Positions 1 through 64,000 of a stretch of 64,000 bases of DNA are shown piece after piece. Each line of letters starts with the position of its first letter. Positions within the stretch are counted from its first letter, which is position 1. The notes below the pieces were generated by a model that worked only from the letters and a program-made list of their open reading frames with translations, did no database searches and had not been told where the DNA came from. Source of the stretch: [Zimmermannella] bifida NBRC 103089 (lineage in GTDB: Bacteria > Actinomycetota > Actinomycetes > Actinomycetales > Microbacteriaceae); assembly GCF_001570925.1 (NCBI RefSeq), contig NZ_BCSP01000002.1:1-64000 (forward strand). The letters are read 5' to 3'. The position numbers and the translations under genes are program-made.

Positions 1-429
1 CCTGTTTGGTTGGGCCCTTCTACTGTTTTCCGGCCGATATTGTTTGGTCGGTTGGGTTTGTTGGTTGTGTTGGGTCTGCCTTGTTGGGTGGGCCCGTTTT
101 TTGGTTTCCGGGGTGGTTGGGGTTGTGTGTTGGTGTTGGGTGTGTGGTGAATCCGCGGTGCCCGCAGATACACCACACCCTGCCGGATTCCAGTCGTATT
201 CCCGACCGATCGCGTCCGTTCTGTGGCTGTTGTCACATGCTCTTCGTTCATGTATCGCTGGTTTGGTGGCTGCGCTATCGTCTGAGCTTTCGAGGAAGGA
301 AGTCCCCGGTTGTAAGGCACACTGGTGCGAAGGCTGTTGATGCTCTGTAAGGTGTTTTGATCGGTAGCGCGGAATCGAGTAATAACACGTCCTATGGGTG
401 GCTGGTCTGCCGAACCATAGGGCGTGTGT
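1..429. other. Gene-poor G/T-rich stretch, no supported gene
   Basis: The first 150 bases of the plus strand are strongly G/T-rich, which leaves long stop-poor frames on both strands by composition alone. One minus-strand frame stays open from about 400 to the window edge, but it has no start codon or ribosome binding site and its translation is low-complexity and Gln/Thr/Pro-rich. A weak hairpin (CCTATGG at 391-397, CCATAGG at 415-421) lies just past the end of the small minus-strand gene at 430 and could be its 3' end. I see nothing else that can be supported. Confidence 0.5.
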
Positions 430-456
430 CTATTCGGAGGGCGTGTGTCTATTCGG
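419..456. repeat. Tandem direct repeat, 2 x 19 bp
   Basis: A 19-base unit beginning AGGGCGTGTG and ending TATTCGG occurs twice back to back (419-437 and 438-456) with no mismatch. It overlaps the last codons and the stop of the small membrane-protein gene at 430-603 (minus strand). The duplication therefore alters the C-terminal tail of that peptide and is probably recent. Confidence 0.85.
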
Positions 457-603
457 GTGGGTTGCGCAGGAAGTTTTTTTATCAGGATCTGGTTTGTATT
501 TGCGTGTGAAGCGTCGATATGCCATCACTGCGACTATTAATAGTGCGAATACAACTGTTGCAATGAGCGCGGATGTCAGATTCCAGCCAATTATTCCGTC
601 CAC
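430..603 (-). CDS. Small single-pass membrane protein (57 aa), unknown function
   Basis: I do not recognise this gene. The 57-residue product has a short N-terminus with WNLTSALIA, one hydrophobic segment at about residues 9-28 (SALIATVVFALLIVAVMAYRR), then a basic and polar tail (RRFTRKYK, then DPDKK). The basic residues follow the membrane segment, which suggests an N-out, C-in single-pass protein. The GTG start lies two bases past a TAA at 605-607 that ends a preceding frame, so translational coupling is likely. GGGG just upstream can serve as ribosome binding site. An in-frame TAG a few codons before the GTG excludes a longer start. The 3' end is covered by a 19-bp tandem duplication. Codon use is more A/T-rich than in the surrounding core genes. 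Confidence 0.5.
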   Translation of the reverse strand: MDGIIGWNLTSALIATVVFALLIVAVMAYRRFTRKYKPDPDKKTSCATHPNRHTPSE

Positions 604-604
604 A

Positions 605-851
605 TTATCCCCAACTCTCTACAGGGTTACCCTTGGTGACCTTGAGTTGTAGCCACATGGTGGTCGTGTAGGGCACGCATGCGCTTGCCGTGATTGTCAT
701 TCGGGCTGTGTTGAAGGCGGTGTTCTTTAACGATGTGAGTGAAACGCTGCAGGCACCGATAACCGTCCAACTCGGCGAATTCGCCCCCCCAAACTTTGTC
801 AGTTGCCGTAAGTGTTGAGAGTGCCGTCATGAATCGCTTGTTGAAGTTCAC
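605..851 (-). pseudogene. Small gene with probable frameshift in a seven-G run, unknown function
   Basis: The 5' end looks real: a GTG start at 851 preceded by AAGGAGAT four bases away, and a promoter of TTGACA (911-916), an 18-base spacer and TAACCT (887-892). The initial frame reads MNFNKRFMTALSTLTATDKVWG and then meets seven consecutive G residues (minus strand, 784-790). In the same frame it continues to a TAA at 627 with a His- and Arg-rich sequence that does not look protein-like. One frame over, the run leads into GANSPSWTVIGACSVSLTSL and onward to a TAA at 605-607, directly against the GTG of the small membrane-protein gene. That junction suggests the second frame is the original one and that the gene carries a one-base indel, or a slippage or phase-variable site. 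Both products are unrecognised. Confidence 0.35.
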
Positions 852-886
852 GATGATCTCCTTGTGTTAGCGCCATTGCTGATTGC

Positions 887-916
887 AGGTTAATCAGTGA
901 TGAGAAGGAGTGTCAA
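887..916 (-). promoter_or_regulatory. Promoter for the small minus-strand gene pair
   Basis: On the minus strand a perfect TTGACA (-35, 911-916) is followed after 18 bases by TAACCT (-10, 887-892). The -35 box overlaps the stop codon of the upstream sugar isomerase gene. The expected start point is about 28 bases before the GTG at 851, which has a strong AAGGAG site. Confidence 0.5.
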
Positions 917-1713
917 GAGCGTTTGGGTGAGAGGTGTTGGCGCGCGAACGCGAGGGTTTCTTGCAACTGGTGCACTCGCATCCCTGTATCGCCACCGGCA
1001 GCGCGAGTGTTGATCTCGGCGACCACATCACCCTGCCACCCACTCGTCCGCAGGAACTCGAGTGTCTCGGCTACTGGTTGGCTGCCCTGCCCCGGCAGCA
1101 GATGCTCATCGATGAGCTTCGGGTTCTCGGCCGTGCTGTCTCCATCGCACAGGTGTACGTGCTTCAGCCGCGCTCCCGCATCCTTGGCCATCTCGAGGGC
1201 ATTGTCGTGCGAGAGTGCCGCGTGCGAAAAGTCGAGCGTGATTGAGGGCACATCCATTTCGATCGGATTCGTACCCGGTAGATACAGTTGCTGGGCCCCA
1301 CCCAAGTGCCAGGGGAACATGTTCTCGACTGCCACCGTGACACCTGTGGTTTCCTCGAGCTCGCGCACCAACTGGGTGAACTCGCGGGCGTAACGGTACT
1401 GCCAACGAAACGGTGGGTGTACGACGACCGTCGACGCATCCACCTGCGAAGCGAGTTCGACCGAACGACGGAGTTTCGCCGCGGGGCTCGTGCCCCACAC
1501 GAAATGCGTGAACAGGAGCACCGGTGCGTGGATCGAGCAGATGGGCAGGTCGTACTTGTCGCGGTAGCGCCGCAGCGTATCTGGATCGCGCGTGCTGTCT
1601 GCCGTCGAAACCATGATCTCGATGGCGTCGTACCCGATTCGAGACGCGAGTCGAAACGCTTCCTCGGTCGAAGAGGGGAACGTACAAGTGGTGCTCATGC
1701 CGATCTGGATCAT
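913..1713 (-). CDS. Sugar phosphate isomerase/epimerase family protein (TIM barrel)
   Basis: The 266-residue product belongs to the xylose-isomerase-like or AP-endonuclease-2-like TIM-barrel family, cytosolic metal-dependent enzymes that isomerise or epimerise sugars and inositols. Strand-end motifs carry candidate metal ligands in the usual order: VENMFPW (Glu), LDFSHA (Asp and His), HVHLCDG (His pair) and AEINTR (Glu). The substrate cannot be told from sequence. I chose the ATG at 1713. The frame stays open further upstream, but that part overlaps the divergent mrp promoter region and does not resemble the family. No Shine-Dalgarno is present, whereas TAGCGT stands 8 bases before the ATG, so a leaderless transcript is likely. 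The gene is divergent from the mrp operon. Confidence 0.85.
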   Translation of the reverse strand: MIQIGMSTTCTFPSSTEEAFRLASRIGYDAIEIMVSTADSTRDPDTLRRYRDKYDLPICSIHAPVLLFTHFVWGTSPAAKLRRSVELASQVDASTVVVHPPFRWQYRYAREFTQLVRELEETTGVTVAVENMFPWHLGGAQQLYLPGTNPIEMDVPSITLDFSHAALSHDNALEMAKDAGARLKHVHLCDGDSTAENPKLIDEHLLPGQGSQPVAETLEFLRTSGWQGDVVAEINTRAAGGDTGMRVHQLQETLAFARQHLSPKRS

Positions 1714-1721
1714 CGCGACCA

Positions 1722-1727
1722 ACGCTA
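1722..1727 (-). promoter_or_regulatory. -10 box (TAGCGT), leaderless start of sugar isomerase
   Basis: TAGCGT reads on the minus strand and ends 8 bases before the ATG at 1713. This matches the TANNNT consensus at the distance expected when transcription begins at the A of the start codon. Confidence 0.5.
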
Positions 1728-1815
1728 GGGGAGTGAAGTGACCAGATGCCGCGAACCCTGCCGGTTGACGTGGTCGGCCGCATGAATGCGCCTGCATGGG
1801 TGCATCCCATTCAGT

Positions 1816-1821
1816 TAGACT
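1816..1821 (+). promoter_or_regulatory. -10 box (TAGACT) of the mrp operon
   Basis: TAGACT matches TANNNT and sits about 40 bases ahead of the chosen mrpA GTG. No good -35 is visible. The start point would fall near 1828, giving a short leader that contains GAGGT at 1851-1855. Confidence 0.4.
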
Positions 1822-1862
1822 TATCAAGATTTTTTCGTCGTTACTTGTGTGAGGTGTTGCCT

Positions 1863-4800
1863 GTGGCCTGGTTACTCGCGCTTTTTGCAGTAACCAGCGT
1901 GTCGCTGCCACTTCTTCGCCGCCAGCTCGGCACTGGCGTCTTTGCCATTGCGGCCATTGTGTCTGCCGCTGCAGCGGTCGTGACCGCATTGCAGCTTCCC
2001 GAGATTCTCAGCACCGGCGCGATCACCGAAACGGCGCCGTGGGTACCGCAGCTCGGGCTGAACCTGGACGTGCGGATCGATGCGCTCGGATGGCTCATGG
2101 CCATGATCGTTACCGGTATCGGCACTCTCGTGCTCGGCTATTGCCACCGATACTTCGACAACGATGAGCCAGGCCTTGGCCGGTTCGCGGCAGCACTGCT
2201 CGGCTTTGCCGGTGTGATGTACGGGCTCGTGACCACCGACAACATTTACCTGTTGTTCGTGTTCTGGGAGATCACGAGCGTGCTGTCGTTCGTGCTGATC
2301 GGTCACTACACCGGTCGTCGCCCTTCACGCGGTGCTGCCATGCAGGCGCTGCTGGTCACGACGCTCGGTGGTCTGGCGATGATGATCGGCGTGGTGATCC
2401 TGGCGACAACCGCGCAAACCCCGTTGCTTCACGAGATCGTGGCGCATGATTTTCCGCACTCGCCGCTGGTGATCACCGCGGTGATGCTGGTGCTCGCCGG
2501 GGCCATCACCAAATCGGCAATCGTGCCATTCCACTTCTGGCTACCCGGTGCCATGGCAGCACCGACGCCGGTCTCGGCCTACCTGCACGCCGCATCCATG
2601 GTGAAAGCGGGCATTTATCTGGTGCTTCGTCTCGCCCCCGGAATTGCCGAGGTTCCTGGTGTGCGTGAAACGCTCATCGTCCTGGGGATCTGGACGATGC
2701 TCGTTGGCGGATGGCGGTCGCTGCGGCAGTTCGACCTCAAGCTGATTCTTGCGTTCGGCACGGTATCGCAACTCGGATTCCTCATGGTTGTGGCTGGGTT
2801 CGGCACACGAGATGCCGTGCACGCGGCCATGGCGATGCTGCTCGGCCACGCACTGTTCAAAGCAGCGCTCTTCCTCTGCGTCGGTACCATCGACCACCGG
2901 TTTGGTACGCGCGATGTCCGTAAGCTCAGCGGCCTCGGCCGGACCATGCCGGTACTTGCTGCCACGGCGATCATTTCGGGTGCATCCATGGCGGGTATCG
3001 CGCCGCTGTGGGGATTCGTCGCCAAAGAAGCGGTATTTACCGCGTTCATCCAGGGCATGGCACACGGTGACACCTGGGCACTGGTCGCCTGTATTGGCAC
3101 GGCGATCGGTTCGGTACTCACGGTCGCATACACCGCGCGGTTACTCTACGGCGCGTTCGCACAGAAGCCCGGTCGTACACCGACAGCGGCAACACACAGT
3201 GATCCGCTCGAGCTGATTTCTCCGATCGTGCTGACGATCATTACCGTCGCGCTGCCGTTTGTCGCCAGCAACGTTGACCCGGTGTTGGCGCACTATGCCG
3301 ACGGCGTTCCTGCACTTGACCCCGCGCATCCGTACCACCTGGCAATTTGGCACGGTTTCGAACCGGCGCTATGGATCTCGCTGGGTACGCTCGCGCTCGG
3401 CATTGTCTTGTTTGTCGGGCGCAGCGCGGTCGCGCGGATCCAATCGCTCGTACCACCACTATTTGAATCGGCGCGTGGTTACTGGGCGACGCTGCGCCTG
3501 GTCGACTTGACCGCAACGCAGGTCACCTCGGCCACACAGCGAGGTTCGCTGCCGTTCTATCTGACCTGCATCTACCTGGTGCTGATCGTGGCGATGGTTG
3601 CGTCATTCGTGCGCATCGACATTGGCGCGTTGGACCTCGAACTCAGCCTGAACTGGCCGCAGACCGCCGGCGTCATTGCCATGTGCGCCGCCGCGATTGC
3701 CGCAACCGGTGCCCAGCGACGCTTCCAGGGCGTCGTCTTGGTCGGCGTGACGGGGTACGCCATGGCGGCCGTCTTCGGATTCTCGGGCGCTCCTGACCTC
3801 GCTACCACGCAGGCACTCATCGAGACCATGTCGCTCGTTGTGTTCGTGCTCGTGTTGCGCCGGCTTCCGGCCAAGCACGCGGTAAGTCAATCGAACCTGC
3901 CTCGTTTGCTGCGATGGGGAATTGCCATCGGCGTTGCCACCGTCATTGGTGGTGCGGTCCTTATCGCGATGGGTAACCGGATCTTCCCGTCGGACGGACT
4001 TGCGTTCAGTGATATGGCGGTGCACGGCGGTCACGGTACCAACGTCGTGAACGTGACCCTGGTCGATATTCGCGGTTGGGACACCATGGGCGAGCTATCG
4101 GTATTGATCGCGGCGGCGACCGGCGTCGCGAGCCTGATCTACCTGAAGCAGCGCAGCCGTCATACGAGCCAGTCGAGCGTCGGTTCGCAAGACCGCACGC
4201 TGCTGCGTCGCCTGGTAACTTCGGCGCCGACGCCGGAGATGCTCGAACGTCGCCGGGCCGATGAATCTCGACGCATGTGGCTGATTGCCGGACACTCGCT
4301 TGCGCCAGAGCACCGTTCGATCGTGGTCGAAGTGCTCGTGCGTCTGATCTTCCATGCCATGATCATCACTTCGCTGTTCCTGCTCTTTGCCGGGCACAAC
4401 GAACCTGGCGGCGGTTTCGCGGGCGGCGTGGTCGCCGGACTCGCACTTACCGCGCGGTACCTTGCGGGCGGCTATCAAGAACTCGACGAAGCCGTGCGAA
4501 TTGATGCCGGTCGATTGCTCGGTATCGGGATGGTGCTGGCTGCGGGCAGTGCGCTGGTACCGATGTTCTTCGGCCAGGCTCCGCTGACCTCGTCGTGGAT
4601 CGATACCGAAATTCCGTTCCTTGGCGATTTCGTGTTTGTGAGCTCCACGGTCTTTGACGTGGGCGTGTATCTCGTGGTCGTGGGTCTGGTCATCGACATT
4701 CTGCGATCGTTGGCTAGCCAGCTCGACCGCTGGGCAGAGAACGAAGAACTCGGGCGCGATGACATCAGCGCGGTCGTGCTTGACGAATCTGAGATTCGTT

Positions 4801-4871
4801 GGCAGCACCGTGGCGACCGACCGATGACCCAACGCATCCAAATCATGCGAGAACGGGGGCAACAGAAATGA
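1863..4871 (+). CDS. mrpA: Na+/H+ antiporter subunit A with fused MnhB domain
   Basis: This is the large subunit of the Mrp (Mnh) multi-subunit cation/proton antiporter, related to complex I subunit NuoL. The 1002-residue protein is almost entirely transmembrane. An N-terminal Proton_antipo_M domain contains conserved stretches such as LFVFWEITSVLSF and FHFWLPGAMAAPTPVSAYLHAASMVKAG. A middle region has further helices, and the C-terminus (about residues 830-980) is an MnhB domain with LFAGHNEPGGGFAGGVVAG. The separate B subunit is therefore fused here, as in several actinobacteria. The frame is open from 1746, but I chose the GTG at 1863 because GAGGT lies 7 bases before it and the protein then begins at the first hydrophobic helix; GTG at 1854 is the alternative. 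Its stop overlaps the mrpC start (ATGA). Confidence 0.93.
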   Translation: MAWLLALFAVTSVSLPLLRRQLGTGVFAIAAIVSAAAAVVTALQLPEILSTGAITETAPWVPQLGLNLDVRIDALGWLMAMIVTGIGTLVLGYCHRYFDNDEPGLGRFAAALLGFAGVMYGLVTTDNIYLLFVFWEITSVLSFVLIGHYTGRRPSRGAAMQALLVTTLGGLAMMIGVVILATTAQTPLLHEIVAHDFPHSPLVITAVMLVLAGAITKSAIVPFHFWLPGAMAAPTPVSAYLHAASMVKAGIYLVLRLAPGIAEVPGVRETLIVLGIWTMLVGGWRSLRQFDLKLILAFGTVSQLGFLMVVAGFGTRDAVHAAMAMLLGHALFKAALFLCVGTIDHRFGTRDVRKLSGLGRTMPVLAATAIISGASMAGIAPLWGFVAKEAVFTAFIQGMAHGDTWALVACIGTAIGSVLTVAYTARLLYGAFAQKPGRTPTAATHSDPLELISPIVLTIITVALPFVASNVDPVLAHYADGVPALDPAHPYHLAIWHGFEPALWISLGTLALGIVLFVGRSAVARIQSLVPPLFESARGYWATLRLVDLTATQVTSATQRGSLPFYLTCIYLVLIVAMVASFVRIDIGALDLELSLNWPQTAGVIAMCAAAIAATGAQRRFQGVVLVGVTGYAMAAVFGFSGAPDLATTQALIETMSLVVFVLVLRRLPAKHAVSQSNLPRLLRWGIAIGVATVIGGAVLIAMGNRIFPSDGLAFSDMAVHGGHGTNVVNVTLVDIRGWDTMGELSVLIAAATGVASLIYLKQRSRHTSQSSVGSQDRTLLRRLVTSAPTPEMLERRRADESRRMWLIAGHSLAPEHRSIVVEVLVRLIFHAMIITSLFLLFAGHNEPGGGFAGGVVAGLALTARYLAGGYQELDEAVRIDAGRLLGIGMVLAAGSALVPMFFGQAPLTSSWIDTEIPFLGDFVFVSSTVFDVGVYLVVVGLVIDILRSLASQLDRWAENEELGRDDISAVVLDESEIRWQHRGDRPMTQRIQIMRERGQQK

Positions 4872-5323
4872 CACTGAACCTCGTTTGCTTCATCGGCATG
4901 ATCATTTGCTACGCCTGCGGTGTCTACATGCTGCTCGAACGCAGCTTCACCCGCATCATTCTCGGCACGTTGCTGATCGGCAACGCCACCAATCTGTTGC
5001 TGTTCCTCACCGCTGGCAACGTTGGTGACGCCCCGCTCATGGGCGGGGGAGCCGACCCGGAAACCTTCACCGACCCGCTGCCGCAGGCGTTCATCCTGAC
5101 CGCCATTGTGATTACCTTCGCGACGACCGCATTCATGCTCGCGCTGCTCTATCGCTCGTGGCGAATCGCTCGGGAAGACAGCATCAAGGATGACCAAGAA
5201 TCGGTCGAATTGCGCGACGTTGATCCCGAAGCCGATGACGAAGTGTTTGACGAGTCCGACTCGGGCGACACGGAATTCGACGATGACGATCACGAACCCG
5301 CACGAGAGGAGGGCCGCCCATGA
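4868..5323 (+). CDS. mrpC: Na+/H+ antiporter subunit C
   Basis: MrpC (MnhC) is a small membrane subunit homologous to NuoK. The 151-residue protein has three predicted helices (CFIGMIICYACGVYMLLERS, IILGTLLIGNATNLLLFLTAG, and AFILTAIVITFATTAFMLALLY) with the family signature GxxLIGNAxNL. It then carries an acidic C-terminal tail of about 50 residues rich in Asp and Glu that extends beyond the usual family length. The ATG overlaps the mrpA stop by four bases and the tail overlaps the mrpD start, so translation is coupled. No separate promoter is visible. Confidence 0.92.
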   Translation: MTLNLVCFIGMIICYACGVYMLLERSFTRIILGTLLIGNATNLLLFLTAGNVGDAPLMGGGADPETFTDPLPQAFILTAIVITFATTAFMLALLYRSWRIAREDSIKDDQESVELRDVDPEADDEVFDESDSGDTEFDDDDHEPAREEGRP

Positions 5324-6900
5324 ACTGGCTCGTGCCCCTAATCGTGTTGGTGCCGCTCTTGGGCGCCGCATTTACCCTGATCGCGTCGAAGCGGCAGCGC
5401 CTGCAGATCGCACTCGCCGGCGGCACGATGGTCATCGCGCTCGGCGTATCGGTCGCGATGCTGGTTACCGTGCACAGCACCGACCAAGCGCTCGCGGTTC
5501 AGGTCGGTGGATGGGCCGCCCCCTTCGGAATTTCGCTGGTTGTTGATCGTCTGGCCGCGCTCATGGTCACCGTCACCAGCGTGGTGTTAATTGCGGTGAT
5601 GGCCTTCTCGATCGGCCAGGGTGCCGCCGACGGTGATGATGAGACACCGGTGTCGATCTTCTATCCCACCTATCTCGTTCTCGCCGCGGGCGTCTACAAC
5701 GCCTTCATCGCTGGCGACCTGTTTAACCTCTTCGTCGGCTTCGAGATTCTGCTCGTGGCCAGCTTCGTGCTGATCACGCTCGGCGGTACCGTTTCGCGCA
5801 TCCGCGCCGGTGTCACCTACATCGTGGTGTCGCTCGTGTCGTCGCTGCTCTTCTTGGCAGCGATTGCCGCGATCTTTGCGGCCCTCGGCACGGTGAACTT
5901 CGCCGAGATCGCCGTGCGCATGGTCGAGCTGCCCGAGCCGATCCAGATGTTGCTGCACCTCATGTTGCTGATCGCCTTCGGCATTAAGGCGGCGCTCTTC
6001 CCGTTGTCGTTCTGGCTGCCCGACTCGTACCCCTCGGCACCCGCACCCGTCACCGCCGTGTTCGCGGGCCTGCTCACCAAAGTGGGTGTGTACGCAATTC
6101 TGCGCACCGAATCGCTGCTGTTCATGGAACACGATATTTCGACGATGCTCATCGTGGTGGCGATGCTCACCATGCTCGTGGGAATTCTCGGTGCCGTAGC
6201 CCAGGCCGGCATCCGCCGATTGCTCTCGTTCACGCTCGTCAGCCACATCGGCTACATGATCTTCGGCATTGCCATCGGCACCGAAGCTGGCTGGTCGGCA
6301 ACCGTCTATTACATTGCCCACCACATTTTGGTGCAGACCACGCTCTTTCTCGTGACCGGACTCATCGAGCGCGTCGCCGGTACCGCAACGCTTACCCACC
6401 TGGGCGGGATGCTCAAACGGGCACCGTTCGTCGCATTGCTGTTCTTTATTCCGATGCTGAACCTTGGCGGGCTCCCGCCGTTCTCGGGCTTCCTCGGCAA
6501 ACTCGGCCTGTTCATCGCCGGCGCCGAAGGTACCGCGCTCGGTGCGCCCACCGGACTCGTCTGGGTCGCAATGGGTGTCGGTGCCCTCACCAGCCTGCTG
6601 ACGCTATATGCCCTCATCCGTGTTTGGAACCTCGGATTCTGGCGAACCCAAGACGAAGTGGGCGAGTCGACGCAGCGCTTGAGCGACCAACTTGAACAGA
6701 GCCCCGATGACATCGTGACGGAGCAGCGCAACAACTCGCTGCTGATGAACTCGGCCACCGCGGGCATGGTGCTCGTTACCCTCGCTATGACGGTGTTCGC
6801 CGGTCCACTCTTTGACTACGCCGACAGCTCCGCCAAGGGGCTCACGGTTCCCGAACGGTATATCGAACGGGTCGACGACATCGAAGGGAGCAAACCATGA
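5320..6900 (+). CDS. mrpD: Na+/H+ antiporter subunit D
   Basis: MrpD is a 526-residue NuoM/NuoN-like proton-translocating membrane subunit. The Proton_antipo_M domain is visible in FNLFVGFEILLVASFVLITL, in the helix with FGIKAALFPLSFWLPDSYP (conserved Lys and Pro), and in GGLPPFSGFLGKLGLF. About 14 helices are predicted. The C-terminal part after residue 440 has a polar loop and a last helix. The ATG overlaps the mrpC stop by four bases, in line with tight coupling through the operon. Confidence 0.93.
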   Translation: MNWLVPLIVLVPLLGAAFTLIASKRQRLQIALAGGTMVIALGVSVAMLVTVHSTDQALAVQVGGWAAPFGISLVVDRLAALMVTVTSVVLIAVMAFSIGQGAADGDDETPVSIFYPTYLVLAAGVYNAFIAGDLFNLFVGFEILLVASFVLITLGGTVSRIRAGVTYIVVSLVSSLLFLAAIAAIFAALGTVNFAEIAVRMVELPEPIQMLLHLMLLIAFGIKAALFPLSFWLPDSYPSAPAPVTAVFAGLLTKVGVYAILRTESLLFMEHDISTMLIVVAMLTMLVGILGAVAQAGIRRLLSFTLVSHIGYMIFGIAIGTEAGWSATVYYIAHHILVQTTLFLVTGLIERVAGTATLTHLGGMLKRAPFVALLFFIPMLNLGGLPPFSGFLGKLGLFIAGAEGTALGAPTGLVWVAMGVGALTSLLTLYALIRVWNLGFWRTQDEVGESTQRLSDQLEQSPDDIVTEQRNNSLLMNSATAGMVLVTLAMTVFAGPLFDYADSSAKGLTVPERYIERVDDIEGSKP

Positions 6901-7613
6901 CCCCACCAGCTCCCGGAAACGTGCGCATGGAGCGCCGAGCCGCGCGCCCAACCGAGGCACGGCATCCCGAACCCGAACCGGTAGCCCTGCTCACGCAACT
7001 ACCGCTCGTGCTCGGGCTGGTGCTGTTGTGGTGCGTTCTGTGGCGCAGCGCAGCACCGCTGACCATCATTACCGGTACGGCCATCGCCCTCATTGTGGTG
7101 CGCATGTTCTACTTGCCACCGGTGCGGTTCTCGGGCCGCGTGAGCATTTGGTATTCGTTTGTCTTGCTCTGCAAGACCTTGTGGTGGCTCGTTGAATCGA
7201 ACTTCCAGATGGCGTGGATCGCGATCCGGCCGCAACCGGCACCGACCGCATCCATCATTGCCGTGCGCCTGCGCACCCACTCGGACTGGCTGCTCACCGT
7301 TTGCGCTGAGATCAACATGCTCGTGCCCGGATCTGTGGTGGTCGAGGTCGACCGCATGCGCAGCATTATTTACCTGCACGTGCTCAACGGCGACAACGAC
7401 GACAAGGTGCGCCAGGCTCGCGCGCAGTCACTGCGGATTGAGGATGCGGTCGTGCTCGCGCTCGGCAACCGCAACGATATTGCGGCCATCAACCATTGGC
7501 GACGGGAACACGACCAACCTGCCTTGCTCGCATCCAGCCGTCAATTGGCACACGAAGACGAAGTCGAGGCCGAACGTCTGCGCCGCGAACGCGAATGGGA
7601 GGCGAGCCTGTAA
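6897..7613 (+). CDS. mrpE: Na+/H+ antiporter subunit E
   Basis: MrpE (MnhE, PF01899) is a 238-residue subunit with an Arg- and Pro-rich N-terminal extension of about 30 residues, two adjacent hydrophobic segments (LPLVLGLVLLWCVLW and APLTIITGTAIALIVVRMF), and a cytoplasmic domain with the conserved VRLRTHSDWLLTVCAEINMLVPGS region and a DRMRSIIYLHVL strand. The charged C-terminal tail is longer than typical. It starts by ATGA overlap with mrpD and ends by TAATG overlap with mrpF. A later start after the extension cannot be excluded. Confidence 0.9.
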   Translation: MTPPAPGNVRMERRAARPTEARHPEPEPVALLTQLPLVLGLVLLWCVLWRSAAPLTIITGTAIALIVVRMFYLPPVRFSGRVSIWYSFVLLCKTLWWLVESNFQMAWIAIRPQPAPTASIIAVRLRTHSDWLLTVCAEINMLVPGSVVVEVDRMRSIIYLHVLNGDNDDKVRQARAQSLRIEDAVVLALGNRNDIAAINHWRREHDQPALLASSRQLAHEDEVEAERLRREREWEASL

Positions 7614-8113
7614 TGAACACAGTTGAATTCTGGATGCTCGTGCTCGCGGGAATCATGTTCGCTTCGGCATCGCTGATGGCCATTGTGCGCATTGTGCGCG
7701 GGCCCTCCATCGTGGACCGAGTTGTCGGTTCTGACACGCTCGCGACGATCGTGATTTGTGCGCTGCTTGCCGACATGACGATTCGCGGCCATGCGACGAC
7801 GCTGCCACTCGTGCTGGGACTGGCGATGACCGCATCCATCGGCACTATGGCGGTCGCTCGCTTCGTATCGCGCTCGCGGCCCGGGACGGCGACGAGCGGC
7901 GATGCTCGGGTGGCTGCGGCCACACACCCGCAGACCGGCGCGCTCGATAAGATCAGCGCGGCCGCCGCCCTGGCCGAAGAAGGGATGCGCGATCAAGGGC
8001 CGGAACCCGATGATTCGGCGCACGGTCACGATGCGGTTCTCGGCGCGCGCACTGATACGAATCCGGCAACCGAAGATGAGCACGGGCAAGGAAACGCTGG
8101 AGGTGCGGCATGA
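7613..8113 (+). CDS. mrpF: Na+/H+ antiporter subunit F
   Basis: MrpF (MnhF) is usually about 90 residues with three helices. Here residues 1-90 show them (FWMLVLAGIMFASASLMAIVRIVRGPSIVDRVVGSDT, then ATIVICALLADMTIRG, then TTLPLVLGLAMTASIGTMAVARF). The RxxxGPxxxDRVxxxD signature is intact. The remaining roughly 75 residues are a hydrophilic, Ala- and Asp-rich tail not found in most homologues. The start overlaps the mrpE stop by one base (TAATG); in-frame upstream ATGs are inside mrpE and are ignored. Confidence 0.9.
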   Translation: MNTVEFWMLVLAGIMFASASLMAIVRIVRGPSIVDRVVGSDTLATIVICALLADMTIRGHATTLPLVLGLAMTASIGTMAVARFVSRSRPGTATSGDARVAAATHPQTGALDKISAAAALAEEGMRDQGPEPDDSAHGHDAVLGARTDTNPATEDEHGQGNAGGAA

Positions 8114-8571
8114 CCGGATTGAGCGGAACCCTCTGGCTTGACGTCACCAGTTGTGCGCTGGTGCTGCTCGGCGCCTTCCTATCGTTTGCTGCAGGTGTCG
8201 GGCTGTTGCGCTTTGGCGACCTCATGGGGCGACTGCACTCGCAGGCAAAGCCGCAATCGCTCGGACTGTTGTTGATGCTCCTTGCCATGGCGCTGCAGCA
8301 AACCGAAGTCGGCATCGTGCTGTTCCTGCTGCCAGTGGCGCTATTTCAGTTCATCACCACCCCCGCGGCGGGCATGGTGCTCGCACGTGGTGGCTATCGC
8401 TCGCGTCACTATGAGCACGTACCGTTGTTTGTGGATGAACTCGAAGACGAAGTCGATCGAGCGCAGCGTGCCGAAGAAGCGGCAGCGATTCGTGAGCAGC
8501 GCCCGATCTTGCCCGACGCCTCCGACGAGCCTGAACCGCATGAACCTAACCCGAATGCGCCAACACTTTGA
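8110..8571 (+). CDS. mrpG: Na+/H+ antiporter subunit G
   Basis: MrpG (MnhG/PhaG) is the last gene of the operon. The 153-residue protein has three helices (LVLLGAFLSFAAGVGLLRFGDLMGRLHSQAKPQSLG with the characteristic GLLRFxDxxxRxHxxxKxxxLG signature, LLLMLLAMALQQTEVG, and VLFLLPVALFQFITTPAAGMVLARG). An acidic tail of about 50 residues follows. It overlaps mrpF by four bases. No convincing terminator follows before ilvD. Confidence 0.92.
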   Translation: MTGLSGTLWLDVTSCALVLLGAFLSFAAGVGLLRFGDLMGRLHSQAKPQSLGLLLMLLAMALQQTEVGIVLFLLPVALFQFITTPAAGMVLARGGYRSRHYEHVPLFVDELEDEVDRAQRAEEAAAIREQRPILPDASDEPEPHEPNPNAPTL

Positions 8572-8592
8572 CACAAAAATCGGGCCTGGTAT

Positions 8593-8605
8593 TTACAGTT
8601 TGTAA
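8593..8605. promoter_or_regulatory. Short palindrome upstream of ilvD
   Basis: TTACA-GTT-TGTAA forms a perfect 5-bp inverted repeat in the mrpG-ilvD gap, about 45 bases before the ilvD start. It could be an operator half-site pair or chance. Confidence 0.2.
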
Positions 8606-8649
8606 GCTGCTGGCTGGTTGTTTTGTCAATATCTGATTAGGATATGGAT

Positions 8650-10353
8650 ATGAGTGAGCAAAACATCGACATCAAGCCCAAATCCCGCGCGGTAACTGAC
8701 GGTCTCGAAGCCACGGCTTCGCGAGGCATGCTTCGCGCTGTGGGCATGGGAGATGACGATTGGAGCAAGCCGCAGATTGGTATTGCGAGCTCCTGGAATG
8801 AGATCACTCCCTGCAACCTCAGCCTGAACCGCCTGGCCCAGGCCTGCAAGGAAGGCGTGCACGCCGGCGGCGGTTACCCGCTGCAGTTCGGTACCGTGTC
8901 GGTATCTGACGGCATCTCGATGGGCCACGAGGGGATGCATTTCTCGCTCGTTTCGCGTGAGGTCATCGCCGACTCGGTTGAGGTGGTCATGGAGGCCGAG
9001 CGTCTCGACGGTTCGGTGCTGCTGGCTGGGTGCGATAAGTCGCTCCCCGGCATGCTCATGGCTGCCGCTCGACTCGGGCTCGCGAGCGTATTCCTCTACG
9101 CCGGTTCGATCTACCCTGGCCGCGTTCGTCTGACCGACGGCACCGTCAAGGAAAACGTCACGGTCATCGACGCGTTCGAAGCTGTCGGTGCCTGCAAGGC
9201 CGGGCTCATGTCCGAAGAAGACCGCAAGCGCATCGAAGAAGCAATCTGCCCGGGTGAGGGTGCGTGTGGTGGGTTCTACACCGCAAACACCATGGCGTCG
9301 GTTGCCGAAGCGCTCGGTATGTCGATCCCCGGATCCGCAGCACCCGCATCCGCCGACCGCCGCCGCGACTACTTCGCACACAAGTCGGGCGAGGCGGTCG
9401 TCAACATGCTCCGCAAGGGCATCACGACCCGCGACATCCTCACCAAGGAAGCGTTCGAAAACGCGATCGCTGTGGTCATGTGCATGGGCGGTTCGACGAA
9501 CGCCGTGCTGCACCTGCTCGCGATCGCACGCGAAGCCCAGGTTGACCTCACCCTCGACGACTTCAACCGCATCGCCGACCGCGTACCGCACCTGGCCGAC
9601 ATGAAGCCGTTCGGTAAGTACGTCATGAACGATCTCGACAGCGTTGGCGGTATTCCGGTCGTCATGAAGGCGCTGCTCGACGCCGGGCTGATCCACGGCG
9701 GTGCCATGACCTGCACCGGCAAGACCGTTGCCGAGAACCTCGAAGAACTGCAGCCAATGCCGCTCGACGGCGAGGTCATGCACACGCTTGACAACCCCAT
9801 CCACGAAACCGGTGGTATTTCGATTCTGCACGGCTCGCTGGCGCCCGAGGGTGCCGTCGTGAAGTCGGCCGGATTCGACCTCGACGTATTTGAAGGCCCC
9901 GCTCGCGTATTCGAGCGCGAACGCGAGGCAATGGATGCGCTGACCGAGGGCAAGATTAGCCACGGAGATGTCGTCGTGATCCGTTACGAAGGCCCGAAGG
10001 GCGGCCCCGGTATGCGCGAGATGCTCGCGATCACGGGTGCGATCAAGGGCGCCGGTCTCGGCAAGGATGTACTATTGCTGACCGACGGTCGATTCTCAGG
10101 CGGCACAACTGGCCTGTGCATCGGCCACGTTGCGCCCGAAGCCGTAGATGCTGGACCCATCGCTTTCGTGCGCGACGGTGATCGTATTCGAGTTGATATT
10201 GCGGCCCGTTCGATCGACCTACTTGTCGATGACGCCGAACTCGCAGCCCGACGTGAAGGCTGGGAGCCGCTCCCTCCGCGGTACACGCGCGGCGTACTGT
10301 CGAAGTACGCGAAGCTCGTGCGCTCCGCATCCGAAGGTGCCATCACCGGTTAG
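8650..10353 (+). CDS. ilvD: Dihydroxy-acid dehydratase
   Basis: IlvD dehydrates 2,3-dihydroxy-isovalerate and 2,3-dihydroxy-3-methylvalerate to the 2-oxo acids, the third common step in valine, leucine and isoleucine synthesis, using an iron-sulfur cluster and Mg2+. The 567-residue length is normal. Cluster cysteines are seen at C55 (NEITPCNLS), C128 (GCDKSLPG) and C206 ([16 protein letters not shown]). The C-terminal [19 protein letters not shown] motif is present. Of two ATGs (8644 and 8650) I chose 8650 because AGGA at 8639-8642 then has 7-base spacing. ilvB follows after a 119-base gap. Confidence 0.96.
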
Positions 10354-10381
10354 TCCGGTGATCTGGCGTACCCGCGAGCAC

Positions 10382-10398
10382 CCCGTACCTGTTACGGG
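10382..10398 (+). promoter_or_regulatory. Short hairpin in the ilvB leader
   Basis: CCCGTA (10382-10387) and TACGGG (10393-10398) form a 6-bp stem with a 5-base loop in the ilvD-ilvB gap. It could be part of an attenuator, but no leader peptide rich in Ile, Val or Leu codons is visible; the only short ORF nearby is three codons long. Confidence 0.25.
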
Positions 10399-10472
10399 TT
10401 CGGTTGCGGTATGCCACCTTGATATCGACCCGTTACGAACGAAGAGTGTCCTACGAAATGGGAAAGCATCCG

Positions 10473-12233
10473 ATGACTACTGCAGCTGCCCCTGAGCGTC
10501 TCACTGGAGCCGCTTCGGTCGTGCGCACCCTGGAGCTGCTGGGAGTGACCGACGTATTCGGCCTGCCTGGCGGCGCAATCCTGCCCGCGTACGACGCAAT
10601 TCTTGACGCTACCGAGCTCAATCACATCCTCGTCCGCCACGAACAGGGCGCCGGTCACGCAGCCGAAGGCTATGCCGCGGCCAGTGGCAAGGTTGGTGTG
10701 TGTATCGCGACCTCTGGTCCCGGTGCAACCAACCTCGTTACGGCAATTGCGGATGCGTACATGGACTCGGTGCCACTGCTCGCGATTACTGGTCAGGTGT
10801 TTTCGACGCTGATGGGAACGGATGCGTTCCAGGAAGCTGACATCGTTGGTATCACGATGCCGGTGACCAAGCACTCGTTCTTGGTGAAGCGTGCCGAAGA
10901 CATTCCAAAGGCCCTGGTGAGCGCTTACCACCTCGCTTCGTCGGGACGCCCCGGCCCGGTGCTCGTGGACATCACCAAGGACGCGCAACAGGACGAGTTT
11001 GATTTCCACTGGCCGGTACAGATGGACCTGCCCGGCTACCGTCCGATCACCAAAGCGCACGGTAAGCAGATTCTTGCGGCTTGCAACGAACTGAAGAACG
11101 CGAAGCGACCCGTCATCTACGCGGGTGGCGGTGTCGGTCGAGCCGGTGCATCCGCTGAACTTCGCCTGCTTGCTGAACTGACCGGTGCGCCGGTGGTTAC
11201 GACGCTGATGGGTCGCGGCGTGTTCCCGGACACGCACCCGCAGATGCTCGGCATGCCCGGTATGCACGGCACCGTGCCGGCGGTGCTCGCGCTGCAGGAA
11301 GCCGACCTGTTGTTTACCGTTGGTGCTCGATTTGACGACCGCGTGACCGGTAAGGCGGAGCTGTTCGCCCCGGATGCCCGCGTCGTGCACATTGACATTG
11401 ACCCGGCTGAGATCTCGAAGATTCGCTTTGCAGATGTGCCGATCGTTGGTGACGCGAAGATCATCCTCGGTGACATCGTGGATGCGATTCGTGCGGCAGA
11501 CCAACCGAAGCCTGATCTGCAGGAATGGTGGCAGCACCTGAACGGTCTGCTCGAGGAGTTCCCGCGCGGATACGCCCCAACCACCGACGGTCTGCTCTCA
11601 CCGCAGTATGTGATCGAACGCATCGGTGAACTCGCATCGGACGACGCGGTGTATGCGACCGGCGTTGGTCAACACCAGATGTGGTCGGCGCAGTTCTTGC
11701 CGCTGAACCAGCCAAACTCGTTCCTCACCTCGGGTGGTGCGGGCACGATGGGCTACTCGATTCCGGCAGCCATGGGTGCCAAGGTCGCTTGCCCAGATCG
11801 CGAAGTCTGGGCGATCGACGGCGACGGTTGCTTCCAGATGACCAACCAGGAGCTCGCGACCTGCATGATCTCGGAGATTCCGATCAAGGTCGCCATCATC
11901 AACAACTCGTCGCTCGGCATGGTGCGCCAGTGGCAGACGCTGTTCTACGACGGCCGCTACTCGCACACGCACCTGGACACCGGCCACGAATCCCGCCGCA
12001 TCCCGGACTTCGTCAAGCTCGCCGAAGCCTACGGCGCCGTCGGTATTCGCGTGACCCGCGCCGAAGACGTGGATGCGGCCATTCAGCAGGCGCGCGCGAT
12101 TAATGATCGTCCGGTCGTGATTGATTTTGTCGTCTCGGCCGACTCGATGGTGTGGCCGATGGTGCCGCAGGGAGTCTCCAACAGCTTTATCCAATACGCA
12201 CGTGACGCCAGCCCGGCATACGAGGGGGAGTAG
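10473..12233 (+). CDS. ilvB: Acetolactate synthase large subunit
   Basis: The catalytic subunit of acetohydroxy-acid synthase condenses two pyruvates, or pyruvate and 2-oxobutyrate, in the first common step of branched-chain synthesis. The 586-residue protein shows the N-terminal TPP-binding half with the catalytic Glu in [16 protein letters not shown], a central FAD-contact domain, and the C-terminal TPP motif from [14 protein letters not shown] to [13 protein letters not shown] chose the ATG at 10473 because GGGAAAG lies about 6 bases before it; an in-frame ATG at 10458 has no such site. ilvN begins three bases after the stop. Confidence 0.96.
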
Positions 12234-12236
12234 ACC

Positions 12237-12746
12237 ATGTCACAACACATCCTTTCGCTGCTGGTCGAAGACAAACCGGGTCTGCTGACCCGAGTCGCGG
12301 GCCTGTTCGCTCGTCGTGGCTTCAACATTGACTCGCTCGCAGTGGGTGTGAGCGAAGTCCCCGGACTGTCGCGCATGACGGTCGTGGTGAGCGTGGACGA
12401 TTTCCCGCTCGAACAGGTCACGAAGCAGCTGAACAAGCTGGTAAACGTCATCAAGATCGTTGAGCTCGAACCCGGCAACCGGGTTGAGCGCGAGCATGTG
12501 CTCGTCAAGGTTCGCGTCGACAACCAGACGCGTTCGCAGGTCATCGAAGCCGTCAACCTTTTCCGCGCGCGCGTGGTTGATGTTGACCAGGACTCGCTCG
12601 TCATCGAGACCACCGGTGACACGGGTAAAGTTCAGGCGCTATTGAAGATGCTTGAACCATATGGAATCCGCGAACTCGTGCAATCGGGACTGATTTCGAT
12701 TGGCCGCGGACCCCGTTCCATCACCGAGCGTGTGCAGCGCTCGTAG
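12237..12746 (+). CDS. ilvN: Acetolactate synthase small (regulatory) subunit
   Basis: IlvN binds valine and feedback-inhibits the large subunit. The 169-residue length is typical. An N-terminal ACT domain (about residues 4-80) begins HILSLLVEDKPGLLTRVAGLFARRGFNIDSL with the conserved Gly, Asn and Asp positions of the effector site, and a second ALS_ss_C domain follows. GGGGGAG lies about 8 bases before the ATG. It forms one transcription unit with ilvB and ilvC. Confidence 0.95.
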   Translation: MSQHILSLLVEDKPGLLTRVAGLFARRGFNIDSLAVGVSEVPGLSRMTVVVSVDDFPLEQVTKQLNKLVNVIKIVELEPGNRVEREHVLVKVRVDNQTRSQVIEAVNLFRARVVDVDQDSLVIETTGDTGKVQALLKMLEPYGIRELVQSGLISIGRGPRSITERVQRS

Positions 12747-12759
12747 CGCGCGCCAGTAG

Positions 12760-13830
<1,071 letters not shown>

Positions 13831-13872
13831 CGCACCGTGTTGCGGTCAGCGTGACTGATCGCATCCATACGA

Positions 13873-13908
13873 AAACGGGCACTCAGCCAAAAGGTTGGGT
13901 GCCCGTTT
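13873..13908. terminator. Bidirectional terminator between ilvC and corA
   Basis: A 16-bp stem with an AAAA loop (AAACGGGCAC at 13873-13882 pairs with GTGCCCGTTT at 13899-13908, plus the inner CAGCC/GGTTG) lies between the convergent ilvC and corA genes. T residues end the stem on both strands, so it can serve both. Confidence 0.85.
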
Positions 13909-13951
13909 CATGTTGACCGGCGCCGGTTCAGAACGTTGTTCGGCCGCGGGG

Positions 13952-14920
13952 TTAGAGCCACTTGTTGCGCTTGAAGATGGCGTAGAGCACGCCGCCCATG
14001 GCGACGATGATCGCGTTCGATACCCACCAGGTTTCGACCGAACCGAACCCGGGGAAGTCGAGGTTCTGCCCGAAATACCCCGTGATTGCCGTCGGTACCG
14101 CGATGATCGCGGCCCAGGAGGTGACCTGCTTCATGGTCTCGTTCATTTGATTGCTCTGGAGCGCGAGGTTGGTGTCGAGCACCGATGAGAGATGTTCGCG
14201 CACTGAGTCGGCCCAGTCGCTGGTGTTGACGATGTGGTCGTAGACATCGGAAAAGTACGGCTCGAGGCCATTTACCCGCAGGCCTGGTGCGCGTCGCAGG
14301 ATCGCGTTGACGACGTCGCGCAGCGGGAAGGTTGCGTGCTGCAGCACCGCGAGTGAACGACGCAGCGTATAGGCACGGTGTTGTACATCGACCGTGTTGC
14401 GATCGGCGGCAAAGAGGACCACCGAGAGGTCTTCGGTCGCGTCGTCGATGAGCTCGAGGGTTTCTGCGTGGTCATCAACCACGGTGTCGAGTACTGCCCA
14501 CAGCAGGAATGCAACGCCGGAATCGGACAATTCGAGATTGGCGGTGATGAGCTCAGCAACATCGTCTATGGGGAAGTCGGGCTCGCGCACTGACACCAGC
14601 AATTGCGGGAAAACGAAACCGGTGAATCGCTGTAACGACACGTGATGAGTGGATTCGTCGAGCGTCGACGCCGACAGCGTCAACACCTGGTGGCTGGTGA
14701 ACCGGCCGAGCTTCGGGCGCTCGTATTCGCTCAGCGCGTCTTCAACGGCGAGCTCGTGCAGATCGAGCAACTCCGCGAGTTCGTGCAGGAGTGTTACCTC
14801 TTCGACCGTCAGGTCAATCCATCCGAACGCATCGCTGTTTGCGCGAAGCCGCTGCACCAACTCCTGTGGAGATTCCATTTCGGACTGGGCTGTGTGTTCG
14901 AACAAGCGCACGGAAGGCAT
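13952..14920 (-). CDS. corA: CorA family divalent metal transporter with GQN instead of GMN
   Basis: CorA-type proteins are pentameric Mg2+/Co2+ channels. The 322-residue product has the long cytoplasmic N-terminal domain (LHELAELLDLHELAVEDAL is the family signature), a long helix with NQMNETMKQVTSWAAIIAVPTAITG leading into TM1, and a C-terminal TM2 (NAIIVAMGGVLYAIF) ending in KRNKWL. The loop after TM1, normally YGMN, reads YFGQN (G284, Q285, N286). Met-to-Gln at this ion-selecting loop also occurs in some other actinobacterial CorA-like proteins, so metal specificity may differ. I chose the ATG at 14920: TACACT stands 6 bases before it (leaderless), and the longer frame overlaps the divergent ABC gene. 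Confidence 0.88.
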   Translation of the reverse strand: MPSVRLFEHTAQSEMESPQELVQRLRANSDAFGWIDLTVEEVTLLHELAELLDLHELAVEDALSEYERPKLGRFTSHQVLTLSASTLDESTHHVSLQRFTGFVFPQLLVSVREPDFPIDDVAELITANLELSDSGVAFLLWAVLDTVVDDHAETLELIDDATEDLSVVLFAADRNTVDVQHRAYTLRRSLAVLQHATFPLRDVVNAILRRAPGLRVNGLEPYFSDVYDHIVNTSDWADSVREHLSSVLDTNLALQSNQMNETMKQVTSWAAIIAVPTAITGYFGQNLDFPGFGSVETWWVSNAIIVAMGGVLYAIFKRNKWL

Positions 14921-14926
14921 GTGCCG

Positions 14927-14932
14927 AGTGTA
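14927..14932 (-). promoter_or_regulatory. -10 box (TACACT), leaderless start of corA
   Basis: TACACT on the minus strand ends 6 bases before the corA ATG at 14920, so transcription probably begins at the start codon. Confidence 0.55.
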
Positions 14933-15077
14933 GTAGCAGTGTAGTGGGCGAGCGTAATGGCGTGGTGGGCGTACGTCTCGCTGGAACGCAGGCGCCGTGC
15001 CACGGGGCAGGGAACGCAACCGGAACGCAACCGTCATGCCCGGCGCGAACAGCCTCGGCTGCGCTACCCGAACCAGA

Positions 15078-15083
15078 TAGGTT
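15078..15083 (+). promoter_or_regulatory. -10 box (TAGGTT), leaderless start of ABC exporter
   Basis: TAGGTT ends 6 bases before the GTG at 15090. The intervening AGGAAG abuts the GTG with no spacer, so it cannot act as a normal ribosome binding site, which favours a leaderless mRNA. Confidence 0.5.
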
Positions 15084-15089
15084 AGGAAG

Positions 15090-16919
15090 GTGTCTGCGCT
15101 TATTCGGTTGTTTCGGTTCACTAAAGAACTCACCCCGTACTACATCGCCATTGTGGTGTGTGCGGTTATCGGTGCAATTGCTGGTCTGGTCGTACCGTTT
15201 CTTATTGGTGCGGCAACCGACCACATCGTCGCGGTAGCAAACGGTAAGACCCCGTTCGAGCAGGGCATCGTCACCGTCATCTGGTTTGCGGTGGCATTCC
15301 TCATCGCCGAGATTTTCGCCGTGATTGCTTCGGCGATCGGCGGCTACTTCGGCGACGTCATGTCGGCACGGATGCGGGCAACGATGTCGAACCGGTACTA
15401 CGACAAGCTGCTGCAGCTGCCGCAGTCGTACTTCGACGACGAACTTACCGGCACCATCGTCTCGCGACTCGACCGCACCATTACCGAAGTCACGCACTTC
15501 ATCAAAGCGTTCTCGAACAACTTCTTCACCATGATGATCACCACCGCCGCGGTGCTGGTGATCTCAGCCCTCTATGCCTGGCCCCTCGCACTCCTGCTAG
15601 CGCTGATTTTTCCGGTCTACATCTGGCTCACCGCCCTCACCTCGAAGCACTGGCAGCGGTACGAAGGCGACAAGAATGAGCATGTGGATGCGGCCCGCGG
15701 TCGGTTCAGCGAAGTCATGCAGCAAATGCAGGTGGTTAAGTCGTTCGTGCAAGAACGCCACGAGCGCAAGGTGTTCCGCGGCCACTTTGGCGCCACCATC
15801 GACCTCACTAAGCAGCAGTCCACGCATTGGCACCGCCTCGACGCGCTGCGCCGGATAGTGCTGGCGGTGGTGTTCTTCGCCATCTACCTGATCATTTTTT
15901 GGCAGACGGCCACGGGCGTGTTCTCGCTCGGCTCGATGGTGCTGCTCATTCAGCTCGTTTCTATGGCGCGCACTCCGGTCACGATGATGAGCTACATCAT
16001 CGACACGGCACAGCACGCCATCGCCGGTTCGAAGGACTACTTCGAAGTGATGGCGCTGCAGCCCGACCCGCGCGAGTACCTGAGCGAGAGCGACGACGAA
16101 CCCACCGCATCCGCCGAACTGAGCGGAGCCGTTGATACCGAACGCGACGCAATCGCATTCCACAATGTGGACTTTGCCTACGAAACCGATCGCGAAGTCC
16201 TGCAAGACGTGAGCTTCACGATTCGCCGCGGTGAGCGCGTTGCGTTCGTGAGTGAATCGGGCGGTGGCAAGTCGACAATCGTGAGCCTGCTGCTTGGGTT
16301 CTACCCGGTTACCAGCGGGCGCGTAGAACTGTTTGGCCGCGATATCGCGCAGCAGCGGATGGCCGGGGTCCGGCAGCAGATCGGCGTCGTGTTCCAGCGC
16401 CCCGCACTGTTCTCGGGCACGATTCGCGAGAACATCGCCTACGCGAATCCGAACGCGAACGAAGCGGAAATCATCGCGGCGGCCAAACGCGCGAACGCGT
16501 GGGACTTTATCGAACGCGCGCCGGAAGGTCTCGACTCACTCATCGGCGAACAGGGGCTGAAGCTCTCGGGCGGGCAGCAGCAGCGCATCGCGGTGGCGCG
16601 AGCCATGCTCAAGGACGCCCCGGTGCTGATTCTGGATGAAGCCACGAGCGCCCTCGATACGCGTTCAGAACGCCTGGTGCAGCAGGGCATTGACGAACTC
16701 ATGCTCGGACGCACCAGCCTGATCATCGCGCACCGGCTCTCGACCATCGCCAGCGTCGATCGCATCGTAACCATTCGCGATGGCCGAGTCGACGAAGTTG
16801 GATCACCAGATGAGTTGGCGACGACCGGCGGCATTTACGCGGAACTGCTCGCACTGCAGCTCGACGGCAGTGCGAAGAGCAAGGCACAGCTCAAGAAACG
16901 GTTCGGCATCACCACCTAG
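15090..16919 (+). CDS. ABC transporter, fused permease and ATP-binding protein
   Basis: A 609-residue type IV (MsbA-like) ABC exporter half-transporter, probably a homodimer in the membrane. The N-terminal domain (about residues 1-320) has six helices. The ATPase domain (about 350-595) has Q-loop VFQRPALFSG, signature LSGGQQQRIAVARAM, Walker B VLILDEATSALD and H-loop IIAHRLSTI. The Walker A reads SESGGGKST at 388-396: Ser replaces the first Gly of GxxGxGKS/T. Substrate is unknown; lipids, peptides or drugs are possible. The gene is divergent from corA and monocistronic as far as visible. Confidence 0.88.
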   Translation: MSALIRLFRFTKELTPYYIAIVVCAVIGAIAGLVVPFLIGAATDHIVAVANGKTPFEQGIVTVIWFAVAFLIAEIFAVIASAIGGYFGDVMSARMRATMSNRYYDKLLQLPQSYFDDELTGTIVSRLDRTITEVTHFIKAFSNNFFTMMITTAAVLVISALYAWPLALLLALIFPVYIWLTALTSKHWQRYEGDKNEHVDAARGRFSEVMQQMQVVKSFVQERHERKVFRGHFGATIDLTKQQSTHWHRLDALRRIVLAVVFFAIYLIIFWQTATGVFSLGSMVLLIQLVSMARTPVTMMSYIIDTAQHAIAGSKDYFEVMALQPDPREYLSESDDEPTASAELSGAVDTERDAIAFHNVDFAYETDREVLQDVSFTIRRGERVAFVSESGGGKSTIVSLLLGFYPVTSGRVELFGRDIAQQRMAGVRQQIGVVFQRPALFSGTIRENIAYANPNANEAEIIAAAKRANAWDFIERAPEGLDSLIGEQGLKLSGGQQQRIAVARAMLKDAPVLILDEATSALDTRSERLVQQGIDELMLGRTSLIIAHRLSTIASVDRIVTIRDGRVDEVGSPDELATTGGIYAELLALQLDGSAKSKAQLKKRFGITT

Positions 16920-16961
16920 CCACACCGCCGATAGCGCTCGCGGGGGTATTGCGGCCTGGGC

Positions 16962-16967
16962 TATAGT
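16962..16967 (+). promoter_or_regulatory. -10 box (TATAGT) upstream of the DASS symporter
   Basis: TATAGT is a near-consensus -10 box 53 bases before the ATG at 17020. No clear -35 is seen. The leader carries the AAGGAGG site. Confidence 0.45.
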
Positions 16968-17019
16968 CACTCGCAACGGCGCCTGCACCGGATGCGGGCA
17001 CCCGACGCAAGGAGGCGTT

Positions 17020-18660
17020 ATGTCTGACCCGCACGTGCCCGACTACCTCGAAGACTTACGGCCCGACCCCAATCGCGGGGTTGAGGTCGACCACAAATCA
17101 CCGGGTGAGCTCGCGCCCGGTATCGAACCAAAGGCGAACACGACCCGCTGGGTCGGGTTTTTCGTAGGACTCGCGGTGGCTGCCGCGGTGTTTTTCTTGC
17201 TGCCGGCTGAAATGCCACACAATGCGCGCGTAACCGCAGCGGTTGCCGTGCTCATGGCCGCTTGGTGGATGACCGAAGCGCTACCGATTCCGGCAACCGC
17301 ACTGGTGCCGCTGGTCGCGTTCCCGCTCCTGTGCGTTCCGATCGTTGACGATGCCGGCGAAGCCGTACCCGTCAGCTTCAAGGACGTCGCCGCACCCTAT
17401 GCGGGCGATGTCATCTTCTTGTTCATGGGTGGGTTCTTCATCGCCCTGGCGATGCAGCGCTGGAACCTGCACCGACGCATCGCATTGCTCACCCTGCGAG
17501 TGATGCCGAACAAGCCCGGCGCCATGATTGCCGGGTTCATGATCGCCACCGGCTTCGTCTCGATGTGGGTGTCGAACACCGCAACCGCAGTCATGATGCT
17601 GCCGATCGGTATGTCGGTGCTCGGTCTCGTTAACCAGATCACGCACCCGGATGCATCCGGTCGCGACGGCGTCGCCGGTGCGGTTGACCTCATCCGCACG
17701 AATTTCGGTACCGCACTCATGCTCGGTATCGCGTACGCCGCATCGCTCGGATCGCTCGGCACGCTCATCGGTACCCCGCCAAACGCGTTCCTGGCCGGAT
17801 ACATGAGCGAATCGCACGGTGTCGACATCGGTTTCGCTCAGTGGATGGTCGTGGGTATTCCGATTTCGGTGGTGATGATGGTCGTCTGCTGGTTCCTCTT
17901 GGTGAAGGTCATTTTCAAGCCGGAGATCACCGAGATCCCGGGTGGCCGTCAGCTCATCGAAAGCGAGCTCGAGAAACTCGGTCCAGTATCCAAGGGTGAG
18001 CTTCGCGTCATCACCGTATTCGTACTGACCGCAATCGCCTGGATCGTCATCCCGCTTATTCCACTTATCTACCCAGAATCCAATGGGGGAGAGCCCTACA
18101 TTTCTGACGCAGGCATTGCGATGGCTGCCGGCCTGGTGCTGTTCTTGCTCCCGGGCGGCGCCCAGCGCGGTGTGAAGCTGCTCGACTGGCAGAGCGCCAA
18201 AGAACTGCCGTGGGATGTGCTGCTGCTCTTTGGTGGCGGGCTTTCCCTTTCGAGCATGTTCTCGGCAACTGGCCTAACCGAATCTATTGCCGAGTTCGCC
18301 AGTGGCATGGAAGGGCTGCCGGTCATCCTCATCATGGCCGCACTCACCGCCGCAATCCTCTTCCTTACTGAGCTGACCTCGAACACTGCCACCGCAGCTA
18401 CGTTCATTCCAGTTGCCGGTGGTTTGGCAATGGGGATGGGCGTGGACCCGCTCACCTTCGCCGCTCCCGTCGCGCTCGCGGCAACTTGTGCGTTCATGCT
18501 GCCGGTGGCAACTCCGCCGAACGCGGTGGCGTACGGTTCGGGCTACGTGACGATCGGTCAAATGGTCCGGGGTGGACTCTGGCTGAATTTGATCGGTATT
18601 GTGGTCATCACCGCATGCTCAGCAACGTTGCTGGTCTCGGTATTTGGTTTGGCGCTGTAA
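17020..18660 (+). CDS. DASS family sodium-coupled anion symporter (dicarboxylate or sulfate)
   Basis: A 546-residue secondary transporter of the divalent anion:Na+ symporter family (SLC13/VcINDY). After a polar N-terminus of about 45 residues there are about 11 helices. Both family SNT motifs are present: WVSNTATAVMMLPIG in the first half and ELTSNTATAATFIPVAGG in the second, forming the sodium and carboxylate sites. PPNAFLAGY and the C-terminal ATPPNAVAYGSGY loop are also typical. Whether the substrate is succinate-like or sulfate cannot be decided. I chose the ATG at 17020, with AAGGAGG 5 bases upstream; the frame is open further back but overlaps the ABC gene. Confidence 0.9.
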   Translation: MSDPHVPDYLEDLRPDPNRGVEVDHKSPGELAPGIEPKANTTRWVGFFVGLAVAAAVFFLLPAEMPHNARVTAAVAVLMAAWWMTEALPIPATALVPLVAFPLLCVPIVDDAGEAVPVSFKDVAAPYAGDVIFLFMGGFFIALAMQRWNLHRRIALLTLRVMPNKPGAMIAGFMIATGFVSMWVSNTATAVMMLPIGMSVLGLVNQITHPDASGRDGVAGAVDLIRTNFGTALMLGIAYAASLGSLGTLIGTPPNAFLAGYMSESHGVDIGFAQWMVVGIPISVVMMVVCWFLLVKVIFKPEITEIPGGRQLIESELEKLGPVSKGELRVITVFVLTAIAWIVIPLIPLIYPESNGGEPYISDAGIAMAAGLVLFLLPGGAQRGVKLLDWQSAKELPWDVLLLFGGGLSLSSMFSATGLTESIAEFASGMEGLPVILIMAALTAAILFLTELTSNTATAATFIPVAGGLAMGMGVDPLTFAAPVALAATCAFMLPVATPPNAVAYGSGYVTIGQMVRGGLWLNLIGIVVITACSATLLVSVFGLAL

Positions 18661-18858
18661 GCCAACAGCTTGTAGTGCACCTCACAATTTGCGCGGAAAT
18701 ATGAGGTGAAACATCAGGGCATTACAACGTTTTGTGCAGGATGTTTTCAACTTGTCATGTTTGCGGGTAAATTAACACCCTAATAACCCACGTTTGCGAA
18801 TACGTTCCGAGCACCGGGCTCGTCACGAATCGCGGCACTCACTCACAAAGGAGAAAGA

Positions 18859-20463
18859 GTGAAAACCAAACGTATCCTTTCGGTAATCGCAGCCTCGGCG
18901 GCTGCGGTGCTCGCCCTCGCCGGTTGCGCCGGTGGCGACGCTGGTAGCGATGGAGCTGCCATCATCTCGGTCAACGGTTCGGAACCACAGAACCCGCTGA
19001 TTCCAACGAACACCAACGAGACCGGTGGTGGTCACGTTGTTGACGAGCTGCACGCACGCCTCGTCTCGTACAAGGCGGACGGCTCGACCGAGAACGAGCT
19101 CGCCGAGTCGATTGAGCCAGACGCTGAGAACAAGGTCTGGACCATCAAGCTCCGCAACGACATCAAGTTCAGCGACGGTTCGCCAATCACCGCCGACAAC
19201 TTCATCAAGGCGTGGAACTACGGTGCGAACCCGAAGAATGCTCAGCTGAACTCGTACTTCTTCGAGCTCATCGAGGGCTACAGCGTTGAAGAGGGCAAGG
19301 ACGTTCAGGAGCTCAAGGGTCTCGAAAAGGTCGACGACCAGACCTTCAAGGTCACCCTGACCGCCCCAACCGCCGACTTCGCAATGCGCCTCGGCTACTC
19401 GGCATATGCGCCGCTGCCTGATGTTGCGTTCGATGACATGGATGCGTACGGCAAGAACCCCACGGTTGTTTCGGGTCCGTACAAGTTCGAGGCTTGGGAC
19501 AACAACGTTGAGATTCGCCTCGTTGCGAACGAAAACTACGACGGACCTCGCAAGCCGGCCAACGATGGCCTGACCTTCAAGCTGTACGCACAGCTTGACG
19601 CTGCCTACTCGGACCTGCTTGCTGGCAACCTTGACGTTCTCGACACTATCCCGGACGCTTCGTTCGGTACCTACGAGAGCGAACTCGGTGGCAACTCGGT
19701 TAACCAGCCGGGCGCCGTCTTCCAGGCCTTCATCATTCCAGAGCGCCTCGACCACTTTGGTGGCGAAGAGGGCAAGCTCCGTCGCCAGGCAATCTCGATG
19801 GCGATCAACCGTGAAGAAGTCACAGACAAGATCTTCCAGGGCACCCGTACCCCGGCAACCGACTTCACCTCGCCGGTAATTGACGGTCACAGCGATGACC
19901 TCAAGGGCGTCGAGAACGTTCAGTTCAACCCAGAAAAGGCTAAGGAACTCTGGGCCAAGGCTGACGCAATCAGCCCATGGGACGGCACCTTCGAAATCGC
20001 CTACAACTCGGACGGCGGACACCAGCCTTGGGTTGACGCAGTCAGCAACCAGATCAAGAACAACCTCGGCATCGAGGCGCAGGGCAAGCCCTACGCTTCG
20101 TTCGCCGAACTGCGCACCGACATCACCGAAGAAAAGATTCAGGTTGCCTTCCGCTCGGGTTGGCAGGCCGACTACCCGGGACTCAACAACTTCCTCGCTC
20201 CGCTGTACACCACGACCGGTAGCTCGAACGACGGTAAGTACTCGAACCCTGAGGTCGACAAGCTGATCGCCGAAGGCGACGCCGCAGCCTCGGTTGACGC
20301 TGCAAACGAGAAGTACAACCAGGCACAGGAAGTCCTGCTGGAAGACCTCCCCGCAATTCCGCTCTGGTACCAGAACTCGGTAGCGGGCTGGGCCAGCACG
20401 GTCCAGAACGTTGAGATTGGGTACAACTCGATTCCGGCTTACCACAAGATCACGAAGGAGTAA
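18859..20463 (+). CDS. Peptide ABC transporter substrate-binding lipoprotein
   Basis: A 534-residue SBP_bac_5 family protein, the extracellular receptor for di- or oligopeptides of an Opp/Dpp-type importer. A signal peptide (KTKRILSVIAASAAAVLALAGC) ends in the lipobox LAGC, so the mature Cys near residue 22 is lipid-anchored. The domain shows the family patterns VVDELHARLVSYKADGS and WTIKLRNDIKFSDGSPITADNF. GTG start with AAGGAG 7 bases upstream. It is the first gene of a four-gene importer operon; a strong hairpin separates it from the permeases, probably raising receptor over membrane components. Confidence 0.93.
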   Translation: MKTKRILSVIAASAAAVLALAGCAGGDAGSDGAAIISVNGSEPQNPLIPTNTNETGGGHVVDELHARLVSYKADGSTENELAESIEPDAENKVWTIKLRNDIKFSDGSPITADNFIKAWNYGANPKNAQLNSYFFELIEGYSVEEGKDVQELKGLEKVDDQTFKVTLTAPTADFAMRLGYSAYAPLPDVAFDDMDAYGKNPTVVSGPYKFEAWDNNVEIRLVANENYDGPRKPANDGLTFKLYAQLDAAYSDLLAGNLDVLDTIPDASFGTYESELGGNSVNQPGAVFQAFIIPERLDHFGGEEGKLRRQAISMAINREEVTDKIFQGTRTPATDFTSPVIDGHSDDLKGVENVQFNPEKAKELWAKADAISPWDGTFEIAYNSDGGHQPWVDAVSNQIKNNLGIEAQGKPYASFAELRTDITEEKIQVAFRSGWQADYPGLNNFLAPLYTTTGSSNDGKYSNPEVDKLIAEGDAAASVDAANEKYNQAQEVLLEDLPAIPLWYQNSVAGWASTVQNVEIGYNSIPAYHKITKE

Positions 20464-20488
20464 GCAACCTTCGCGATAACCTAGTGCG

Positions 20489-20519
20489 TGATCGGGGGCC
20501 GCAAACCGGCCCCCGATCA
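20489..20519 (+). terminator. Intra-operon hairpin after the binding protein
   Basis: A perfect 12-bp stem (TGATCGGGGGCC at 20489-20500, GGCCCCCGATCA at 20508-20519) with a 7-base loop, followed by a short T-containing stretch. It likely gives partial termination or protects the 3' end of the receptor mRNA, the usual arrangement in binding-protein operons. Confidence 0.75.
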
Positions 20520-20559
20520 TTGCCCGTTTTACCGCGTCGATAGCTGAAAACCCCACATC

Positions 20560-21486
20560 ATGCTGAGATATCTCGGACGACGACTCCTACAAATCATCCC
20601 GGTGTTCTTCGGGGCGACCTTCCTCATTTTCTCGTTGGTCTACCTCATGCCCGGCGACCCCGTGCAAGCACTCGGCGGTGACCGCGGACTCTCCGAAGCC
20701 GCGGCAAATCAAATTCGCGAACGCTACAACCTCGATCAACCCCTGATCATGCAATACCTGCTGTATCTCAAGGGTGTTGTCACACTTGACTTCGGAATGA
20801 CCTTCTCTGGCCGTCCAGTGCTCGACGTGATGGCCAAGGCGTTCCCCGTAACGATCCAACTTGCCGTCATGGCGTTGGTCTTTGAAGCCGTTTTTGGCAT
20901 CCTGTTTGGTGTTTGGGCGGGTATTCGCCGCGGTGGCATCTTTGACTCCACCGTTCTGGTCGCGACCCTCACCGTCATCGCAGTACCGACGTTCGTTATT
21001 GGTTTTGTGCTGCAGTTCTTCATCGGTGTGAAACTTGGAATATTGCCCACCACCGTCGGGCCGAAACCGACATTCACGTCGCTGCTCATGCCGGCGATCG
21101 TGCTCGGTGCCGTATCGCTCGCTTACGTGGTGCGGCTCACTCGTCAGTCGGTATCGGAAAACCTCTCGAGTGACTTCGTGCGCACTGCGCGCGCTAAGGG
21201 TCTTCCGGAAGGTCAGGTATTCCGCCGTCACGTGCTGCGTAACTCGTTGATTCCGGTCGTGACCTTCTTGGGCGGCGACCTTGGGACGCTGATGGCTGGC
21301 GCCATTGTTACCGAAGGTATTTTCGCCATCAACGGTGTTGGCGGAACCCTGTATCAGGCAATTATTCGTGGCGAAGCAACGACCGTGGTGTCCTTCACGA
21401 CCGTGTTGGTGCTGGTTTACATCATCGCCAACCTGCTAGTAGACCTGCTCTACGCCGCACTCGACCCGAGGATCCGTTATGAATAA
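20560..21486 (+). CDS. Peptide ABC transporter permease (OppB/DppB type)
   Basis: A 308-residue inner-membrane subunit of the peptide importer, with an N-terminal helix (IIPVFFGATFLIFSLVYLMPGDP, containing the OppB-type MPGDP), a conserved loop with NLDQPLIMQYLLYLKGV, and the BPD_transp_1 domain with the EAA loop DFVRTARAKGLPEGQVFRRHVLRNSLIPV. It pairs with the next permease to form the channel. Its stop overlaps the next start by eight bases. Confidence 0.93.
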   Translation: MLRYLGRRLLQIIPVFFGATFLIFSLVYLMPGDPVQALGGDRGLSEAAANQIRERYNLDQPLIMQYLLYLKGVVTLDFGMTFSGRPVLDVMAKAFPVTIQLAVMALVFEAVFGILFGVWAGIRRGGIFDSTVLVATLTVIAVPTFVIGFVLQFFIGVKLGILPTTVGPKPTFTSLLMPAIVLGAVSLAYVVRLTRQSVSENLSSDFVRTARAKGLPEGQVFRRHVLRNSLIPVVTFLGGDLGTLMAGAIVTEGIFAINGVGGTLYQAIIRGEATTVVSFTTVLVLVYIIANLLVDLLYAALDPRIRYE

Positions 21487-22432
21487 GACAATCACGCATC
21501 TTCCTGGCCAGGAACGCTGGGTTGCCGAAATCGACGAAACCGGGCTCGGCGCGGTTGACGCGGTACGCGACGAAAGCGCACCGCGATCAGTCATGGGTGA
21601 AGCTTGGGTCGCTATGCGACGTCGCCCAATGTTCTGGGTATCGGCCGCGCTCATCCTTCTCGTACTCCTCATGGCGCTCCTGCCAAAGCTCTTCACAGGC
21701 GTTGACCCCAACTTCTGTGAAACGGGTCGTTCGCTTGAGGGGCCTTCGGCTGGCCACATTTTTGGCTTGAACAAGCAGGGATGTGACATCTACGCACGCG
21801 TCATTCACGGTGCCGGAAACTCGCTTGCAGTGGGCGTGCTCACTACCGCATTCGTTGTCCTGATCGGTGTGGCGTTTGGCGCTATCGCTGGTTATGTCGG
21901 AGGCTGGATGGACTCGCTCCTCTCGCGTCTCACCGACATCTTCTTCGCCGTGCCGTTCGTGCTCGGTGCCATCGTGTTCATGCAGATGTTCAAGGACAGC
22001 CGAAACATCTGGATGGTTATGCTCGTGCTCGGGGTCTTTGGCTGGCCACAGATTGCCCGCATTACTCGCGGTGCGGTCATGGAAACCAAGTCCGGTGAGT
22101 ACGTCGCAGCCGCGCGCGCTATCGGAGTTCCCGAGTGGCGCATCCTGCTCGGTCACGTTCTGCCGAACGCCACCGCGCCGATCATCGTCTACGCGACCGT
22201 CGCACTCGGTACCTTTATCGTTGCCGAAGCAACGCTCTCGTTCCTCGGCCTGGGTCTACCCTCGAGTGAAGTCTCGTGGGGTGGCGACATTGCCACGGCT
22301 CAGCAGACCATTCGTACCTCACCGATGACGTTGTTCTACCCGTCGATCGCGCTTGGTCTGACGGTGCTCAGCTTCATCATGATGGGTGACGTCATCCGTG
22401 ACGCCCTGAACCCGAAGGGGGCCAAGCGCTAA
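21479..22432 (+). CDS. Peptide ABC transporter permease (OppC/DppC type)
   Basis: A 317-residue second permease. A polar N-terminus of about 45 residues is followed by the first helix (FWVSAALILLVLLMALLP), the OppC-N type region with GCDIYARVIHGAGNSLAVG, and the BPD_transp_1 domain with the EAA loop EYVAAARAIGVPEWRILLGHVLPN. The start overlaps the preceding stop and its own stop overlaps the ATPase start (TAATG), so all three are co-translated. Confidence 0.93.
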   Translation: MNKTITHLPGQERWVAEIDETGLGAVDAVRDESAPRSVMGEAWVAMRRRPMFWVSAALILLVLLMALLPKLFTGVDPNFCETGRSLEGPSAGHIFGLNKQGCDIYARVIHGAGNSLAVGVLTTAFVVLIGVAFGAIAGYVGGWMDSLLSRLTDIFFAVPFVLGAIVFMQMFKDSRNIWMVMLVLGVFGWPQIARITRGAVMETKSGEYVAAARAIGVPEWRILLGHVLPNATAPIIVYATVALGTFIVAEATLSFLGLGLPSSEVSWGGDIATAQQTIRTSPMTLFYPSIALGLTVLSFIMMGDVIRDALNPKGAKR

Positions 22433-24261
22433 TGGCCGAACAGAAGAACAACGAAACCCAGGCCACCACTGGCGGTGAGCTGAAACCACTGCTGCGCCTG
22501 ACCGATCTCGAAGTCGCCTTTGAGTCGTCGACGGGAACCGTTCCCGCCGTTCGCGGCGTGAACCTTACGGTCTACCCGGGCCAGTCGATCGCCATTGTTG
22601 GTGAATCAGGTTCGGGTAAGTCGACCACCGCGTCTGCGGTCATCGGCCTGCTGCCCGGCACCGGTAAGGTCACCGGCGGCACCATCGAGTTCGATGGCCG
22701 GGACATCACCAACCTCTCGAAGCGCGAAATGATCGCGCTTCGCGGTAGCGAAATCGGCATGATTCCGCAGGACCCGATGTCGAACCTCAACCCGGTGTGG
22801 CGTATCGGCACGCAGGTTGAAGAGGCGCTCGTTGCGAACGGCATGCCGAAGGGTTCCGCCGCGCGTGCCCGCACCATCGAGGTGCTCGGTGAGGCGGGTT
22901 TGCCGGATGCGGAACGTCGCGCCAAACAGTTCCCGCACGAGTTCTCGGGCGGTATGCGTCAGCGCGCGCTGATCGCTATCGGTCTCTCCTCGAACCCGAA
23001 GCTGCTGATCGCCGACGAACCAACCAGCGCGCTCGACGTCACCGTGCAGCGTCAGATTCTCGACCACCTCGAGACCCTGACCACCTCGCGCGGAACTGCC
23101 GTCATGTTCATTACGCACGACCTCGGCCTCGCCGCTGAGCGTGCCTCGCACCTGGTGGTCATGCACCGCGGTCGCGTCGTGGAATCGGGCCCATCGCTCG
23201 AGATCCTGACTAACCCGCAGCACCCGTATACCAAGCGCCTCGTATCGGCCGCACCATCGATTGCCTCGCACCGCGTCAAGGTTGACTACACACAGCGCAT
23301 CCCGGTCATCGATGAGAACACCGAGGCTGCGCTGGACGCGACCGATCGCCCGGCCGCCGCCGAGCACACCGAACTGGGTGACGCATCCAGCGCCATCATT
23401 CAGGTGCGCGACCTGGTCAAGGAGTTCCCGGTACGCGGCAGCAAGGAGTCATTCCGCGCGGTCGACAACGTGTCGTTCGACGTGCGAAAGGGCACCACGC
23501 TCGCCGTTGTTGGTGAGTCCGGCTCGGGAAAGTCGACCGTCGCCAATATGGTGCTGCGCCTGCTCGAACCGACCAGCGGTACCGTGAAGTTCGATGGTGT
23601 CGACATCACTTCGATGAACCGCAAGGAACTGTTCGCGATGCGCCGCCGCATGCAGGTCGTCTTCCAGAACCCATACGGTTCGCTCGACCCCACCTACTCG
23701 GTGTACCGCGTCGTCGAAGAGCCGCTGCGCACGCACGGATTCGCTGCCGTGCCAGAACAAACCGGCGCCGAAGGTGAAGCCATTGAACGTGCGCAGAAGC
23801 TCAGCCGTCGCCAGCTGCGCAAGGAACGCGAGAAGTGGATTGCTGAGCTGCTCGAGATGGTGTCGCTGCCGAAGTCGGCAATGCGTCGCTTCCCGAACGA
23901 GCTTTCGGGTGGTCAGCGTCAGCGTGTGGCAATCGCCCGTGCGCTCGCGCTCAAGCCTGAGGTCATCGTGCTCGACGAGGCCGTATCGGCGCTCGACGTG
24001 CTGGTACAAGACCAGATTCTCGATTTGCTCAATGAGCTGCAGCGCGAACTAGGTCTCTCGTACCTGTTCATCACGCACGACCTCGCCGTCGTACGTGAGA
24101 ACGCCGACGACATTGTCGTGATGGAACGCGGCAAGCTGGTCGAACACGGTAAGGCATCGGACGTCTTCGCCAACCCGAAGACCGACTACACGCGCGAACT
24201 CATCGAAGCCGTCCCGGGCGGAACCCTTCCCATCGGTCGCTTCGCGGACCTCGACGCGTAA
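22432..24261 (+). CDS. Peptide ABC transporter ATP-binding protein, OppD-OppF fusion
   Basis: A 609-residue protein with two ABC ATPase domains in one chain, equivalent to OppD plus OppF. Domain 1 (about 20-260): Walker A GESGSGKSTTA, signature FSGGMRQRALIA, Walker B LLIADEPTSALD. Domain 2 (about 320-580): Walker A GESGSGKSTVA, signature LSGGQRQRVAIA, Walker B VIVLDEAVSALD. An oligopeptide-binding C-terminal segment (NPQHPYTKRLVSA) follows the first domain. The end of domain 2 (NPKTDYTRELIEAVPGG) has the equivalent motif. The gene ends the operon and is followed by a 17-bp perfect hairpin. Confidence 0.93.
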   Translation: MAEQKNNETQATTGGELKPLLRLTDLEVAFESSTGTVPAVRGVNLTVYPGQSIAIVGESGSGKSTTASAVIGLLPGTGKVTGGTIEFDGRDITNLSKREMIALRGSEIGMIPQDPMSNLNPVWRIGTQVEEALVANGMPKGSAARARTIEVLGEAGLPDAERRAKQFPHEFSGGMRQRALIAIGLSSNPKLLIADEPTSALDVTVQRQILDHLETLTTSRGTAVMFITHDLGLAAERASHLVVMHRGRVVESGPSLEILTNPQHPYTKRLVSAAPSIASHRVKVDYTQRIPVIDENTEAALDATDRPAAAEHTELGDASSAIIQVRDLVKEFPVRGSKESFRAVDNVSFDVRKGTTLAVVGESGSGKSTVANMVLRLLEPTSGTVKFDGVDITSMNRKELFAMRRRMQVVFQNPYGSLDPTYSVYRVVEEPLRTHGFAAVPEQTGAEGEAIERAQKLSRRQLRKEREKWIAELLEMVSLPKSAMRRFPNELSGGQRQRVAIARALALKPEVIVLDEAVSALDVLVQDQILDLLNELQRELGLSYLFITHDLAVVRENADDIVVMERGKLVEHGKASDVFANPKTDYTRELIEAVPGGTLPIGRFADLDA

Positions 24262-24305
24262 CCAATCGCATCCCGCCGTCGATATTTCGGCACGGAACGC
24301 AACAA

Positions 24306-24347
24306 CGCAACAGCGCGGTGGAGTCATTGCCACCGCGCTGTTGCGTA
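24306..24347 (+). terminator. Terminator of the peptide importer operon
   Basis: A perfect 17-bp stem (24306-24322 pairs with 24331-24347) with an 8-base loop, AGTCATTG. It lacks a T-run but lies 44 bases after the operon's last stop. Confidence 0.75.
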
Positions 24348-24428
24348 CCCACCAACAATTGTGGGCGTGCTAAACCGCACCGACAGCGCTTGTGCGCTTG
24401 CCCAGGGCAACCGGGCTTCGGGCGGGCG

Positions 24429-24434
24429 TAGGCT
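24429..24434 (+). promoter_or_regulatory. -10 box (TAGGCT) of leuB
   Basis: TAGGCT lies 30 bases before the leuB GTG. The short leader contains AAAGGA at 24452-24457, so this gene uses a conventional leadered mRNA. Confidence 0.4.
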
Positions 24435-24464
24435 ATTACGAATTCTCAACGAAAGGATGCGCTC

Positions 24465-25514
24465 GTGGCAGAAGCAATCAATCTCGCGGTAATTCCCGGT
24501 GACGGTATCGGGCCGGAGGTGATTGCCGAGGCGCGCAAGGTGCTTCGTGCCGCACTACCCGCATCGGTTGCGCTCACCGAAACCGAGTACCCGTTCAGCG
24601 CCCGCCACTATCTCGAAACTGGCGAAGTGCTCTCGGACGACTCGTTGGACGCACTCGCCACACACGACGCAATCCTGCTCGGCGCGGTCGGGGGAGACCC
24701 CAACGACCCGCGCCTGGCTGGCGGCATCCTCGAACGTGGCCTGCTGCTCAAGCTGCGCTTCGCGTTCGACCACTACATCAACCTGCGCCCATCGAAGCTC
24801 TGGCCGAGCGCATCCAGCCCGCTGAAACACCCCGGCGACATTGACTTCGTCGTCGTGCGCGAGGGCACCGAAGGCCTCTACACCGGTAACGGCGGCGTCG
24901 TACGTGCCGGTACCCCGCACGAAATTGCCACCGAAGTTTCGGTGAACACGGCCTACGGTGTGGAGCGCACCGTGCGCTACGCCTTCGAACTCGCGCGCAC
25001 TCGTCGCAAGAAGCTCACGCTCGTGCATAAGAAGAACGTGCTCGTCAACGCAGGCCTGATGTGGAACCGCATCGTCGACGAGGTCGCCGCCGAGTACCCG
25101 GACGTCGAAGTCAACTACCTGCACATCGACGCCGTCACAATCTTCTTCGTCACCGATCCGCAGCGCTTTGACGTGATCGTGACCGACAACATTTTTGGTG
25201 ACATCATCACCGACCTCGCCGGCGCCGTAACTGGCGGCATCGGCCTCGCAGCCTCAGGAAACCTCAACCCCGAGGGCGCTTTCCCGAGCATGTTTGAACC
25301 CGTCCACGGTTCGGCCCCCGACATTGCCGGAACCGGCAAGGCCGACCCGACCGCGGCCATCCTGTCGACCGCACTGCTGCTGCGCCACTTCGGCCACGAC
25401 GAAGCCGCAGACCGTGTCGAAGCCGCCTGTGAAGCTGATATGCGGATGCGCGACGGAAACGCTCGCAGCACCAGCGAAATCGGCGACGCGATTCTGGCGC
25501 AGCTACAGGCCTAG
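24465..25514 (+). CDS. leuB: 3-isopropylmalate dehydrogenase
   Basis: LeuB oxidises and decarboxylates 3-isopropylmalate to 2-oxoisocaproate with NAD+ in leucine synthesis. The 349-residue protein has [10 protein letters not shown] at the N-terminus, the substrate-binding stretch [25 protein letters not shown], and the metal site [25 protein letters not shown] followed by [16 protein letters not shown] start with AAAGGA 7 bases upstream. It precedes ilvE, another branched-chain gene, by 96 bases. The leuC and leuD partners are 32 kb away in the same window. Confidence 0.95.
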
Positions 25515-25610
25515 GCCCGCGTTCACACGGCGGCACGCCCGGCCGGTGGCCGCCACCACGACTCAACATTTGAACGCAGATCGCGCATCTGCCACGCAGA
25601 AAGTACGTCA

Positions 25611-26702
25611 ATGACTGACAACATCAATTTCGCAATCGAACGAAACCCCAACCCCGCCGATGCAGCGAAGATCGCCGAGGCGCACGCCAACCCCGGATTC
25701 GGTAACTACTTCACCGACCACATGGTGATCATCGACTGGACTCGCGAGGCAGGCTGGCATGACGCCCGCATCGTGCCCTACGGTCCGATCTCGCTCAACC
25801 CGGCGAATGCCGTGCTGCACTACGGCCAGGAAGTGTTTGAGGGCATCAAAGCGTACCGTCACGCCGATGGCACGACGCACATCTTCCGCCCCGACGAAAA
25901 CGCCGCACGCCTGCAGTGCTCGTCGAAGCGCCTTGCGCTGCCAGCACTGCCAACCGAGCTGTTTGTGGAATCGCTGCGCCAGCTCGTGGCTCTTGACGAA
26001 GCCTGGGTACCCCCGCACGGTGAAGACAAGTCGCTCTACCTGCGCCCGTTCATCATCGCGAATGAAGACTTCCTTGGTGTTCGCGCTGCACAGCGGGCTA
26101 CCTACATGGTGATTGCCTGCCCAGCAGGCGGTTACTTCAGCGACCCAACGCAGCCGGTCAACATTTGGCTTGAAGCCGAACTCGCTCGTGCTGGCCGCGG
26201 TGGTACCGGTGCTGCAAAGTGTGGCGGTAACTATGCCGCGTCGCTGCTGCCGCAAGAAACCGCCTACGCCAACGGATGCGAGCAGGTACTGTTCCTTGAC
26301 TCGTGCGAGGGAAAGTACATCGAAGAACTCGGTGGCATGAACATCGTGTTCGCCTACCGCGACGGCACGATCGTGACGCCCGAATCAGACTCGATCCTCG
26401 CATCCATCACGAACAAGTCGCTGCTGCAGCTGGCTGCCGATGCCGGGATGCGCGTCGAGCGTCGCAAGGTGACGATCGACGAGTGGCGCGAGGGTGCTGC
26501 AACCGGTGACATCGTTGAAGCCTTTGCCGTTGGTACCGCGGCAGTGGTGGCGCCAATCGGCCTGCTCAAGTCGCAGGACTTCACGATTGAAAACCCGCCG
26601 GTAACGGAAGACTCGGTGGCGATGCGTTTGCGCGCGCAGCTCACCGGTATTCAGAACGGTGATGTTGTGGACACCCACGGCTGGATGGTTGCGACCAAGT
26701 AG
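25611..26702 (+). CDS. ilvE: Branched-chain amino acid aminotransferase
   Basis: IlvE transfers the amino group from glutamate to the 2-oxo acids in the last step of valine, leucine and isoleucine synthesis. The 363-residue fold type IV PLP enzyme shows YGQEVFEGIKAYRHADG, FRPDENAARLQCS and the PLP lysine K203 in GAAKCGGNYAAS, then FLDSCEGKYIEELGGMNI. There is only a weak ribosome binding site before the ATG. A bidirectional hairpin follows directly. Confidence 0.95.
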   Translation: MTDNINFAIERNPNPADAAKIAEAHANPGFGNYFTDHMVIIDWTREAGWHDARIVPYGPISLNPANAVLHYGQEVFEGIKAYRHADGTTHIFRPDENAARLQCSSKRLALPALPTELFVESLRQLVALDEAWVPPHGEDKSLYLRPFIIANEDFLGVRAAQRATYMVIACPAGGYFSDPTQPVNIWLEAELARAGRGGTGAAKCGGNYAASLLPQETAYANGCEQVLFLDSCEGKYIEELGGMNIVFAYRDGTIVTPESDSILASITNKSLLQLAADAGMRVERRKVTIDEWREGAATGDIVEAFAVGTAAVVAPIGLLKSQDFTIENPPVTEDSVAMRLRAQLTGIQNGDVVDTHGWMVATK

Positions 26703-26713
26703 CTAGATTAAAT

Positions 26714-26747
26714 AAACCGCGCCCTGACTTTGGTTGGGGCGCGGTTT
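26714..26747. terminator. Bidirectional terminator between ilvE and the PucR gene
   Basis: AAACCGCGCCC (26714-26724) pairs with the GGGCGCGGTTT that ends at 26747. On the minus strand the stem is followed by TTTATTT, a good terminator for the convergent regulator; on the plus strand it ends in TTTCGTGTT. Confidence 0.8.
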
Positions 26748-26777
26748 CGTGTTGGTTGTTGTGCTTGGATGTTGTGC

Positions 26778-28241
26778 TTAGGACTGAAAGTCGTCGGATG
26801 CGTGAATCGCGGGCGACAGCTTACGAGCCATGAGCGCGAGCGATAGTTGCACCACGTCGTTAGTCACGCGCGGGTCGAAGCCGGTAAGGGTAGCGATCTG
26901 CCCGATGCGGTAGCGCACCGTATTGCGGTGCGTGCCGAGGGCGGTGGCGACTTCGGCCACCGCACCCGAATGCGAGATCCAGGCCTCGAGCGTTTCGATC
27001 AGGTGGGTGCCCTGGGTGTCGGCGTCTTCGAGCGGTTCGAGGATGCGTTCAGCGAGTTCTCCGACCGGCACGCCTTCGGCGCTCAGAATCAGCGACGCCA
27101 TCGATAGGGCTGGTGCCTCGCCGATCTCTTCGCCGTCTGCCAAGCGTGTGAGTGCGTCCTTGGCTTCGAACCAACCCCACCGCAGTGCATCGGCCGCCGG
27201 ATACACGCCGCCGATACCGATGCGGGTCGAGTGGCCGATTGCGCGGCAGGCCGCGCTGATCGACTCGGCCTTGATGCGGCCATCGGTGCCGTCGCGGGGC
27301 ACAAACACGACGAGACGGCCTTCGACGAGCGCGGTCAGTGGGGCATCGATACCCGAGGGCATGTGCATGCGGCCGATCTCATCACGGCTGCTGGCTTGAC
27401 TCGCCACCACAAAGGTGCGGTAGCGCAGGCCTGGATTGAACCCGTACGATTCGAGTCGGGAGACGGCAACATCGGGCGCGATATTGCCCCGGTTGAGTTC
27501 TTCGATGACGTGCCCGGCATCCTGGCGGGAGGTGTGCAGGCGGCGGGCGGTCTGCGAGAGGTGCAGGCCAACCAGGGATCGGGCCGTGTTGACGGCCGAG
27601 TCGTCGCGCGGGCGCGATGCGTGCAGCGTCGCCTGGGTAGAGTCAGCGAGCGCAATCGGCAGCGCATCCCAACCGGTCACCGAGTCGTCATCGATCTCAA
27701 GTGCGCCCGAAACAACTTCACCGTTCACCGAAACCGCGAAGTGCGCGTGCGAAAGACGCCCGAGCTCGTGGAGCATCGCATCCAGCCCGCCATCGCCAAG
27801 CAGCAGCTCGACCAGGTGGTGTCGGCGGCGGTACTGCGACTCGAGTGACGCGAGGCGTGCGCTCACGTTCGTTTCGGCGATATAGCGAGTGATCTCGGCG
27901 AACGAGACGTGCATGGGCACTTCGAGCACGGCAACGCCGGCAGCCTTCGCCGCTTCGAGTAGCGCGCGGGGGACATCATCGTGGCTGACGCCGGTGCCGA
28001 AACCGATGCCCGCGCATCCTGCCTGTGCCGCTGCCGCGACGTAGGTGCGGCAGGCGCGAGCGGTACGAAGCTGCACGCCGGCAGTGAGTACGAGCTCATC
28101 GCCGGTTAGTGACGGCGACGGGTCAACGAGCTCGCTCACCGTAGCCCAGTCAATGCGCTGGCGCATGGCATCGGCACTGGCATGGCGGATGCGGAGCCCC
28201 AGTTCGGTTTGACGGAGCAGCTCGGCAATTGTCGTTGACAT
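26778..28241 (-). CDS. PucR family transcriptional regulator (GabR-like by context)
   Basis: A 487-residue cytoplasmic regulator. The N-terminal half is a PucR-type sensory domain (TVSELVDPSPSLTGDELVLTAG, a typical opening), the middle a GGDEF-like segment, and the C-terminus the PucR helix-turn-helix: LEAWISHSGAVAEVATALGT then HRNTVRYRIGQIATLTG. It is divergent from gabT. In Corynebacterium glutamicum a PucR-type GabR activates gabTDP, so control of gabT by this gene is a reasonable inference. I chose the ATG at 28241: TACGAT stands 6 bases upstream, indicating a leaderless mRNA, and the longer frame adds only unconserved residues. Confidence 0.88.
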   Translation of the reverse strand: MSTTIAELLRQTELGLRIRHASADAMRQRIDWATVSELVDPSPSLTGDELVLTAGVQLRTARACRTYVAAAAQAGCAGIGFGTGVSHDDVPRALLEAAKAAGVAVLEVPMHVSFAEITRYIAETNVSARLASLESQYRRRHHLVELLLGDGGLDAMLHELGRLSHAHFAVSVNGEVVSGALEIDDDSVTGWDALPIALADSTQATLHASRPRDDSAVNTARSLVGLHLSQTARRLHTSRQDAGHVIEELNRGNIAPDVAVSRLESYGFNPGLRYRTFVVASQASSRDEIGRMHMPSGIDAPLTALVEGRLVVFVPRDGTDGRIKAESISAACRAIGHSTRIGIGGVYPAADALRWGWFEAKDALTRLADGEEIGEAPALSMASLILSAEGVPVGELAERILEPLEDADTQGTHLIETLEAWISHSGAVAEVATALGTHRNTVRYRIGQIATLTGFDPRVTNDVVQLSLALMARKLSPAIHASDDFQS

Positions 28242-28247
28242 GAACCC

Positions 28248-28253
28248 ATCGTA
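28248..28253 (-). promoter_or_regulatory. -10 box (TACGAT), leaderless start of the PucR gene
   Basis: TACGAT on the minus strand ends 6 bases before the ATG at 28241. Confidence 0.5.
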
Positions 28254-28391
28254 CTCGTTCATGCGAACGCACAATGGCTTCAGGGAACTCCGTGCAAGGT
28301 CACATAATCGGCAGGGGGTGGGAGTCGTATGGTTATTCCAGTGCGGCAGTCAGCTCGTCGTCGCAATACCGATCAATAGAAAGGCAGAGCA

Positions 28392-29726
28392 ATGGAGTTC
28401 CGTCTCGAGCAGAAGCGTCAAGTTGTTACCGAGATTCCAGGCCCAAAGTCGAAGGCTTTCCAGGCCGACCGTGAAAAGTACGTAAGCAACTCGATTGGTT
28501 CGTCGCTTCCCGGCTACATCGAGGCCGCCGACGGCGCAATCCTGCGCGACGTTGATGGCAACCAGTTCATCGACTTCGGTTCGGGCATCGGCGTTACCAC
28601 CGTCGGTAACTCGAACCCGAAGGTAGTTAAGGCTGTTCAGGACGCTGCGGCTGCTGGTACCCACCTGCAGATCAACACCGCTCCCTACGGCAGCTACATT
28701 GAGCTCTGCAAGCGCCTCACCGAACTCACCCCTGGTGACTTCCCGAAGAAGGCTGCACTGTTCAACACCGGTGCTGAAGCACTCGAGAACGCCGTCAAGA
28801 TCGCCCGCAAGTACACCGGCCGCCAGGCAATCGTTGTGTTCGAGCACGCATTCCACGGCCGCACCAACCTCACCATGGCAATGACCGCAAAGGCTGCGCC
28901 ATACAAGATCGGCTTCGGTCCGTTCGCTCCTGAGGTCTACCGCATGCCGCTGAGCTACCCGTTCCGCGACCCAGAAGGCATGACCGGTGAAGAGGCTGCA
29001 AAGCGCACCATCACCATGATCGAGAAGCAGATTGGCGCCGAGAACGTTGCTGCCATCATCCTCGAGCCAGTGGTTGGTGAAGGCGGCTTCATCGTTCCTG
29101 CTGACGGCTTCATGTCGTCGCTCGTTAAGTTCGCTAAGGACAACGGCATCGTTTACGTCTCCGACGAGGTTCAGTCGGGTATGGCACGTACCGGTAAGTG
29201 GTTCGCTTCGGAATGGTCGGGCATCGAGCCAGACCTCATCACCTCGGCCAAGGGCCTCGGTGGCGGTATGCCGATCTCGGCTGTCATCGGTCGCGCCGAA
29301 ATCATGGACGCGCCTCAGCCTGGTGGCATCGGCGGTACCTACTCGGGTAACCCAGTTTCGAACGCTTCGGCGCTCGCAACCATCGAGGCGTACGAAGAAG
29401 AGAACCTGCTCGACGCGGCACTGCGCATCGAGGAAATCTTCCGCGAGATGCTCGAGCCAGTTGTTGCTGAAGTTGGCATCGTTGGTGAAATCCGCGGTCG
29501 CGGCGCCATGCTCGCCATCGAGTTCGTACAGGACGGCTCGAAGGAGCCTAACGCTGCTGTCGTGAAGCAGATCGTCGACGACGCTCTCGCACAGGGCGCT
29601 ATGTTCCTCACCTGCGGTACCTACGGCAACGTCATCCGTCTGCTGCCTCCGCTGGTTATGACCGAAGAGCTCCTGCGCGACGGTCTGCAGGTCCTCATCG
29701 ACGCAATCCGCAAGGCTGCTGCCTAA
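28392..29726 (+). CDS. gabT: 4-aminobutyrate--2-oxoglutarate transaminase
   Basis: A 444-residue class III PLP aminotransferase that converts GABA and 2-oxoglutarate to succinate semialdehyde and glutamate. Signatures: FIDFGSGIGVTTVGNSNPKV, FNTGAEALENAVKIARKYTGR, the HAFHGRTNLTMAMT loop, the Asp in YVSDEVQSGMARTGK, and the PLP lysine K287 in TSAKGLGGGMPISAV. AAGG precedes the ATG. The succinate semialdehyde dehydrogenase gene (gabD) is not next to it. A strong terminator follows, so it is monocistronic. It is divergent from the PucR regulator. Confidence 0.94.
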   Translation: MEFRLEQKRQVVTEIPGPKSKAFQADREKYVSNSIGSSLPGYIEAADGAILRDVDGNQFIDFGSGIGVTTVGNSNPKVVKAVQDAAAAGTHLQINTAPYGSYIELCKRLTELTPGDFPKKAALFNTGAEALENAVKIARKYTGRQAIVVFEHAFHGRTNLTMAMTAKAAPYKIGFGPFAPEVYRMPLSYPFRDPEGMTGEEAAKRTITMIEKQIGAENVAAIILEPVVGEGGFIVPADGFMSSLVKFAKDNGIVYVSDEVQSGMARTGKWFASEWSGIEPDLITSAKGLGGGMPISAVIGRAEIMDAPQPGGIGGTYSGNPVSNASALATIEAYEEENLLDAALRIEEIFREMLEPVVAEVGIVGEIRGRGAMLAIEFVQDGSKEPNAAVVKQIVDDALAQGAMFLTCGTYGNVIRLLPPLVMTEELLRDGLQVLIDAIRKAAA

Positions 29727-29769
29727 GCGCATGAATGCGTAACGCATCCGCGGTAATTGGATGCAATAG

Positions 29770-29803
29770 AAACTGCCCCGGGCTTCGGCTCGGGGCAGTT
29801 TTT
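29770..29803 (+). terminator. Rho-independent terminator of gabT
   Basis: A 14-bp stem capped by a TTCG tetraloop (AAACTGCCCCG at 29770-29780 with CGGGGCAGTTT at 29791-29801) runs into TTTTT. This is the strongest terminator in the window. Confidence 0.93.
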
Positions 29804-29856
29804 GTTGTTGCGGATGCGCGTGGATGCGTCGGGTGCGCGGGGGTGCGCAGTGCTCG

Positions 29857-30510
29857 CTACGCGATACCGAGGCGGTCGGCGCTCCACGCGACGATGGCGT
29901 CAAAGCCGAGGTCGAAGAGCTCGTTGTTGACTTCTTCTTGTGCACGTCGTGGCTGCGCATCCACCGCGGCTTGGAAGGTTGGGGCGAGCTCGGCGAGCTG
30001 GCCCACTTCAAAGATCGTTTCGGGCGCGAACTCGTTCACCGCGTTGCCGTAGATAAATGACTCAAGCGCGGTGACGAACGGAACGATCGAACCCATCGGC
30101 CAGCCCGCATCCACGAGCGCCTTCGACACCGCTTCGTACATCGCGACCGTGCGCGGCGAATCGCGTACCTCGGTGGTGGCAATCGAGGTGATGAGTCCGA
30201 AGTTGTCGGCCATGATGTCGCGGTAGCTGCGCGCCCAGGTGCGCAGCGCATCCCGCCACGGCTGCTCACCAAACGCGGAGGTGTCGACTTCGCCCATGAT
30301 GTCGTCTTCGACCCAGCGCAGGATCTCCTGCTTGGACTCGGCGTGGTTGTAGACCGCCGATGGCGTAACGCCGAGCTCACTGGCAAGGTGCGTCATCGTG
30401 AAGCGATCTACACCGGATTCGGCGACAAGGTTTCGTGCGGCGGTGGTGATCACTTGGCGGTCAAGGATGCGAGTTTTTGGTCGGCCTGCGGGCCGGCGAG
30501 TGCTGGTCAT
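29857..30510 (-). CDS. TetR/AcrR family transcriptional regulator
   Basis: A 217-residue repressor-type protein. The N-terminal helix-turn-helix is seen in ITTAARNLVAESGVDRFTMTHLASELGVTPSAVYNHAESKQEI, which spans about residues 19-61. The C-terminal ligand-binding domain matches the TetR_C_1-like group (FVTALESFIYGNAVNEFAP). I chose the ATG at 30510 with GCAGGA about 9 bases upstream. An inverted repeat AATAC-N6-GTATT lies 20-35 bases before it and is a candidate autoregulatory operator. It is divergent from the stress protein and permease genes, which are its likely targets. The ligand is unknown. Confidence 0.88.
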   Translation of the reverse strand: MTSTRRPAGRPKTRILDRQVITTAARNLVAESGVDRFTMTHLASELGVTPSAVYNHAESKQEILRWVEDDIMGEVDTSAFGEQPWRDALRTWARSYRDIMADNFGLITSIATTEVRDSPRTVAMYEAVSKALVDAGWPMGSIVPFVTALESFIYGNAVNEFAPETIFEVGQLAELAPTFQAAVDAQPRRAQEEVNNELFDLGFDAIVAWSADRLGIA

Positions 30511-30529
30511 TTGGGGAGTTCCTGCCACT

Positions 30530-30545
30530 AATACGACTTTGTATT
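30530..30545. promoter_or_regulatory. Candidate TetR operator
   Basis: AATAC (30530-30534), six bases, GTATT (30541-30545): a 16-bp inverted repeat in the divergent region between the TetR gene and the universal stress gene. Its size and position suit a TetR dimer site. Confidence 0.45.
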
Positions 30546-30596
30546 CATGCCAGGGTATCGAAAATGATTGAGGTTCACGAAGTAACCCAACGGGGG

Positions 30597-30602
30597 TAGG
30601 AT
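30597..30602 (+). promoter_or_regulatory. -10 box (TAGGAT) of the universal stress gene
   Basis: TAGGAT lies 42 bases before the ATG at 30645, with a CAGGAG site in the leader. Confidence 0.35.
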
Positions 30603-30644
30603 TATTGGGCACGCATAGTCGCGAAAGCTGACAGGAGTCTGCAA

Positions 30645-31592
30645 ATGACGAACCCCCAATCGCATCGGGAAAGCGTGATCGTTGGCTACGTTGCCGACGG
30701 CCGCGGATACGATGCGCTTGAGTTTGCTGGGTTTCTTGCCCGGGAAAGCAACCTCGATCTCATTATCACCATGGTGATGCCGGTTCCTAGCCTGTACGCA
30801 GGCGGACACATCGGGCCGTTCACCCCCGAAGACCCGATCTTGGCGGAGCAATTGCAGGCGTGGGAAACCGACGCCCTGTCGCGCCTGCCAGAAGGTGTCA
30901 ATGCCAAGATGGAGCTGCGGTACGCGCACGGCGAGGCGCACGGCCTGCTGGATGCGGTTGCCGAACACGACGCATCGATGATCATCGTTGGTGCTAAAGC
31001 ATCCCCGCTGCTGCGTGCCTTCACGATCGGTAGCGTTGCAAACGCACTGCTGCACGCGGCATCCGTTCCGGTCGCACTGGTGCCGAACGGCTACGAAGCG
31101 CCAGCTGCGAAGGTTACGCGTATCACTGGTATTTACGGCGCGCACCCGGGTTCCGAGGTTGTTATTGGCCGTGCCGTGCAGCGTTCGGTTGAGCGCAAGG
31201 TGCCGCTGCGCCTGCTCTCGCTGGTGCAGGTCGACCAGACTGCCCCGCGTGACCAGCGCGAAGTCAGCGATGAAGTTCGTGACTTTGGTGGCCGCCACCT
31301 GCAGGAGATCGCGATCGGCATGCTCGACTCCGGTCGCGCAACGATCGAAATCGCCGAGGGTGAAAGCTTCGAGGATGCACTCCGCAACGTTGAGTGGGTC
31401 GACAGCGAAGTTGCGCTGCTCGGCTCAAGCCGCCTGGCCAAGCAGGGCAGTGTGTTCCTTGGCCAGCGTGCCCGCCGAATCCTCGGCGCACTTCCGGTTC
31501 CCGCAATCGTGCTGCCAAGCAGCTACCAGGGACCGCGTTACCACGAGAGCCCGACCGGTGCTCTGCCCATCGTTCTGAGCAACGACGATTAG
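30645..31592 (+). CDS. Universal stress protein, two UspA domains
   Basis: A 315-residue cytoplasmic protein with two tandem UspA folds. The first (about 8-145) ends in the ATP-binding pattern IIVGAKASPLLRAFTIGSVANALLHAASVPVALV, split here as G-2x-G-9x-G(S/T) elements. The second (about 155-300) ends in LLGSSRLAKQGSVFLGQRARRILGALPVPAIVL. Tandem Usp proteins often sit next to APC permeases and may modulate them; here the permease follows after 35 bases. CAGGAG lies 8 bases before the ATG. Confidence 0.87.
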   Translation: MTNPQSHRESVIVGYVADGRGYDALEFAGFLARESNLDLIITMVMPVPSLYAGGHIGPFTPEDPILAEQLQAWETDALSRLPEGVNAKMELRYAHGEAHGLLDAVAEHDASMIIVGAKASPLLRAFTIGSVANALLHAASVPVALVPNGYEAPAAKVTRITGIYGAHPGSEVVIGRAVQRSVERKVPLRLLSLVQVDQTAPRDQREVSDEVRDFGGRHLQEIAIGMLDSGRATIEIAEGESFEDALRNVEWVDSEVALLGSSRLAKQGSVFLGQRARRILGALPVPAIVLPSSYQGPRYHESPTGALPIVLSNDD

Positions 31593-31627
31593 TTGCCCGA
31601 CCCCAAAAATTTGAGAGAGCTTAGGTA

Positions 31628-33229
31628 ATGTCCGATTCGAAGACGAACACTCGCACTGCTGCGATGGCGCCCGGTTCAAAGGGCCTCAGCATCGGTAAGG
31701 TCGGTGTTCTCGGCGGTGCCGTTATCGGTATTTCGACCGTCGCCCCCGCATATACACTGACCTCGGGTCTTGGCCCGACGGTTTCGGAAGTCGGCCTGCA
31801 GACTCCGGCGATCATGCTCATCGGTTTCATCCCGATGCTGCTCGTCCTGTTCGGCTACCGCGAACTAAACAGCGCACTGCCCGACTCGGGTACCTCGTTC
31901 ACCTGGGGTTCGCGCGCCTTTGGTCCGTGGATCGGTTGGATGAGCGGATGGGGCCTGATTTCGGCCACCGTGCTCGTGCTCTCGAACCTCGCAGCGGTTG
32001 CGACGGACTTCTTCTTTATTCTGATCAGCCAGGTGTTCCACAACCCGGACCTCGCGACGGTTCCGGCGGAAAACCTGCTCATCAACATCCTGGTTACGAC
32101 GCTCTTCGTCGTTGCCGCTGCCTACGTCGGCTACCGCGGTATTGAAGCCACCGAGCGCGTGCAGTGGGGTCTGGTCATCCTGCAGCTCGTGGTCATGGTC
32201 TGGTACGGCATTGCCGCCATCATCTCGGCGACCAACGGTGACGCCTACGACTACACGCCATTCGAACTCGAGTGGCTCAACCCGGCTGCGGTCGGCGACC
32301 TCTCGATCATCGTTGCCGGTGTATCGCTCTCGATCTTCATGTTCTGGGGCTGGGACACGGTTATCACCATGAACGAAGAGACCCGCGACCCCAAGCGCAC
32401 CCCGGCGCAGGCGTCGGTGGTGACGATCGTTTCGATCATCGCCCTGTACCTGCTCGTGACCATCGGTACGCTCATGTGGTCGGGTATTGGTACCGGCGAA
32501 CTTGGCGCGGGTAACCCCGAGAACCAGGAGTCGATCTTCGCGGTGCTCGCACCGCAGATCATGGGGCCGTTCGCCATCATGATGTCGGTCGCGATCCTGA
32601 CCTCGTCGCTCTCGTCGCTGAACGCCACCATGGTCTCGCCCGCTCGTACGCTGCTGGCAATGGGCTACTACAAGGCACTGCCGCCGTCGTTCGCCAAGAT
32701 CTCGCCTCGCTACAAGTCGCCTGCAGTGGCCACGTTCTGGGCTGCCGGTGCCTCGATCGTGTTCTACATCGTCATGCGCCTGCTCAGCGAGAACGCGCTT
32801 TGGGACACGATTACCGCGCTCGGCATGATGGTCTGCTTCTACTACGGTGTTACCGGTCTTGCTGCGGTCTGGTACTTCCGCAAGAGCTGGTTCACCAGCG
32901 TTCGCAACTTCTTCATGCGTCTGCTGCTGCCACTGCTCGGTGGCCTGGCACTCATGTACATGTTCGTACTCACCTGCGTTGACTCGATGTCGCCGAGCTA
33001 CGGTTCGGGTTCGGCAATTTTCGCTACCTCGTACGACGCCGATGGCGTGGCACAGGATGGCTTGGGTCTCGTATTCGTGCTCGGTATCGGCGTGCTGCTG
33101 CTCGGCGTGATCATCATGGTCGTCATGCGCTTCCGTCAGCCCGAGTTCTTCCGTCAGGAAACCATCGAGGTTTCGGAATACGAACGCGACCAGGCTGAGG
33201 GCGTCGAGATCCTTCCTGAGGACGCCTAA
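31628..33229 (+). CDS. APC family amino acid or amine permease
   Basis: A 533-residue secondary transporter with about 12-13 helices. The first shows the APC glycine pattern VGVLGGAVIGISTVAPAYTL, and the ELNSALPDSGTSFTWGSRAFG segment is the TM2-3 signature of the family. FWGWDTVITMNEETRDPKRTPAQA (TM6b and the following loop) is also typical. It is likely co-transcribed with the Usp gene. GABA, polyamine or another amino acid is possible; the nearby gabT and PucR genes favour an amine substrate, but this is inference. A 15-bp inverted repeat follows the stop. Confidence 0.88.
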   Translation: MSDSKTNTRTAAMAPGSKGLSIGKVGVLGGAVIGISTVAPAYTLTSGLGPTVSEVGLQTPAIMLIGFIPMLLVLFGYRELNSALPDSGTSFTWGSRAFGPWIGWMSGWGLISATVLVLSNLAAVATDFFFILISQVFHNPDLATVPAENLLINILVTTLFVVAAAYVGYRGIEATERVQWGLVILQLVVMVWYGIAAIISATNGDAYDYTPFELEWLNPAAVGDLSIIVAGVSLSIFMFWGWDTVITMNEETRDPKRTPAQASVVTIVSIIALYLLVTIGTLMWSGIGTGELGAGNPENQESIFAVLAPQIMGPFAIMMSVAILTSSLSSLNATMVSPARTLLAMGYYKALPPSFAKISPRYKSPAVATFWAAGASIVFYIVMRLLSENALWDTITALGMMVCFYYGVTGLAAVWYFRKSWFTSVRNFFMRLLLPLLGGLALMYMFVLTCVDSMSPSYGSGSAIFATSYDADGVAQDGLGLVFVLGIGVLLLGVIIMVVMRFRQPEFFRQETIEVSEYERDQAEGVEILPEDA

Positions 33230-33252
33230 CCGCATCCGCGCACGCATAACCA

Positions 33253-33299
33253 CAAGTTTCATGGCGCTCATCCGACTAGGGTGGGCGCCATGAAACTTG
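33253..33299. repeat. 15-bp perfect inverted repeat spanning the FAA hydrolase start codon
   Basis: CAAGTTTCATGGCGC (33253-33267) is the exact reverse complement of GCGCCATGAAACTTG (33285-33299), with a 17-base spacer that contains a -10 box (TAGGGT, 33277-33282). The right arm includes the ATG at 33290. In a transcript reading through from the permease the start codon is locked in the stem. A leaderless transcript from the spacer promoter lacks the left arm. It may also end the permease mRNA. Confidence 0.8.
33277..33282 (+). promoter_or_regulatory. -10 box (TAGGGT), leaderless start of FAA hydrolase
   Basis: TAGGGT ends 7 bases before the ATG at 33290, inside the spacer of the inverted repeat. 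No Shine-Dalgarno fits this start. Confidence 0.5.
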
Positions 33300-34099
33300 C
33301 GCGCTTCGAATACCAAGGTCAGCTCTCGTTCGGTGTTCTCGACGAAGAAACCAATGAGTTCATCACCATCGAAGGTGATCCGCTCTACTCGCTCGCGAAC
33401 GCCACCGACCCGAACAGCGACACCGGCGGGTTTGCGAGTGACGGCACGCGCATCCCAGTGGATGCGGTGCGTTTGCTCGCCCCCGTAATCCCACGTTCCA
33501 AAGTGGTCGGGTTCGGTCGCAACTATGCGGCGCACGCCGAAGAGCTCGGCAATGAGGTGCCGGGTGAGCCGCTCATGTTCTTGAAGCCGAACACCGCGAT
33601 CGTGGGCCCCGGCCACCCGATCGTGCTGCCGGCCGAGTCGCAGCAGGTGGAGCACGAAGTTGAGCTCGCCGTGGTGATCGGCAAGGTCGCGCGTAATGTG
33701 CCTGCTGACCGCGTTGACGAAGTGATCTTCGGGTACACCGTGGCCAATGACGTCACGGCCCGTGACCTGCAGCAGCGTGACGGTCAGTGGGCGCGTGCAA
33801 AGGGCTTTGACTCGTTCTGTCCGCTTGGCCCGTACATTGACACCGATTACGACATCGCGTCGGGTGGAATTGGTTGCCAGGTGAACGGCGTCACGCGTCA
33901 GGAGAGCAACCTTTCGCTCATGGAGCGCTCGGTTGGCGAGCTCGTGTCGTACGCATCGAGCGTGTTTACGTTGCTGCCCGGCGATGTGGTGCTCACCGGT
34001 ACGCCAGCCGGTGTGAGCGCGCTGCAGGCTGGCGATGAGGTGACCTGCGCCATCGAGTCACTGGGCCGACTCACTAACCCGGTCGTGGCCGCGCAGTAG
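33290..34099 (+). CDS. Fumarylacetoacetate hydrolase family protein
   Basis: A 269-residue FAA_hydrolase-fold protein, metal-dependent enzymes that hydrolyse, decarboxylate or hydrate 2-oxo dicarboxylic acids. The domain (about 60-265) has VGFGRNYAAHAEELG, the metal-ligand pair in EHEVELAVVIGK, VANDVTARDLQQRDGQWARAKGFDSFCPLGP (Asp ligand and catalytic loop) and LLPGDVVLTGTPAGVSALQAGD. The exact substrate cannot be assigned; members include fumarylpyruvate hydrolase and acylpyruvases. Start chosen at 33290; the ATG lies in the right arm of an inverted repeat and is preceded by a leaderless -10 box. Confidence 0.9.
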   Translation: MKLARFEYQGQLSFGVLDEETNEFITIEGDPLYSLANATDPNSDTGGFASDGTRIPVDAVRLLAPVIPRSKVVGFGRNYAAHAEELGNEVPGEPLMFLKPNTAIVGPGHPIVLPAESQQVEHEVELAVVIGKVARNVPADRVDEVIFGYTVANDVTARDLQQRDGQWARAKGFDSFCPLGPYIDTDYDIASGGIGCQVNGVTRQESNLSLMERSVGELVSYASSVFTLLPGDVVLTGTPAGVSALQAGDEVTCAIESLGRLTNPVVAAQ

Positions 34100-34118
34100 C
34101 CTCGCTGCTGACAACGAA

Positions 34119-34166
34119 TTCGCCCCGCACAGTGCTGCAAACGAGCAGCGGACTGTGCGGGGCGAA
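34119..34166. terminator. Bidirectional terminator between FAA hydrolase and metQ
   Basis: A 15-bp perfect stem (TTCGCCCCGCACAGT at 34119-34133, ACTGTGCGGGGCGAA at 34152-34166) with a nested GCTGC/GCAGC stem. It lies between convergent genes. Confidence 0.8.
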
Positions 34167-34205
34167 CTGGTTAGTTGGCGAGGCCGAGACTCACCGCAAT
34201 GGTGT

Positions 34206-35024
34206 CTACTCACCGGCGACGACGTCACCGTTTGGCCACGTCTGCTTGATGTATTCCTTGACCTCGGGGGAGTGCAGCAGCTCTTCGAGCTTCTGAATGT
34301 TCGGGTCGGTCGAGTCCTTGTGCCACACGAGTACGTTCGAGTACGGGTTGTTCTCGACAGTTTCGGCAAAGATGGCGTCCTCTGGCTTGAGTCCGGCCGA
34401 AAGTACGAAGTTGGCGTTGATGATTGCGGCGTCAACCTTCGGGTCTTCGATGAGCTGCACCACGATCTCTGGCTGCGTTTCTTCGAACTTCAGGTTCTTC
34501 GGGTTCTGCTCGGCGGCGAGGTTCAGCACCGACGATTCGGTAGTGATGTCCTTGAGTAGGCCAGCTTCCTGCAACAGCAGCAGGCCGCGTGCCTGGTTCG
34601 ACACGTCGTTCGTGATGGCGATCGTGGCGCCGTCCTTGATGTCGTCCGGCGACTTTACCTTCGAGGAGTAGAGACGGATCGGCTCAATGTGCACGCCTTC
34701 GCCGTGCTCGAAGGCATAGCCCTTTTCAGCGATTTCGCTTTCGAGGTAGGGGAGGTGCTGGAAGTAGTTGGCGTCGAGTTCGCCATCGTTCAGCGCCTGG
34801 TTCGGCAGCACGTAGTCGTCGAATTCCTTGATGGTGATCTTGATGCCGGCGTCTTCGGCAAGGTTGTCTCGAACGAACTCGAGCACCTGTGCGTGTGGTA
34901 CCGGGCTGGCACCGACGATGATCTCGTTTTCGGCGCCCGCATCCTGACCGCCGGTGGCGGCACAGCCGCTGAGGGCGAGGGCAGCCGCGGCGGTGGCGGC
35001 AAAGGCAGCAATGAACTTACGCAT
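34206..35024 (-). CDS. metQ: Methionine ABC transporter substrate-binding lipoprotein
   Basis: A 272-residue NlpA/MetQ family lipoprotein, the methionine receptor of the MetNIQ importer. The signal peptide (MRKFIAAFAATAAAALALSGC) ends in the lipobox LSGC, so Cys21 is the lipid anchor. The mature part shows VGASPVPHAQVLEFV, the typical FDDYVLPNQALNDGELDANYFQHLPYLE segment in order, IAITNDVSNQARGLLLLQ and VDAAIINANFVLSAGL. AAGGAA lies about 7 bases before the ATG. It is the last gene of the metN-metI-metQ operon after a 217-base gap. Confidence 0.94.
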   Translation of the reverse strand: MRKFIAAFAATAAAALALSGCAATGGQDAGAENEIIVGASPVPHAQVLEFVRDNLAEDAGIKITIKEFDDYVLPNQALNDGELDANYFQHLPYLESEIAEKGYAFEHGEGVHIEPIRLYSSKVKSPDDIKDGATIAITNDVSNQARGLLLLQEAGLLKDITTESSVLNLAAEQNPKNLKFEETQPEIVVQLIEDPKVDAAIINANFVLSAGLKPEDAIFAETVENNPYSNVLVWHKDSTDPNIQKLEELLHSPEVKEYIKQTWPNGDVVAGE

Positions 35025-35120
35025 GATGTGATTCCTTGAGTGTTGGGGTGGTCGGCCGATAGCGCCGTGCGATCGGCGGCCGTGAGTGCAATGACTCGGT
35101 ACAGCAAAACGGTGTTGCGT

Positions 35121-35145
35121 GACACCTCATTGTTGCTGAGGTGTC
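35121..35145 (-). terminator. Hairpin in the metI-metQ gap
   Basis: GACACCTCA (35121-35129) and TGAGGTGTC (35137-35145) form a perfect 9-bp stem with a 7-base loop in the 217-base gap. No T-run follows. It could be a partial terminator or mRNA stabiliser that lets metQ be expressed at a different level. A 14-bp palindrome (GGTGCCGCGGCACC, 35215-35228) lies nearer metI. Confidence 0.45.
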
Positions 35146-35241
35146 GGTGCAGTTGAAAGCTGAGCGGCGCATCAGCTGGATGCGCGGGGCTCAGTGGTAG
35201 GCAAAAGTTGGGTGGGTGCCGCGGCACCTAGCGCATTCGCA

Positions 35242-35904
35242 TCATCGGTGATCGACCGCCTTTGCGATGGCATCGCCAATGAACTGAATCGCTTGAACCA
35301 GCACGATCAGGATGATGATGGTCGCGAGCATGACTTCGGGCATGAAGCGCTGGTAGCCGTAGTTGTATGCCAGGCGTCCCAGCCCGCCGCCGCCGATGAT
35401 TCCCGCCATCGCCGAATACCCAACGAGGGTGACCAGTGTGGTCGTGACCGCGGATACGAGCGTGGGGAGGGCCTCTGGCAGCCAGACCTTGGTCACGAGC
35501 TGCCAGGGTGAAGAGCCCATCGCCAATGCGGCATCGGTCTTACCTGCGGGCAGATCGATCAGCGCGCGCTCAACGAGGCGGGCGAAGAACGGGATGGCCG
35601 CAACGGTGAGCGAAACGCTCGCGGCGACCGGGCCAAACGTCGTCTGCACAATGGCCTTGGTAAATGGCAGCAACCACACCATCAGCACGGCATACGGGAA
35701 GGACCGCACCACGTTGACGAGGAATCCAACGAGCAGGTTGACCAGGCGACCGGACGGGCCACGTCGAGCGAGCGAAAACAGCAGCACGCCCAGCGGGAAA
35801 CCGAGTAGCACCGAGGCGACGCCAGAGATGCCGACCATGGCCAACGTCTGGCCGAGGCCAAGAAGAATGGCATCCCAAATCTGCGGAGTAATCGAAGCAA
35901 ACAT
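35242..35904 (-). CDS. metI: Methionine ABC transporter permease
   Basis: MetI is the 220-residue membrane subunit of MetNIQ. About five helices and a BPD_transp_1 domain are present; the EAA-loop region reads DAALAMGSSPWQLVTKVWLPEALPTLV, followed by TLVGYSAMAGIIGGGGLGRLAYNYGYQRF, a strong MetI signature. The ATG overlaps the metN stop by one base (TAATG). Confidence 0.94.
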   Translation of the reverse strand: MFASITPQIWDAILLGLGQTLAMVGISGVASVLLGFPLGVLLFSLARRGPSGRLVNLLVGFLVNVVRSFPYAVLMVWLLPFTKAIVQTTFGPVAASVSLTVAAIPFFARLVERALIDLPAGKTDAALAMGSSPWQLVTKVWLPEALPTLVSAVTTTLVTLVGYSAMAGIIGGGGLGRLAYNYGYQRFMPEVMLATIIILIVLVQAIQFIGDAIAKAVDHR

Positions 35905-36914
35905 TAGGCGGCTGCCTCCTGTGCGTCGGCACCCTGCAACTCAGACGTGAGGCAGGCGTCGGCTCCCTGCGATTTCAGGATGCGGATGACTTCGGCAGCG
36001 TCGGTACCTTCCGGTACCGCCAGGCGCAAGTGCGAGAACGTGGTGCCAGCGAGGTGTTCGACACTGCCGGCGATGATCGCGAGCTCGGCCCCGACGGCTG
36101 CCGATGTGTGTGCGATAACGGGACGCGCCGCATCCGAACCGCGACTGAGAACGTCGACGAGGGTGCCCGGGACCGACTCGTGTGCGCTGATGCCGAGCAA
36201 TTGCTGGCTCAACTTGCCGCTGAGCGTCGAGACCACATCGGTCAACGACCCCGACTCGACAATCTGCCCGCGTTCGAGCAGCGATACCGAATCGCAAATG
36301 CGCTTGATGACGTGCATCTCGTGGGTGATCACGATCATGGCGAGGTCAGGTCGACGCAGGTGCGTAATAAGGTCGAGGATTTCGTCGGTCGTGCGCGGGT
36401 CGAGCGCCGAGGTGGGCTCGTCAAAGAGCAGCACGTCGGGGTTCACGGCGAGCGCGCGAGCGATACCAACGCGCTGACGCATGCCGCCCGAAAGCTGTGA
36501 CGGATACACCTGCGTGGCGTCGCCGAGTCCGACGAGCTCGAGGAGCTCGGCAGCGCGAGCGCGACGTTCCGACTTCTTGACGCCCGCGATTTCTTGCGGA
36601 TACGCGACATTGTCGAGCACGGTGCGTGCGTCAAAGAGATTGGCGTGCTGAAAGACCAGGCCGATGCGACGGCGAGCGCTGCGCAAGTCTTTCGCGGTTG
36701 CGGTCGTCAGATTGGCGTCGTTGATCGTAATGTCGCCCGAGGTCGGGCGGTCGAGTCCGGCGAGGCAGCGCACGAGCGTGGACTTACCAGCGCCGGAGTG
36801 GCCGATGATGCCGTGGATTTCGCCCGCTGGCACCGTAAGCGTGACGCCATCGAGCGCGCGCACATCGCGAGACGCGGTGCGGTACTCCTTGACGAGGTTG
36901 GTGACGGAAATCAT
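35904..36914 (-). CDS. metN: Methionine ABC transporter ATP-binding protein
   Basis: A 336-residue ATPase of the methionine importer. Walker A GHSGAGKSTLVR, Q-loop VFQHANLFDARTVLDNVAYP, signature LSGGMRQRVGIARAL, Walker B LLFDEPTSALDPRT and H-loop VITHEMHV are complete. A C-terminal NIL domain (about 260-336, with EVIRILKSQGADACLTSELQ in it) is where methionine inhibits transport in known MetN proteins. I chose the ATG at 36914, with AAAGG 9 bases upstream; the frame runs further back without family similarity. First gene of metNIQ. No SAM riboswitch is recognisable in the 97 bases before it. Confidence 0.94.
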   Translation of the reverse strand: MISVTNLVKEYRTASRDVRALDGVTLTVPAGEIHGIIGHSGAGKSTLVRCLAGLDRPTSGDITINDANLTTATAKDLRSARRRIGLVFQHANLFDARTVLDNVAYPQEIAGVKKSERRARAAELLELVGLGDATQVYPSQLSGGMRQRVGIARALAVNPDVLLFDEPTSALDPRTTDEILDLITHLRRPDLAMIVITHEMHVIKRICDSVSLLERGQIVESGSLTDVVSTLSGKLSQQLLGISAHESVPGTLVDVLSRGSDAARPVIAHTSAAVGAELAIIAGSVEHLAGTTFSHLRLAVPEGTDAAEVIRILKSQGADACLTSELQGADAQEAAA

Positions 36915-37011
36915 TGGGCTGCCTTTCGTATAGGCATTATTCAACCAAGTGATAATCCATCCACAAAAAGCGTGTGACGCGAGGCGTAATAAATCGTCTG
37001 CACGGCGGGTG

Positions 37012-37923
37012 CTAGTTGTCGGAATCGTTGCGTTGCTGCGCCAGCAGTAACTGCTTGATCTCGGCAAGCTCGGCGCGCACCTTCGTGAGCTCCGAATCGG
37101 TGCCGAACAGGGCGTGTTCGGGGCGCACCCCGTCGGATTCCTGAGCTGCCTGCGGGTTCGGTGCCGAAGCGGTGCCGGTCTGCGTGGCCGTGAGATTCGA
37201 CATGGTGTCGACCATGACTGCGACGAATAGGTTCAGCATGACGAATGCCGACACCAAGATGAACGGTACGAAGAACACCCACGCCAGCGGGAAGACCTCC
37301 ATTACCGGGCGCACGATGCCCATCGACCAGGACTCGAGGGTCATCACCTGAAACAGCGAATAGAGCGAAGCCGGGATGTCGCCGAACCACTCCGGGAATT
37401 CCTGCCCGAAGAGCATGGTCGCCATGACCGCGCCAACGTAGAAGATGATGCACATGAGCGCGGCAATGGCACCGATTCCGGGCACGGCGCTGATGATTGC
37501 GGCCGCAATGCGGCGAAGCTGCGGCATGCGATTGATGAGTCGGAGCACGCGCAGAATGCGCAGCGAACGCAGCACCGTGAGCGGCCCGGTCGCCGGAATC
37601 AGCGAGATTGCCACAATGATGAAGTCGAAGATGTTCCAGCCATCGCGCACGAAGCGAACGTCGAGCACCACCAGCTTGCACACGATCTCTACAACAAAGA
37701 TGCCGAGCGCGATCGTGTCGAGCGCATGCAATACCGGTCCGTATTGATCCATGACCGCCGGAATGGTTTCGAGGCCGAGGGCGATGGCATTGAACACGAT
37801 CAACCAAATGATTGCGCCTTGCACCCGGTCGCTGAGCACGACTTCGCCCAGTTTTCGACGCCAACCGCGGGCGTTTGGGTTTGGCGGCCAGGGCAGGGAT
37901 GCGGATGTGGATGCGTCAGTCAC
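37012..37923 (-). CDS. Bacterial voltage-gated sodium channel (BacNav/NaChBac family)
   Basis: A 303-residue six-helix channel subunit, probably a homotetramer. S1 about 33-52, S2 about 66-85 (VVEIVCKLV with E79), S3 about 93-109 with DGWNIFDF, S4 with arginines every third residue at R119, R122, R125 and R128 plus R132, S5 about 148-172, and S6 about 212-240 with MLNLFVAVMVDTM. The pore loop reads MTLESWSMG, with T195-S200 giving TLESWS, the NaChBac-type sodium selectivity filter. The C-terminus (278-297, ELTKVRAELAEIKQLLLAQQ) is the four-helix coiled coil of the family. The GTG at 37923 has TACGCT 6 bases upstream (leaderless). Neighbours give no pathway clue. Confidence 0.93.
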   Translation of the reverse strand: MTDASTSASLPWPPNPNARGWRRKLGEVVLSDRVQGAIIWLIVFNAIALGLETIPAVMDQYGPVLHALDTIALGIFVVEIVCKLVVLDVRFVRDGWNIFDFIIVAISLIPATGPLTVLRSLRILRVLRLINRMPQLRRIAAAIISAVPGIGAIAALMCIIFYVGAVMATMLFGQEFPEWFGDIPASLYSLFQVMTLESWSMGIVRPVMEVFPLAWVFFVPFILVSAFVMLNLFVAVMVDTMSNLTATQTGTASAPNPQAAQESDGVRPEHALFGTDSELTKVRAELAEIKQLLLAQQRNDSDN

Positions 37924-37929
37924 GCAAGC

Positions 37930-37935
37930 AGCGTA
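37930..37935 (-). promoter_or_regulatory. -10 box (TACGCT), leaderless start of the sodium channel gene
   Basis: TACGCT on the minus strand ends 6 bases before the GTG at 37923. No Shine-Dalgarno is seen. Confidence 0.5.
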
Positions 37936-38064
37936 TGGATTCGGTGACTCGATCCGCGTCGTTCGACTGGATGAATGGGCCATATCCGGATGATGATGTT
38001 CCGTGTTTGGGCAGCAGCCTCGGGATGCCTGGACGAACCGGCGGTGCCGCCGCGTCAGGCGCAC

Positions 38065-38070
38065 TAGAAT
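38065..38070 (+). promoter_or_regulatory. -10 box (TAGAAT) of gltX
   Basis: TAGAAT ends 10 bases before the gltX ATG, so the 5' leader would be only a few bases long. No Shine-Dalgarno is present. Confidence 0.5.
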
Positions 38071-38080
38071 GGAATGCACC

Positions 38081-39589
38081 ATGACTGCTTCAACTGCGCC
38101 TTTCGCATCCGCTACCGGCTCTGATATTCGAGTTCGTTTCTGCCCATCGCCTACGGGCACCCCACACGTCGGGTTGATCCGAACCGCACTGTTCAACTGG
38201 GCCTACGCCAAGCATGTGGGCGGCACGATGGTGTTCCGCATTGAAGACACCGACGCGGAACGCGACTCTGAAGAGAGCTTCGAAATGATCCTCGAAGCCC
38301 TCGGCTGGCTCGGCATCGACTGGAGCGAAGGCGTCGGCGTGGGTGGCCCCCACGAGCCGTACCGCCAGTCGCAGCGCGGCGACATCTACGCCGAAGTCAT
38401 CGAGAAGCTCAAGGACGGCGGTTTCCTTTACGAGTCGTTCGCAACGGCCGAAGAAATCGAAGCTCGCAACATCGCCAACGGTCGCGACCCACGTCAGGGC
38501 TACGACAACTTCGAACGCGACCTGACGGACGAGCAGAAGGCGGCCTACCGTGCCGAGGGCCGCATCCCGAGCCTGCGACTGCGAGTACCCGACACCGACC
38601 TCTCGTTCGACGACCTGGTTCGCGGTGAGATCACGTTCAAGGCCGGATCGTTCCCCGACTTCGTCGTCGTGCGCCCGAACGGCAAGCCGCTCTATACGCT
38701 GGTCAACCCCGTCGACGACGCGCTCATGGGCATCACCCACGTGCTGCGCGGCGAAGACTTGCTCTCGTCGACGCCACGTCAGATCGCCCTCTACCACGCG
38801 CTGATCGAAGTCGGCGTGGCCGAGTTCATCCCGCAATTCGGTCACCTGCCGTACGTGATGGGTGAGGGTAACAAGAAGCTTTCGAAGCGCGACCCCGAGT
38901 CGAACCTCTTCCACCACCGCGACCGCGGCTTCCTGCCTGAGGGCCTGCTGAACTACCTGTCACTGCTCGGCTGGTCGATCGCTGCCGACCGCGACGTGTT
39001 CACCATTGACGAGATGACGGCCGCCTTCGATGTTGCCGACGTGAACCCCAACCCGGCGCGCTTTGACCTCAAGAAGGCCGAAGCCATCAACGGCGAGCAC
39101 ATGCGTCGCCTTGACCCCGAGACGTTCACCCAGCGCATGGTGCCGTACCTGGTCGAGTTCTTCGCTGGCGGCACCCCAACGGATGCGCAGCTCGAGACCC
39201 TGCGTCAGGCCACGCCGCTCGTGCAGGAGCGCATGCAGCTGCTCGGCGAAGCACCGGGCATGCTCGGTTTCCTGTTCACCGCGACCGACGACCTCGAATA
39301 CGCCGAAGACGCGCTCAAGACGCTCAAGGACGGCGCCGGGGCAACGCTCGACGCAACCACCGCGGCGCTGGAGCCGCTGACCGACTGGACCACCGCAGCC
39401 ATCGAAGAAGCCATGCGTGCCAAGCTGCTTGACGAACTCGAACTCAAGCCGCGCCTGGCCTTTGGCCCTGGACGGGTGGCGATCTCAGGTCGCCGCGTAT
39501 CGCCGCCACTGTTTGAGTCGATGGAGTTGCTCGGCAAGACCGAGACGCTCGCGCGCCTGGCTAAGCTGCGCGCCATCACCACTAAGTAA
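38081..39589 (+). CDS. gltX: Glutamate--tRNA ligase
   Basis: A 502-residue class I aminoacyl-tRNA synthetase that charges tRNA-Glu. The HIGH-type motif is HVGL at residues 29-32 ([19 protein letters not shown]), and the KMSKS-type motif is KLSKR at 266-270. The C-terminal anticodon-binding helical domain is present. Discriminating or non-discriminating behaviour cannot be judged from sequence; a gatCAB operon is not in the window. I chose the ATG at 38081 because the conserved region starts soon after and a -10 box is 10 bases upstream; the open frame further back is not conserved. Confidence 0.95.
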
Positions 39590-39609
39590 GCGAACCGCGC
39601 GACGTTCGC
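39590..39609 (+). terminator. Weak hairpin after gltX
   Basis: GCGAAC (39590-39595) and GTTCGC (39604-39609) form a 6-bp stem immediately after the gltX stop, without a T-run. Confidence 0.25.
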
Positions 39610-39646
39610 GCACACGACGCAACCGCATCAACCACTAGGGGCCTTC

Positions 39647-40591
39647 ATGACCGCAGTGACGGAATTTGCTGAAAACGACCGATATGAGGTCGTCGTTGTG
39701 GGCGGTGGGCCGGCGGGGTTGCAGGCAGCGCTGCTGCTTGCCCGCCAGCTTCGCCGCGTGCTCGTGCTCGACAGCAACCGTCCGCGGCATTCGGCCACGC
39801 TTGAGGCGCACGGGTTCCTTTCGCGCGACAACATCCCGCCCAACGAGTTGCGTGCCGCCGGGCGCGAATCGGTGCAGGCGTACGAGAACGCCGAAGTGCA
39901 ATTTGCGCAGGTGCAGCGGATCCGACGCCAAGGTGACGGATTTGTGGTGTCGGCGAGGGGCGTGCGCGGTACGCCGAACCGTGAAGTGTTCGCTGATCGG
40001 GTGATTCTGGCGACCGGGCTCAAGGAGCTGCTGCCACAGCTACCGTCGCTGCGTGCGTTCTACGGCACCGACATCCACTCTTGCGTGGTGTGCGATGCCT
40101 GGAACGAACGTGATGAGCGCATCGCCGTGTTTGGTGCGCCGGGTGCCGCCACGCTGGCCTACCGCGCCGCGCAGCTCTCGCGAATTGGCTCGCACGTCAC
40201 CGTGTTCGCCAACGAGACGCAGATTTCTGCCGCGGATGCGGACGAGTTGCGCTCGCGGGGTATCGTCGTTGACCGTCGCGAAATCGACGACGTTGTTGGC
40301 GAGCGCGCCACGCTCACCGGAGTTCGCACCGTTGATGGCGAAATCACCCCGGTTGACGCCGCGTTTGTGCTCCCCGACTTTGCGGCACAATTTGATTTTC
40401 TCGACGACGATATTCGCCCCGATACGGATGCGCGGGGGCTCGTTGCTGCCGACGAGTTCGGCCGCACGTCGGTCGCTGGGCTCTATGCCACGGGTGAGCT
40501 CACGGCTCCCGGCCCCGAGGTGCTGATTATCGCGGCTGGCAAGGGTGCGCGCACCGCTATCGCCGCACACCGCGACGCCGTCGGGCTCTAG
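39647..40591 (+). CDS. NAD(P)/FAD-dependent oxidoreductase, thioredoxin reductase-like
   Basis: A 314-residue pyridine nucleotide-disulfide oxidoreductase (Pyr_redox_2). N-terminal FAD site VVVGGGPAGLQAALLLARQ, an ATG motif in RVILATGLKELLP, the redox-active pair C146-x-x-C149 in HSCVVCDAW at the position used by thioredoxin reductases, and a C-terminal FAD contact GLYATGELTAPGPEVLIIAAGKG. The NAD(P)-binding GxGxxG is modified (FGAPGAATLAYRAA). This fits a thioredoxin reductase-like flavoprotein rather than the housekeeping TrxB, and no thioredoxin gene is adjacent. GGGG lies 5 bases before the ATG. It is convergent with the SatD gene, 15 bases apart. Confidence 0.88.
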   Translation: MTAVTEFAENDRYEVVVVGGGPAGLQAALLLARQLRRVLVLDSNRPRHSATLEAHGFLSRDNIPPNELRAAGRESVQAYENAEVQFAQVQRIRRQGDGFVVSARGVRGTPNREVFADRVILATGLKELLPQLPSLRAFYGTDIHSCVVCDAWNERDERIAVFGAPGAATLAYRAAQLSRIGSHVTVFANETQISAADADELRSRGIVVDRREIDDVVGERATLTGVRTVDGEITPVDAAFVLPDFAAQFDFLDDDIRPDTDARGLVAADEFGRTSVAGLYATGELTAPGPEVLIIAAGKGARTAIAAHRDAVGL

Positions 40592-40606
40592 GCGAGTAGG
40601 TGCGAA

Positions 40607-41260
40607 CTAGGGGAGTTCGCCAAGCTGTGTGATCGCATCGGCAAGGATGCGGAGCCGGTTGTGTACCGCGCGCTGCGAGTTTGCTGACGCCGAGATGCCC
40701 AATTTTGTTGCCGCATCCTGATTCGAAAGCCCGGCCACGATGTACCCGAGACTGTGCTGCGAAGCTGGCCGCAGCGCATCCATTTGGGCGTCGATGAGCT
40801 GCAGTGCGGCGTTCACCGTGCCGTTGGCAGCCTCGGTGCGGCGGTCGATCACGAGCGTGCGCACGCAGTCGTAGTGCGTGAGTTCGGCGAGGGATTCGAC
40901 CTGGTTGATGGCGTCGCGAGCGGCCCACCATGCCGAGCCGTCTTGGATGCCGCGGTCGGCGTCGACCACCGTGACTTCGCCACCACCCACACCGAAGCGC
41001 AGTGCAATGGGTTCGTGCTGTTCGGGGGATGCGGCTGCGAACCGCAGCGCGAAGGCCGCTGTTAGGGCGTCGCCAAGCGTTGCGTAAATGCCCTGTACTT
41101 CGTCGCCGACCGTGGTTCGCAGCGGATCAAGCGCGGGATGGGTCTCGTTGACCTGGTCGATCGCGCGCAGCATGGCCTGGTGGTTGCGCGCGCGGTGGTC
41201 GCCGCGCGACCCGATGATGTCGACGAGCAGGGCGACGCAGGATGGATACGTATCCGACAT
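40607..41260 (-). CDS. SatD family protein
   Basis: A 217-residue cytoplasmic protein that resembles the SatD family: the N-terminus CVALLVDIIGSRGDHRARNHQAML is the conserved SatD opening (VDIIxSR), and the C-terminus is a helix-turn-helix-like segment, QDAATKLGISASANSQRAVHN. SatD was named from an acid-response locus in Streptococcus mutans; its biochemical role is unknown. I chose the ATG at 41260: TACTAT stands 6 bases upstream, a leaderless start. Homologues are often paired with a DUF3307-type membrane protein. Here an unrelated-looking small membrane protein is encoded divergently. Confidence 0.8.
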   Translation of the reverse strand: MSDTYPSCVALLVDIIGSRGDHRARNHQAMLRAIDQVNETHPALDPLRTTVGDEVQGIYATLGDALTAAFALRFAAASPEQHEPIALRFGVGGGEVTVVDADRGIQDGSAWWAARDAINQVESLAELTHYDCVRTLVIDRRTEAANGTVNAALQLIDAQMDALRPASQHSLGYIVAGLSNQDAATKLGISASANSQRAVHNRLRILADAITQLGELP

Positions 41261-41266
41261 ATGTAG

Positions 41267-41272
41267 ATAGTA
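41267..41272 (-). promoter_or_regulatory. -10 box (TACTAT), leaderless start of the SatD gene
   Basis: TACTAT on the minus strand ends 6 bases before the ATG at 41260. Confidence 0.5.
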
Positions 41273-41330
41273 TCGAAAGATCTGCAACATGAAAGAAATA
41301 TCTTAATGTTGTTGAAGTGAAGTTGCTCGG

Positions 41331-41513
41331 TTGTTGCGCAGCGGGGTGTGCAGTCTGTTGGGATTGATGTCGGTGGGGGTTACTACAATCGGTGCCGTTG
41401 CGTTCACTGCTGGTGCTGGCTTGGGTTTGGTAGCGGATGCGGTTGTGGTCAGCGTGCCGCACAGTGCTTGGGAAGTTGTTCGGGGGTTGCGTGGATACGA
41501 CGGTGCTCATTGA
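41331..41513 (+). CDS. Possible small membrane protein (60 aa)
   Basis: This short frame would encode 60 residues with one hydrophobic segment (GLMSVGVTTIGAVAFTAGAG) and a soluble tail ending in GYDGAH. Candidate starts are the TTG at 41331 or the ATG at 41367, the latter with GGGA upstream. Its end overlaps the next gene by 23 bases in another frame. I do not recognise it; it could be chance or the 5' piece of a gene whose true start I misplace. Confidence 0.3.
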   Translation: MLRSGVCSLLGLMSVGVTTIGAVAFTAGAGLGLVADAVVVSVPHSAWEVVRGLRGYDGAH

Positions 41514-41886
41514 CGTGGCGACCATTGCCATCTGTGGCATTGGCGCGGTCCTTGCGAATCCGGTGATCCGTTTCCTGTTGCAGCGAATTGCGCCCGCGCC
41601 AGCGGTGGATGCGCGCGGCCCGCAGCTGCTTGATGCGGAACGCGAGCTGCCGGGTGGTCGCTGGATCGGCATTCTTGAGCGCATCGCCGTCTATGCCAGC
41701 CTGGTGGCGGCATTCCCTGCTGGTCTCGCATTCGTGATTGCGATTAAGGGGCTCGGGCGATATCCAGAGCTTCGTGCGCAGAAAAACCCGCGCGTAGGGG
41801 AGCTGTTCATCATCGGTACGTTTGCCAGCATGCTCTGGGCGGCGGCATTCGCTGGAATTGCAGTGGGAGTGATGCACTGGTGGTAG
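41491..41886 (+). CDS. Small integral membrane protein, unknown function
   Basis: A 131-residue protein with three hydrophobic segments (TTVLIDVATIAICGIGAVLA, IAVYASLVAAFPAGLAFVIA and LFIIGTFASMLWAAAFAGIA) and a polar stretch with RIAPAPAVDARGPQLLDAER between the first two. GLGRYPELRAQKNPRVGELFIIG is a conserved-looking motif that I have no function for. GTG start with GGGGG 4 bases upstream; longer ATG frames exist but add unconserved residues. It overlaps the HD hydrolase start by seven bases, so the two are coupled. Confidence 0.7.
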   Translation: MDTTVLIDVATIAICGIGAVLANPVIRFLLQRIAPAPAVDARGPQLLDAERELPGGRWIGILERIAVYASLVAAFPAGLAFVIAIKGLGRYPELRAQKNPRVGELFIIGTFASMLWAAAFAGIAVGVMHWW

Positions 41887-42485
41887 TGGAATCAATTGGT
41901 CGATCGTTCGATGATCTGCCCGGTGCGACTGAGCTGGATGGTGGCGTGCGACGTCGCCTGCTGGAGCGGTGGCAAGAACCGCACCGCAAGTACCACGGTG
42001 TTGCTCACCTGCAATACGGCTTGCAGGTGCTGGATGAGCTCGGCGGTCAGCGGCTCGAGCGCATTGCCTATTGGTGTCACGACATCGTGCACACCAACAC
42101 CTCGCCGCGTGACGAATACGCATCCGTTGATCTCACCGAAGAGCTCCTCTGGGGGAGGATCTCGGACGTGGAACTCGACGAAGTGACCCGGCTCATCCTC
42201 ATTACGATCAAACATGCGCCCGCGGCAGGTGACGATGCCGGCGCACGCATTTCGGATGCTGACCTCGCGGGGCTTGCGCTCGATTGGGATGCGTACCTCG
42301 AAAACGTTGCCGGGATTCGGGCAGAATTGCCGCATCTGAGCGAAGCGCAGTGGCGTTCGCGGCGTCAGCGGCAGCTCAGCGGGCTGCTCGAGCGCGACCG
42401 AATTTTCCACACGGCACACGGCTATTCGGCTTGGGAAGACCGTGCGCGGGTCAACATGTTGCGCGAGTTGGGTGCAATGCGTTAA
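41880..42485 (+). CDS. HD domain metal-dependent phosphohydrolase-like protein
   Basis: A 201-residue protein of the predicted metal-dependent HD superfamily. The metal residues are visible in KYHGVAHLQYGLQVLDEL (His) and AYWCHDIVHTN (HD pair and His), and the C-terminal RDRIFHTAHGYSAWEDRARVNMLREL segment is characteristic. The substrate is unknown; related proteins are annotated as N-methyl-D-aspartate receptor NMDAR2C-like or as HD hydrolases. The start is either the GTG at 41880 or the GTG at 41886, both overlapping the upstream membrane-protein gene. Confidence 0.82.
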   Translation: MVVESIGRSFDDLPGATELDGGVRRRLLERWQEPHRKYHGVAHLQYGLQVLDELGGQRLERIAYWCHDIVHTNTSPRDEYASVDLTEELLWGRISDVELDEVTRLILITIKHAPAAGDDAGARISDADLAGLALDWDAYLENVAGIRAELPHLSEAQWRSRRQRQLSGLLERDRIFHTAHGYSAWEDRARVNMLRELGAMR

Positions 42486-42525
42486 GCTTTTCTGGTGCTG
42501 TGAATGCGCAAGCGTTTACGCGCCA

Positions 42526-42600
42526 TGGGGTATGGTGTAATTGGCAACACGGCTGATTCTGGTTCAGTTGTTCTTGGTTCGAGTCCAGGTACCCCAGCCA
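42526..42600 (+). tRNA. tRNA-Gln (anticodon CTG), CCA encoded
   Basis: A full cloverleaf: acceptor TGGGGTA (42526-42532) with TACCCCA (42590-42596), D arm, anticodon arm GCTGA-TTCTGGT-TCAGT with CTG at loop positions 3-5, and T arm with GGTTCGAGTCC. The discriminator G (42597) is followed by genomic CCA. A terminator hairpin starts two bases later. Confidence 0.95.
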
Positions 42601-42602
42601 AC

Positions 42603-42630
42603 AATCCCAACCGATTTGGTTGGGATATTT
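42603..42630 (+). terminator. Terminator of tRNA-Gln
   Basis: ATCCCAACC (42604-42612), loop GATTT, GGTTGGGAT (42618-42626), followed by ATTTTG. A compact Rho-independent terminator directly after the tRNA. Confidence 0.9.
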
Positions 42631-42730
42631 TGTTGCCCGCTATACGGGCCGCCTCTGAGCGTCTGGTTTCTTTGCTGCTTGCGGCCCGGTGATGCACCCT
42701 GCCGACATGTTCGCCTCCGACCTGGCTCGC

Positions 42731-42811
42731 CTCCGGTTTGGTGCAGGATTCGGGGGTGGCGGGGTGTTATTCGCCTCGGGTCGCTGCGGATTGCACCATC
42801 TTGGAGATTTT
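42731..42811. repeat. Palindromic repeat unit A (REP-like)
   Basis: One of three related units of about 80 bases. The core GGTGCA (42740-42745) pairs with TGCACC (42792-42797), and the right flank ATCTTGGAGAT matches units B and C. The left outer arm is degenerate (CTCCGGTTT). The interior shares CAGGATTCGGGG and GGGGTGTTATTC with unit C. Confidence 0.75.
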
Positions 42812-42901
42812 CCTCCGGGACTCTTCTGCGGTGTCGCCGCGCCCAGTAGCGCCTCACACCGCAAATCCTCGGGTGGAGCCGCCTCGGGCATTTGGTGGAG
42901 G

Positions 42902-42980
42902 ATCTCCAAGCTGGTGCAGAGTTCGGGGTCTGGAGGTGCTATTCACCTCGCAGCGCTGCGGATTGCACCATGTTGGAGAT
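42902..42980. repeat. Palindromic repeat unit B (REP-like)
   Basis: The left arm ATCTCCAAGCTGGTGCA (42902-42918) and right arm TGCACCATGTTGGAGAT (42964-42980) form a 17-base stem with two mismatches. An inner stem GAGGTG (42933-42938) and CACCTC (42944-42949) has a CTATT loop. The most complete of the three copies. Confidence 0.8.
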
Positions 42981-43028
42981 TTTCGACTCTTGGGGTTCTG
43001 TCGGGTGCAGCAACCCGTTGAGTGGGGC

Positions 43029-43056
43029 CACCTCGAAGCGTCGAACTGTCGAGGTG
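43029..43056. repeat. Short inverted repeat between units B and C
   Basis: CACCTCGA (43029-43036) and TCGAGGTG (43049-43056) with a 12-base spacer repeat the inner-stem sequence of the larger units. Possibly a decayed fragment of a fourth copy. Confidence 0.5.
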
Positions 43057-43085
43057 ATGCATTGCTGAGGTATTGGAGGTCGGGC

Positions 43086-43164
43086 GTCTCGAGGGTGGTG
43101 CAGGATTCGGGGTCTCGGGGTGTTATTCACCTCGAGGCACCGCAGGCTGCACCACCTTGGAGAT
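43086..43164. repeat. Palindromic repeat unit C (REP-like)
   Basis: The left arm GTCTCGAGGGTGGTGCA (43086-43102) and right arm TGCACCACCTTGGAGAT (43148-43164) are imperfect complements. An inner stem CTCGGGGTG (43114-43122) pairs with CACCTCGAG (43128-43136) around TTATT. The unit ends 40 bases from the kdpE stop, so it lies in the kdpE 3' region. Confidence 0.8.
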
Positions 43165-43203
43165 CTTCGACCCCGGGGCCACTTACCGCGCGGCAAATCT
43201 CAG

Positions 43204-43905
43204 CTACTGAGCACCCACGAGCCGGTACCCCATCCCCGGCTCCGTGAGGATGTGTTCGGGACTCGCCGGGTCCACCTCGAGTTTGCGGCGCAGTTGCGAT
43301 ACGTACAGTCGCAGGTACCCGGTGTCTTCGGCGTGATCGGTACCCCAGATGTGCTTCAGAATGGTTTGGCGCGTCACGAGCTTCCCGGCATTCCGCACCA
43401 GAATCTCCAGGAACTGCCACTCGGTCGGGGTGAGGCGCACCGAACGAGTCTCACCGTTGCTCGTGCGCGTCACGCTATGCGCAGCAAGATCAACGGCCAC
43501 CTCGCCGAAACGCACCTGCGGTGCGGCGCTCACCGGTTCGTCCTTCGGGAGCCGACGGGTCAGCGCCCGCACCCGGGCGAGCAGCTCCTCAATCGCGAAC
43601 GGTTTCACGATGTAGTCGTCCGCACCCGCATCCAGCACCTCGACCTTATTTGCGGCACCCGCGCGGCCCGAGACGACCAGGATCGGCACCTGCGACCATC
43701 CCCGAATTGCGTGAATCACCTCGACCCCGTCGAGCCGGGGCATCCCCAGGTCGAGCAGCACGAGGTCGGGATGGTGCTCGATCGCGGCCGCAATGGTCTC
43801 CGCACCGTCGGCGGCCGTGAAAATACGGTAGCCCTTGGCGGTGAGGGTAATGCGCAGCGCCCGCAAAATCTGCGGGTCATCGTCGGCGATCAGGATATTC
43901 ATCAT
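43204..43905 (-). CDS. kdpE: Two-component response regulator KdpE
   Basis: A 233-residue OmpR-family regulator that turns on the kdp operon under potassium limitation. The receiver domain (1-115) has the acidic pocket ADDD (8-10), the phospho-acceptor D52 in LVLLDLGMP and the conserved Lys in YIVKPF. The winged-helix DNA-binding domain (about 130-230) has LTPTEWQFLEILVRNAGKLV and ends GMGYRLVG. It is the last gene of the operon, five bases after kdpD. A repeat unit follows its stop. Confidence 0.95.
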   Translation of the reverse strand: MMNILIADDDPQILRALRITLTAKGYRIFTAADGAETIAAAIEHHPDLVLLDLGMPRLDGVEVIHAIRGWSQVPILVVSGRAGAANKVEVLDAGADDYIVKPFAIEELLARVRALTRRLPKDEPVSAAPQVRFGEVAVDLAAHSVTRTSNGETRSVRLTPTEWQFLEILVRNAGKLVTRQTILKHIWGTDHAEDTGYLRLYVSQLRRKLEVDPASPEHILTEPGMGYRLVGAQ

Positions 43906-43910
43906 TGGTC

Positions 43911-46472
43911 CTACAGCGTATCGTCACCGGCGTCGGTGCCCGTCGCGGCGGCGGCGCGGGGCACCGTGATCACCATGGTCAACCCGCCACCCGGGGTCGC
44001 CTCGGGTGTCAGCGTGCCGTTCATCGATTCAACAAAGCCGCGCGAGAGCGCCAATCCAAGACCGAGGCCGGTCGAGTTATCAGTATCTCCCAGGCGCTGG
44101 AACGGCACAAAGATCTGGTCGTGTCGCTCGGGCTCCACACCCGGTCCGCGGTCGATGACGCGGATCTCGACGGTATCGCCGAACACACTCGTGCTCACGT
44201 GCACCGGCACGTCCACGGGGCTGTGCCGCTCGGCATTGGTGAGCAGGTTTACGAGCGCGCGCTGCAACAGCACCGGGTCGATCATCGCCAGCGCACCGTC
44301 GTGGTTGAGGCCGAGGGTCACGCGGTCGGGGCCAGCACCGAGTTCATCCAGGGCCGCGGCGATCGGCTCGGCCGGGTCGTTCGGCGAACAGTGCAATCGC
44401 AGGGTGCCCGCCTGGATGCGGGTGACATCCAGCAGGTCCGTCACGAGGGCGCCAAGCGAGGTCAGGCTCTCCTCCGCGGTGGCCAGCAGCTCCTCGCGAT
44501 CATCCTCCGACAGCTGCGGGCCCGCGAGCCGGATCCCGCCGATCGCGGCGGTGGCCGCAGCCAGCGGCTTGCGCAGATCGTGACTGAGCGCCGACAGCAA
44601 AGCACCGCGGATGCGGTCGGATGCGGCAAGCGGCTCGATGCTCTTTGCCGTTTCGCTCAGCTCCTCGAACTCCATCGCGGCCGTCAGCTGCGCCGTGATG
44701 ACCGCGAGCAAGCGCTGCTCGGAGGCGTGCAGCTCGGCGCCGTGCAGCTCGAGCACGGCGGTCTCGCCGATCGGGATGCTCGTGAATCGCTCATCGCGCA
44801 CCGGTTCGCCCGCGGTGGCGAGCACCGTGTCGCCCGCCTCCCCGGAACCCCCAGCGTTCGCAGCGTCGGTTCGCACTAGCCGCACCCCGGGAATCTGCAG
44901 GGCTTCGCGGGTGCGATCCACGAGCGCCTGGATCGCATTATCGCCGCGCAGCACGCTACCGGCGACGGTTTGAATCAGCTCCGACTCGGCGGCGGCGCGC
45001 CGTGCGATGCGGGTGCGGCGCGCGGCGCGGTCCACGATGAAGCTCACCAGCGCTGCGGCAACCACCGACATGAGCAGGGCCAGCCAGTGCTCGGGCTGAT
45101 AGATGTGCACTGTCGAGTACGGCTCGATGAAGTAGTAGTCGATTGTCACGCCCGACAGCACCGCGGTGATGAGCGCCGGCCACAGGCCGCCGACCAGCGC
45201 CGTAACCACAATCAGCAGCTGGTAGCAAATACCGATGCTCCACACCGCATCCGGCCCTCGGAACGGGAAGAGCGCGGCGGTGAGCAGCGGCCCACCGATG
45301 AGGGCGAGCACAAAACCGAGGATGCGGCGCAGTCGCGTGAGTGCGCCGGTGATGCGGGGGAGGGTCCAGCGCTCGGCGGCCCCGGCAATATTGACCATGT
45401 GCACGTCGATATCGCCGGATTCGCGCACGACCGTGGCGCCGATTCCGCGCCCGGTGAGGGCGGAGACGAGCCAGCCGCGTCGACTCGCGCCGAGCACGAG
45501 CTGGGTGGCGTTCACGGACTTCGCGAACTCGACCAGCGCGGCGGGGATATCGTTCCCGGCAACCTGGTGGTAGCTGCCGTTGAGCTGTTCCACCAGCGCC
45601 CGCTGCATGGCGAGGGCCGCCGGGTTCCCGGAGCGCAGGCCATCCTGGCTGGTGACGTGCACGGCGAGCAGCTCGCCACCGGCACGGGCGGCGATCCGCG
45701 CGCCGCGACGCAGCAGCGTCTCACCCTCGGGGCCGCCGGTGAGGGCGACCACGACCCGCTCGCGCGCCTCCCAGGTCGCGCCGATGCCGTACATTTCGCG
45801 ATACCGCTGGAGGGCGATATCGACCTCATCCACGAGCCAGATCAGCGTCAATTCGCGCAGTGCCGTGAGGTTACCGAGGCGGAAGTAGTTCGAAAGGGCC
45901 GCGTCGATGCGGTCGGGCGGGTAGACCACGCCGCGCGTGAGCCGGTCGCGCAGTGCCTGCGGGGCGAGGTCAACCAGCTCGATCTGATCGGCGGTGCGCA
46001 GCACCGAGTCGGGTACGGTTTCGCGCTGCGGCACCCCGGTGATCTGCTCGACCACATCGTTGAGGGATTCGATGTGCTGAATGTTGAGCGTCGAGATGAC
46101 GTCGATGCCCGCCGCGAGGAGTTCCTCTACGTCCTGCCAGCGCTTGTTGTGGCGCGGGCCGGTGGCGTCATCGGCGTGGGTGTTGGTGTGCGCCAGCTCA
46201 TCGACCAGCGCGATTTCGGGTCGGCGGGTGAGCACGGCGTCGAGGTCCATCTCCTCAACTTCGACACCGCGATACGTCACCCGCGCCCGGGGGACGGACG
46301 GCAGGCCCTCGGCCATGCGGGCAGTGGCCTGCCGTCCATGTGTTTCGAGAAAGCCGACCACCACATCCTTGCCCTCAGCAAGGAGGCGTTGGCCCTCTTC
46401 GAGCATGGTGAACGTCTTGCCGACACCTGGAGCCGCTCCGAGGAGGACTCGGAGCCGACCGCGTTCGCCCAT
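43911..46472 (-). CDS. kdpD: Sensor histidine kinase KdpD
   Basis: An 853-residue membrane sensor of potassium limitation. Domains in order: the N-terminal KdpD domain with a Walker A (GAAPGVGKT, about residues 12-20) and VDELAHTN, a Usp-like domain (about 245-370), a four-helix DUF4118 membrane region (about 385-490), a GAF-like segment, a HisKA domain with the phospho-acceptor His in LSALSHDLRKPLAA, and an HATPase domain with NLLTNAERHSP, DRGPGV and GLGLGLALSRGF. Length is typical. It starts two bases after kdpC, with AAGGGAT upstream. Confidence 0.95.
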   Translation of the reverse strand: MGERGRLRVLLGAAPGVGKTFTMLEEGQRLLAEGKDVVVGFLETHGRQATARMAEGLPSVPRARVTYRGVEVEEMDLDAVLTRRPEIALVDELAHTNTHADDATGPRHNKRWQDVEELLAAGIDVISTLNIQHIESLNDVVEQITGVPQRETVPDSVLRTADQIELVDLAPQALRDRLTRGVVYPPDRIDAALSNYFRLGNLTALRELTLIWLVDEVDIALQRYREMYGIGATWEARERVVVALTGGPEGETLLRRGARIAARAGGELLAVHVTSQDGLRSGNPAALAMQRALVEQLNGSYHQVAGNDIPAALVEFAKSVNATQLVLGASRRGWLVSALTGRGIGATVVRESGDIDVHMVNIAGAAERWTLPRITGALTRLRRILGFVLALIGGPLLTAALFPFRGPDAVWSIGICYQLLIVVTALVGGLWPALITAVLSGVTIDYYFIEPYSTVHIYQPEHWLALLMSVVAAALVSFIVDRAARRTRIARRAAAESELIQTVAGSVLRGDNAIQALVDRTREALQIPGVRLVRTDAANAGGSGEAGDTVLATAGEPVRDERFTSIPIGETAVLELHGAELHASEQRLLAVITAQLTAAMEFEELSETAKSIEPLAASDRIRGALLSALSHDLRKPLAAATAAIGGIRLAGPQLSEDDREELLATAEESLTSLGALVTDLLDVTRIQAGTLRLHCSPNDPAEPIAAALDELGAGPDRVTLGLNHDGALAMIDPVLLQRALVNLLTNAERHSPVDVPVHVSTSVFGDTVEIRVIDRGPGVEPERHDQIFVPFQRLGDTDNSTGLGLGLALSRGFVESMNGTLTPEATPGGGLTMVITVPRAAAATGTDAGDDTL

Positions 46473-46474
46473 GA

Positions 46475-47092
46475 CTATCCCTTCAGTTCGTCGAGCGCGA
46501 CGTTGAGTTCGAGGACGTTGACGACCGGTTCGCCCACGTATCCGAGGTCACGACCGGAGGTGTGTTCGGCCACGAGTGTACGCACGGTTGCTTCGTCGAT
46601 TCCGCGAGCCTTGGCGACTCGGGCGACCTGAATTTCGGCGTACTCGGGGCTGATGTGCGGGTCGAGACCCGAGGACGAGGCGGTGACCGCGTCCGCGGGA
46701 ACTGCATCCGGCGACACCCCGTTGAACTCGGCGATCTGCTGCTTGCGTTCGGTCACCGAGGCAATCAGATCCGGGTTCTCCGGGCCGTAGTTGGTGCCGG
46801 ATGAACCGCCACCGTCGTAACCGTTGTCACCGGCAGCAGAGGGTCGCGACTGGAAGTACTCCGGCAGCGGATTGCCCTGCTCGTCGGTGAAGTTCTGGCC
46901 GATGAGGGACGAGCCCACGACGCGACCGTCGGTGGTGGTGACCATCGAACCGTTTGCCTGCGCGGGCAGCGTCAGCTGCAGGATCCCGGTCATCAGCGCC
47001 GTGTAGCCGACGCCGAGGACAAGGGTGAGGAACACCATCGAGCGGGTGGCGACCCACACGATGCGCCAGGTTTGGCGTGCTGAGTTGTGCAT
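46475..47092 (-). CDS. kdpC: Potassium-transporting ATPase subunit KdpC
   Basis: A 205-residue single-pass subunit that stabilises the KdpFABC pump. One N-terminal helix (MVFLTLVLGVGYTALMTGIL), then an extracytoplasmic domain with the family motifs GSSLIGQNF, YFQSRPSAAG, the SGTNYGPENPDL segment, SSSGLDPHISPEYA and VNVLELN. The spacing to kdpB is 24 bases with a purine-rich ribosome site. Confidence 0.95.
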   Translation of the reverse strand: MHNSARQTWRIVWVATRSMVFLTLVLGVGYTALMTGILQLTLPAQANGSMVTTTDGRVVGSSLIGQNFTDEQGNPLPEYFQSRPSAAGDNGYDGGGSSGTNYGPENPDLIASVTERKQQIAEFNGVSPDAVPADAVTASSSGLDPHISPEYAEIQVARVAKARGIDEATVRTLVAEHTSGRDLGYVGEPVVNVLELNVALDELKG

Positions 47093-47116
47093 GATGATTG
47101 CTTCTCCTAAGCGCTG

Positions 47117-49291
47117 TTAGAAGCCGGGGATCAGGCGGACCAGCAGGTCGATGAGCCCGATACCAATGAACGGAGTGATGATGCCGCCCAGGCCGTAGAT
47201 CGTGAGATTACGGGCCAGGATGTTGGATGCGGCCGTGGCCCGGTACTTCACGCCGCGCAGGGCGAGCGGGATGAGGAAGATGATCACGATCGCGTTGAAG
47301 ATGATCGCCGACAGCACCGCCGAGGCGGGGGAGTGCAAGCCCATGATGTTGAGCGCGCCCAACTGCGGGAAGACCCCCATGAACATCGCGGGGATGATGG
47401 CGAAGTACTTCGCCACGTCGTTCGCGATCGAGAAGGTAGTGAGTGCACCGCGCGTGATCAGCAGCTGCTTACCGATGCGAACGATTTCGATCAGCTTCGA
47501 CGGGTCGGAGTCGAGATCAACCATGTTGCCCGCCTCCTTCGCTGCCGACGTACCGGTGTTCATCGCCACACCCACGTCGGCCTGAGCCAGTGCGGGCGCG
47601 TCGTTGGTGCCGTCACCGGTCATCGCGACCAGGTTGCCACCCTCTTGCTCCTTCTTGATGTAGGCGAGCTTGTCTTCCGGGGTGGCCTCGGCGAGGAAGT
47701 CATCCACGCCGGCCTCCTCGGCGATCGCCTTCGCGGTGAGCGGGTTGTCACCGGTGATCATGACGGTGCGGATACCCATGGCGCGAAGCTCCTTAAACTT
47801 CGCCGGCAGCCCCTCCTTCACGACGTCCTTGAGGTGGACGACACCGAGGAGTCGAGTTTCGCCCTCGGCGGAGCGCTGGGCCACCACCAGGGGCGTACCA
47901 CCCTGCTGCGAGATATCGGACACGAGCCGGTCAAGCTGGATCGAGATCGATACGGGCACGTGGGCACCCGCATCCTGCACCCAGGCGCTGACGGTGGAGC
48001 CGGCACCCTTACGGATCTGCGTGCCGTCGGGCAAGTCGAGACCAGACATGCGGGTTTCGGCGGTGAACGGAACGACCTCGCCGTCGACATCGGCATCGAG
48101 CGTCCAGCCCTGTTTTTCAGCGAGCTCGACGATCGATACACCCTCGGGGGTGGGGTCGGCAGCCGATGAGAGCGCGGCGGCGCGGATGAGTTCCTGTTCG
48201 CTCACGCCGTCGACCGGCAGGAAGGCGCTGGCGCGACGGTTTCCGTACGTGATCGTGCCGGTCTTGTCGAGCAGCAGCGTCGTCACGTCACCGGCGGCCT
48301 CGACCGCGCGGCCCGACATGGCGAGTACGTTGCGCTGGACGAGGCGGTCCATACCCGCGATACCAATCGCGCTCAATAGCGCGCCGATGGTGGTGGGGAT
48401 GAGGCAGACCAACAGGGCGACCAGCACGGTCACGCTCACCGGCGCGGCGGCATAGGTCGCCATCGGGTTGAGAGTGAGCACGACCACCATGAAGATGATC
48501 GACAGCGAGGCGAGGAGAATGTTCAGCGCGATCTCGTTCGGCGTCTTCTGACGCGCGGCCCCTTCAACGAGGGCGATCATGCGGTCGACGAAGGTGGCGC
48601 CGGGCTTCGAGGTGATGCGCACGACGATGCGGTCGGACAGCACGCGCGTACCACCGGTGACGGCGGAGCGGTCACCACCGGACTCGCGCACAACCGGCGC
48701 GGACTCACCGGTAATGGCCGATTCATCCACCGAGGCGATACCCCAGATGATGTCGCCATCGCCGGGGATGAGCTCACCGGCAGTCACCGTGACAATGTCG
48801 CCGATCTTGAGCTCGGCCGAGCTCACCTGGATGGAGGTGGCGCGTTCGGCTGCGGCGTCGCCGGTGGCGTCGTAGTGTTCGATGAGGGTCGCCATGGTGT
48901 TGCTGCGGGTCTGCTTCAGCGTCTCGGCCTGTGCCTTACCGCGGCCCTCTGCGACCGCTTCGGCGATGTTGGCGAAGAACACCGTCGCCCACAGCCACAG
49001 CGCAATGATCGGGGTGAACGACCACGGCACCTCGGCGCCGCCAGAAGCGGTCGGGCCACCGAGCATGGGTTCGACGATGGCGAGCAGGGTGGTCAGCGCG
49101 GCACCGACCCACACGATGAACATGACGGGGTTACGCCACTGTTCGGTGGGGTTCAGCTTGCGCGCCGCATCCGGCAGCGCCTCGCGCAACTGTGCCCAGC
49201 TAAATCCGCTCTGGTTCCGAGCGGCGTTGCGACGTTCGGTCTTCTTATCGAGACGTTCGCGGTCGCGTTGGAGTGAGGATGTGTTTGACAT
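47117..49291 (-). CDS. kdpB: Potassium-transporting ATPase ATP-binding subunit KdpB
   Basis: A 724-residue P-type (P1A) ATPase subunit that powers the pump. Key motifs: [10 protein letters not shown] (the TGES loop, whose Ser is the inhibitory phosphorylation site in E. coli KdpB), [16 protein letters not shown] with the phosphorylated D342, [14 protein letters not shown] and [18 protein letters not shown]. The N-terminus has a basic extension ([20 protein letters not shown]) of about 50 residues before TM1. I chose the ATG at 49291, which lies four bases after the kdpA stop; the longer frame overlaps kdpA. Confidence 0.95.
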
Positions 49292-49295
49292 TGAT

Positions 49296-50969
49296 CTATA
49301 TGAGCCCTTCTGCGAGCGGTCCCACAGCAAGTACAGGGAAGAAGGTGAGTGCCGAAACCAGCAGGGTGACGGCGGTCAGGATGCCGACAAACAGCGGTCG
49401 GTGCGTCGGGAGCGTGCCCGAGGTCTCGGGCACCTTGTCCTGAGCGGCAAGAGCGCCGGCCAGCGCCAGGGCAAACACCATGGGCAGGAAGCGGCCCACC
49501 AGGATGGCCACACCGAGCGCAGTCGCCAGCCACGGGGTGTCCGCGGTGAGACCGGCGAACGCCGAACCGTTGTTGTTTGCGGCCGAGGTGAAGGCATACA
49601 GCACCTCCGACATACCGTGCGAACCGGTGTTGTTCAACGCGTTGTTGATGACGTCCTCGCTGATGCCCGGCAGCGCGAAGCTGAGGGCGGTGCCCGAGAG
49701 CACGAGCGTCGGCATCACGAGGATGTACAGCGCAGCGAGCTTGATCTCCTTCGGGCCGATCTTCTTACCGAGGTATTCGGGGGTGCGGCCAATGAGCAGG
49801 CCCGAGATGAACACCGAGATCACCGCGAGGATGAGGATGCCGTACAGACCCGATCCCACACCACCGGGGGAGACCTCACCGAGCATCATGTTGAGCATCG
49901 GCATCATTCCGCCCAGGCCGGTAAACGAGTCGTGCATCGCGTTGACGGCACCGGTCGAAGTGCCGGTACTGGTGGTACCGAAGATCGCGGTGCCGATGAC
50001 ACCGAAGCGCGCTTCCTTACCCTCCATGGCGCCGCCGGCCAGCTGCGGGGCGGTGCCGTGCGCCATCGACTCGAAGGCGACGAGCGCGCTGTACGAGCCG
50101 ATGTAGAGGATGCCCATGGCCGCGAGGATCGCGTAGCCCTGGCGGCGGTCGCCGACCATCGTGCCGAAGGTGCGCGGCAGCGAGAACGGAATCGCCAGCA
50201 TTAGCAGTACTTCAAAGAGGTTGGTCCAGGCGTTCGGGTTCTCGAAGGGGTGCGACGAGTTCGCGTTGAAGAATCCCCCACCGTTGGTTCCGAGCAGCTT
50301 GATGACTTCCTGGGATGCGGTCGGACCGCCCGGGATGGTCTGTGCGGCACCCGTGAGGGTTTCGACGCTCGTGAATCCGTTGAAGTTCTGGATCACACCG
50401 CCGAGCGCCAGCACAATGGCGCCGAGGATCGACAGCGGCAGCAGGATGCGGTACAGCCCGCGCGTGAGGTCGACCCAGAAGTTTCCGATCGTGCCGGTAC
50501 GGCGTAGCGCGAATCCGCGCACGAGTGCGACCGCGACGGCCATACCAACCGCGGCCGAGACGAAGTTCTGCACCGTCAGACCGGCCAGCTGGGCGGTGTA
50601 GCCGAGCGTGGTTTCCGGAGCGTAGGACTGCCAGTTGGTGTTACCCACGAATGAGGCGGCGGTGTTGAACGCGAGCGGTTCGTAGGGTGCATCCAGACCC
50701 AGCGAGTAGGGCAGGATCGGCTGGATGCGTTGAATGGTGTACAGCAGCAGCAGACCCACGGCCGAGAACGCGAGCACGCTGCGCAGGTAGGCCTGCCAGG
50801 TCTGTGGCGACTCGGGGTCCACCCCAAAGACGCGGTACACCACGCGCTCGGCGCGCAGGTCCTTATTGGAGGTGTACACCCACGCCATGTAGTCACCAAA
50901 CGGGCGGTGGATAACGGCCAGCGCGAGCGCGACCGTGAGCAGGGTAAGCAGTGCAAATAGCCAGGTCAT
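49296..50969 (-). CDS. kdpA: Potassium-transporting ATPase potassium-binding subunit KdpA
   Basis: A 557-residue channel-like subunit of the superfamily of K+ transporters with four pore-loop repeats. Visible filter-like elements include [59 protein letters not shown] and [16 protein letters not shown]. Length is typical. The ATG directly follows the kdpF stop (TAA then ATG), showing tight coupling. Confidence 0.96.
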
Positions 50970-51059
50970 TTAGAACTTCTCCGGCTTCACGAGGGCGTAG
51001 ACGAGGTACGCGATGGCGCCGAGGGCGAGGACGGTTGCGATGGCTTGGATGACGATCAC
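50970..51059 (-). CDS. kdpF: Potassium-transporting ATPase small subunit KdpF
   Basis: A 29-residue single-helix peptide (MIVIQAIATVLALGAIAYLV, then YALVKPEKF). It ends in the family hallmark LVKPEKF and abuts kdpA. KdpF stabilises the KdpABC complex. It starts at a GTG that overlaps the stop of another tiny ORF (CTGTGATC). Its small size makes it easy to miss. Confidence 0.9.
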   Translation of the reverse strand: MIVIQAIATVLALGAIAYLVYALVKPEKF

Positions 51060-51139
51060 AGCTTGTCCACCGCCTTACCAATGAGGCCGATGCAAACGAA
51101 GAGTGCAATCACGCCGAGGAAATAAACGGCATCGATCAT
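51056..51139 (-). CDS. 27-residue membrane peptide upstream of kdpF
   Basis: The frame encodes MIDAVYFLGVIALFVCIGLI then GKAVDKL: an N-terminal hydrophobic helix followed by a short basic tail. GGAG lies 7 bases before its ATG and its stop overlaps the kdpF GTG by three bases, the coupling expected of a real first cistron. I do not recognise it as a named subunit. It may be a second single-helix accessory peptide of the Kdp pump or a leader that couples translation of kdpF. Confidence 0.6.
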   Translation of the reverse strand: MIDAVYFLGVIALFVCIGLIGKAVDKL

Positions 51140-51242
51140 GTTGAGCTCCACTTGAGGGGGTCATCGACGAGGGATCCTTCGTCGAGCGTCGGTTGACGCA
51201 TGTCTCGAGTGAAGTCGAGCGCGACAGGGCTGTGTGCCCGTC

Positions 51243-51291
51243 CTAACGGAATCCATACGGGTGCGCGAAACGCGCTAACGGATGCCTAACG
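51243..51291 (-). promoter_or_regulatory. Candidate KdpE operator: three CTAACG repeats
   Basis: CTAACG occurs at 51243-51248, 51275-51280 and 51286-51291 on the plus strand, CGTTAG in the direction of kdp. The last two are 11 bp apart, the first is 32 bp from the second. Direct repeats spaced by one helical turn are typical for OmpR-family regulators such as KdpE. They lie about 105-150 bases upstream of the first kdp ORF. Confidence 0.4.
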
Positions 51292-51340
51292 ATGTCGGGC
51301 AGAGGCGCGCACCGGGGCAGCAATTCGACGCTGCACCCCG

Positions 51341-52234
51341 CTATCGGGCGCTCAATTGGGTGAGGATGCGGGCCAGCTCGTGCACCGCCGGCGGCGTGTG
51401 CTCGGGGTGGGATGCGAGGGCAACCAGGCGCTCTCCGAGGGGCTGGATTGCGGGTCGGAGCGTGACCTCAAGCTGCGGAACCGTGGCGGATTCGGTGATG
51501 ACGGCCATCCCCAACCCGGCCGCGACCAGCCCGTGGATCATGAGGAGATCATCGGTGCGAATGAGCTCTTTTGGGATGAACCCAGCGCCGCGGCAAGCGC
51601 GCTGTAGTGCTCGTCCGGGCGATTCGTCTTCGTGGCGAGCGCAAATCCAGCTCACATCGCGCAACTGCGTGAAATCGAGTTGGCTGCGCTGTGCCAGCGG
51701 ATGATTCTTGGCAATGAGGACTTGGTATGGCTCGCGTTGTAAGTGCGTCAATTGCAGCCCAGTAGCAGAAAAAGAGGGATCGTCAGCGAAGTCGTAAATG
51801 AGTCCGGCGTGGATTTCTTGTCGCTGCAGCATCGAAACAACGGTGGTCGGTTCTGCCTCGATTACTTCAACCTGCACTTGGAATTGTGATTGCAATTGGC
51901 GGATTGCCGAAGGCAGTAGTCGTGAGCCGCTTGACGCAAATGTGCCGATTCGTAGGGTCGCGACTCCCGCATCTTTTAACTGGGCGACTGATTTGTGCAG
52001 GTGCTGGGCGCGACCAAGAATTCCGTGTGCTTCTTGGAGCACGACGTTTCCCATTTCGGTGAGTCTGACACCGCGGGGTGTGCGCTCCACAAGTTGAACC
52101 TCGAGCTCGCGTTCGAGTGCGTTCAAGTGGTGAGTCATGGTCGGCGTTCCGTAATTGAGCGCCTCGGCAGCACGGGCGAGGCTTCCGTGGTCAGCGACGG
52201 CGGTCAGGACGCGTAATTGTTGAATCGTGAGCAC
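51341..52234 (-). CDS. LysR family transcriptional regulator
   Basis: A 297-residue regulator. The N-terminal helix-turn-helix (TIQQLRVLTAVADHGSLARAAEALNYGTPTMTHHLNALERELEVQLVER, about 3-52) is canonical, and a LysR_substrate domain follows (about 85-290). It is divergent from the PLP decarboxylase gene, which it probably controls. I chose the GTG at 52234, which gives the usual LysR N-terminus; CAGACT stands 6 bases before it and could be a leaderless -10 box. An ATG at 52264 would add ten residues and also lacks a ribosome binding site. Confidence 0.88.
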   Translation of the reverse strand: MLTIQQLRVLTAVADHGSLARAAEALNYGTPTMTHHLNALERELEVQLVERTPRGVRLTEMGNVVLQEAHGILGRAQHLHKSVAQLKDAGVATLRIGTFASSGSRLLPSAIRQLQSQFQVQVEVIEAEPTTVVSMLQRQEIHAGLIYDFADDPSFSATGLQLTHLQREPYQVLIAKNHPLAQRSQLDFTQLRDVSWICARHEDESPGRALQRACRGAGFIPKELIRTDDLLMIHGLVAAGLGMAVITESATVPQLEVTLRPAIQPLGERLVALASHPEHTPPAVHELARILTQLSAR

Positions 52235-52289
52235 GCTGTCAGTCTGGCATGGAATCACCTGCATGATTGCGCGCGATATCGCACGACAA

Positions 52290-52316
52290 ATGAATACAAT
52301 TCATCTGAAAATGAAT
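52290..52316. promoter_or_regulatory. Candidate LysR operator: three ATGAAT half-sites
   Basis: ATGAAT (52290-52295), ATTCAT (52299-52304) and ATGAAT (52311-52316) alternate in orientation with 3- and 6-base spacers. They give two overlapping inverted repeats between the divergent LysR and decarboxylase genes, in an A/T-rich patch. Confidence 0.45.
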
Positions 52317-52409
52317 AGCTGTAATTAAATTGCTCGGTCGTTGCGAGTGGAATACTGGCTATGCCGCTGTGCTCGAATACTTGATATTCCGCAGCGCGCG
52401 GCTCGGGAT

Positions 52410-52415
52410 TACCGT
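52410..52415 (+). promoter_or_regulatory. -10 box (TACCGT), leaderless start of the decarboxylase
   Basis: TACCGT ends 7 bases before the ATG at 52423. No Shine-Dalgarno is present. Confidence 0.45.
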
Positions 52416-52422
52416 GCTAGAT

Positions 52423-53949
52423 ATGCGTGTTACTTCAGTAAATGCGCTGTGCGATGAAGCACAGCGTTCGGTGGGAAATCCCCACAGTGTTGCGCCGTAT
52501 GCAGAGGCGCTTCGCTCGCTCGCCGCCCGTAATTGGCAGCGACTGCACGTTCCAGGTCACCAGGCCAACCCGGAAAACGTGCCTGGACTGGTTGACATCG
52601 TTGGAGAAGAAGCCCTCCGCTTGGATTTTCCGATGCTGTTCAGCGGGATCGACCAGCACACTTGGCGCAGTGTAGGCCCCGGACAAAAGACACCGCTCGA
52701 GCAGGCTCAATACCTTGCGGCCGATGCGTGGGGAGCCAGCCGCACCTGGTTCGTAACCAATGGTGCATCCGGCTGTAATCACATTGCGACCAACGTCATC
52801 CGTGGTTTGGGCGAGGAATTTATTGCGCAGCGAAGCGTGCACTCAAGTGTTATTGACGGCATGATTCATGTCGGTCTTGACCCGGTATTTGTGCAAGGCT
52901 CCGTCGACACTGGACTCGGTGCCGCCAATGGTGTGACCGCCGCCCAAATCGAACAGGCCCTGCGCGAAAACCCGCAGGCAAGTGCGGTGTTTATTGTCAC
53001 GCCAAGCTACTTCGGGGCTGTTGCCGATGTTTCGAGCATTGCGCGGGTCGCGCACGATCACGGTGTGCCGCTTATTGTTGATGAAGCCTGGGGATCGCAT
53101 TTTGGGTTTCACGAAGGGCTGCCCACCAATGCGGTTCGGCTTGGCGCCGACCTGGTGATCTCGTCGACGCACAAGGCTGCCGGCTCGCTCACCCAGACCG
53201 CCATGCTGCAGCTTGGCCACGGTCCGCTGGCGAAACAGATGGAGTCCCTGGTTGACCGCGTCGTGCGCTCCTACCAGTCAACGAGCTGCTCATCGCTCTT
53301 GCTGGCTTCGATCGACGAGGCGCGACGCAACCTCATGACCTCGGGGCACGAGCGGATCACGCTTGCGTTGGAATCAGCTGAGGCTGTCCGTCGCGGCATT
53401 CGTGAGCAGGGACGCTTCGGTGACGCGACGCCAGCAATCCGCGGTTTGGCGGATGCGGTTGATCACGACCCGTTTAAGATCGTCATCGACATGCGCAACT
53501 CGGGTATCACTGGAACTGAAGCGCACTATCTGCTGACTCGCGACCACGGCGTCGTGATCGAGCTCGCAACCGCGAGTGCCATCATCCTGCTCGTGGGTGC
53601 AACTTCGCCGATTGACTCGGAGCGAGTATTGCGCGCGCTCCATGCGTTGCCCCGGACGAACTGTACGGATGCATCCACGATGCGCCCGATCCCAGCCCAG
53701 GGGGAGCGCGTGTTGAAGCCGTCGGATGCATTCTTTGCGCCGATTGAGATCGTTTCGGCGGCTGAGGCGGTCGGACGGGTGTCTGCCGACTCGCTGGCGG
53801 CGTATCCTCCGGGTGTGCCCAATGTGATTCCTGGAGAGCGACTGACGCAGGAAGTCGTTGATTTTCTGCGTTCTGCCGGTGCTGCGCCATCGGGCTATGT
53901 GCGCGGGGCAAACGACCCAAAGCTCGACACCTTCCGCGTGCTGCGGTAG
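52423..53949 (+). CDS. Orn/Lys/Arg decarboxylase family protein (PLP-dependent)
   Basis: A 508-residue fold type I PLP enzyme of the Orn/Lys/Arg decarboxylase major-domain family, in the shorter Bacillus-like subgroup without the N-terminal wing domain. N-terminal LHVPGHQANPENVPG matches the family PGHK/PGHQ motif. FVTNGASGCNHIA binds the cofactor phosphate, LIVDEAWGSHFGFH provides the Asp, and STHKAAGSLTQTAML holds the PLP lysine. It likely makes a polyamine or cadaverine from a basic amino acid; substrate unproven. It lies between a divergent LysR gene and an amino-acid permease, a decarboxylase-transporter arrangement. The start at 52423 is chosen over the open upstream frame because a -10 box lies 7 bases before it. 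Confidence 0.88.
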   Translation: MRVTSVNALCDEAQRSVGNPHSVAPYAEALRSLAARNWQRLHVPGHQANPENVPGLVDIVGEEALRLDFPMLFSGIDQHTWRSVGPGQKTPLEQAQYLAADAWGASRTWFVTNGASGCNHIATNVIRGLGEEFIAQRSVHSSVIDGMIHVGLDPVFVQGSVDTGLGAANGVTAAQIEQALRENPQASAVFIVTPSYFGAVADVSSIARVAHDHGVPLIVDEAWGSHFGFHEGLPTNAVRLGADLVISSTHKAAGSLTQTAMLQLGHGPLAKQMESLVDRVVRSYQSTSCSSLLLASIDEARRNLMTSGHERITLALESAEAVRRGIREQGRFGDATPAIRGLADAVDHDPFKIVIDMRNSGITGTEAHYLLTRDHGVVIELATASAIILLVGATSPIDSERVLRALHALPRTNCTDASTMRPIPAQGERVLKPSDAFFAPIEIVSAAEAVGRVSADSLAAYPPGVPNVIPGERLTQEVVDFLRSAGAAPSGYVRGANDPKLDTFRVLR

Positions 53950-54000
53950 TACTTCGAGCGCCGACTGCCTCGCTACCAGCCATTGCGCTCGGCGTTCGTA

Positions 54001-54033
54001 GCCGTGCTTGTATCCGTCAGGTACGAGCACGGC
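54001..54033 (+). terminator. Hairpin between the decarboxylase and permease genes
   Basis: GCCGTGCTTGTA (54001-54012) pairs with TACGAGCACGGC (54022-54033), with one G-T wobble and a 9-base loop. It has no T-run directly after it. It may end the decarboxylase mRNA or attenuate read-through into the permease. Confidence 0.55.
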
Positions 54034-54073
54034 TGATGATCACAAACCTGTTTTGTCACAAAGGAGTGAAGTC

Positions 54074-55543
54074 TTGTCGCCACAATTAGCTGGTGCCGTT
54101 GATTCGGTCACCACGGAACCACCGCAGATGGAACGCGGCATCAAGAATCGCCACCTGCAACTCATTGCTATCGGTGGCTCGATCGGTACCGGTCTATTCA
54201 TGGGTTCTGGTGAACTCATCAAGAACGCCGGCCCCGGAATCGTGCTGGTGTACCTGGCAATTGGCCTGTTCGTATTCTTGATCATGCGGATGCTCGGTGA
54301 GCTGCTGCTCTCGAACCTGCACTACAAGACCTTCGGCGACGTCGCCAAACACCAGGTCGGGCCCTGGGCCGGGTTCTTTGTTTCGTGGAACTACTGGTTC
54401 AGCTGGGTCGTGGCCTGTATTGCAGACATCATCGCGATCACCGGATACGTCAAGTTCTTCAACGCCGACGTGCCAGTTTGGATTCCGGCGCTGATTTCGT
54501 GCCTCGTGCTCACCGGCCTCAACCTGCTGCCAGTGAAGTGGTTCGGTGAAGCCGAATTCTGGTTCGCGATCATCAAGATCGTGGCCATTCTGGGGCTCAT
54601 CGCCGTGGGTATCTACCTGGTGATCACCGGGTTCACGAACCCTGATGGCGTGCAGGCAAAGGTCTCAAACCTTTGGGAATACGGTGGATTCCTGCCAATG
54701 GGAATCAGTGGCCTGCTGCTCGGTTTCCAGATGGGCATCTTCTCGTTCATTGGCGTTGAGCTCGTTGGCACCGCGGCTGCAGAAACTGAGAACCCGCGCA
54801 AGACCCTGCCGAAGGCGATCAACTCGATCGTGGTCCGCATCCTGATCTTCTACATCGGTGCGCTGCTGGTCATCATGATGGTGACGCCGTGGGTCGATAT
54901 TGACCCCGAAACCAGCCCGTTCGTTTCGACGCTCTCGCTTGCCGGGTTCGGTATTGCGGCTGCCGTGATCAACCTGGTTGTGCTGACTTCGGCGGCATCG
55001 AGTGCAAACTCGGGTCTGTACTCAGACACCCGCATGCTCTTTGCGCTCGCGCACGACGGCCATGCACCAAAGCGGATGGGGGACCTTGCCGAGAACGGTA
55101 TTCCACGCAAGGCGGTGCTGTTCACGTGTGCGTTCCTGTTCCTGTCGATTCCGGTGCTGCTCGCAGGTGACTCGGTCATTCAGGGATTCATCTTCGTTTC
55201 GTCGATCTGCGCCACCCTGGTGCTGTTCACCTGGGGCATGATCTGCGTTTCGTTCATCTGTTACCTGCGCAAGCACCCCGAAAAGCACGCAAACTCGGGA
55301 TTCAAGACGCCAATTGCGGCGGTCGCACCCTGGCTCGTACTGGCGTTCTTTGTGTTCATTGCCGTGCTATTGGTGTCAGCAGAGGGCACGCGAATGGCGT
55401 TCCTGTGCGCACCGATCTGGTTCGTTGTGCTGACGGTGCTGTGGCAGCTGCGTAAGCGCACCCTCGAGAAGGAGGGGCGCCCCATCACCGGCATGATTCC
55501 GACCGTGGCGCACCCGCTCGACCTCGAAGACGGTGAGCAATAA
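54074..55543 (+). CDS. Amino acid permease (AAT family, APC superfamily)
   Basis: A 489-residue transporter with 12 helices. The start of TM1 shows HLQLIAIGGSIGTGLFMGSG, the classic AAT/CycA/AroP signature, followed by GPGIVLVYLAIGLFVFLIMRMLGELL. FSFIGVELVGTAAAETENPRKTLPKAIN in TM6 and the next loop is also diagnostic. Substrates of this group include D-serine/D-alanine/glycine, lysine, GABA and aromatics; the neighbouring decarboxylase makes a basic amino acid plausible but unproven. I chose a TTG start at 54074 because AAGGAG (54061-54066) is 7 bases before it and no ATG in frame has a site. Confidence 0.9.
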   Translation: MSPQLAGAVDSVTTEPPQMERGIKNRHLQLIAIGGSIGTGLFMGSGELIKNAGPGIVLVYLAIGLFVFLIMRMLGELLLSNLHYKTFGDVAKHQVGPWAGFFVSWNYWFSWVVACIADIIAITGYVKFFNADVPVWIPALISCLVLTGLNLLPVKWFGEAEFWFAIIKIVAILGLIAVGIYLVITGFTNPDGVQAKVSNLWEYGGFLPMGISGLLLGFQMGIFSFIGVELVGTAAAETENPRKTLPKAINSIVVRILIFYIGALLVIMMVTPWVDIDPETSPFVSTLSLAGFGIAAAVINLVVLTSAASSANSGLYSDTRMLFALAHDGHAPKRMGDLAENGIPRKAVLFTCAFLFLSIPVLLAGDSVIQGFIFVSSICATLVLFTWGMICVSFICYLRKHPEKHANSGFKTPIAAVAPWLVLAFFVFIAVLLVSAEGTRMAFLCAPIWFVVLTVLWQLRKRTLEKEGRPITGMIPTVAHPLDLEDGEQ

Positions 55544-55586
55544 GCGCGCCGGGTCAGGCTGCATCGCAAAAAATATCGTGGATGAG

Positions 55587-55616
55587 TTGACAACAAGAAA
55601 ATGCTTGTGGCAGACT
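55587..55616 (+). promoter_or_regulatory. Promoter of tRNA-Glu
   Basis: A perfect TTGACA (55587-55592), an 18-base spacer and CAGACT (55611-55616) place the start point about 10 bases before the mature tRNA-Glu. Confidence 0.55.
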
Positions 55617-55633
55617 AGGTGAGTTGTCATCGC

Positions 55634-55709
55634 GGCCCCATCGTTTAGCGGCCTAGGACACCGCCCTCTCACGGCGGCAGCGCGGGTTCAAATCCCGCTG
55701 GGGTCACCA
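55634..55709 (+). tRNA. tRNA-Glu (anticodon CTC), CCA encoded
   Basis: Acceptor GGCCCCA (55634-55640) pairs with TGGGGTC (55699-55705) with one G-T wobble. The anticodon arm is CCGCC-CTCTCAC-GGCGG with CTC as anticodon, and the T arm has GGTTCAAATCC. Discriminator A at 55706, then genomic CCA. Confidence 0.95.
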
Positions 55710-55718
55710 CGAACAACA

Positions 55719-55750
55719 CGAAACACCCTCGCTTCGGCGGGGGTGTTTCG
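55719..55750 (+). terminator. Terminator of tRNA-Glu
   Basis: A 14-bp stem with a TTCG tetraloop (CGAAACACCC at 55719-55728 and GGGTGTTTCG at 55741-55750 plus the inner CGC/GCG) sits 10 bases after the tRNA. Confidence 0.9.
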
Positions 55751-55903
55751 CATTTCAGCTATGTCGTCGTGCGCGTTCCGGGTGGTCGCAAGCTGTCCTG
55801 CATTGCACTAGGGTTCCGGCGCGCAAGAAATGCGCGGCGAAAATCCCGCGAAAGGACTACGCAAACTGCAGCTAAATGCGTGCGTCCGACCAGGCAAAGG
55901 CGA

Positions 55904-55909
55904 TACAGT
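55904..55909 (+). promoter_or_regulatory. -10 box (TACAGT) of the PP2C phosphatase gene
   Basis: TACAGT lies 45 bases ahead of the chosen TTG start, giving a leader of about 35 bases that includes a G-rich ribosome site. Confidence 0.4.
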
Positions 55910-55953
55910 TTGGGGGCGCCGTTTTGCGGCGTATTTCGGAATCGGGGGATAAG

Positions 55954-56778
55954 TTGACGAGTCTGGTAGAAACCAGCGCTGGTGAAATTGCCATTCGCGC
56001 GGATGCGGTAACCGACGTCGGCAATGTACGCGCCGTCAACGAAGATGCAGTTCTCGCCCAATCCCCAATCTTCCTTGTGGCCGACGGTATGGGTGGTCAC
56101 TCCTACGGTGACCGCGCCAGCCAAACCGTGGTCGAGACCTTTGCGGAGGCCTTCGCCGACGAAACGCTGGCAGAGCCCGAAGCTGTGCTCGGCGCCATCG
56201 ACGTCGCGAACCAGCGCATCCAAGAACTCGTTAATGAAGCCGACGGCCCGGGCGCCGTTGCTGGCACTACGCTCACCGGTATGGCGCTGGTCGATGTTGC
56301 ACCGGCTGATGGCGAGTCGAGTGCGCCGCACTGGATGATCTACAACGTCGGTGACTCGCGCGTCTACGGATGGAACGGCCGCGACCTCGTGCAGATCACG
56401 GTCGACCACTCGGCAGTACAAGAACTGGTTGCCCTCGGGATCATCACCCCAGACGAAGCGGAACAGCACCCCGACCGCAACGTCATCACCCGCGCGGTAG
56501 GATCAGAGCCAAGCGTTGAGACGGATCTTTGGCTCATGCCGGTCCAAGGCCACCAGCTGTTTCTCGTGTGCTCCGACGGTCTTAACAAAGAACTCGTCGA
56601 TGCCGATATCGCTGCGATCATTCGCGAATATCTGGCCGAATCTGCACCCGAAGTCTCGCTCGCGCAAGAACTCGTCAACGAAGCCATCTCCCGTGGCGGA
56701 CGCGACAACATCAGCGTCGTCATCGTTGAATCCAGCGTGCAGGCTGCCGAAGGGGTAGAGGCTCCGCCCCGTCAGTAG
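55954..56778 (+). CDS. PP2C family serine/threonine phosphatase
   Basis: A 274-residue cytosolic PPM-type phosphatase that removes phosphate from Ser and Thr with two Mn2+ or Mg2+ ions. Metal-binding motifs are intact: VGNVRAVNEDAVL, FLVADGMGGHSYGD, VGDSRVYGW, LVCSDGLNKEL and GRDNISVVIV. No membrane segment is present, unlike PstP. I chose the TTG at 55954 with GGGGGAT upstream; an ATG at 55876 has no ribosome site and lies before the -10 box. leuC follows after 54 bases but with its own likely promoter. Confidence 0.9.
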   Translation: MTSLVETSAGEIAIRADAVTDVGNVRAVNEDAVLAQSPIFLVADGMGGHSYGDRASQTVVETFAEAFADETLAEPEAVLGAIDVANQRIQELVNEADGPGAVAGTTLTGMALVDVAPADGESSAPHWMIYNVGDSRVYGWNGRDLVQITVDHSAVQELVALGIITPDEAEQHPDRNVITRAVGSEPSVETDLWLMPVQGHQLFLVCSDGLNKELVDADIAAIIREYLAESAPEVSLAQELVNEAISRGGRDNISVVIVESSVQAAEGVEAPPRQ

Positions 56779-56793
56779 CGGGATGCACGTTGG

Positions 56794-56799
56794 TACCAT
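56794..56799 (+). promoter_or_regulatory. -10 box (TACCAT) upstream of leuC
   Basis: TACCAT fits TANNNT and gives a leader of about 25 bases before the leuC ATG, containing TAGGAAG. Confidence 0.35.
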
Positions 56800-56832
56800 G
56801 ACGGACACCGACAATGTGTAGGAAGACCTCGA

Positions 56833-58287
56833 ATGACTACTGAACAACCAGCGGCTGCAGCGCCGAAAACGTTGGCCGAAAAAGTGTGGGATGCACACGT
56901 CGTCACCCGTGGCGAGAGCGGAAATCCCGACCTGCTCTACATCGACCTCCACATCATGCATGAGGTCACCAGCCCGCAGGCGTTTGACGGGCTTCGTCAG
57001 GCAGGACGCCAGGTGCGCCGCCTCGAGCAGACGATCGCGACCGAGGACCACAACACTCCGACGGTGAACATCCTCAACACCATCGCCGACGAAACCTCGC
57101 GCACGCAGATTGACACGCTGCGCCGCAACGCCAAGGAGTTTGGTGTGCGACTGCACTCGCTCGGCGACCGCGAACAGGGCATCGTGCACGTCGTGGGCCC
57201 GCAGCTCGGCCTGACCATGCCGGGCATCACCGTTGTCTGCGGTGACTCGCACACTTCGACGCACGGCGCGTTCGGCGCTATGGCGTTCGGTATCGGTACC
57301 AGTGAAGTTGAGCACGTGCTGGCCACGTCGACGCTACCGTTGAAGCCCTTCAAGACCATGGCGGTCAATGTTGAGGGCACGCTGCGCGAAGGCGTTACGG
57401 CCAAGGACATCATTCTTGCGGTCATCGCCAAGATTGGCACCGGTGGCGGTGCCGGCTACGTGCTGGAATACCGCGGCTCCGCAATTCGTTCCCTCTCGAT
57501 GGAGGGACGCATGACCATTTGCAATATGTCGATTGAAGCGGGTGCACGCGCCGGTATGGTCGCGCCCGACGAGACGACATTCGAGTACCTCAAGGGTCGT
57601 CCGCACGCACCACAGGGCGACCTGTGGGACGAAGCCGTCGACTACTGGCGCACGCTGCCAACCGACGAAGGTGCATCCTTCGACGCCGAAATTCACATTG
57701 ACGCGGATGCGCTTGAGCCGTTCGTGACCTGGGGCACGAACCCCGGTCAGGGGCTGCCGCTGTCGCACAACGTGCCGTCGCCTGAAGACTTTGCCGACCC
57801 TAACGACCGCGCCGCCGCCGAGCGCGCGCTCGAGTACATGGACCTGACGCCGGGTACCCCGCTCAAAGACGTCAAGGTCGACACCGTGTTCATGGGTTCG
57901 TGCACCAACTCGCGCATCGAAGACCTGCGCGCGTTCGCGAGCATCATCGAAGGCCGTAAGAAGGCTGACGGGATGCGTGTCCTGGTCGTTCCTGGCTCTG
58001 CCCGCGTGCGTCTGCAGGCCGAAGCCGAAGGCATCGACAAGATCGTCACCGACTTTGGTGGCGAATGGCGATTTGCTGGCTGCTCCATGTGCCTGGGGAT
58101 GAACCCCGACCAGCTCGCACCGGGCGAACGGTGCGCATCCACTTCGAACCGAAACTTTGAAGGTCGCCAGGGCAAAGGTGGCCGTACGCACCTCGTCTCG
58201 CCCGTCGTTGCTGCAGCAACTGCCGTTCGCGGCACGCTGTCGAGCCCGAGCGATCTGAACGACAACACCGCGGAGGTCGCAGCGTAA
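56833..58287 (+). CDS. leuC: 3-isopropylmalate dehydratase large subunit
   Basis: LeuC with LeuD isomerises 2-isopropylmalate to 3-isopropylmalate via a 4Fe-4S cluster. The 484-residue aconitase-fold protein has [21 protein letters not shown] and the three cluster cysteines C357 ([12 protein letters not shown]), C417 and C420 ([10 protein letters not shown]). TAGGAAG lies about 7 bases before the ATG. Its stop overlaps the leuD ATG by one base. First gene of a six-gene run through ddl. Confidence 0.96.
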
Positions 58288-58940
58288 TGGAAGCCATCAC
58301 CACCGTCACTGGCGTTGCAGTACCGCTGCAGCGTTCGAACATCGACACCGACCAGATCATCCCGGCCGTCTACCTCAAGCGTGTCACCAAGACCGGCTTT
58401 GAAGACGCGCTCTTCGCCAGCTGGCGACAGGATGACTCGTTCGTGCTGAACCAGCCCGCGTACGAGGGTGCCACGGTGCTGTTTCCTGGACCAGACTTCG
58501 GTACCGGTTCGAGCCGCGAACACGCCGTGTGGGCGCTGCGCGACTACGGCTTCCGCGCCGTTATCGGTTCCCGCTTCGGCGAGATCTTCCGCGGTAACGC
58601 GGGCAAGCAGGGCCTGCTGGTTGGCGTCATCACCGAAGCCGAGGTCCAAGAAATCTGGGCGACGCTTGAAGCAAACCCGGGGATGCAGGTCACGGTTGAC
58701 CTCGAATCGCGCACGGTAACCGTTGGCGATGCTTCATATGCGTTCGAAATCGACGATTACACTCGTTGGCGGCTCATGGAAGGCCTCGACGATATTGCGC
58801 TGACGCTTCGTGATGAAACTGCAATCGATGACTTTGAAGCAACTCGCCCGGGTTGGATGCCGAAAACGCTGCCAGCTTTGGGAGACTCTGAGCCTGGGAC
58901 AATCATCCCGGTCACAACCACCTCTGGAGGGACCCGCTAG
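58287..58940 (+). CDS. leuD: 3-isopropylmalate dehydratase small subunit
   Basis: A 217-residue swivel domain partner of Leu[21 protein letters not shown] and [24 protein letters not shown] are the family hallmarks, and the C-terminus has the [20 protein letters not shown] stretch. The start overlaps leuC (TAATG) and the stop overlaps the murA GTG. Confidence 0.96.
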
Positions 58941-60310
58941 TGAGCACGCTGACGGAGGACGCCGCACGCTTCGCGAAGTTCTCAGGCCTTGAAGCCGACA
59001 CCATCACCTTTAACGGCGGGCAACCGTTGAACGGTCGCGTATTGGTGCGCGGGGCCAAGAACTTCGTAACCAAGGCGATGGTGGCAGCCCTCCTGGGCGA
59101 TTCGCCGAGTGTGCTGCGCAACGTGCCGGACATCTCGGATGTCCGCATCGTTGCAGGTCTGCTCGGCGTTCACGGCGTAACCATCTCGCACAATGTTGAA
59201 ACCGGTGAAGTACACCTTGACCCGACCAAGGTCAAGAGCGCGCACATGGCCGAAATCAACGCGCACGCCGGCTCCAGCCGCATCCCGATTCTGTTCTGCG
59301 GCCCGCTGCTGCACCAGCTTGGCGAAGCGTTCATCCCAGACCTCGGTGGTTGCCGCATCGGTGATCGTCCGATCGACTTCCACCTTTCGGCGCTGCGCTC
59401 GTTCGGTGCCGTCGTTGACAAGCTGCCTGAGGGTATCCACCTGACCGCACCAAACGGTCTGCTTGGCGCCAAGATCACGCTCGACTACCCATCCGTCGGC
59501 GCCACCGAACAGGTGCTGCTGACCGCGGTTCGCGCGCAGGGACTCACCGAGCTCTCGAACGCCGCGATCGAGCCCGAGATCATGGACCTCATCAACGTGC
59601 TGCAGAAGATGGGCGCCATCATCTCGGTCGACGCCGACCGCGTCATTCGCATTGAGGGTGTTCCCAACCTGCACGGCTACGACCACAAGTCAATCTTCGA
59701 CCGCAACGAAGCCGCCAGCTGGGCTGCTGCCGCGCTCGCGACGCAGGGCGACATCTTTGTTGAAGGTGCCCGCCAGCCAGAGATGCTGACCTTCTTGAAC
59801 GTCTTCCGCAAGGCCGGCGGCAAGTTCGAGATTCACGACGACGGTATTCGCTTCTTCCACCCGGGCGAGAGTCTCAGCCCGGTGGTGATTGAAACGGATG
59901 TGCACCCTGGCTTCATGACCGACTGGCAGCAGCCGCTCGTGGTCGCGTTGACTCAAGCAACCGGTGTCTCGATCGTGCACGAGACCGTGTACGAACAGCG
60001 CTTCGGCTTCACCGAAGCCCTCGTGAAGATGGGTGCCACTATCGAGCTCCACCGCGAATGCCTCGGTGGTCAGAAGTGCCGTTTCGGGCAGCAAAACTTC
60101 GTGCACTCGGCCGTCATCTCGGGTCCGTCAAAACTCACCGGTGCCGATATCGAAGTACCCGACCTGCGAGGCGGATTCAGCCACCTCATCGCCGCGTTGA
60201 TGGCGAAGGGACACTCGCGCGTGTCGAACGTGGGCATCATTGCTCGCGGATACGAGAACTTCCTCGCCAAGCTGCGCACGCTGGGCGCCGAATTCGAAGT
60301 CGAGAACTAG
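58940..60310 (+). CDS. murA: UDP-N-acetylglucosamine 1-carboxyvinyltransferase
   Basis: MurA transfers enolpyruvate from PEP to UDP-GlcNAc, the first committed step of peptidoglycan synthesis. The 456-residue protein has an inside-out alpha/beta barrel fold. RGAKNFVTKAMVAALLGDS carries the catalytic Lys-Asn of the PEP site. The loop LGGCRIGDRPIDFH keeps the catalytic Cys (C138), so the enzyme is expected to be fosfomycin-sensitive. The C-terminus has DLRGGFSHLIAALMA. GTG start overlapping the leuD stop, with GGAGG 8 bases upstream. Confidence 0.94.
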   Translation: MSTLTEDAARFAKFSGLEADTITFNGGQPLNGRVLVRGAKNFVTKAMVAALLGDSPSVLRNVPDISDVRIVAGLLGVHGVTISHNVETGEVHLDPTKVKSAHMAEINAHAGSSRIPILFCGPLLHQLGEAFIPDLGGCRIGDRPIDFHLSALRSFGAVVDKLPEGIHLTAPNGLLGAKITLDYPSVGATEQVLLTAVRAQGLTELSNAAIEPEIMDLINVLQKMGAIISVDADRVIRIEGVPNLHGYDHKSIFDRNEAASWAAAALATQGDIFVEGARQPEMLTFLNVFRKAGGKFEIHDDGIRFFHPGESLSPVVIETDVHPGFMTDWQQPLVVALTQATGVSIVHETVYEQRFGFTEALVKMGATIELHRECLGGQKCRFGQQNFVHSAVISGPSKLTGADIEVPDLRGGFSHLIAALMAKGHSRVSNVGIIARGYENFLAKLRTLGAEFEVEN

Positions 60311-60313
60311 CAC

Positions 60314-61153
60314 ATGGCCGCACCGAGCACATCGGAAGGCGCCTCTCGTAAGCGAACGGTGTATCCGGAGCGCCGCAAGCCCTCGTTCTTTTGGCTGCTG
60401 GCACCAATAGCGCTGCCGGCGATGGGCCTGTTATTCAAGTACGACATTAAGGGTTCGTTGCCGCCAACCGGTCCGGTCATCCTGTGCGGAAACCACTACT
60501 CCGACCTCGACCCCGTGGCTAACGGCGTTGGTGTTTGGAAGCTTGGCCGCATGCCGCGGTTTATGGCGAAGGCCTCGCTGTTCAAGGTGCCGGTCCTCGG
60601 CTGGGTGATGCGTGCCAGCGGGCAGATTCCCGTGGAACGCGAGCGCGGCGCGAACCGTAGCGGTGCCATGAGCGCCGCCCAGCAACTCATCGCTGCCGAC
60701 GGGCTCGTCATCATTTACCCCGAGGGCACGCTCACGCGCGAACCCGACTACTGGCCAATGCGCGGTAAGTCGGGTGCGGTGCGCCTGGCCCTGGAGCACA
60801 ACATTCCCATCATTCCGATGGCGTCGTGGGGTGCTCAGGAAGTCATGCCGCGCTTCGAGAAGAAGTTCCGGTTCCGATTCCGTACGCCCCTGCACATTCG
60901 GGTTGGGGATCCGGTCGACCTATCGGCGTGGCAGGGCAAGCACGCGTCCCGTACCGCAAACCAGGAAGCGACCGAAGCTGTCATGCGCGAGATCACCGCG
61001 CTCTTGGAAACTATTCGTGGTGGTACGGCGCCAGCCGAACTGTATGATCCGGTAGCGCACGGTGAAACAGAATTCGGCATGCCAACCGGGGCCGCGAAAC
61101 CGTCGGCCTCACGACGCAAGCGCTTCGGGAAACGGACCAAGGACAGTAAATGA
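60314..61153 (+). CDS. plsC: 1-acylglycerol-3-phosphate O-acyltransferase family protein
   Basis: A 279-residue membrane-associated acyltransferase that makes phosphatidic acid from lysophosphatidic acid. The catalytic HX4D is in GNHYSDLDP, the substrate motif is IYPEGTLTREPDYWPMRGKSGA (EGT), and PIIPMASWG is the fourth block. An N-terminal hydrophobic stretch (FFWLLAPIALPAMGLLF) anchors it. The charged C-terminal tail (SRRKRFGKRTKDSK) is not part of the domain. It overlaps gpsA by four bases. Confidence 0.92.
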   Translation: MAAPSTSEGASRKRTVYPERRKPSFFWLLAPIALPAMGLLFKYDIKGSLPPTGPVILCGNHYSDLDPVANGVGVWKLGRMPRFMAKASLFKVPVLGWVMRASGQIPVERERGANRSGAMSAAQQLIAADGLVIIYPEGTLTREPDYWPMRGKSGAVRLALEHNIPIIPMASWGAQEVMPRFEKKFRFRFRTPLHIRVGDPVDLSAWQGKHASRTANQEATEAVMREITALLETIRGGTAPAELYDPVAHGETEFGMPTGAAKPSASRRKRFGKRTKDSK

Positions 61154-62160
61154 GCGGGATTGCCGTAGTCGGCGGCGGTAACTGGGGAACCACATTCGCC
61201 AAGGTGCTTGCTGACGGCGGGCATGACGTGACGCTCGCGGTGCGCCGGGCCGAGATGGCCGAAGAGATCAACGACGCGCACCGCAACACCGCGTACCTTC
61301 CGGGGATTAACCTGCCCGACCGCATCCGCGCCACAACCGACCTGCGCGAAGCGATTACGGACACGGATTACGTGTTTCTTTCGGTGCCGGCGCAGTCGTG
61401 CCGTGAAAACCTCGAGGAGATTCGCCCGCTGCTCTCGGATTCGGCCGCCGTCATTAGCCTGATGAAGGGCGTTGAACGCTCGACCGGTAAGCGCATGAGC
61501 GAAGTTATTGCTGAAGTTGCTGCGATCGGTAGCGACCGGGTGGCAGTTGCCAGTGGCCCGAATATCGCACTCGAAATCGCGCAGGGCCAGCCGACCGCGA
61601 TCCTGGTTGCGAGCGAATCCGATGACCTCGCGATGCGCGTTGCCCGAATCGCGCGCTGTTCGTACCTGCGATCGTTCGTCAGTAACGATGTCATCGGTAC
61701 CGAGTTCGGTGGTGTACTGAAGAACCTCATCGCCATCGCCATTGGTATCGCGGACGGTGTTGGCTTCGGTGAGAACACCAAAGCTTCGATCATGACCCGT
61801 GGCCTGGCGGAGATCACCGAGTTCGCCGAAGCGCTTGGCGCGCACCGCGACACGATGATGGGGCTCGCCGGTATGGGCGACCTGATTGCCACGTGTATGT
61901 CGCCACTGTCACGAAACTTTACGGCCGGACGCCTGCTTGGCCAGGGATACAGCTATGTTGACGTGAACAGTCGAATGCAGCAGACCGCGGAAGGTTTGCG
62001 GTCGGTCGATTCGATTCTTGAAATTGCCAGCGAAGAGGGCGTACCCATGCCCATCGTGCAACAGATCGCCGCGGTGCTCGACGGCCGGATGCATCCGACC
62101 GAGCTTGCGCCACACCTTGCCACAGACGACGACGAAAACCCGAAGGGTGAAACTGCATGA
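61150..62160 (+). CDS. gpsA: Glycerol-3-phosphate dehydrogenase (NAD(P)+)
   Basis: GpsA reduces dihydroxyacetone phosphate to sn-glycerol-3-phosphate, the backbone for PlsC. The 336-residue protein has the nucleotide site VVGGGNWGTTFAKVLADGG, SLMKGVERSTGKRMSEV with the conserved Lys, SGPNIALEIAQG, the catalytic Lys in EFGGVLKNLIAIAIGIADG and MGLAGMGDLIATCMSP. It is co-translated with plsC and ddl by ATGA-type overlaps. Confidence 0.95.
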   Translation: MSGIAVVGGGNWGTTFAKVLADGGHDVTLAVRRAEMAEEINDAHRNTAYLPGINLPDRIRATTDLREAITDTDYVFLSVPAQSCRENLEEIRPLLSDSAAVISLMKGVERSTGKRMSEVIAEVAAIGSDRVAVASGPNIALEIAQGQPTAILVASESDDLAMRVARIARCSYLRSFVSNDVIGTEFGGVLKNLIAIAIGIADGVGFGENTKASIMTRGLAEITEFAEALGAHRDTMMGLAGMGDLIATCMSPLSRNFTAGRLLGQGYSYVDVNSRMQQTAEGLRSVDSILEIASEEGVPMPIVQQIAAVLDGRMHPTELAPHLATDDDENPKGETA

Positions 62161-63263
62161 CCGAAACAACGAACCGGACGCGCGTAATGGTGTGCTTTGG
62201 TGGTCGCTCGAGCGAGCACCAGATCTCGTGCGCGACGGCGGCGGGCGTGCTCAACGCGATCAACCGCGACAAGTTTGAGGTGATTCCGGTTGGTATCACG
62301 CGTCAGGGACAGTGGGTACTCGAAGAAGACCGCCCCGAAAAGTTCCGTCTCGACCCCGAAAACATGCCCGAGGTCGTCGACAATGGCACGCGCATCCTGC
62401 TGCCCGATGCGGTAACCCACCGCGAAGTACGCGTCATTCGTGACGGCGAAATTTCGTCGCTCGGTGAGATCGACATTGTGTTCCCGCTGCTGCACGGCCC
62501 CTACGGCGAAGACGGCACCGTGCAGGGGATGCTCGAACTCGTTGGTCTGCCGTTCGTCGGTTCCGGCGTGCTCGCCAGCGCCGCCGGTATGGACAAGCAC
62601 TACACGAAGCTGGTGCTCGCCTCGGCTGGCGTGCGCGTGGCGCCAGGCCTCACCGTGCAGCAACACGACTGGGAGACCGCACACGATGACGTCACCGCGA
62701 AGATCTTCGACACCTGCGACTTCCCAATGTTTGTGAAGCCCGCCCGTGCCGGTTCTTCAGTTGGGGTGTCCAAGGTCAAGGCAGCGGCCGAGCTTGATGA
62801 AGCGATGCGCGTTGCGTTTGCCGAAGACGATCACGTGCTGATCGAAACCGGGATCGACGGTCGCGAACTTGAGGTCGCGGTACTCGAATCGCGCCCGGGG
62901 GAGCGAGCCCGCGCATCCGTGGCCGGTGAAATTGTGATGGAACGCGGCGAGTTCTACGACTTCGAGTCGAAGTACCTCGATGCCTCGGCTGCGCGACTGA
63001 CTTGCCCGGCTGATCTCACCGACGCTGAACTTGCCGAAATGCAGGAACTCGCGATCCGCTCATTCGAAGCGCTCGGCTGCTCGAGCCTCTCGCGCGTGGA
63101 CTTCTTCTTGGACGCCGACGGCTTCTTGGTCAACGAGATCAACACGATGCCCGGGTTCACACCAATCTCGATGTTCCCGCGCTGCTGGGCCGAAACTGGC
63201 CTGGAATACCCCGAACTCATTACCGAATTGATCGAGGTCGCGCTGGCACACGCCAAGCGCTAG
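62157..63263 (+). CDS. ddl: D-alanine--D-alanine ligase
   Basis: A 368-residue ATP-grasp enzyme that makes the D-Ala-D-Ala dipeptide for peptidoglycan. FGGRSSEHQISCATA is the N-terminal signature, LLHGPYGEDGTVQGMLEL the second, and VNEINTMPGFTPISMFPRCW the Mg2+ site. The omega-loop reads FYDFESKYLD with the Tyr typical of D-Ala rather than D-lactate ligases. It ends the six-gene run; a large hairpin follows 45 bases later. Confidence 0.95.
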   Translation: MTETTNRTRVMVCFGGRSSEHQISCATAAGVLNAINRDKFEVIPVGITRQGQWVLEEDRPEKFRLDPENMPEVVDNGTRILLPDAVTHREVRVIRDGEISSLGEIDIVFPLLHGPYGEDGTVQGMLELVGLPFVGSGVLASAAGMDKHYTKLVLASAGVRVAPGLTVQQHDWETAHDDVTAKIFDTCDFPMFVKPARAGSSVGVSKVKAAAELDEAMRVAFAEDDHVLIETGIDGRELEVAVLESRPGERARASVAGEIVMERGEFYDFESKYLDASAARLTCPADLTDAELAEMQELAIRSFEALGCSSLSRVDFFLDADGFLVNEINTMPGFTPISMFPRCWAETGLEYPELITELIEVALAHAKR

Positions 63264-63307
63264 CGGATGCATCCGGTCGCGAAGATGTGACTGGAATACT
63301 GCAAAAT

Positions 63308-63366
63308 TTGTTGCCTGAGAAGGCTGCTATCGACATATATGTTTCAGAGGCGTTCTCAGGCAACAA
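63308..63366. repeat. 14-bp perfect inverted repeat with 31-base spacer
   Basis: TTGTTGCCTGAGAA (63308-63321) is the exact reverse complement of TTCTCAGGCAACAA (63353-63366). The spacer contains the palindrome ACATATATGT (63333-63342). TTCTTTCCC follows. It may end the ddl operon transcript, but the loop is unusually long; it could also be a protein site or a small mobile-element relic. Confidence 0.7.
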
Positions 63367-63435
63367 TTCTTTCCCGCGGTGGCCCGCGAGCGGAATGCAC
63401 GGGCGAGCGACAACAGCCTGGACACGATTTAGGCT

Positions 63436-63446
63436 GGGAATTTCCC
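63436..63446. promoter_or_regulatory. 11-bp palindrome upstream of the amidohydrolase
   Basis: GGGAATTTCCC is a perfect palindrome 24 bases before the TACACT -10 box of the next gene, near where a regulator or -35 element would lie. Confidence 0.25.
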
Positions 63447-63469
63447 GCAGTTGCCATTTATGAACGGGA

Positions 63470-63475
63470 TACACT
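63470..63475 (+). promoter_or_regulatory. -10 box (TACACT) of the amidohydrolase gene
   Basis: TACACT gives a leader of about 50 bases ending with CGGGAGCAAC before the ATG at 63533. Confidence 0.4.
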
Positions 63476-63532
63476 AACGGCACCGCCGTACAAGAACGTG
63501 CGGAGACAAGCAACGACGCTTTCGGGAGCAAC

Positions 63533-64000
63533 ATGACATCAGCAACGGTGTTCACCCACGCTCGCATCTACGCGCGCGTTAATCAGCCGCCAACTTCTGG
63601 CGGCATCGCGGTCCAAGACGGCAAGGTCATCGCCGTCGGTGACCTTGACCACTGTCGTGCGGCAGCCGGTGCGGATGCGGCGACGGTCGCGCTCTCGGGT
63701 GCCGCGGTATTCCCCGGGTTCCATGATGCCCACATCCACACGGGCGCACTGGCGCTGCAATTTGATGCGCCGGATGTAAGCGAAGCGACTTCGTTGACGG
63801 AGGCTCTGGCACTGCTCGCGCGCTGGGCCGACGCACACCCGGGCGACGGGTGGGTTGTCGGCGGGCGTTGGGACGCAAACGAATGGGGCGAGGGCGAAAC
63901 GCTGCACCGTGAACTGCTCGATGAGATTTTCGGCGACCGTCCGGTCGTGCTCAATACGGTGGATGCGCACTCGGTTTGCGCGAGTTCGCGGGCTCTCGAG
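63533..64000 (+). CDS. Amidohydrolase family protein, N-terminal part (runs off the window)
   Basis: The first 156 codons of a metal-dependent amidohydrolase, probably of the YtcJ-like Amidohydro_3 group. The N-terminal strand domain (ATVFTHARIYARVNQPPTSG, GIAVQDGKVIAVGD) is followed by the metal-binding HxH in FPGFHDAHIHTGALAL and by GDGWVVGGRWDANEWGEGE and VLNTVDAHSVCASSRAL, which resemble YtcJ-type proteins. Substrate unknown. GGGAGC lies 4 bases before the ATG. The remaining domain lies beyond 64000. Confidence 0.82.
   Translation, partial: MTSATVFTHARIYARVNQPPTSGGIAVQDGKVIAVGDLDHCRAAAGADAATVALSGAAVFPGFHDAHIHTGALALQFDAPDVSEATSLTEALALLARWADAHPGDGWVVGGRWDANEWGEGETLHRELLDEIFGDRPVVLNTVDAHSVCASSRALE

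Follow-up and report, generated by a model that had tools for sequence, protein, structure and literature searches.

The window analysed here, 64 kb of DNA on contig C2 of a 2.13-Mb draft genome in 37 contigs (G000), carries three palindromic repeat units between a tRNA-Gln gene and the convergent kdpE (Table 1), as an earlier note on this DNA had claimed, and their boundaries lie within three bases of those given then. All follow one layout of two inverted arms of about 17 bp, two linkers of about 12 bp and a central palindrome. The hairpin between the tRNA gene and the units is probably an intrinsic terminator, judging by its sequence. With at most one mismatch allowed, the window contains TTGGAGATTTTC three times, where 0.09 occurrences would be expected. 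The note's further statement, that ATCTCCAA and TTGGAGAT flank the outer stem, holds on both sides for the middle unit only, because the 5' arms of units 1 and 3 are worn (GCCTCCGG and GTCTCGAG, respectively). On the plus strand, units 1, 2 and 3 fold with RNA z-scores of -2.1, -7.3 and -8.6 (200 dinucleotide shuffles each), and the two spacers have at most weak mutual similarity (z 2.6; the best of 300 shuffles scored higher). The small inverted repeat CACCTCGA/TCGAGGTG that had also been reported in the second spacer is present and resembles the unit core; it is possibly a unit remnant, but genome-wide covariance-model searches called no unit there.

Table 1. Features of the window in and around the repeat units
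Feature	Position	Strand	Description and basis
tRNA-Gln (ctg), upstream neighbour of units	42526..42600	+	
Hairpin with T-rich tail directly after tRNA-Gln, ahead of units	42605..42635	+	inverted repeat in sequence
Repeat unit 1	42729..42808	+	80 bp; 5' arm worn, one extra base; covariance model R1 E 5.5e-14
Unit 1 3' arm	42792..42808	+	arm pattern search and alignment
Spacer between units 1 and 2	42809..42901	.	93 bp
Repeat unit 2	42902..42980	+	79 bp; both arms intact; R1 E 1.7e-17
Unit 2 5' arm ATCTCCAAGCTGGTGCA	42902..42918	+	alignment; family pattern is ATCTCCAA, two variable bases, TGGTGCA
Unit 2 central palindromic core TGGAGGTGCTATTCACCTCGC	42931..42951	+	alignment columns 30-50
Unit 2 3' arm TGCACCATGTTGGAGAT	42964..42980	+	arm pattern search and alignment
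Spacer between units 2 and 3	42981..43085	.	105 bp; contains small inverted repeat 43029-43056
Repeat unit 3	43086..43164	+	79 bp; 5' arm worn; R1 E 7.2e-17
Unit 3 3' arm	43148..43164	+	arm pattern search and alignment
kdpE, convergent downstream neighbour of units	43204..43905	-	ORF; name from the earlier note; relatives compared
kdpD-type sensor kinase, gene next to kdpE	43911..46472	-	ORF; DUF4118 proteins among tblastn matches; name inferred

A family of fixed-length units

Searching the whole of G000 for the arm TCTCCAANNTGGTGCA with up to three mismatches returned 137 + 110 matches, whereas the reversed control gave 45 + 56. Among the listed arm matches with no or one mismatch, 23 of 25, including all 16 perfect ones, fall in units spanning 77 or 78 bp. 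Thirteen copies were read off the arm matches and used to build covariance model R1, which added a fourteenth. All but one of the 14 copies are exactly 79 bp long and align without gaps, and unit 1, at 80 bp, is one base longer. Among the 13 copies of 79 bp, mean pairwise identity is 0.84/0.87 in the arms (alignment columns 1-17 and 63-79), 0.72 in the core (columns 30-50) and 0.33/0.38 in the linkers (columns 18-29 and 51-62); the linkers have thus drifted to near-random sequence, near the level of unrelated DNA, with their length conserved. The earlier note had argued that pairing is partly kept while sequence differs. Inside G000 that structural argument fails, because there is no covariation among the 13 copies (3 pairs and 4 both-side-changed cells, versus 3.8 and 6.3 in shuffles). 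Linkers, compared in register, likewise pair no better within a copy than between copies (42 versus 54.8 pairs). What is conserved in G000 is therefore a set of three blocks at fixed spacing and not a continuous hairpin.

Relatives of the family were detected by covariance models only and not by DNA similarity, and BLAST with unit 2 gave no match in 59 relatives. Model R1 found units in two genomes of the same genus as G000, G003 and G008, and a second model, R2, was built from 21 copies of these three genomes. Among 299 genomes of the family, probably Microbacteriaceae judging by gene content, R2 gave matches in five, namely G000, G003, G008, G167, which belongs to another genus, and G145; the absence in the rest is provisional because 15 candidates per genome were scored. 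The G145 match falls within a gene and was set aside as a chance hit. Fuller scoring of 12 genomes, with the two strands collapsed by hand, gave 14 copies in G000, two in G003, 32 in G008 and about 11 in G167 (one a 61-nt partial). The covariance-model search found no unit in G001, G002, G004, G005, G006, G009 or G010, which are seven of the ten other genus members. G007 has a single weak match of 74 nt (C1:1993663-1993736; L181/L210; E 4.8e-5), which was recovered on a repeat search. Clear related families are thus present in two of the ten other genus members and in one other genus. Further copies in the genome and in relatives, with compensatory stem changes, had been proposed as checks on the earlier interpretation, and all were found, the stem changes between species.

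Unit length is also conserved in G008, where 28 of the 32 units are 79 bp and the others 78 or 80 bp. The arms differ by species, being GTGCCGAAnTGTCTCA in G008, GTCGGCGAAGTGGTGCA in G003 and TGTGCAGAAATGGCAGTA in G167, and between species they covary: 62 both-side-changed cells were counted versus 27.7 in shuffles, none of 500 of which was as high, and 15 pairs covary versus at most 8 with partners slid. This alignment comprised 21 copies, all of the 22 identified by that stage except unit 1. Relatedness is not taken into account by the shuffle control, and the covariation reflects few independent events because copies of one genome share arms. Pairing is therefore kept as sequence changes between species but not within G000. 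By eye, a variable base is present in mid-arm in G000, G008 and the Tsukamurella units described below, and five consensus arms fold weakly when taken alone (0 to -1.2 kcal/mol). As exact patterns, the G000 arms matched no locus in the sequence collection, which may omit records near G000, and the G008 arms matched a single locus, in a Trichormus MAG, close to the number expected by chance on our own estimate; in viral contigs neither pattern was found. A blastn search of plasmids with a G167 unit gave merely two Streptomyces matches of 21-22 bp.

Genomic setting and turnover

Genes around the units were called with a simple codon-score caller of our own; where, in a few loci, the 5' end of a called ORF overlaps a unit, its start was probably placed too early. 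Seven of the 12 loci in G000 are convergent and five codirectional, the corresponding numbers for the 16 loci in G008 are five and 11, and neither genome has a divergent locus; one locus in G167 (L149) is divergent. As far as the gene calls go, the units prefer 3' intergenic sites. Between cydB and cydD, inspection shows a hairpin after cydB in G000, G001, G003, G005 and G008, and its T-rich tail is clear everywhere but in G001; behind the hairpin, G003 and G008 carry a unit and the other three genomes none, so unit sites turn over. Between rpsT and a GTPase gene (L140, L157), both G000 and G008 have units after a terminator-like hairpin, each with the arms of its own species, which either common ancestry with concerted arm change or repeated insertion would explain. 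As two sites are common to species, part of the family may be inherited and not newly inserted. The absences reported here rest on the covariance-model search. A separate palindrome scan of the region 3' of kdpE in five other loci and 3' of cydB in ten other genus genomes found only the G003 unit and a coding-like stretch in G010, and its negatives are weak because it counts Watson-Crick pairs only and missed two known G008 units between cydB and cydD.

Most G008 units are arranged in clusters of two to four in one orientation. Two spacers at L136 are identical at 91 of 94 positions, which indicates local tandem duplication in some clusters, and most other spacer pairs are weakly similar. No excess of target-site duplications of 2-9 bp was found, with boundary shifts allowed, around 14 units in G000, 32 in G008 and nine in G167. 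All 32 G008 units lie at C1:711976-1816122 (0.71-1.82 Mb; loci L059, L060, L136-L140 and L202-L208), no further than 0.64 Mb from oriC, which was placed at about 1.352 Mb by the dnaA-box cluster, rpmH and ParA; this clustering was noticed post hoc. Likewise noticed post hoc, 14 of the 16 intergenic loci in G008 point along the replication fork (p 0.004). Unit orientation shows no dependence on that of the genes (7 of 11 codirectional loci; p 0.55). At L144 in G167 and L207 in G008, thus in both genera, units lie near a homologous pair of genes, a groES-like one, named by eye, and the IMP dehydrogenase gene, with a different gene order in each.

A nuclease gene beside the units

At L207 in G008, an ORF (1609-2454) is bracketed by units at 1434-1513 and 2459-2537, which lie at 1.8004 and 1.8015 Mb in that genome. 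The encoded protein matches an AbiEi_4 winged helix (wHTH; E 4.9e-5, just under the Pfam cut-off) and a DUF559/MTES_1575 nuclease domain (E 5.6e-14). When every ORF of 60 aa or more from 218 sources (217 loci and the window) was searched by phmmer with this protein as query, just two further distinct genes emerged, in G003 and G167, both abutting units. The G167 gene (L145, ORF 2506-3402) is bracketed by units at 2439-2515 and 3468-3542, the downstream one overlapping the 3' end of the gene, while in G003 (L141), a genome with two units, one lies 7 bp past the stop codon and none was seen on the other side. Of the three proteins, that of G003 passes the Pfam cut-off for AbiEi_4, and those of G008 and G167 fall short of it. 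A weak, shortened third unit (L207:1217-1283, E 0.0013) is present just upstream of the bracketing pair in G008.

A gene for an AbiEi-type winged helix joined to a DUF559 (Vsr/EDxHD-type) nuclease thus abuts units in all three other clear carriers, on both sides in two of them, which is an association and not a blind test because the loci were fetched for their repeats. With gene numbers per genome assumed, the joint chance of three such adjacencies is about 7e-6 at three genes per genome and ranges from 3e-7 to 2e-4 at one to ten. The nuclease domain matches PDB entries 3r3p ('Mobile intron protein', E 1.9e-10), which we take to be I-Bth0305I, and 3hrl. E184, D210, E220, D222, H227 and D236 are invariant in all six aligned partner proteins, so that the conserved acidic and histidine residues of a Vsr-like nuclease domain are present. 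In G000, neither the 64-kb window nor the surroundings of the 14 units, out to about 2.5 kb, yielded a DUF559 homologue. A partner for the three window units is therefore argued by analogy with the relatives.

As a blind test, loci were also sought by protein match alone, with the partner proteins as queries, in plasmids and viruses. By tblastn, 31 distinct PLSDB records and one phage record, a distant DUF559 match, were found, and a profile search added two viral contigs. Matches in 27 of the 31 PLSDB records cover part of the protein only; those in the remaining four, three from Tsukamurella tyrosinosolvens and one from Actinomyces oris, cover most of its length. Eight loci were examined, these four together with ones from Streptomyces canus, Priestia megaterium and the two viral contigs. 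Palindromes bracket the gene at two of the eight, L218 and L222, both from Tsukamurella, which belongs to another order. The flanking palindromes have 26 and 26 of 38 possible pairs at L218, the downstream one centred on the stop codon, and 24 and 26 of 38 at L222, and in the control 205 Tsukamurella windows reach 24 pairs at most, twice. The other six loci, those of a Tsukamurella paralogue, A. oris, S. canus, Priestia and the two viral contigs, have no flanking palindrome above shuffles or controls.

The L218 palindrome is dispersed: in a collection of 72,556 records, nine of the ten places where it matched lie in seven Tsukamurella records, the query included, and one is a Streptomyces match. 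Five of six loci with this palindrome are at convergent genes and one is codirectional. All eight aligned Tsukamurella units are 72 bp long from TCA to TGA and align without gaps, with identities of 0.87/0.77 in the arms, 0.65 in the core, 0.50/0.45 in the linkers and 0.28/0.29 outside. No dispersed copies of the L222 palindrome were found in the collection. L222 (2335-3437 in T. tyrosinosolvens NZ_LR134466.1) holds a second AbiEi-DUF559 gene, matched in two pieces and apparently broken, with palindromes of another sequence. Judging from their gene content, the plasmid-labelled Tsukamurella records look like pieces of chromosome. In G008, L218 and L222 alike, roughly 90-95 bp separate the end of a unit from the start of the gene or match downstream of it.

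Interpretation and comparison with known systems

Taken together, the sequence evidence leads us to propose, with a probability of roughly 0.6, that the window units are REPIN-like dispersed palindromic elements recognised, and probably spread, by a nuclease of the AbiEi-wHTH/DUF559 type. A dimer of this protein would read the two inverted arms through its winged helices, and its nuclease domains would meet at the central core. Such a dimer would leave arms and core constrained and the linkers free in sequence and fixed in length, and would also explain the variable mid-arm base and the species-specific arms. Nicking or cutting at the core, followed by repair or copying, could allow units to spread to new sites or persist there, sometimes as a whole cassette of unit, gene and unit, and the unit upstream of the partner gene may act as an operator. 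The G000 units would then descend from such a system whose nuclease gene was lost or lies apart from them. The partner protein may instead do no more than bind and regulate, and a cellular function could just as well maintain the divergent copies in G000.

Constrained arms and core with drifting linkers at fixed spacing are also what would be expected if the units were fixed, immobile sites of a cellular DNA-binding protein, selected site by site, such as a regulator or chromosome organiser and perhaps the AbiEi-DUF559 protein itself. The placement of all G008 units around oriC, with 14 of 16 loci along the replication fork, fits this explanation, but both biases were noticed post hoc. We regard it as unlikely: no unit was found in seven of ten other genus members, which argues against a housekeeping need, and an eighth has one weak match. 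The orthologous cydB-cydD site is empty in three genomes, the arms differ greatly between species, and in G008 and G167 units stand on both sides of the partner gene. The further alternative that the units are transcription terminators or RNA hairpins of 3'-UTRs would account for the lack of divergent loci in G000 and G008 (with seven and five convergent ones) and for the strong folding of the plus strand. It is also favoured by the excess of G-U pairs over A-C mismatches in 28 G008 units (88 to 13), yet these units contain 86 other mismatches, and the excess in G000 is merely 9 to 5. At cydB-cydD and rpsT, moreover, inspection places a terminator-like hairpin already ahead of the unit, G008 orientation follows the fork and not the genes, no covariation exists inside G000, and arms common to unrelated genes genome-wide are unexpected for terminators, all of which makes this reading quite improbable. 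By inspection, the T-run after the units is weak and falls short of that of an intrinsic terminator. A structured RNA of the kdpE 3' region, as had been suggested for the window, finds no support as their primary identity, as units adjoin many unrelated genes and Rfam at its gathering score matched only two tRNAs in the window and no unit; they may have a secondary role as RNA.

Two transposase-based explanations fare worse. Inverted ends of about 16 bp, a length-conserved spacer and tandem clusters with shared flanks are features of REPINs in PMC3116915, and would suit classical REPINs moved by a RAYT (Y1 HUH) transposase missing from the assemblies, the driver that had been suggested for the window units. 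However, Pfam Y1_Tnp (PF01797) has no match in G000 or any other of the 12 genomes, three of which are in one or two contigs, and the same search matched five of 14 reference genomes as a control. The consensus arms alone barely fold, whereas each REP is a palindrome, and no GTAG tag was seen by eye, so we consider this reading largely refuted already and very improbable. The 17-bp terminal inverted repeats, the dispersal and the presence/absence differences could also be those of a MITE-type element of a DDE transposase, for which the arms would be the terminal repeats. This too is highly unlikely, given that target-site duplications are not in excess, that all 16 perfect arm matches in G000, a draft genome, lie inside units and none ends a longer element, and that a conserved core between drifting linkers is not the pattern of copies decaying from a single master.

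More tentatively than in the main proposal, and with confidence a little short of even, we suggest that there may be a second, RAYT-independent class of REPIN-like replicators in which fixed-length arm-core-arm palindromes are read by a dimer of a chromosomal AbiEi-wHTH/EDxHD nuclease and co-evolve with it species by species, and which spreads or maintains both solo palindromes and palindrome-gene-palindrome cassettes across actinobacteria, including the window's family and that of Tsukamurella. Within the titles and abstract openings of the open-licence literature, we found no report of DUF559 or AbiEi nucleases with dispersed palindromes. The known partner enzyme of REPINs is a Y1 transposase; if the proposal is true, a Vsr/EDxHD-type nuclease would fill this role in actinobacteria. 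Solitary genes annotated as 'AbiEi family antitoxin domain-containing' or DUF559 would gain a concrete DNA target, one that is very long and modular and is bound by a dimer, and orphan palindromic repeats would gain a candidate driver. PMC8049555 counts REPINs among the commonest families of repeats in bacteria, and PMC3733652 treats repeat families lacking a known transposase as an open question.

A REP- or BIME-like dispersed element, as the earlier note had suspected, is borne out by the 14 copies in G000, and REPINs are the closest match. As described in PMC3116915, REPIN/RAYT systems have highly conserved inverted ends of about 16 bp, a less conserved spacer of fixed length, an extragenic position, hairpin formation, tandem clusters that are ordered and include the flanks, more than one sequence type and a partner gene by the repeats. 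The units share these features, the partner gene lying beside them in the other clear carriers, but lack ends that are themselves palindromic and a RAYT gene near the repeats. They differ further in that the partner combines a wHTH with a Vsr/EDxHD-type nuclease and is not a Y1 HUH transposase, that the arms are not hairpins, that a third conserved block, the core, lies at the centre of the spacer, and that the hosts are actinobacteria. The GTAG/CGTC REPs and untagged REP-like families, the latter mentioned for M. tuberculosis and others, are likewise dispersed palindromes in PMC3733652; those REPs are palindromes of 20-40 bp, whereas the present units are 72-80 bp with three conserved blocks, have no GTAG/CGTC tag that we noted, and abut or bracket a nuclease gene.

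The partner proteins themselves resemble two known groups. With EDxHD homing endonucleases they share a nuclease domain detectable by sequence (E 1.9e-10), and one such enzyme, I-Bth0305I, forms a dimer on a target almost 60 bp long, according to PMC3943268. The family described there is mostly phage-derived, whereas the genes found here are bacterial, solitary and joined to an AbiEi-type wHTH, and lie beside a dispersed palindromic repeat. PMC3985639 describes AbiEi, the antitoxin of type IV abiE systems, as binding paired inverted repeats and as a repressor of its own promoter, and the partner proteins share its N-terminal winged helix. Unlike in AbiEi systems, the genes in L218 and L219 have no annotated AbiEii toxin next to them, the C-terminus of the partner protein is a nuclease, and the sites are dispersed through the genome.
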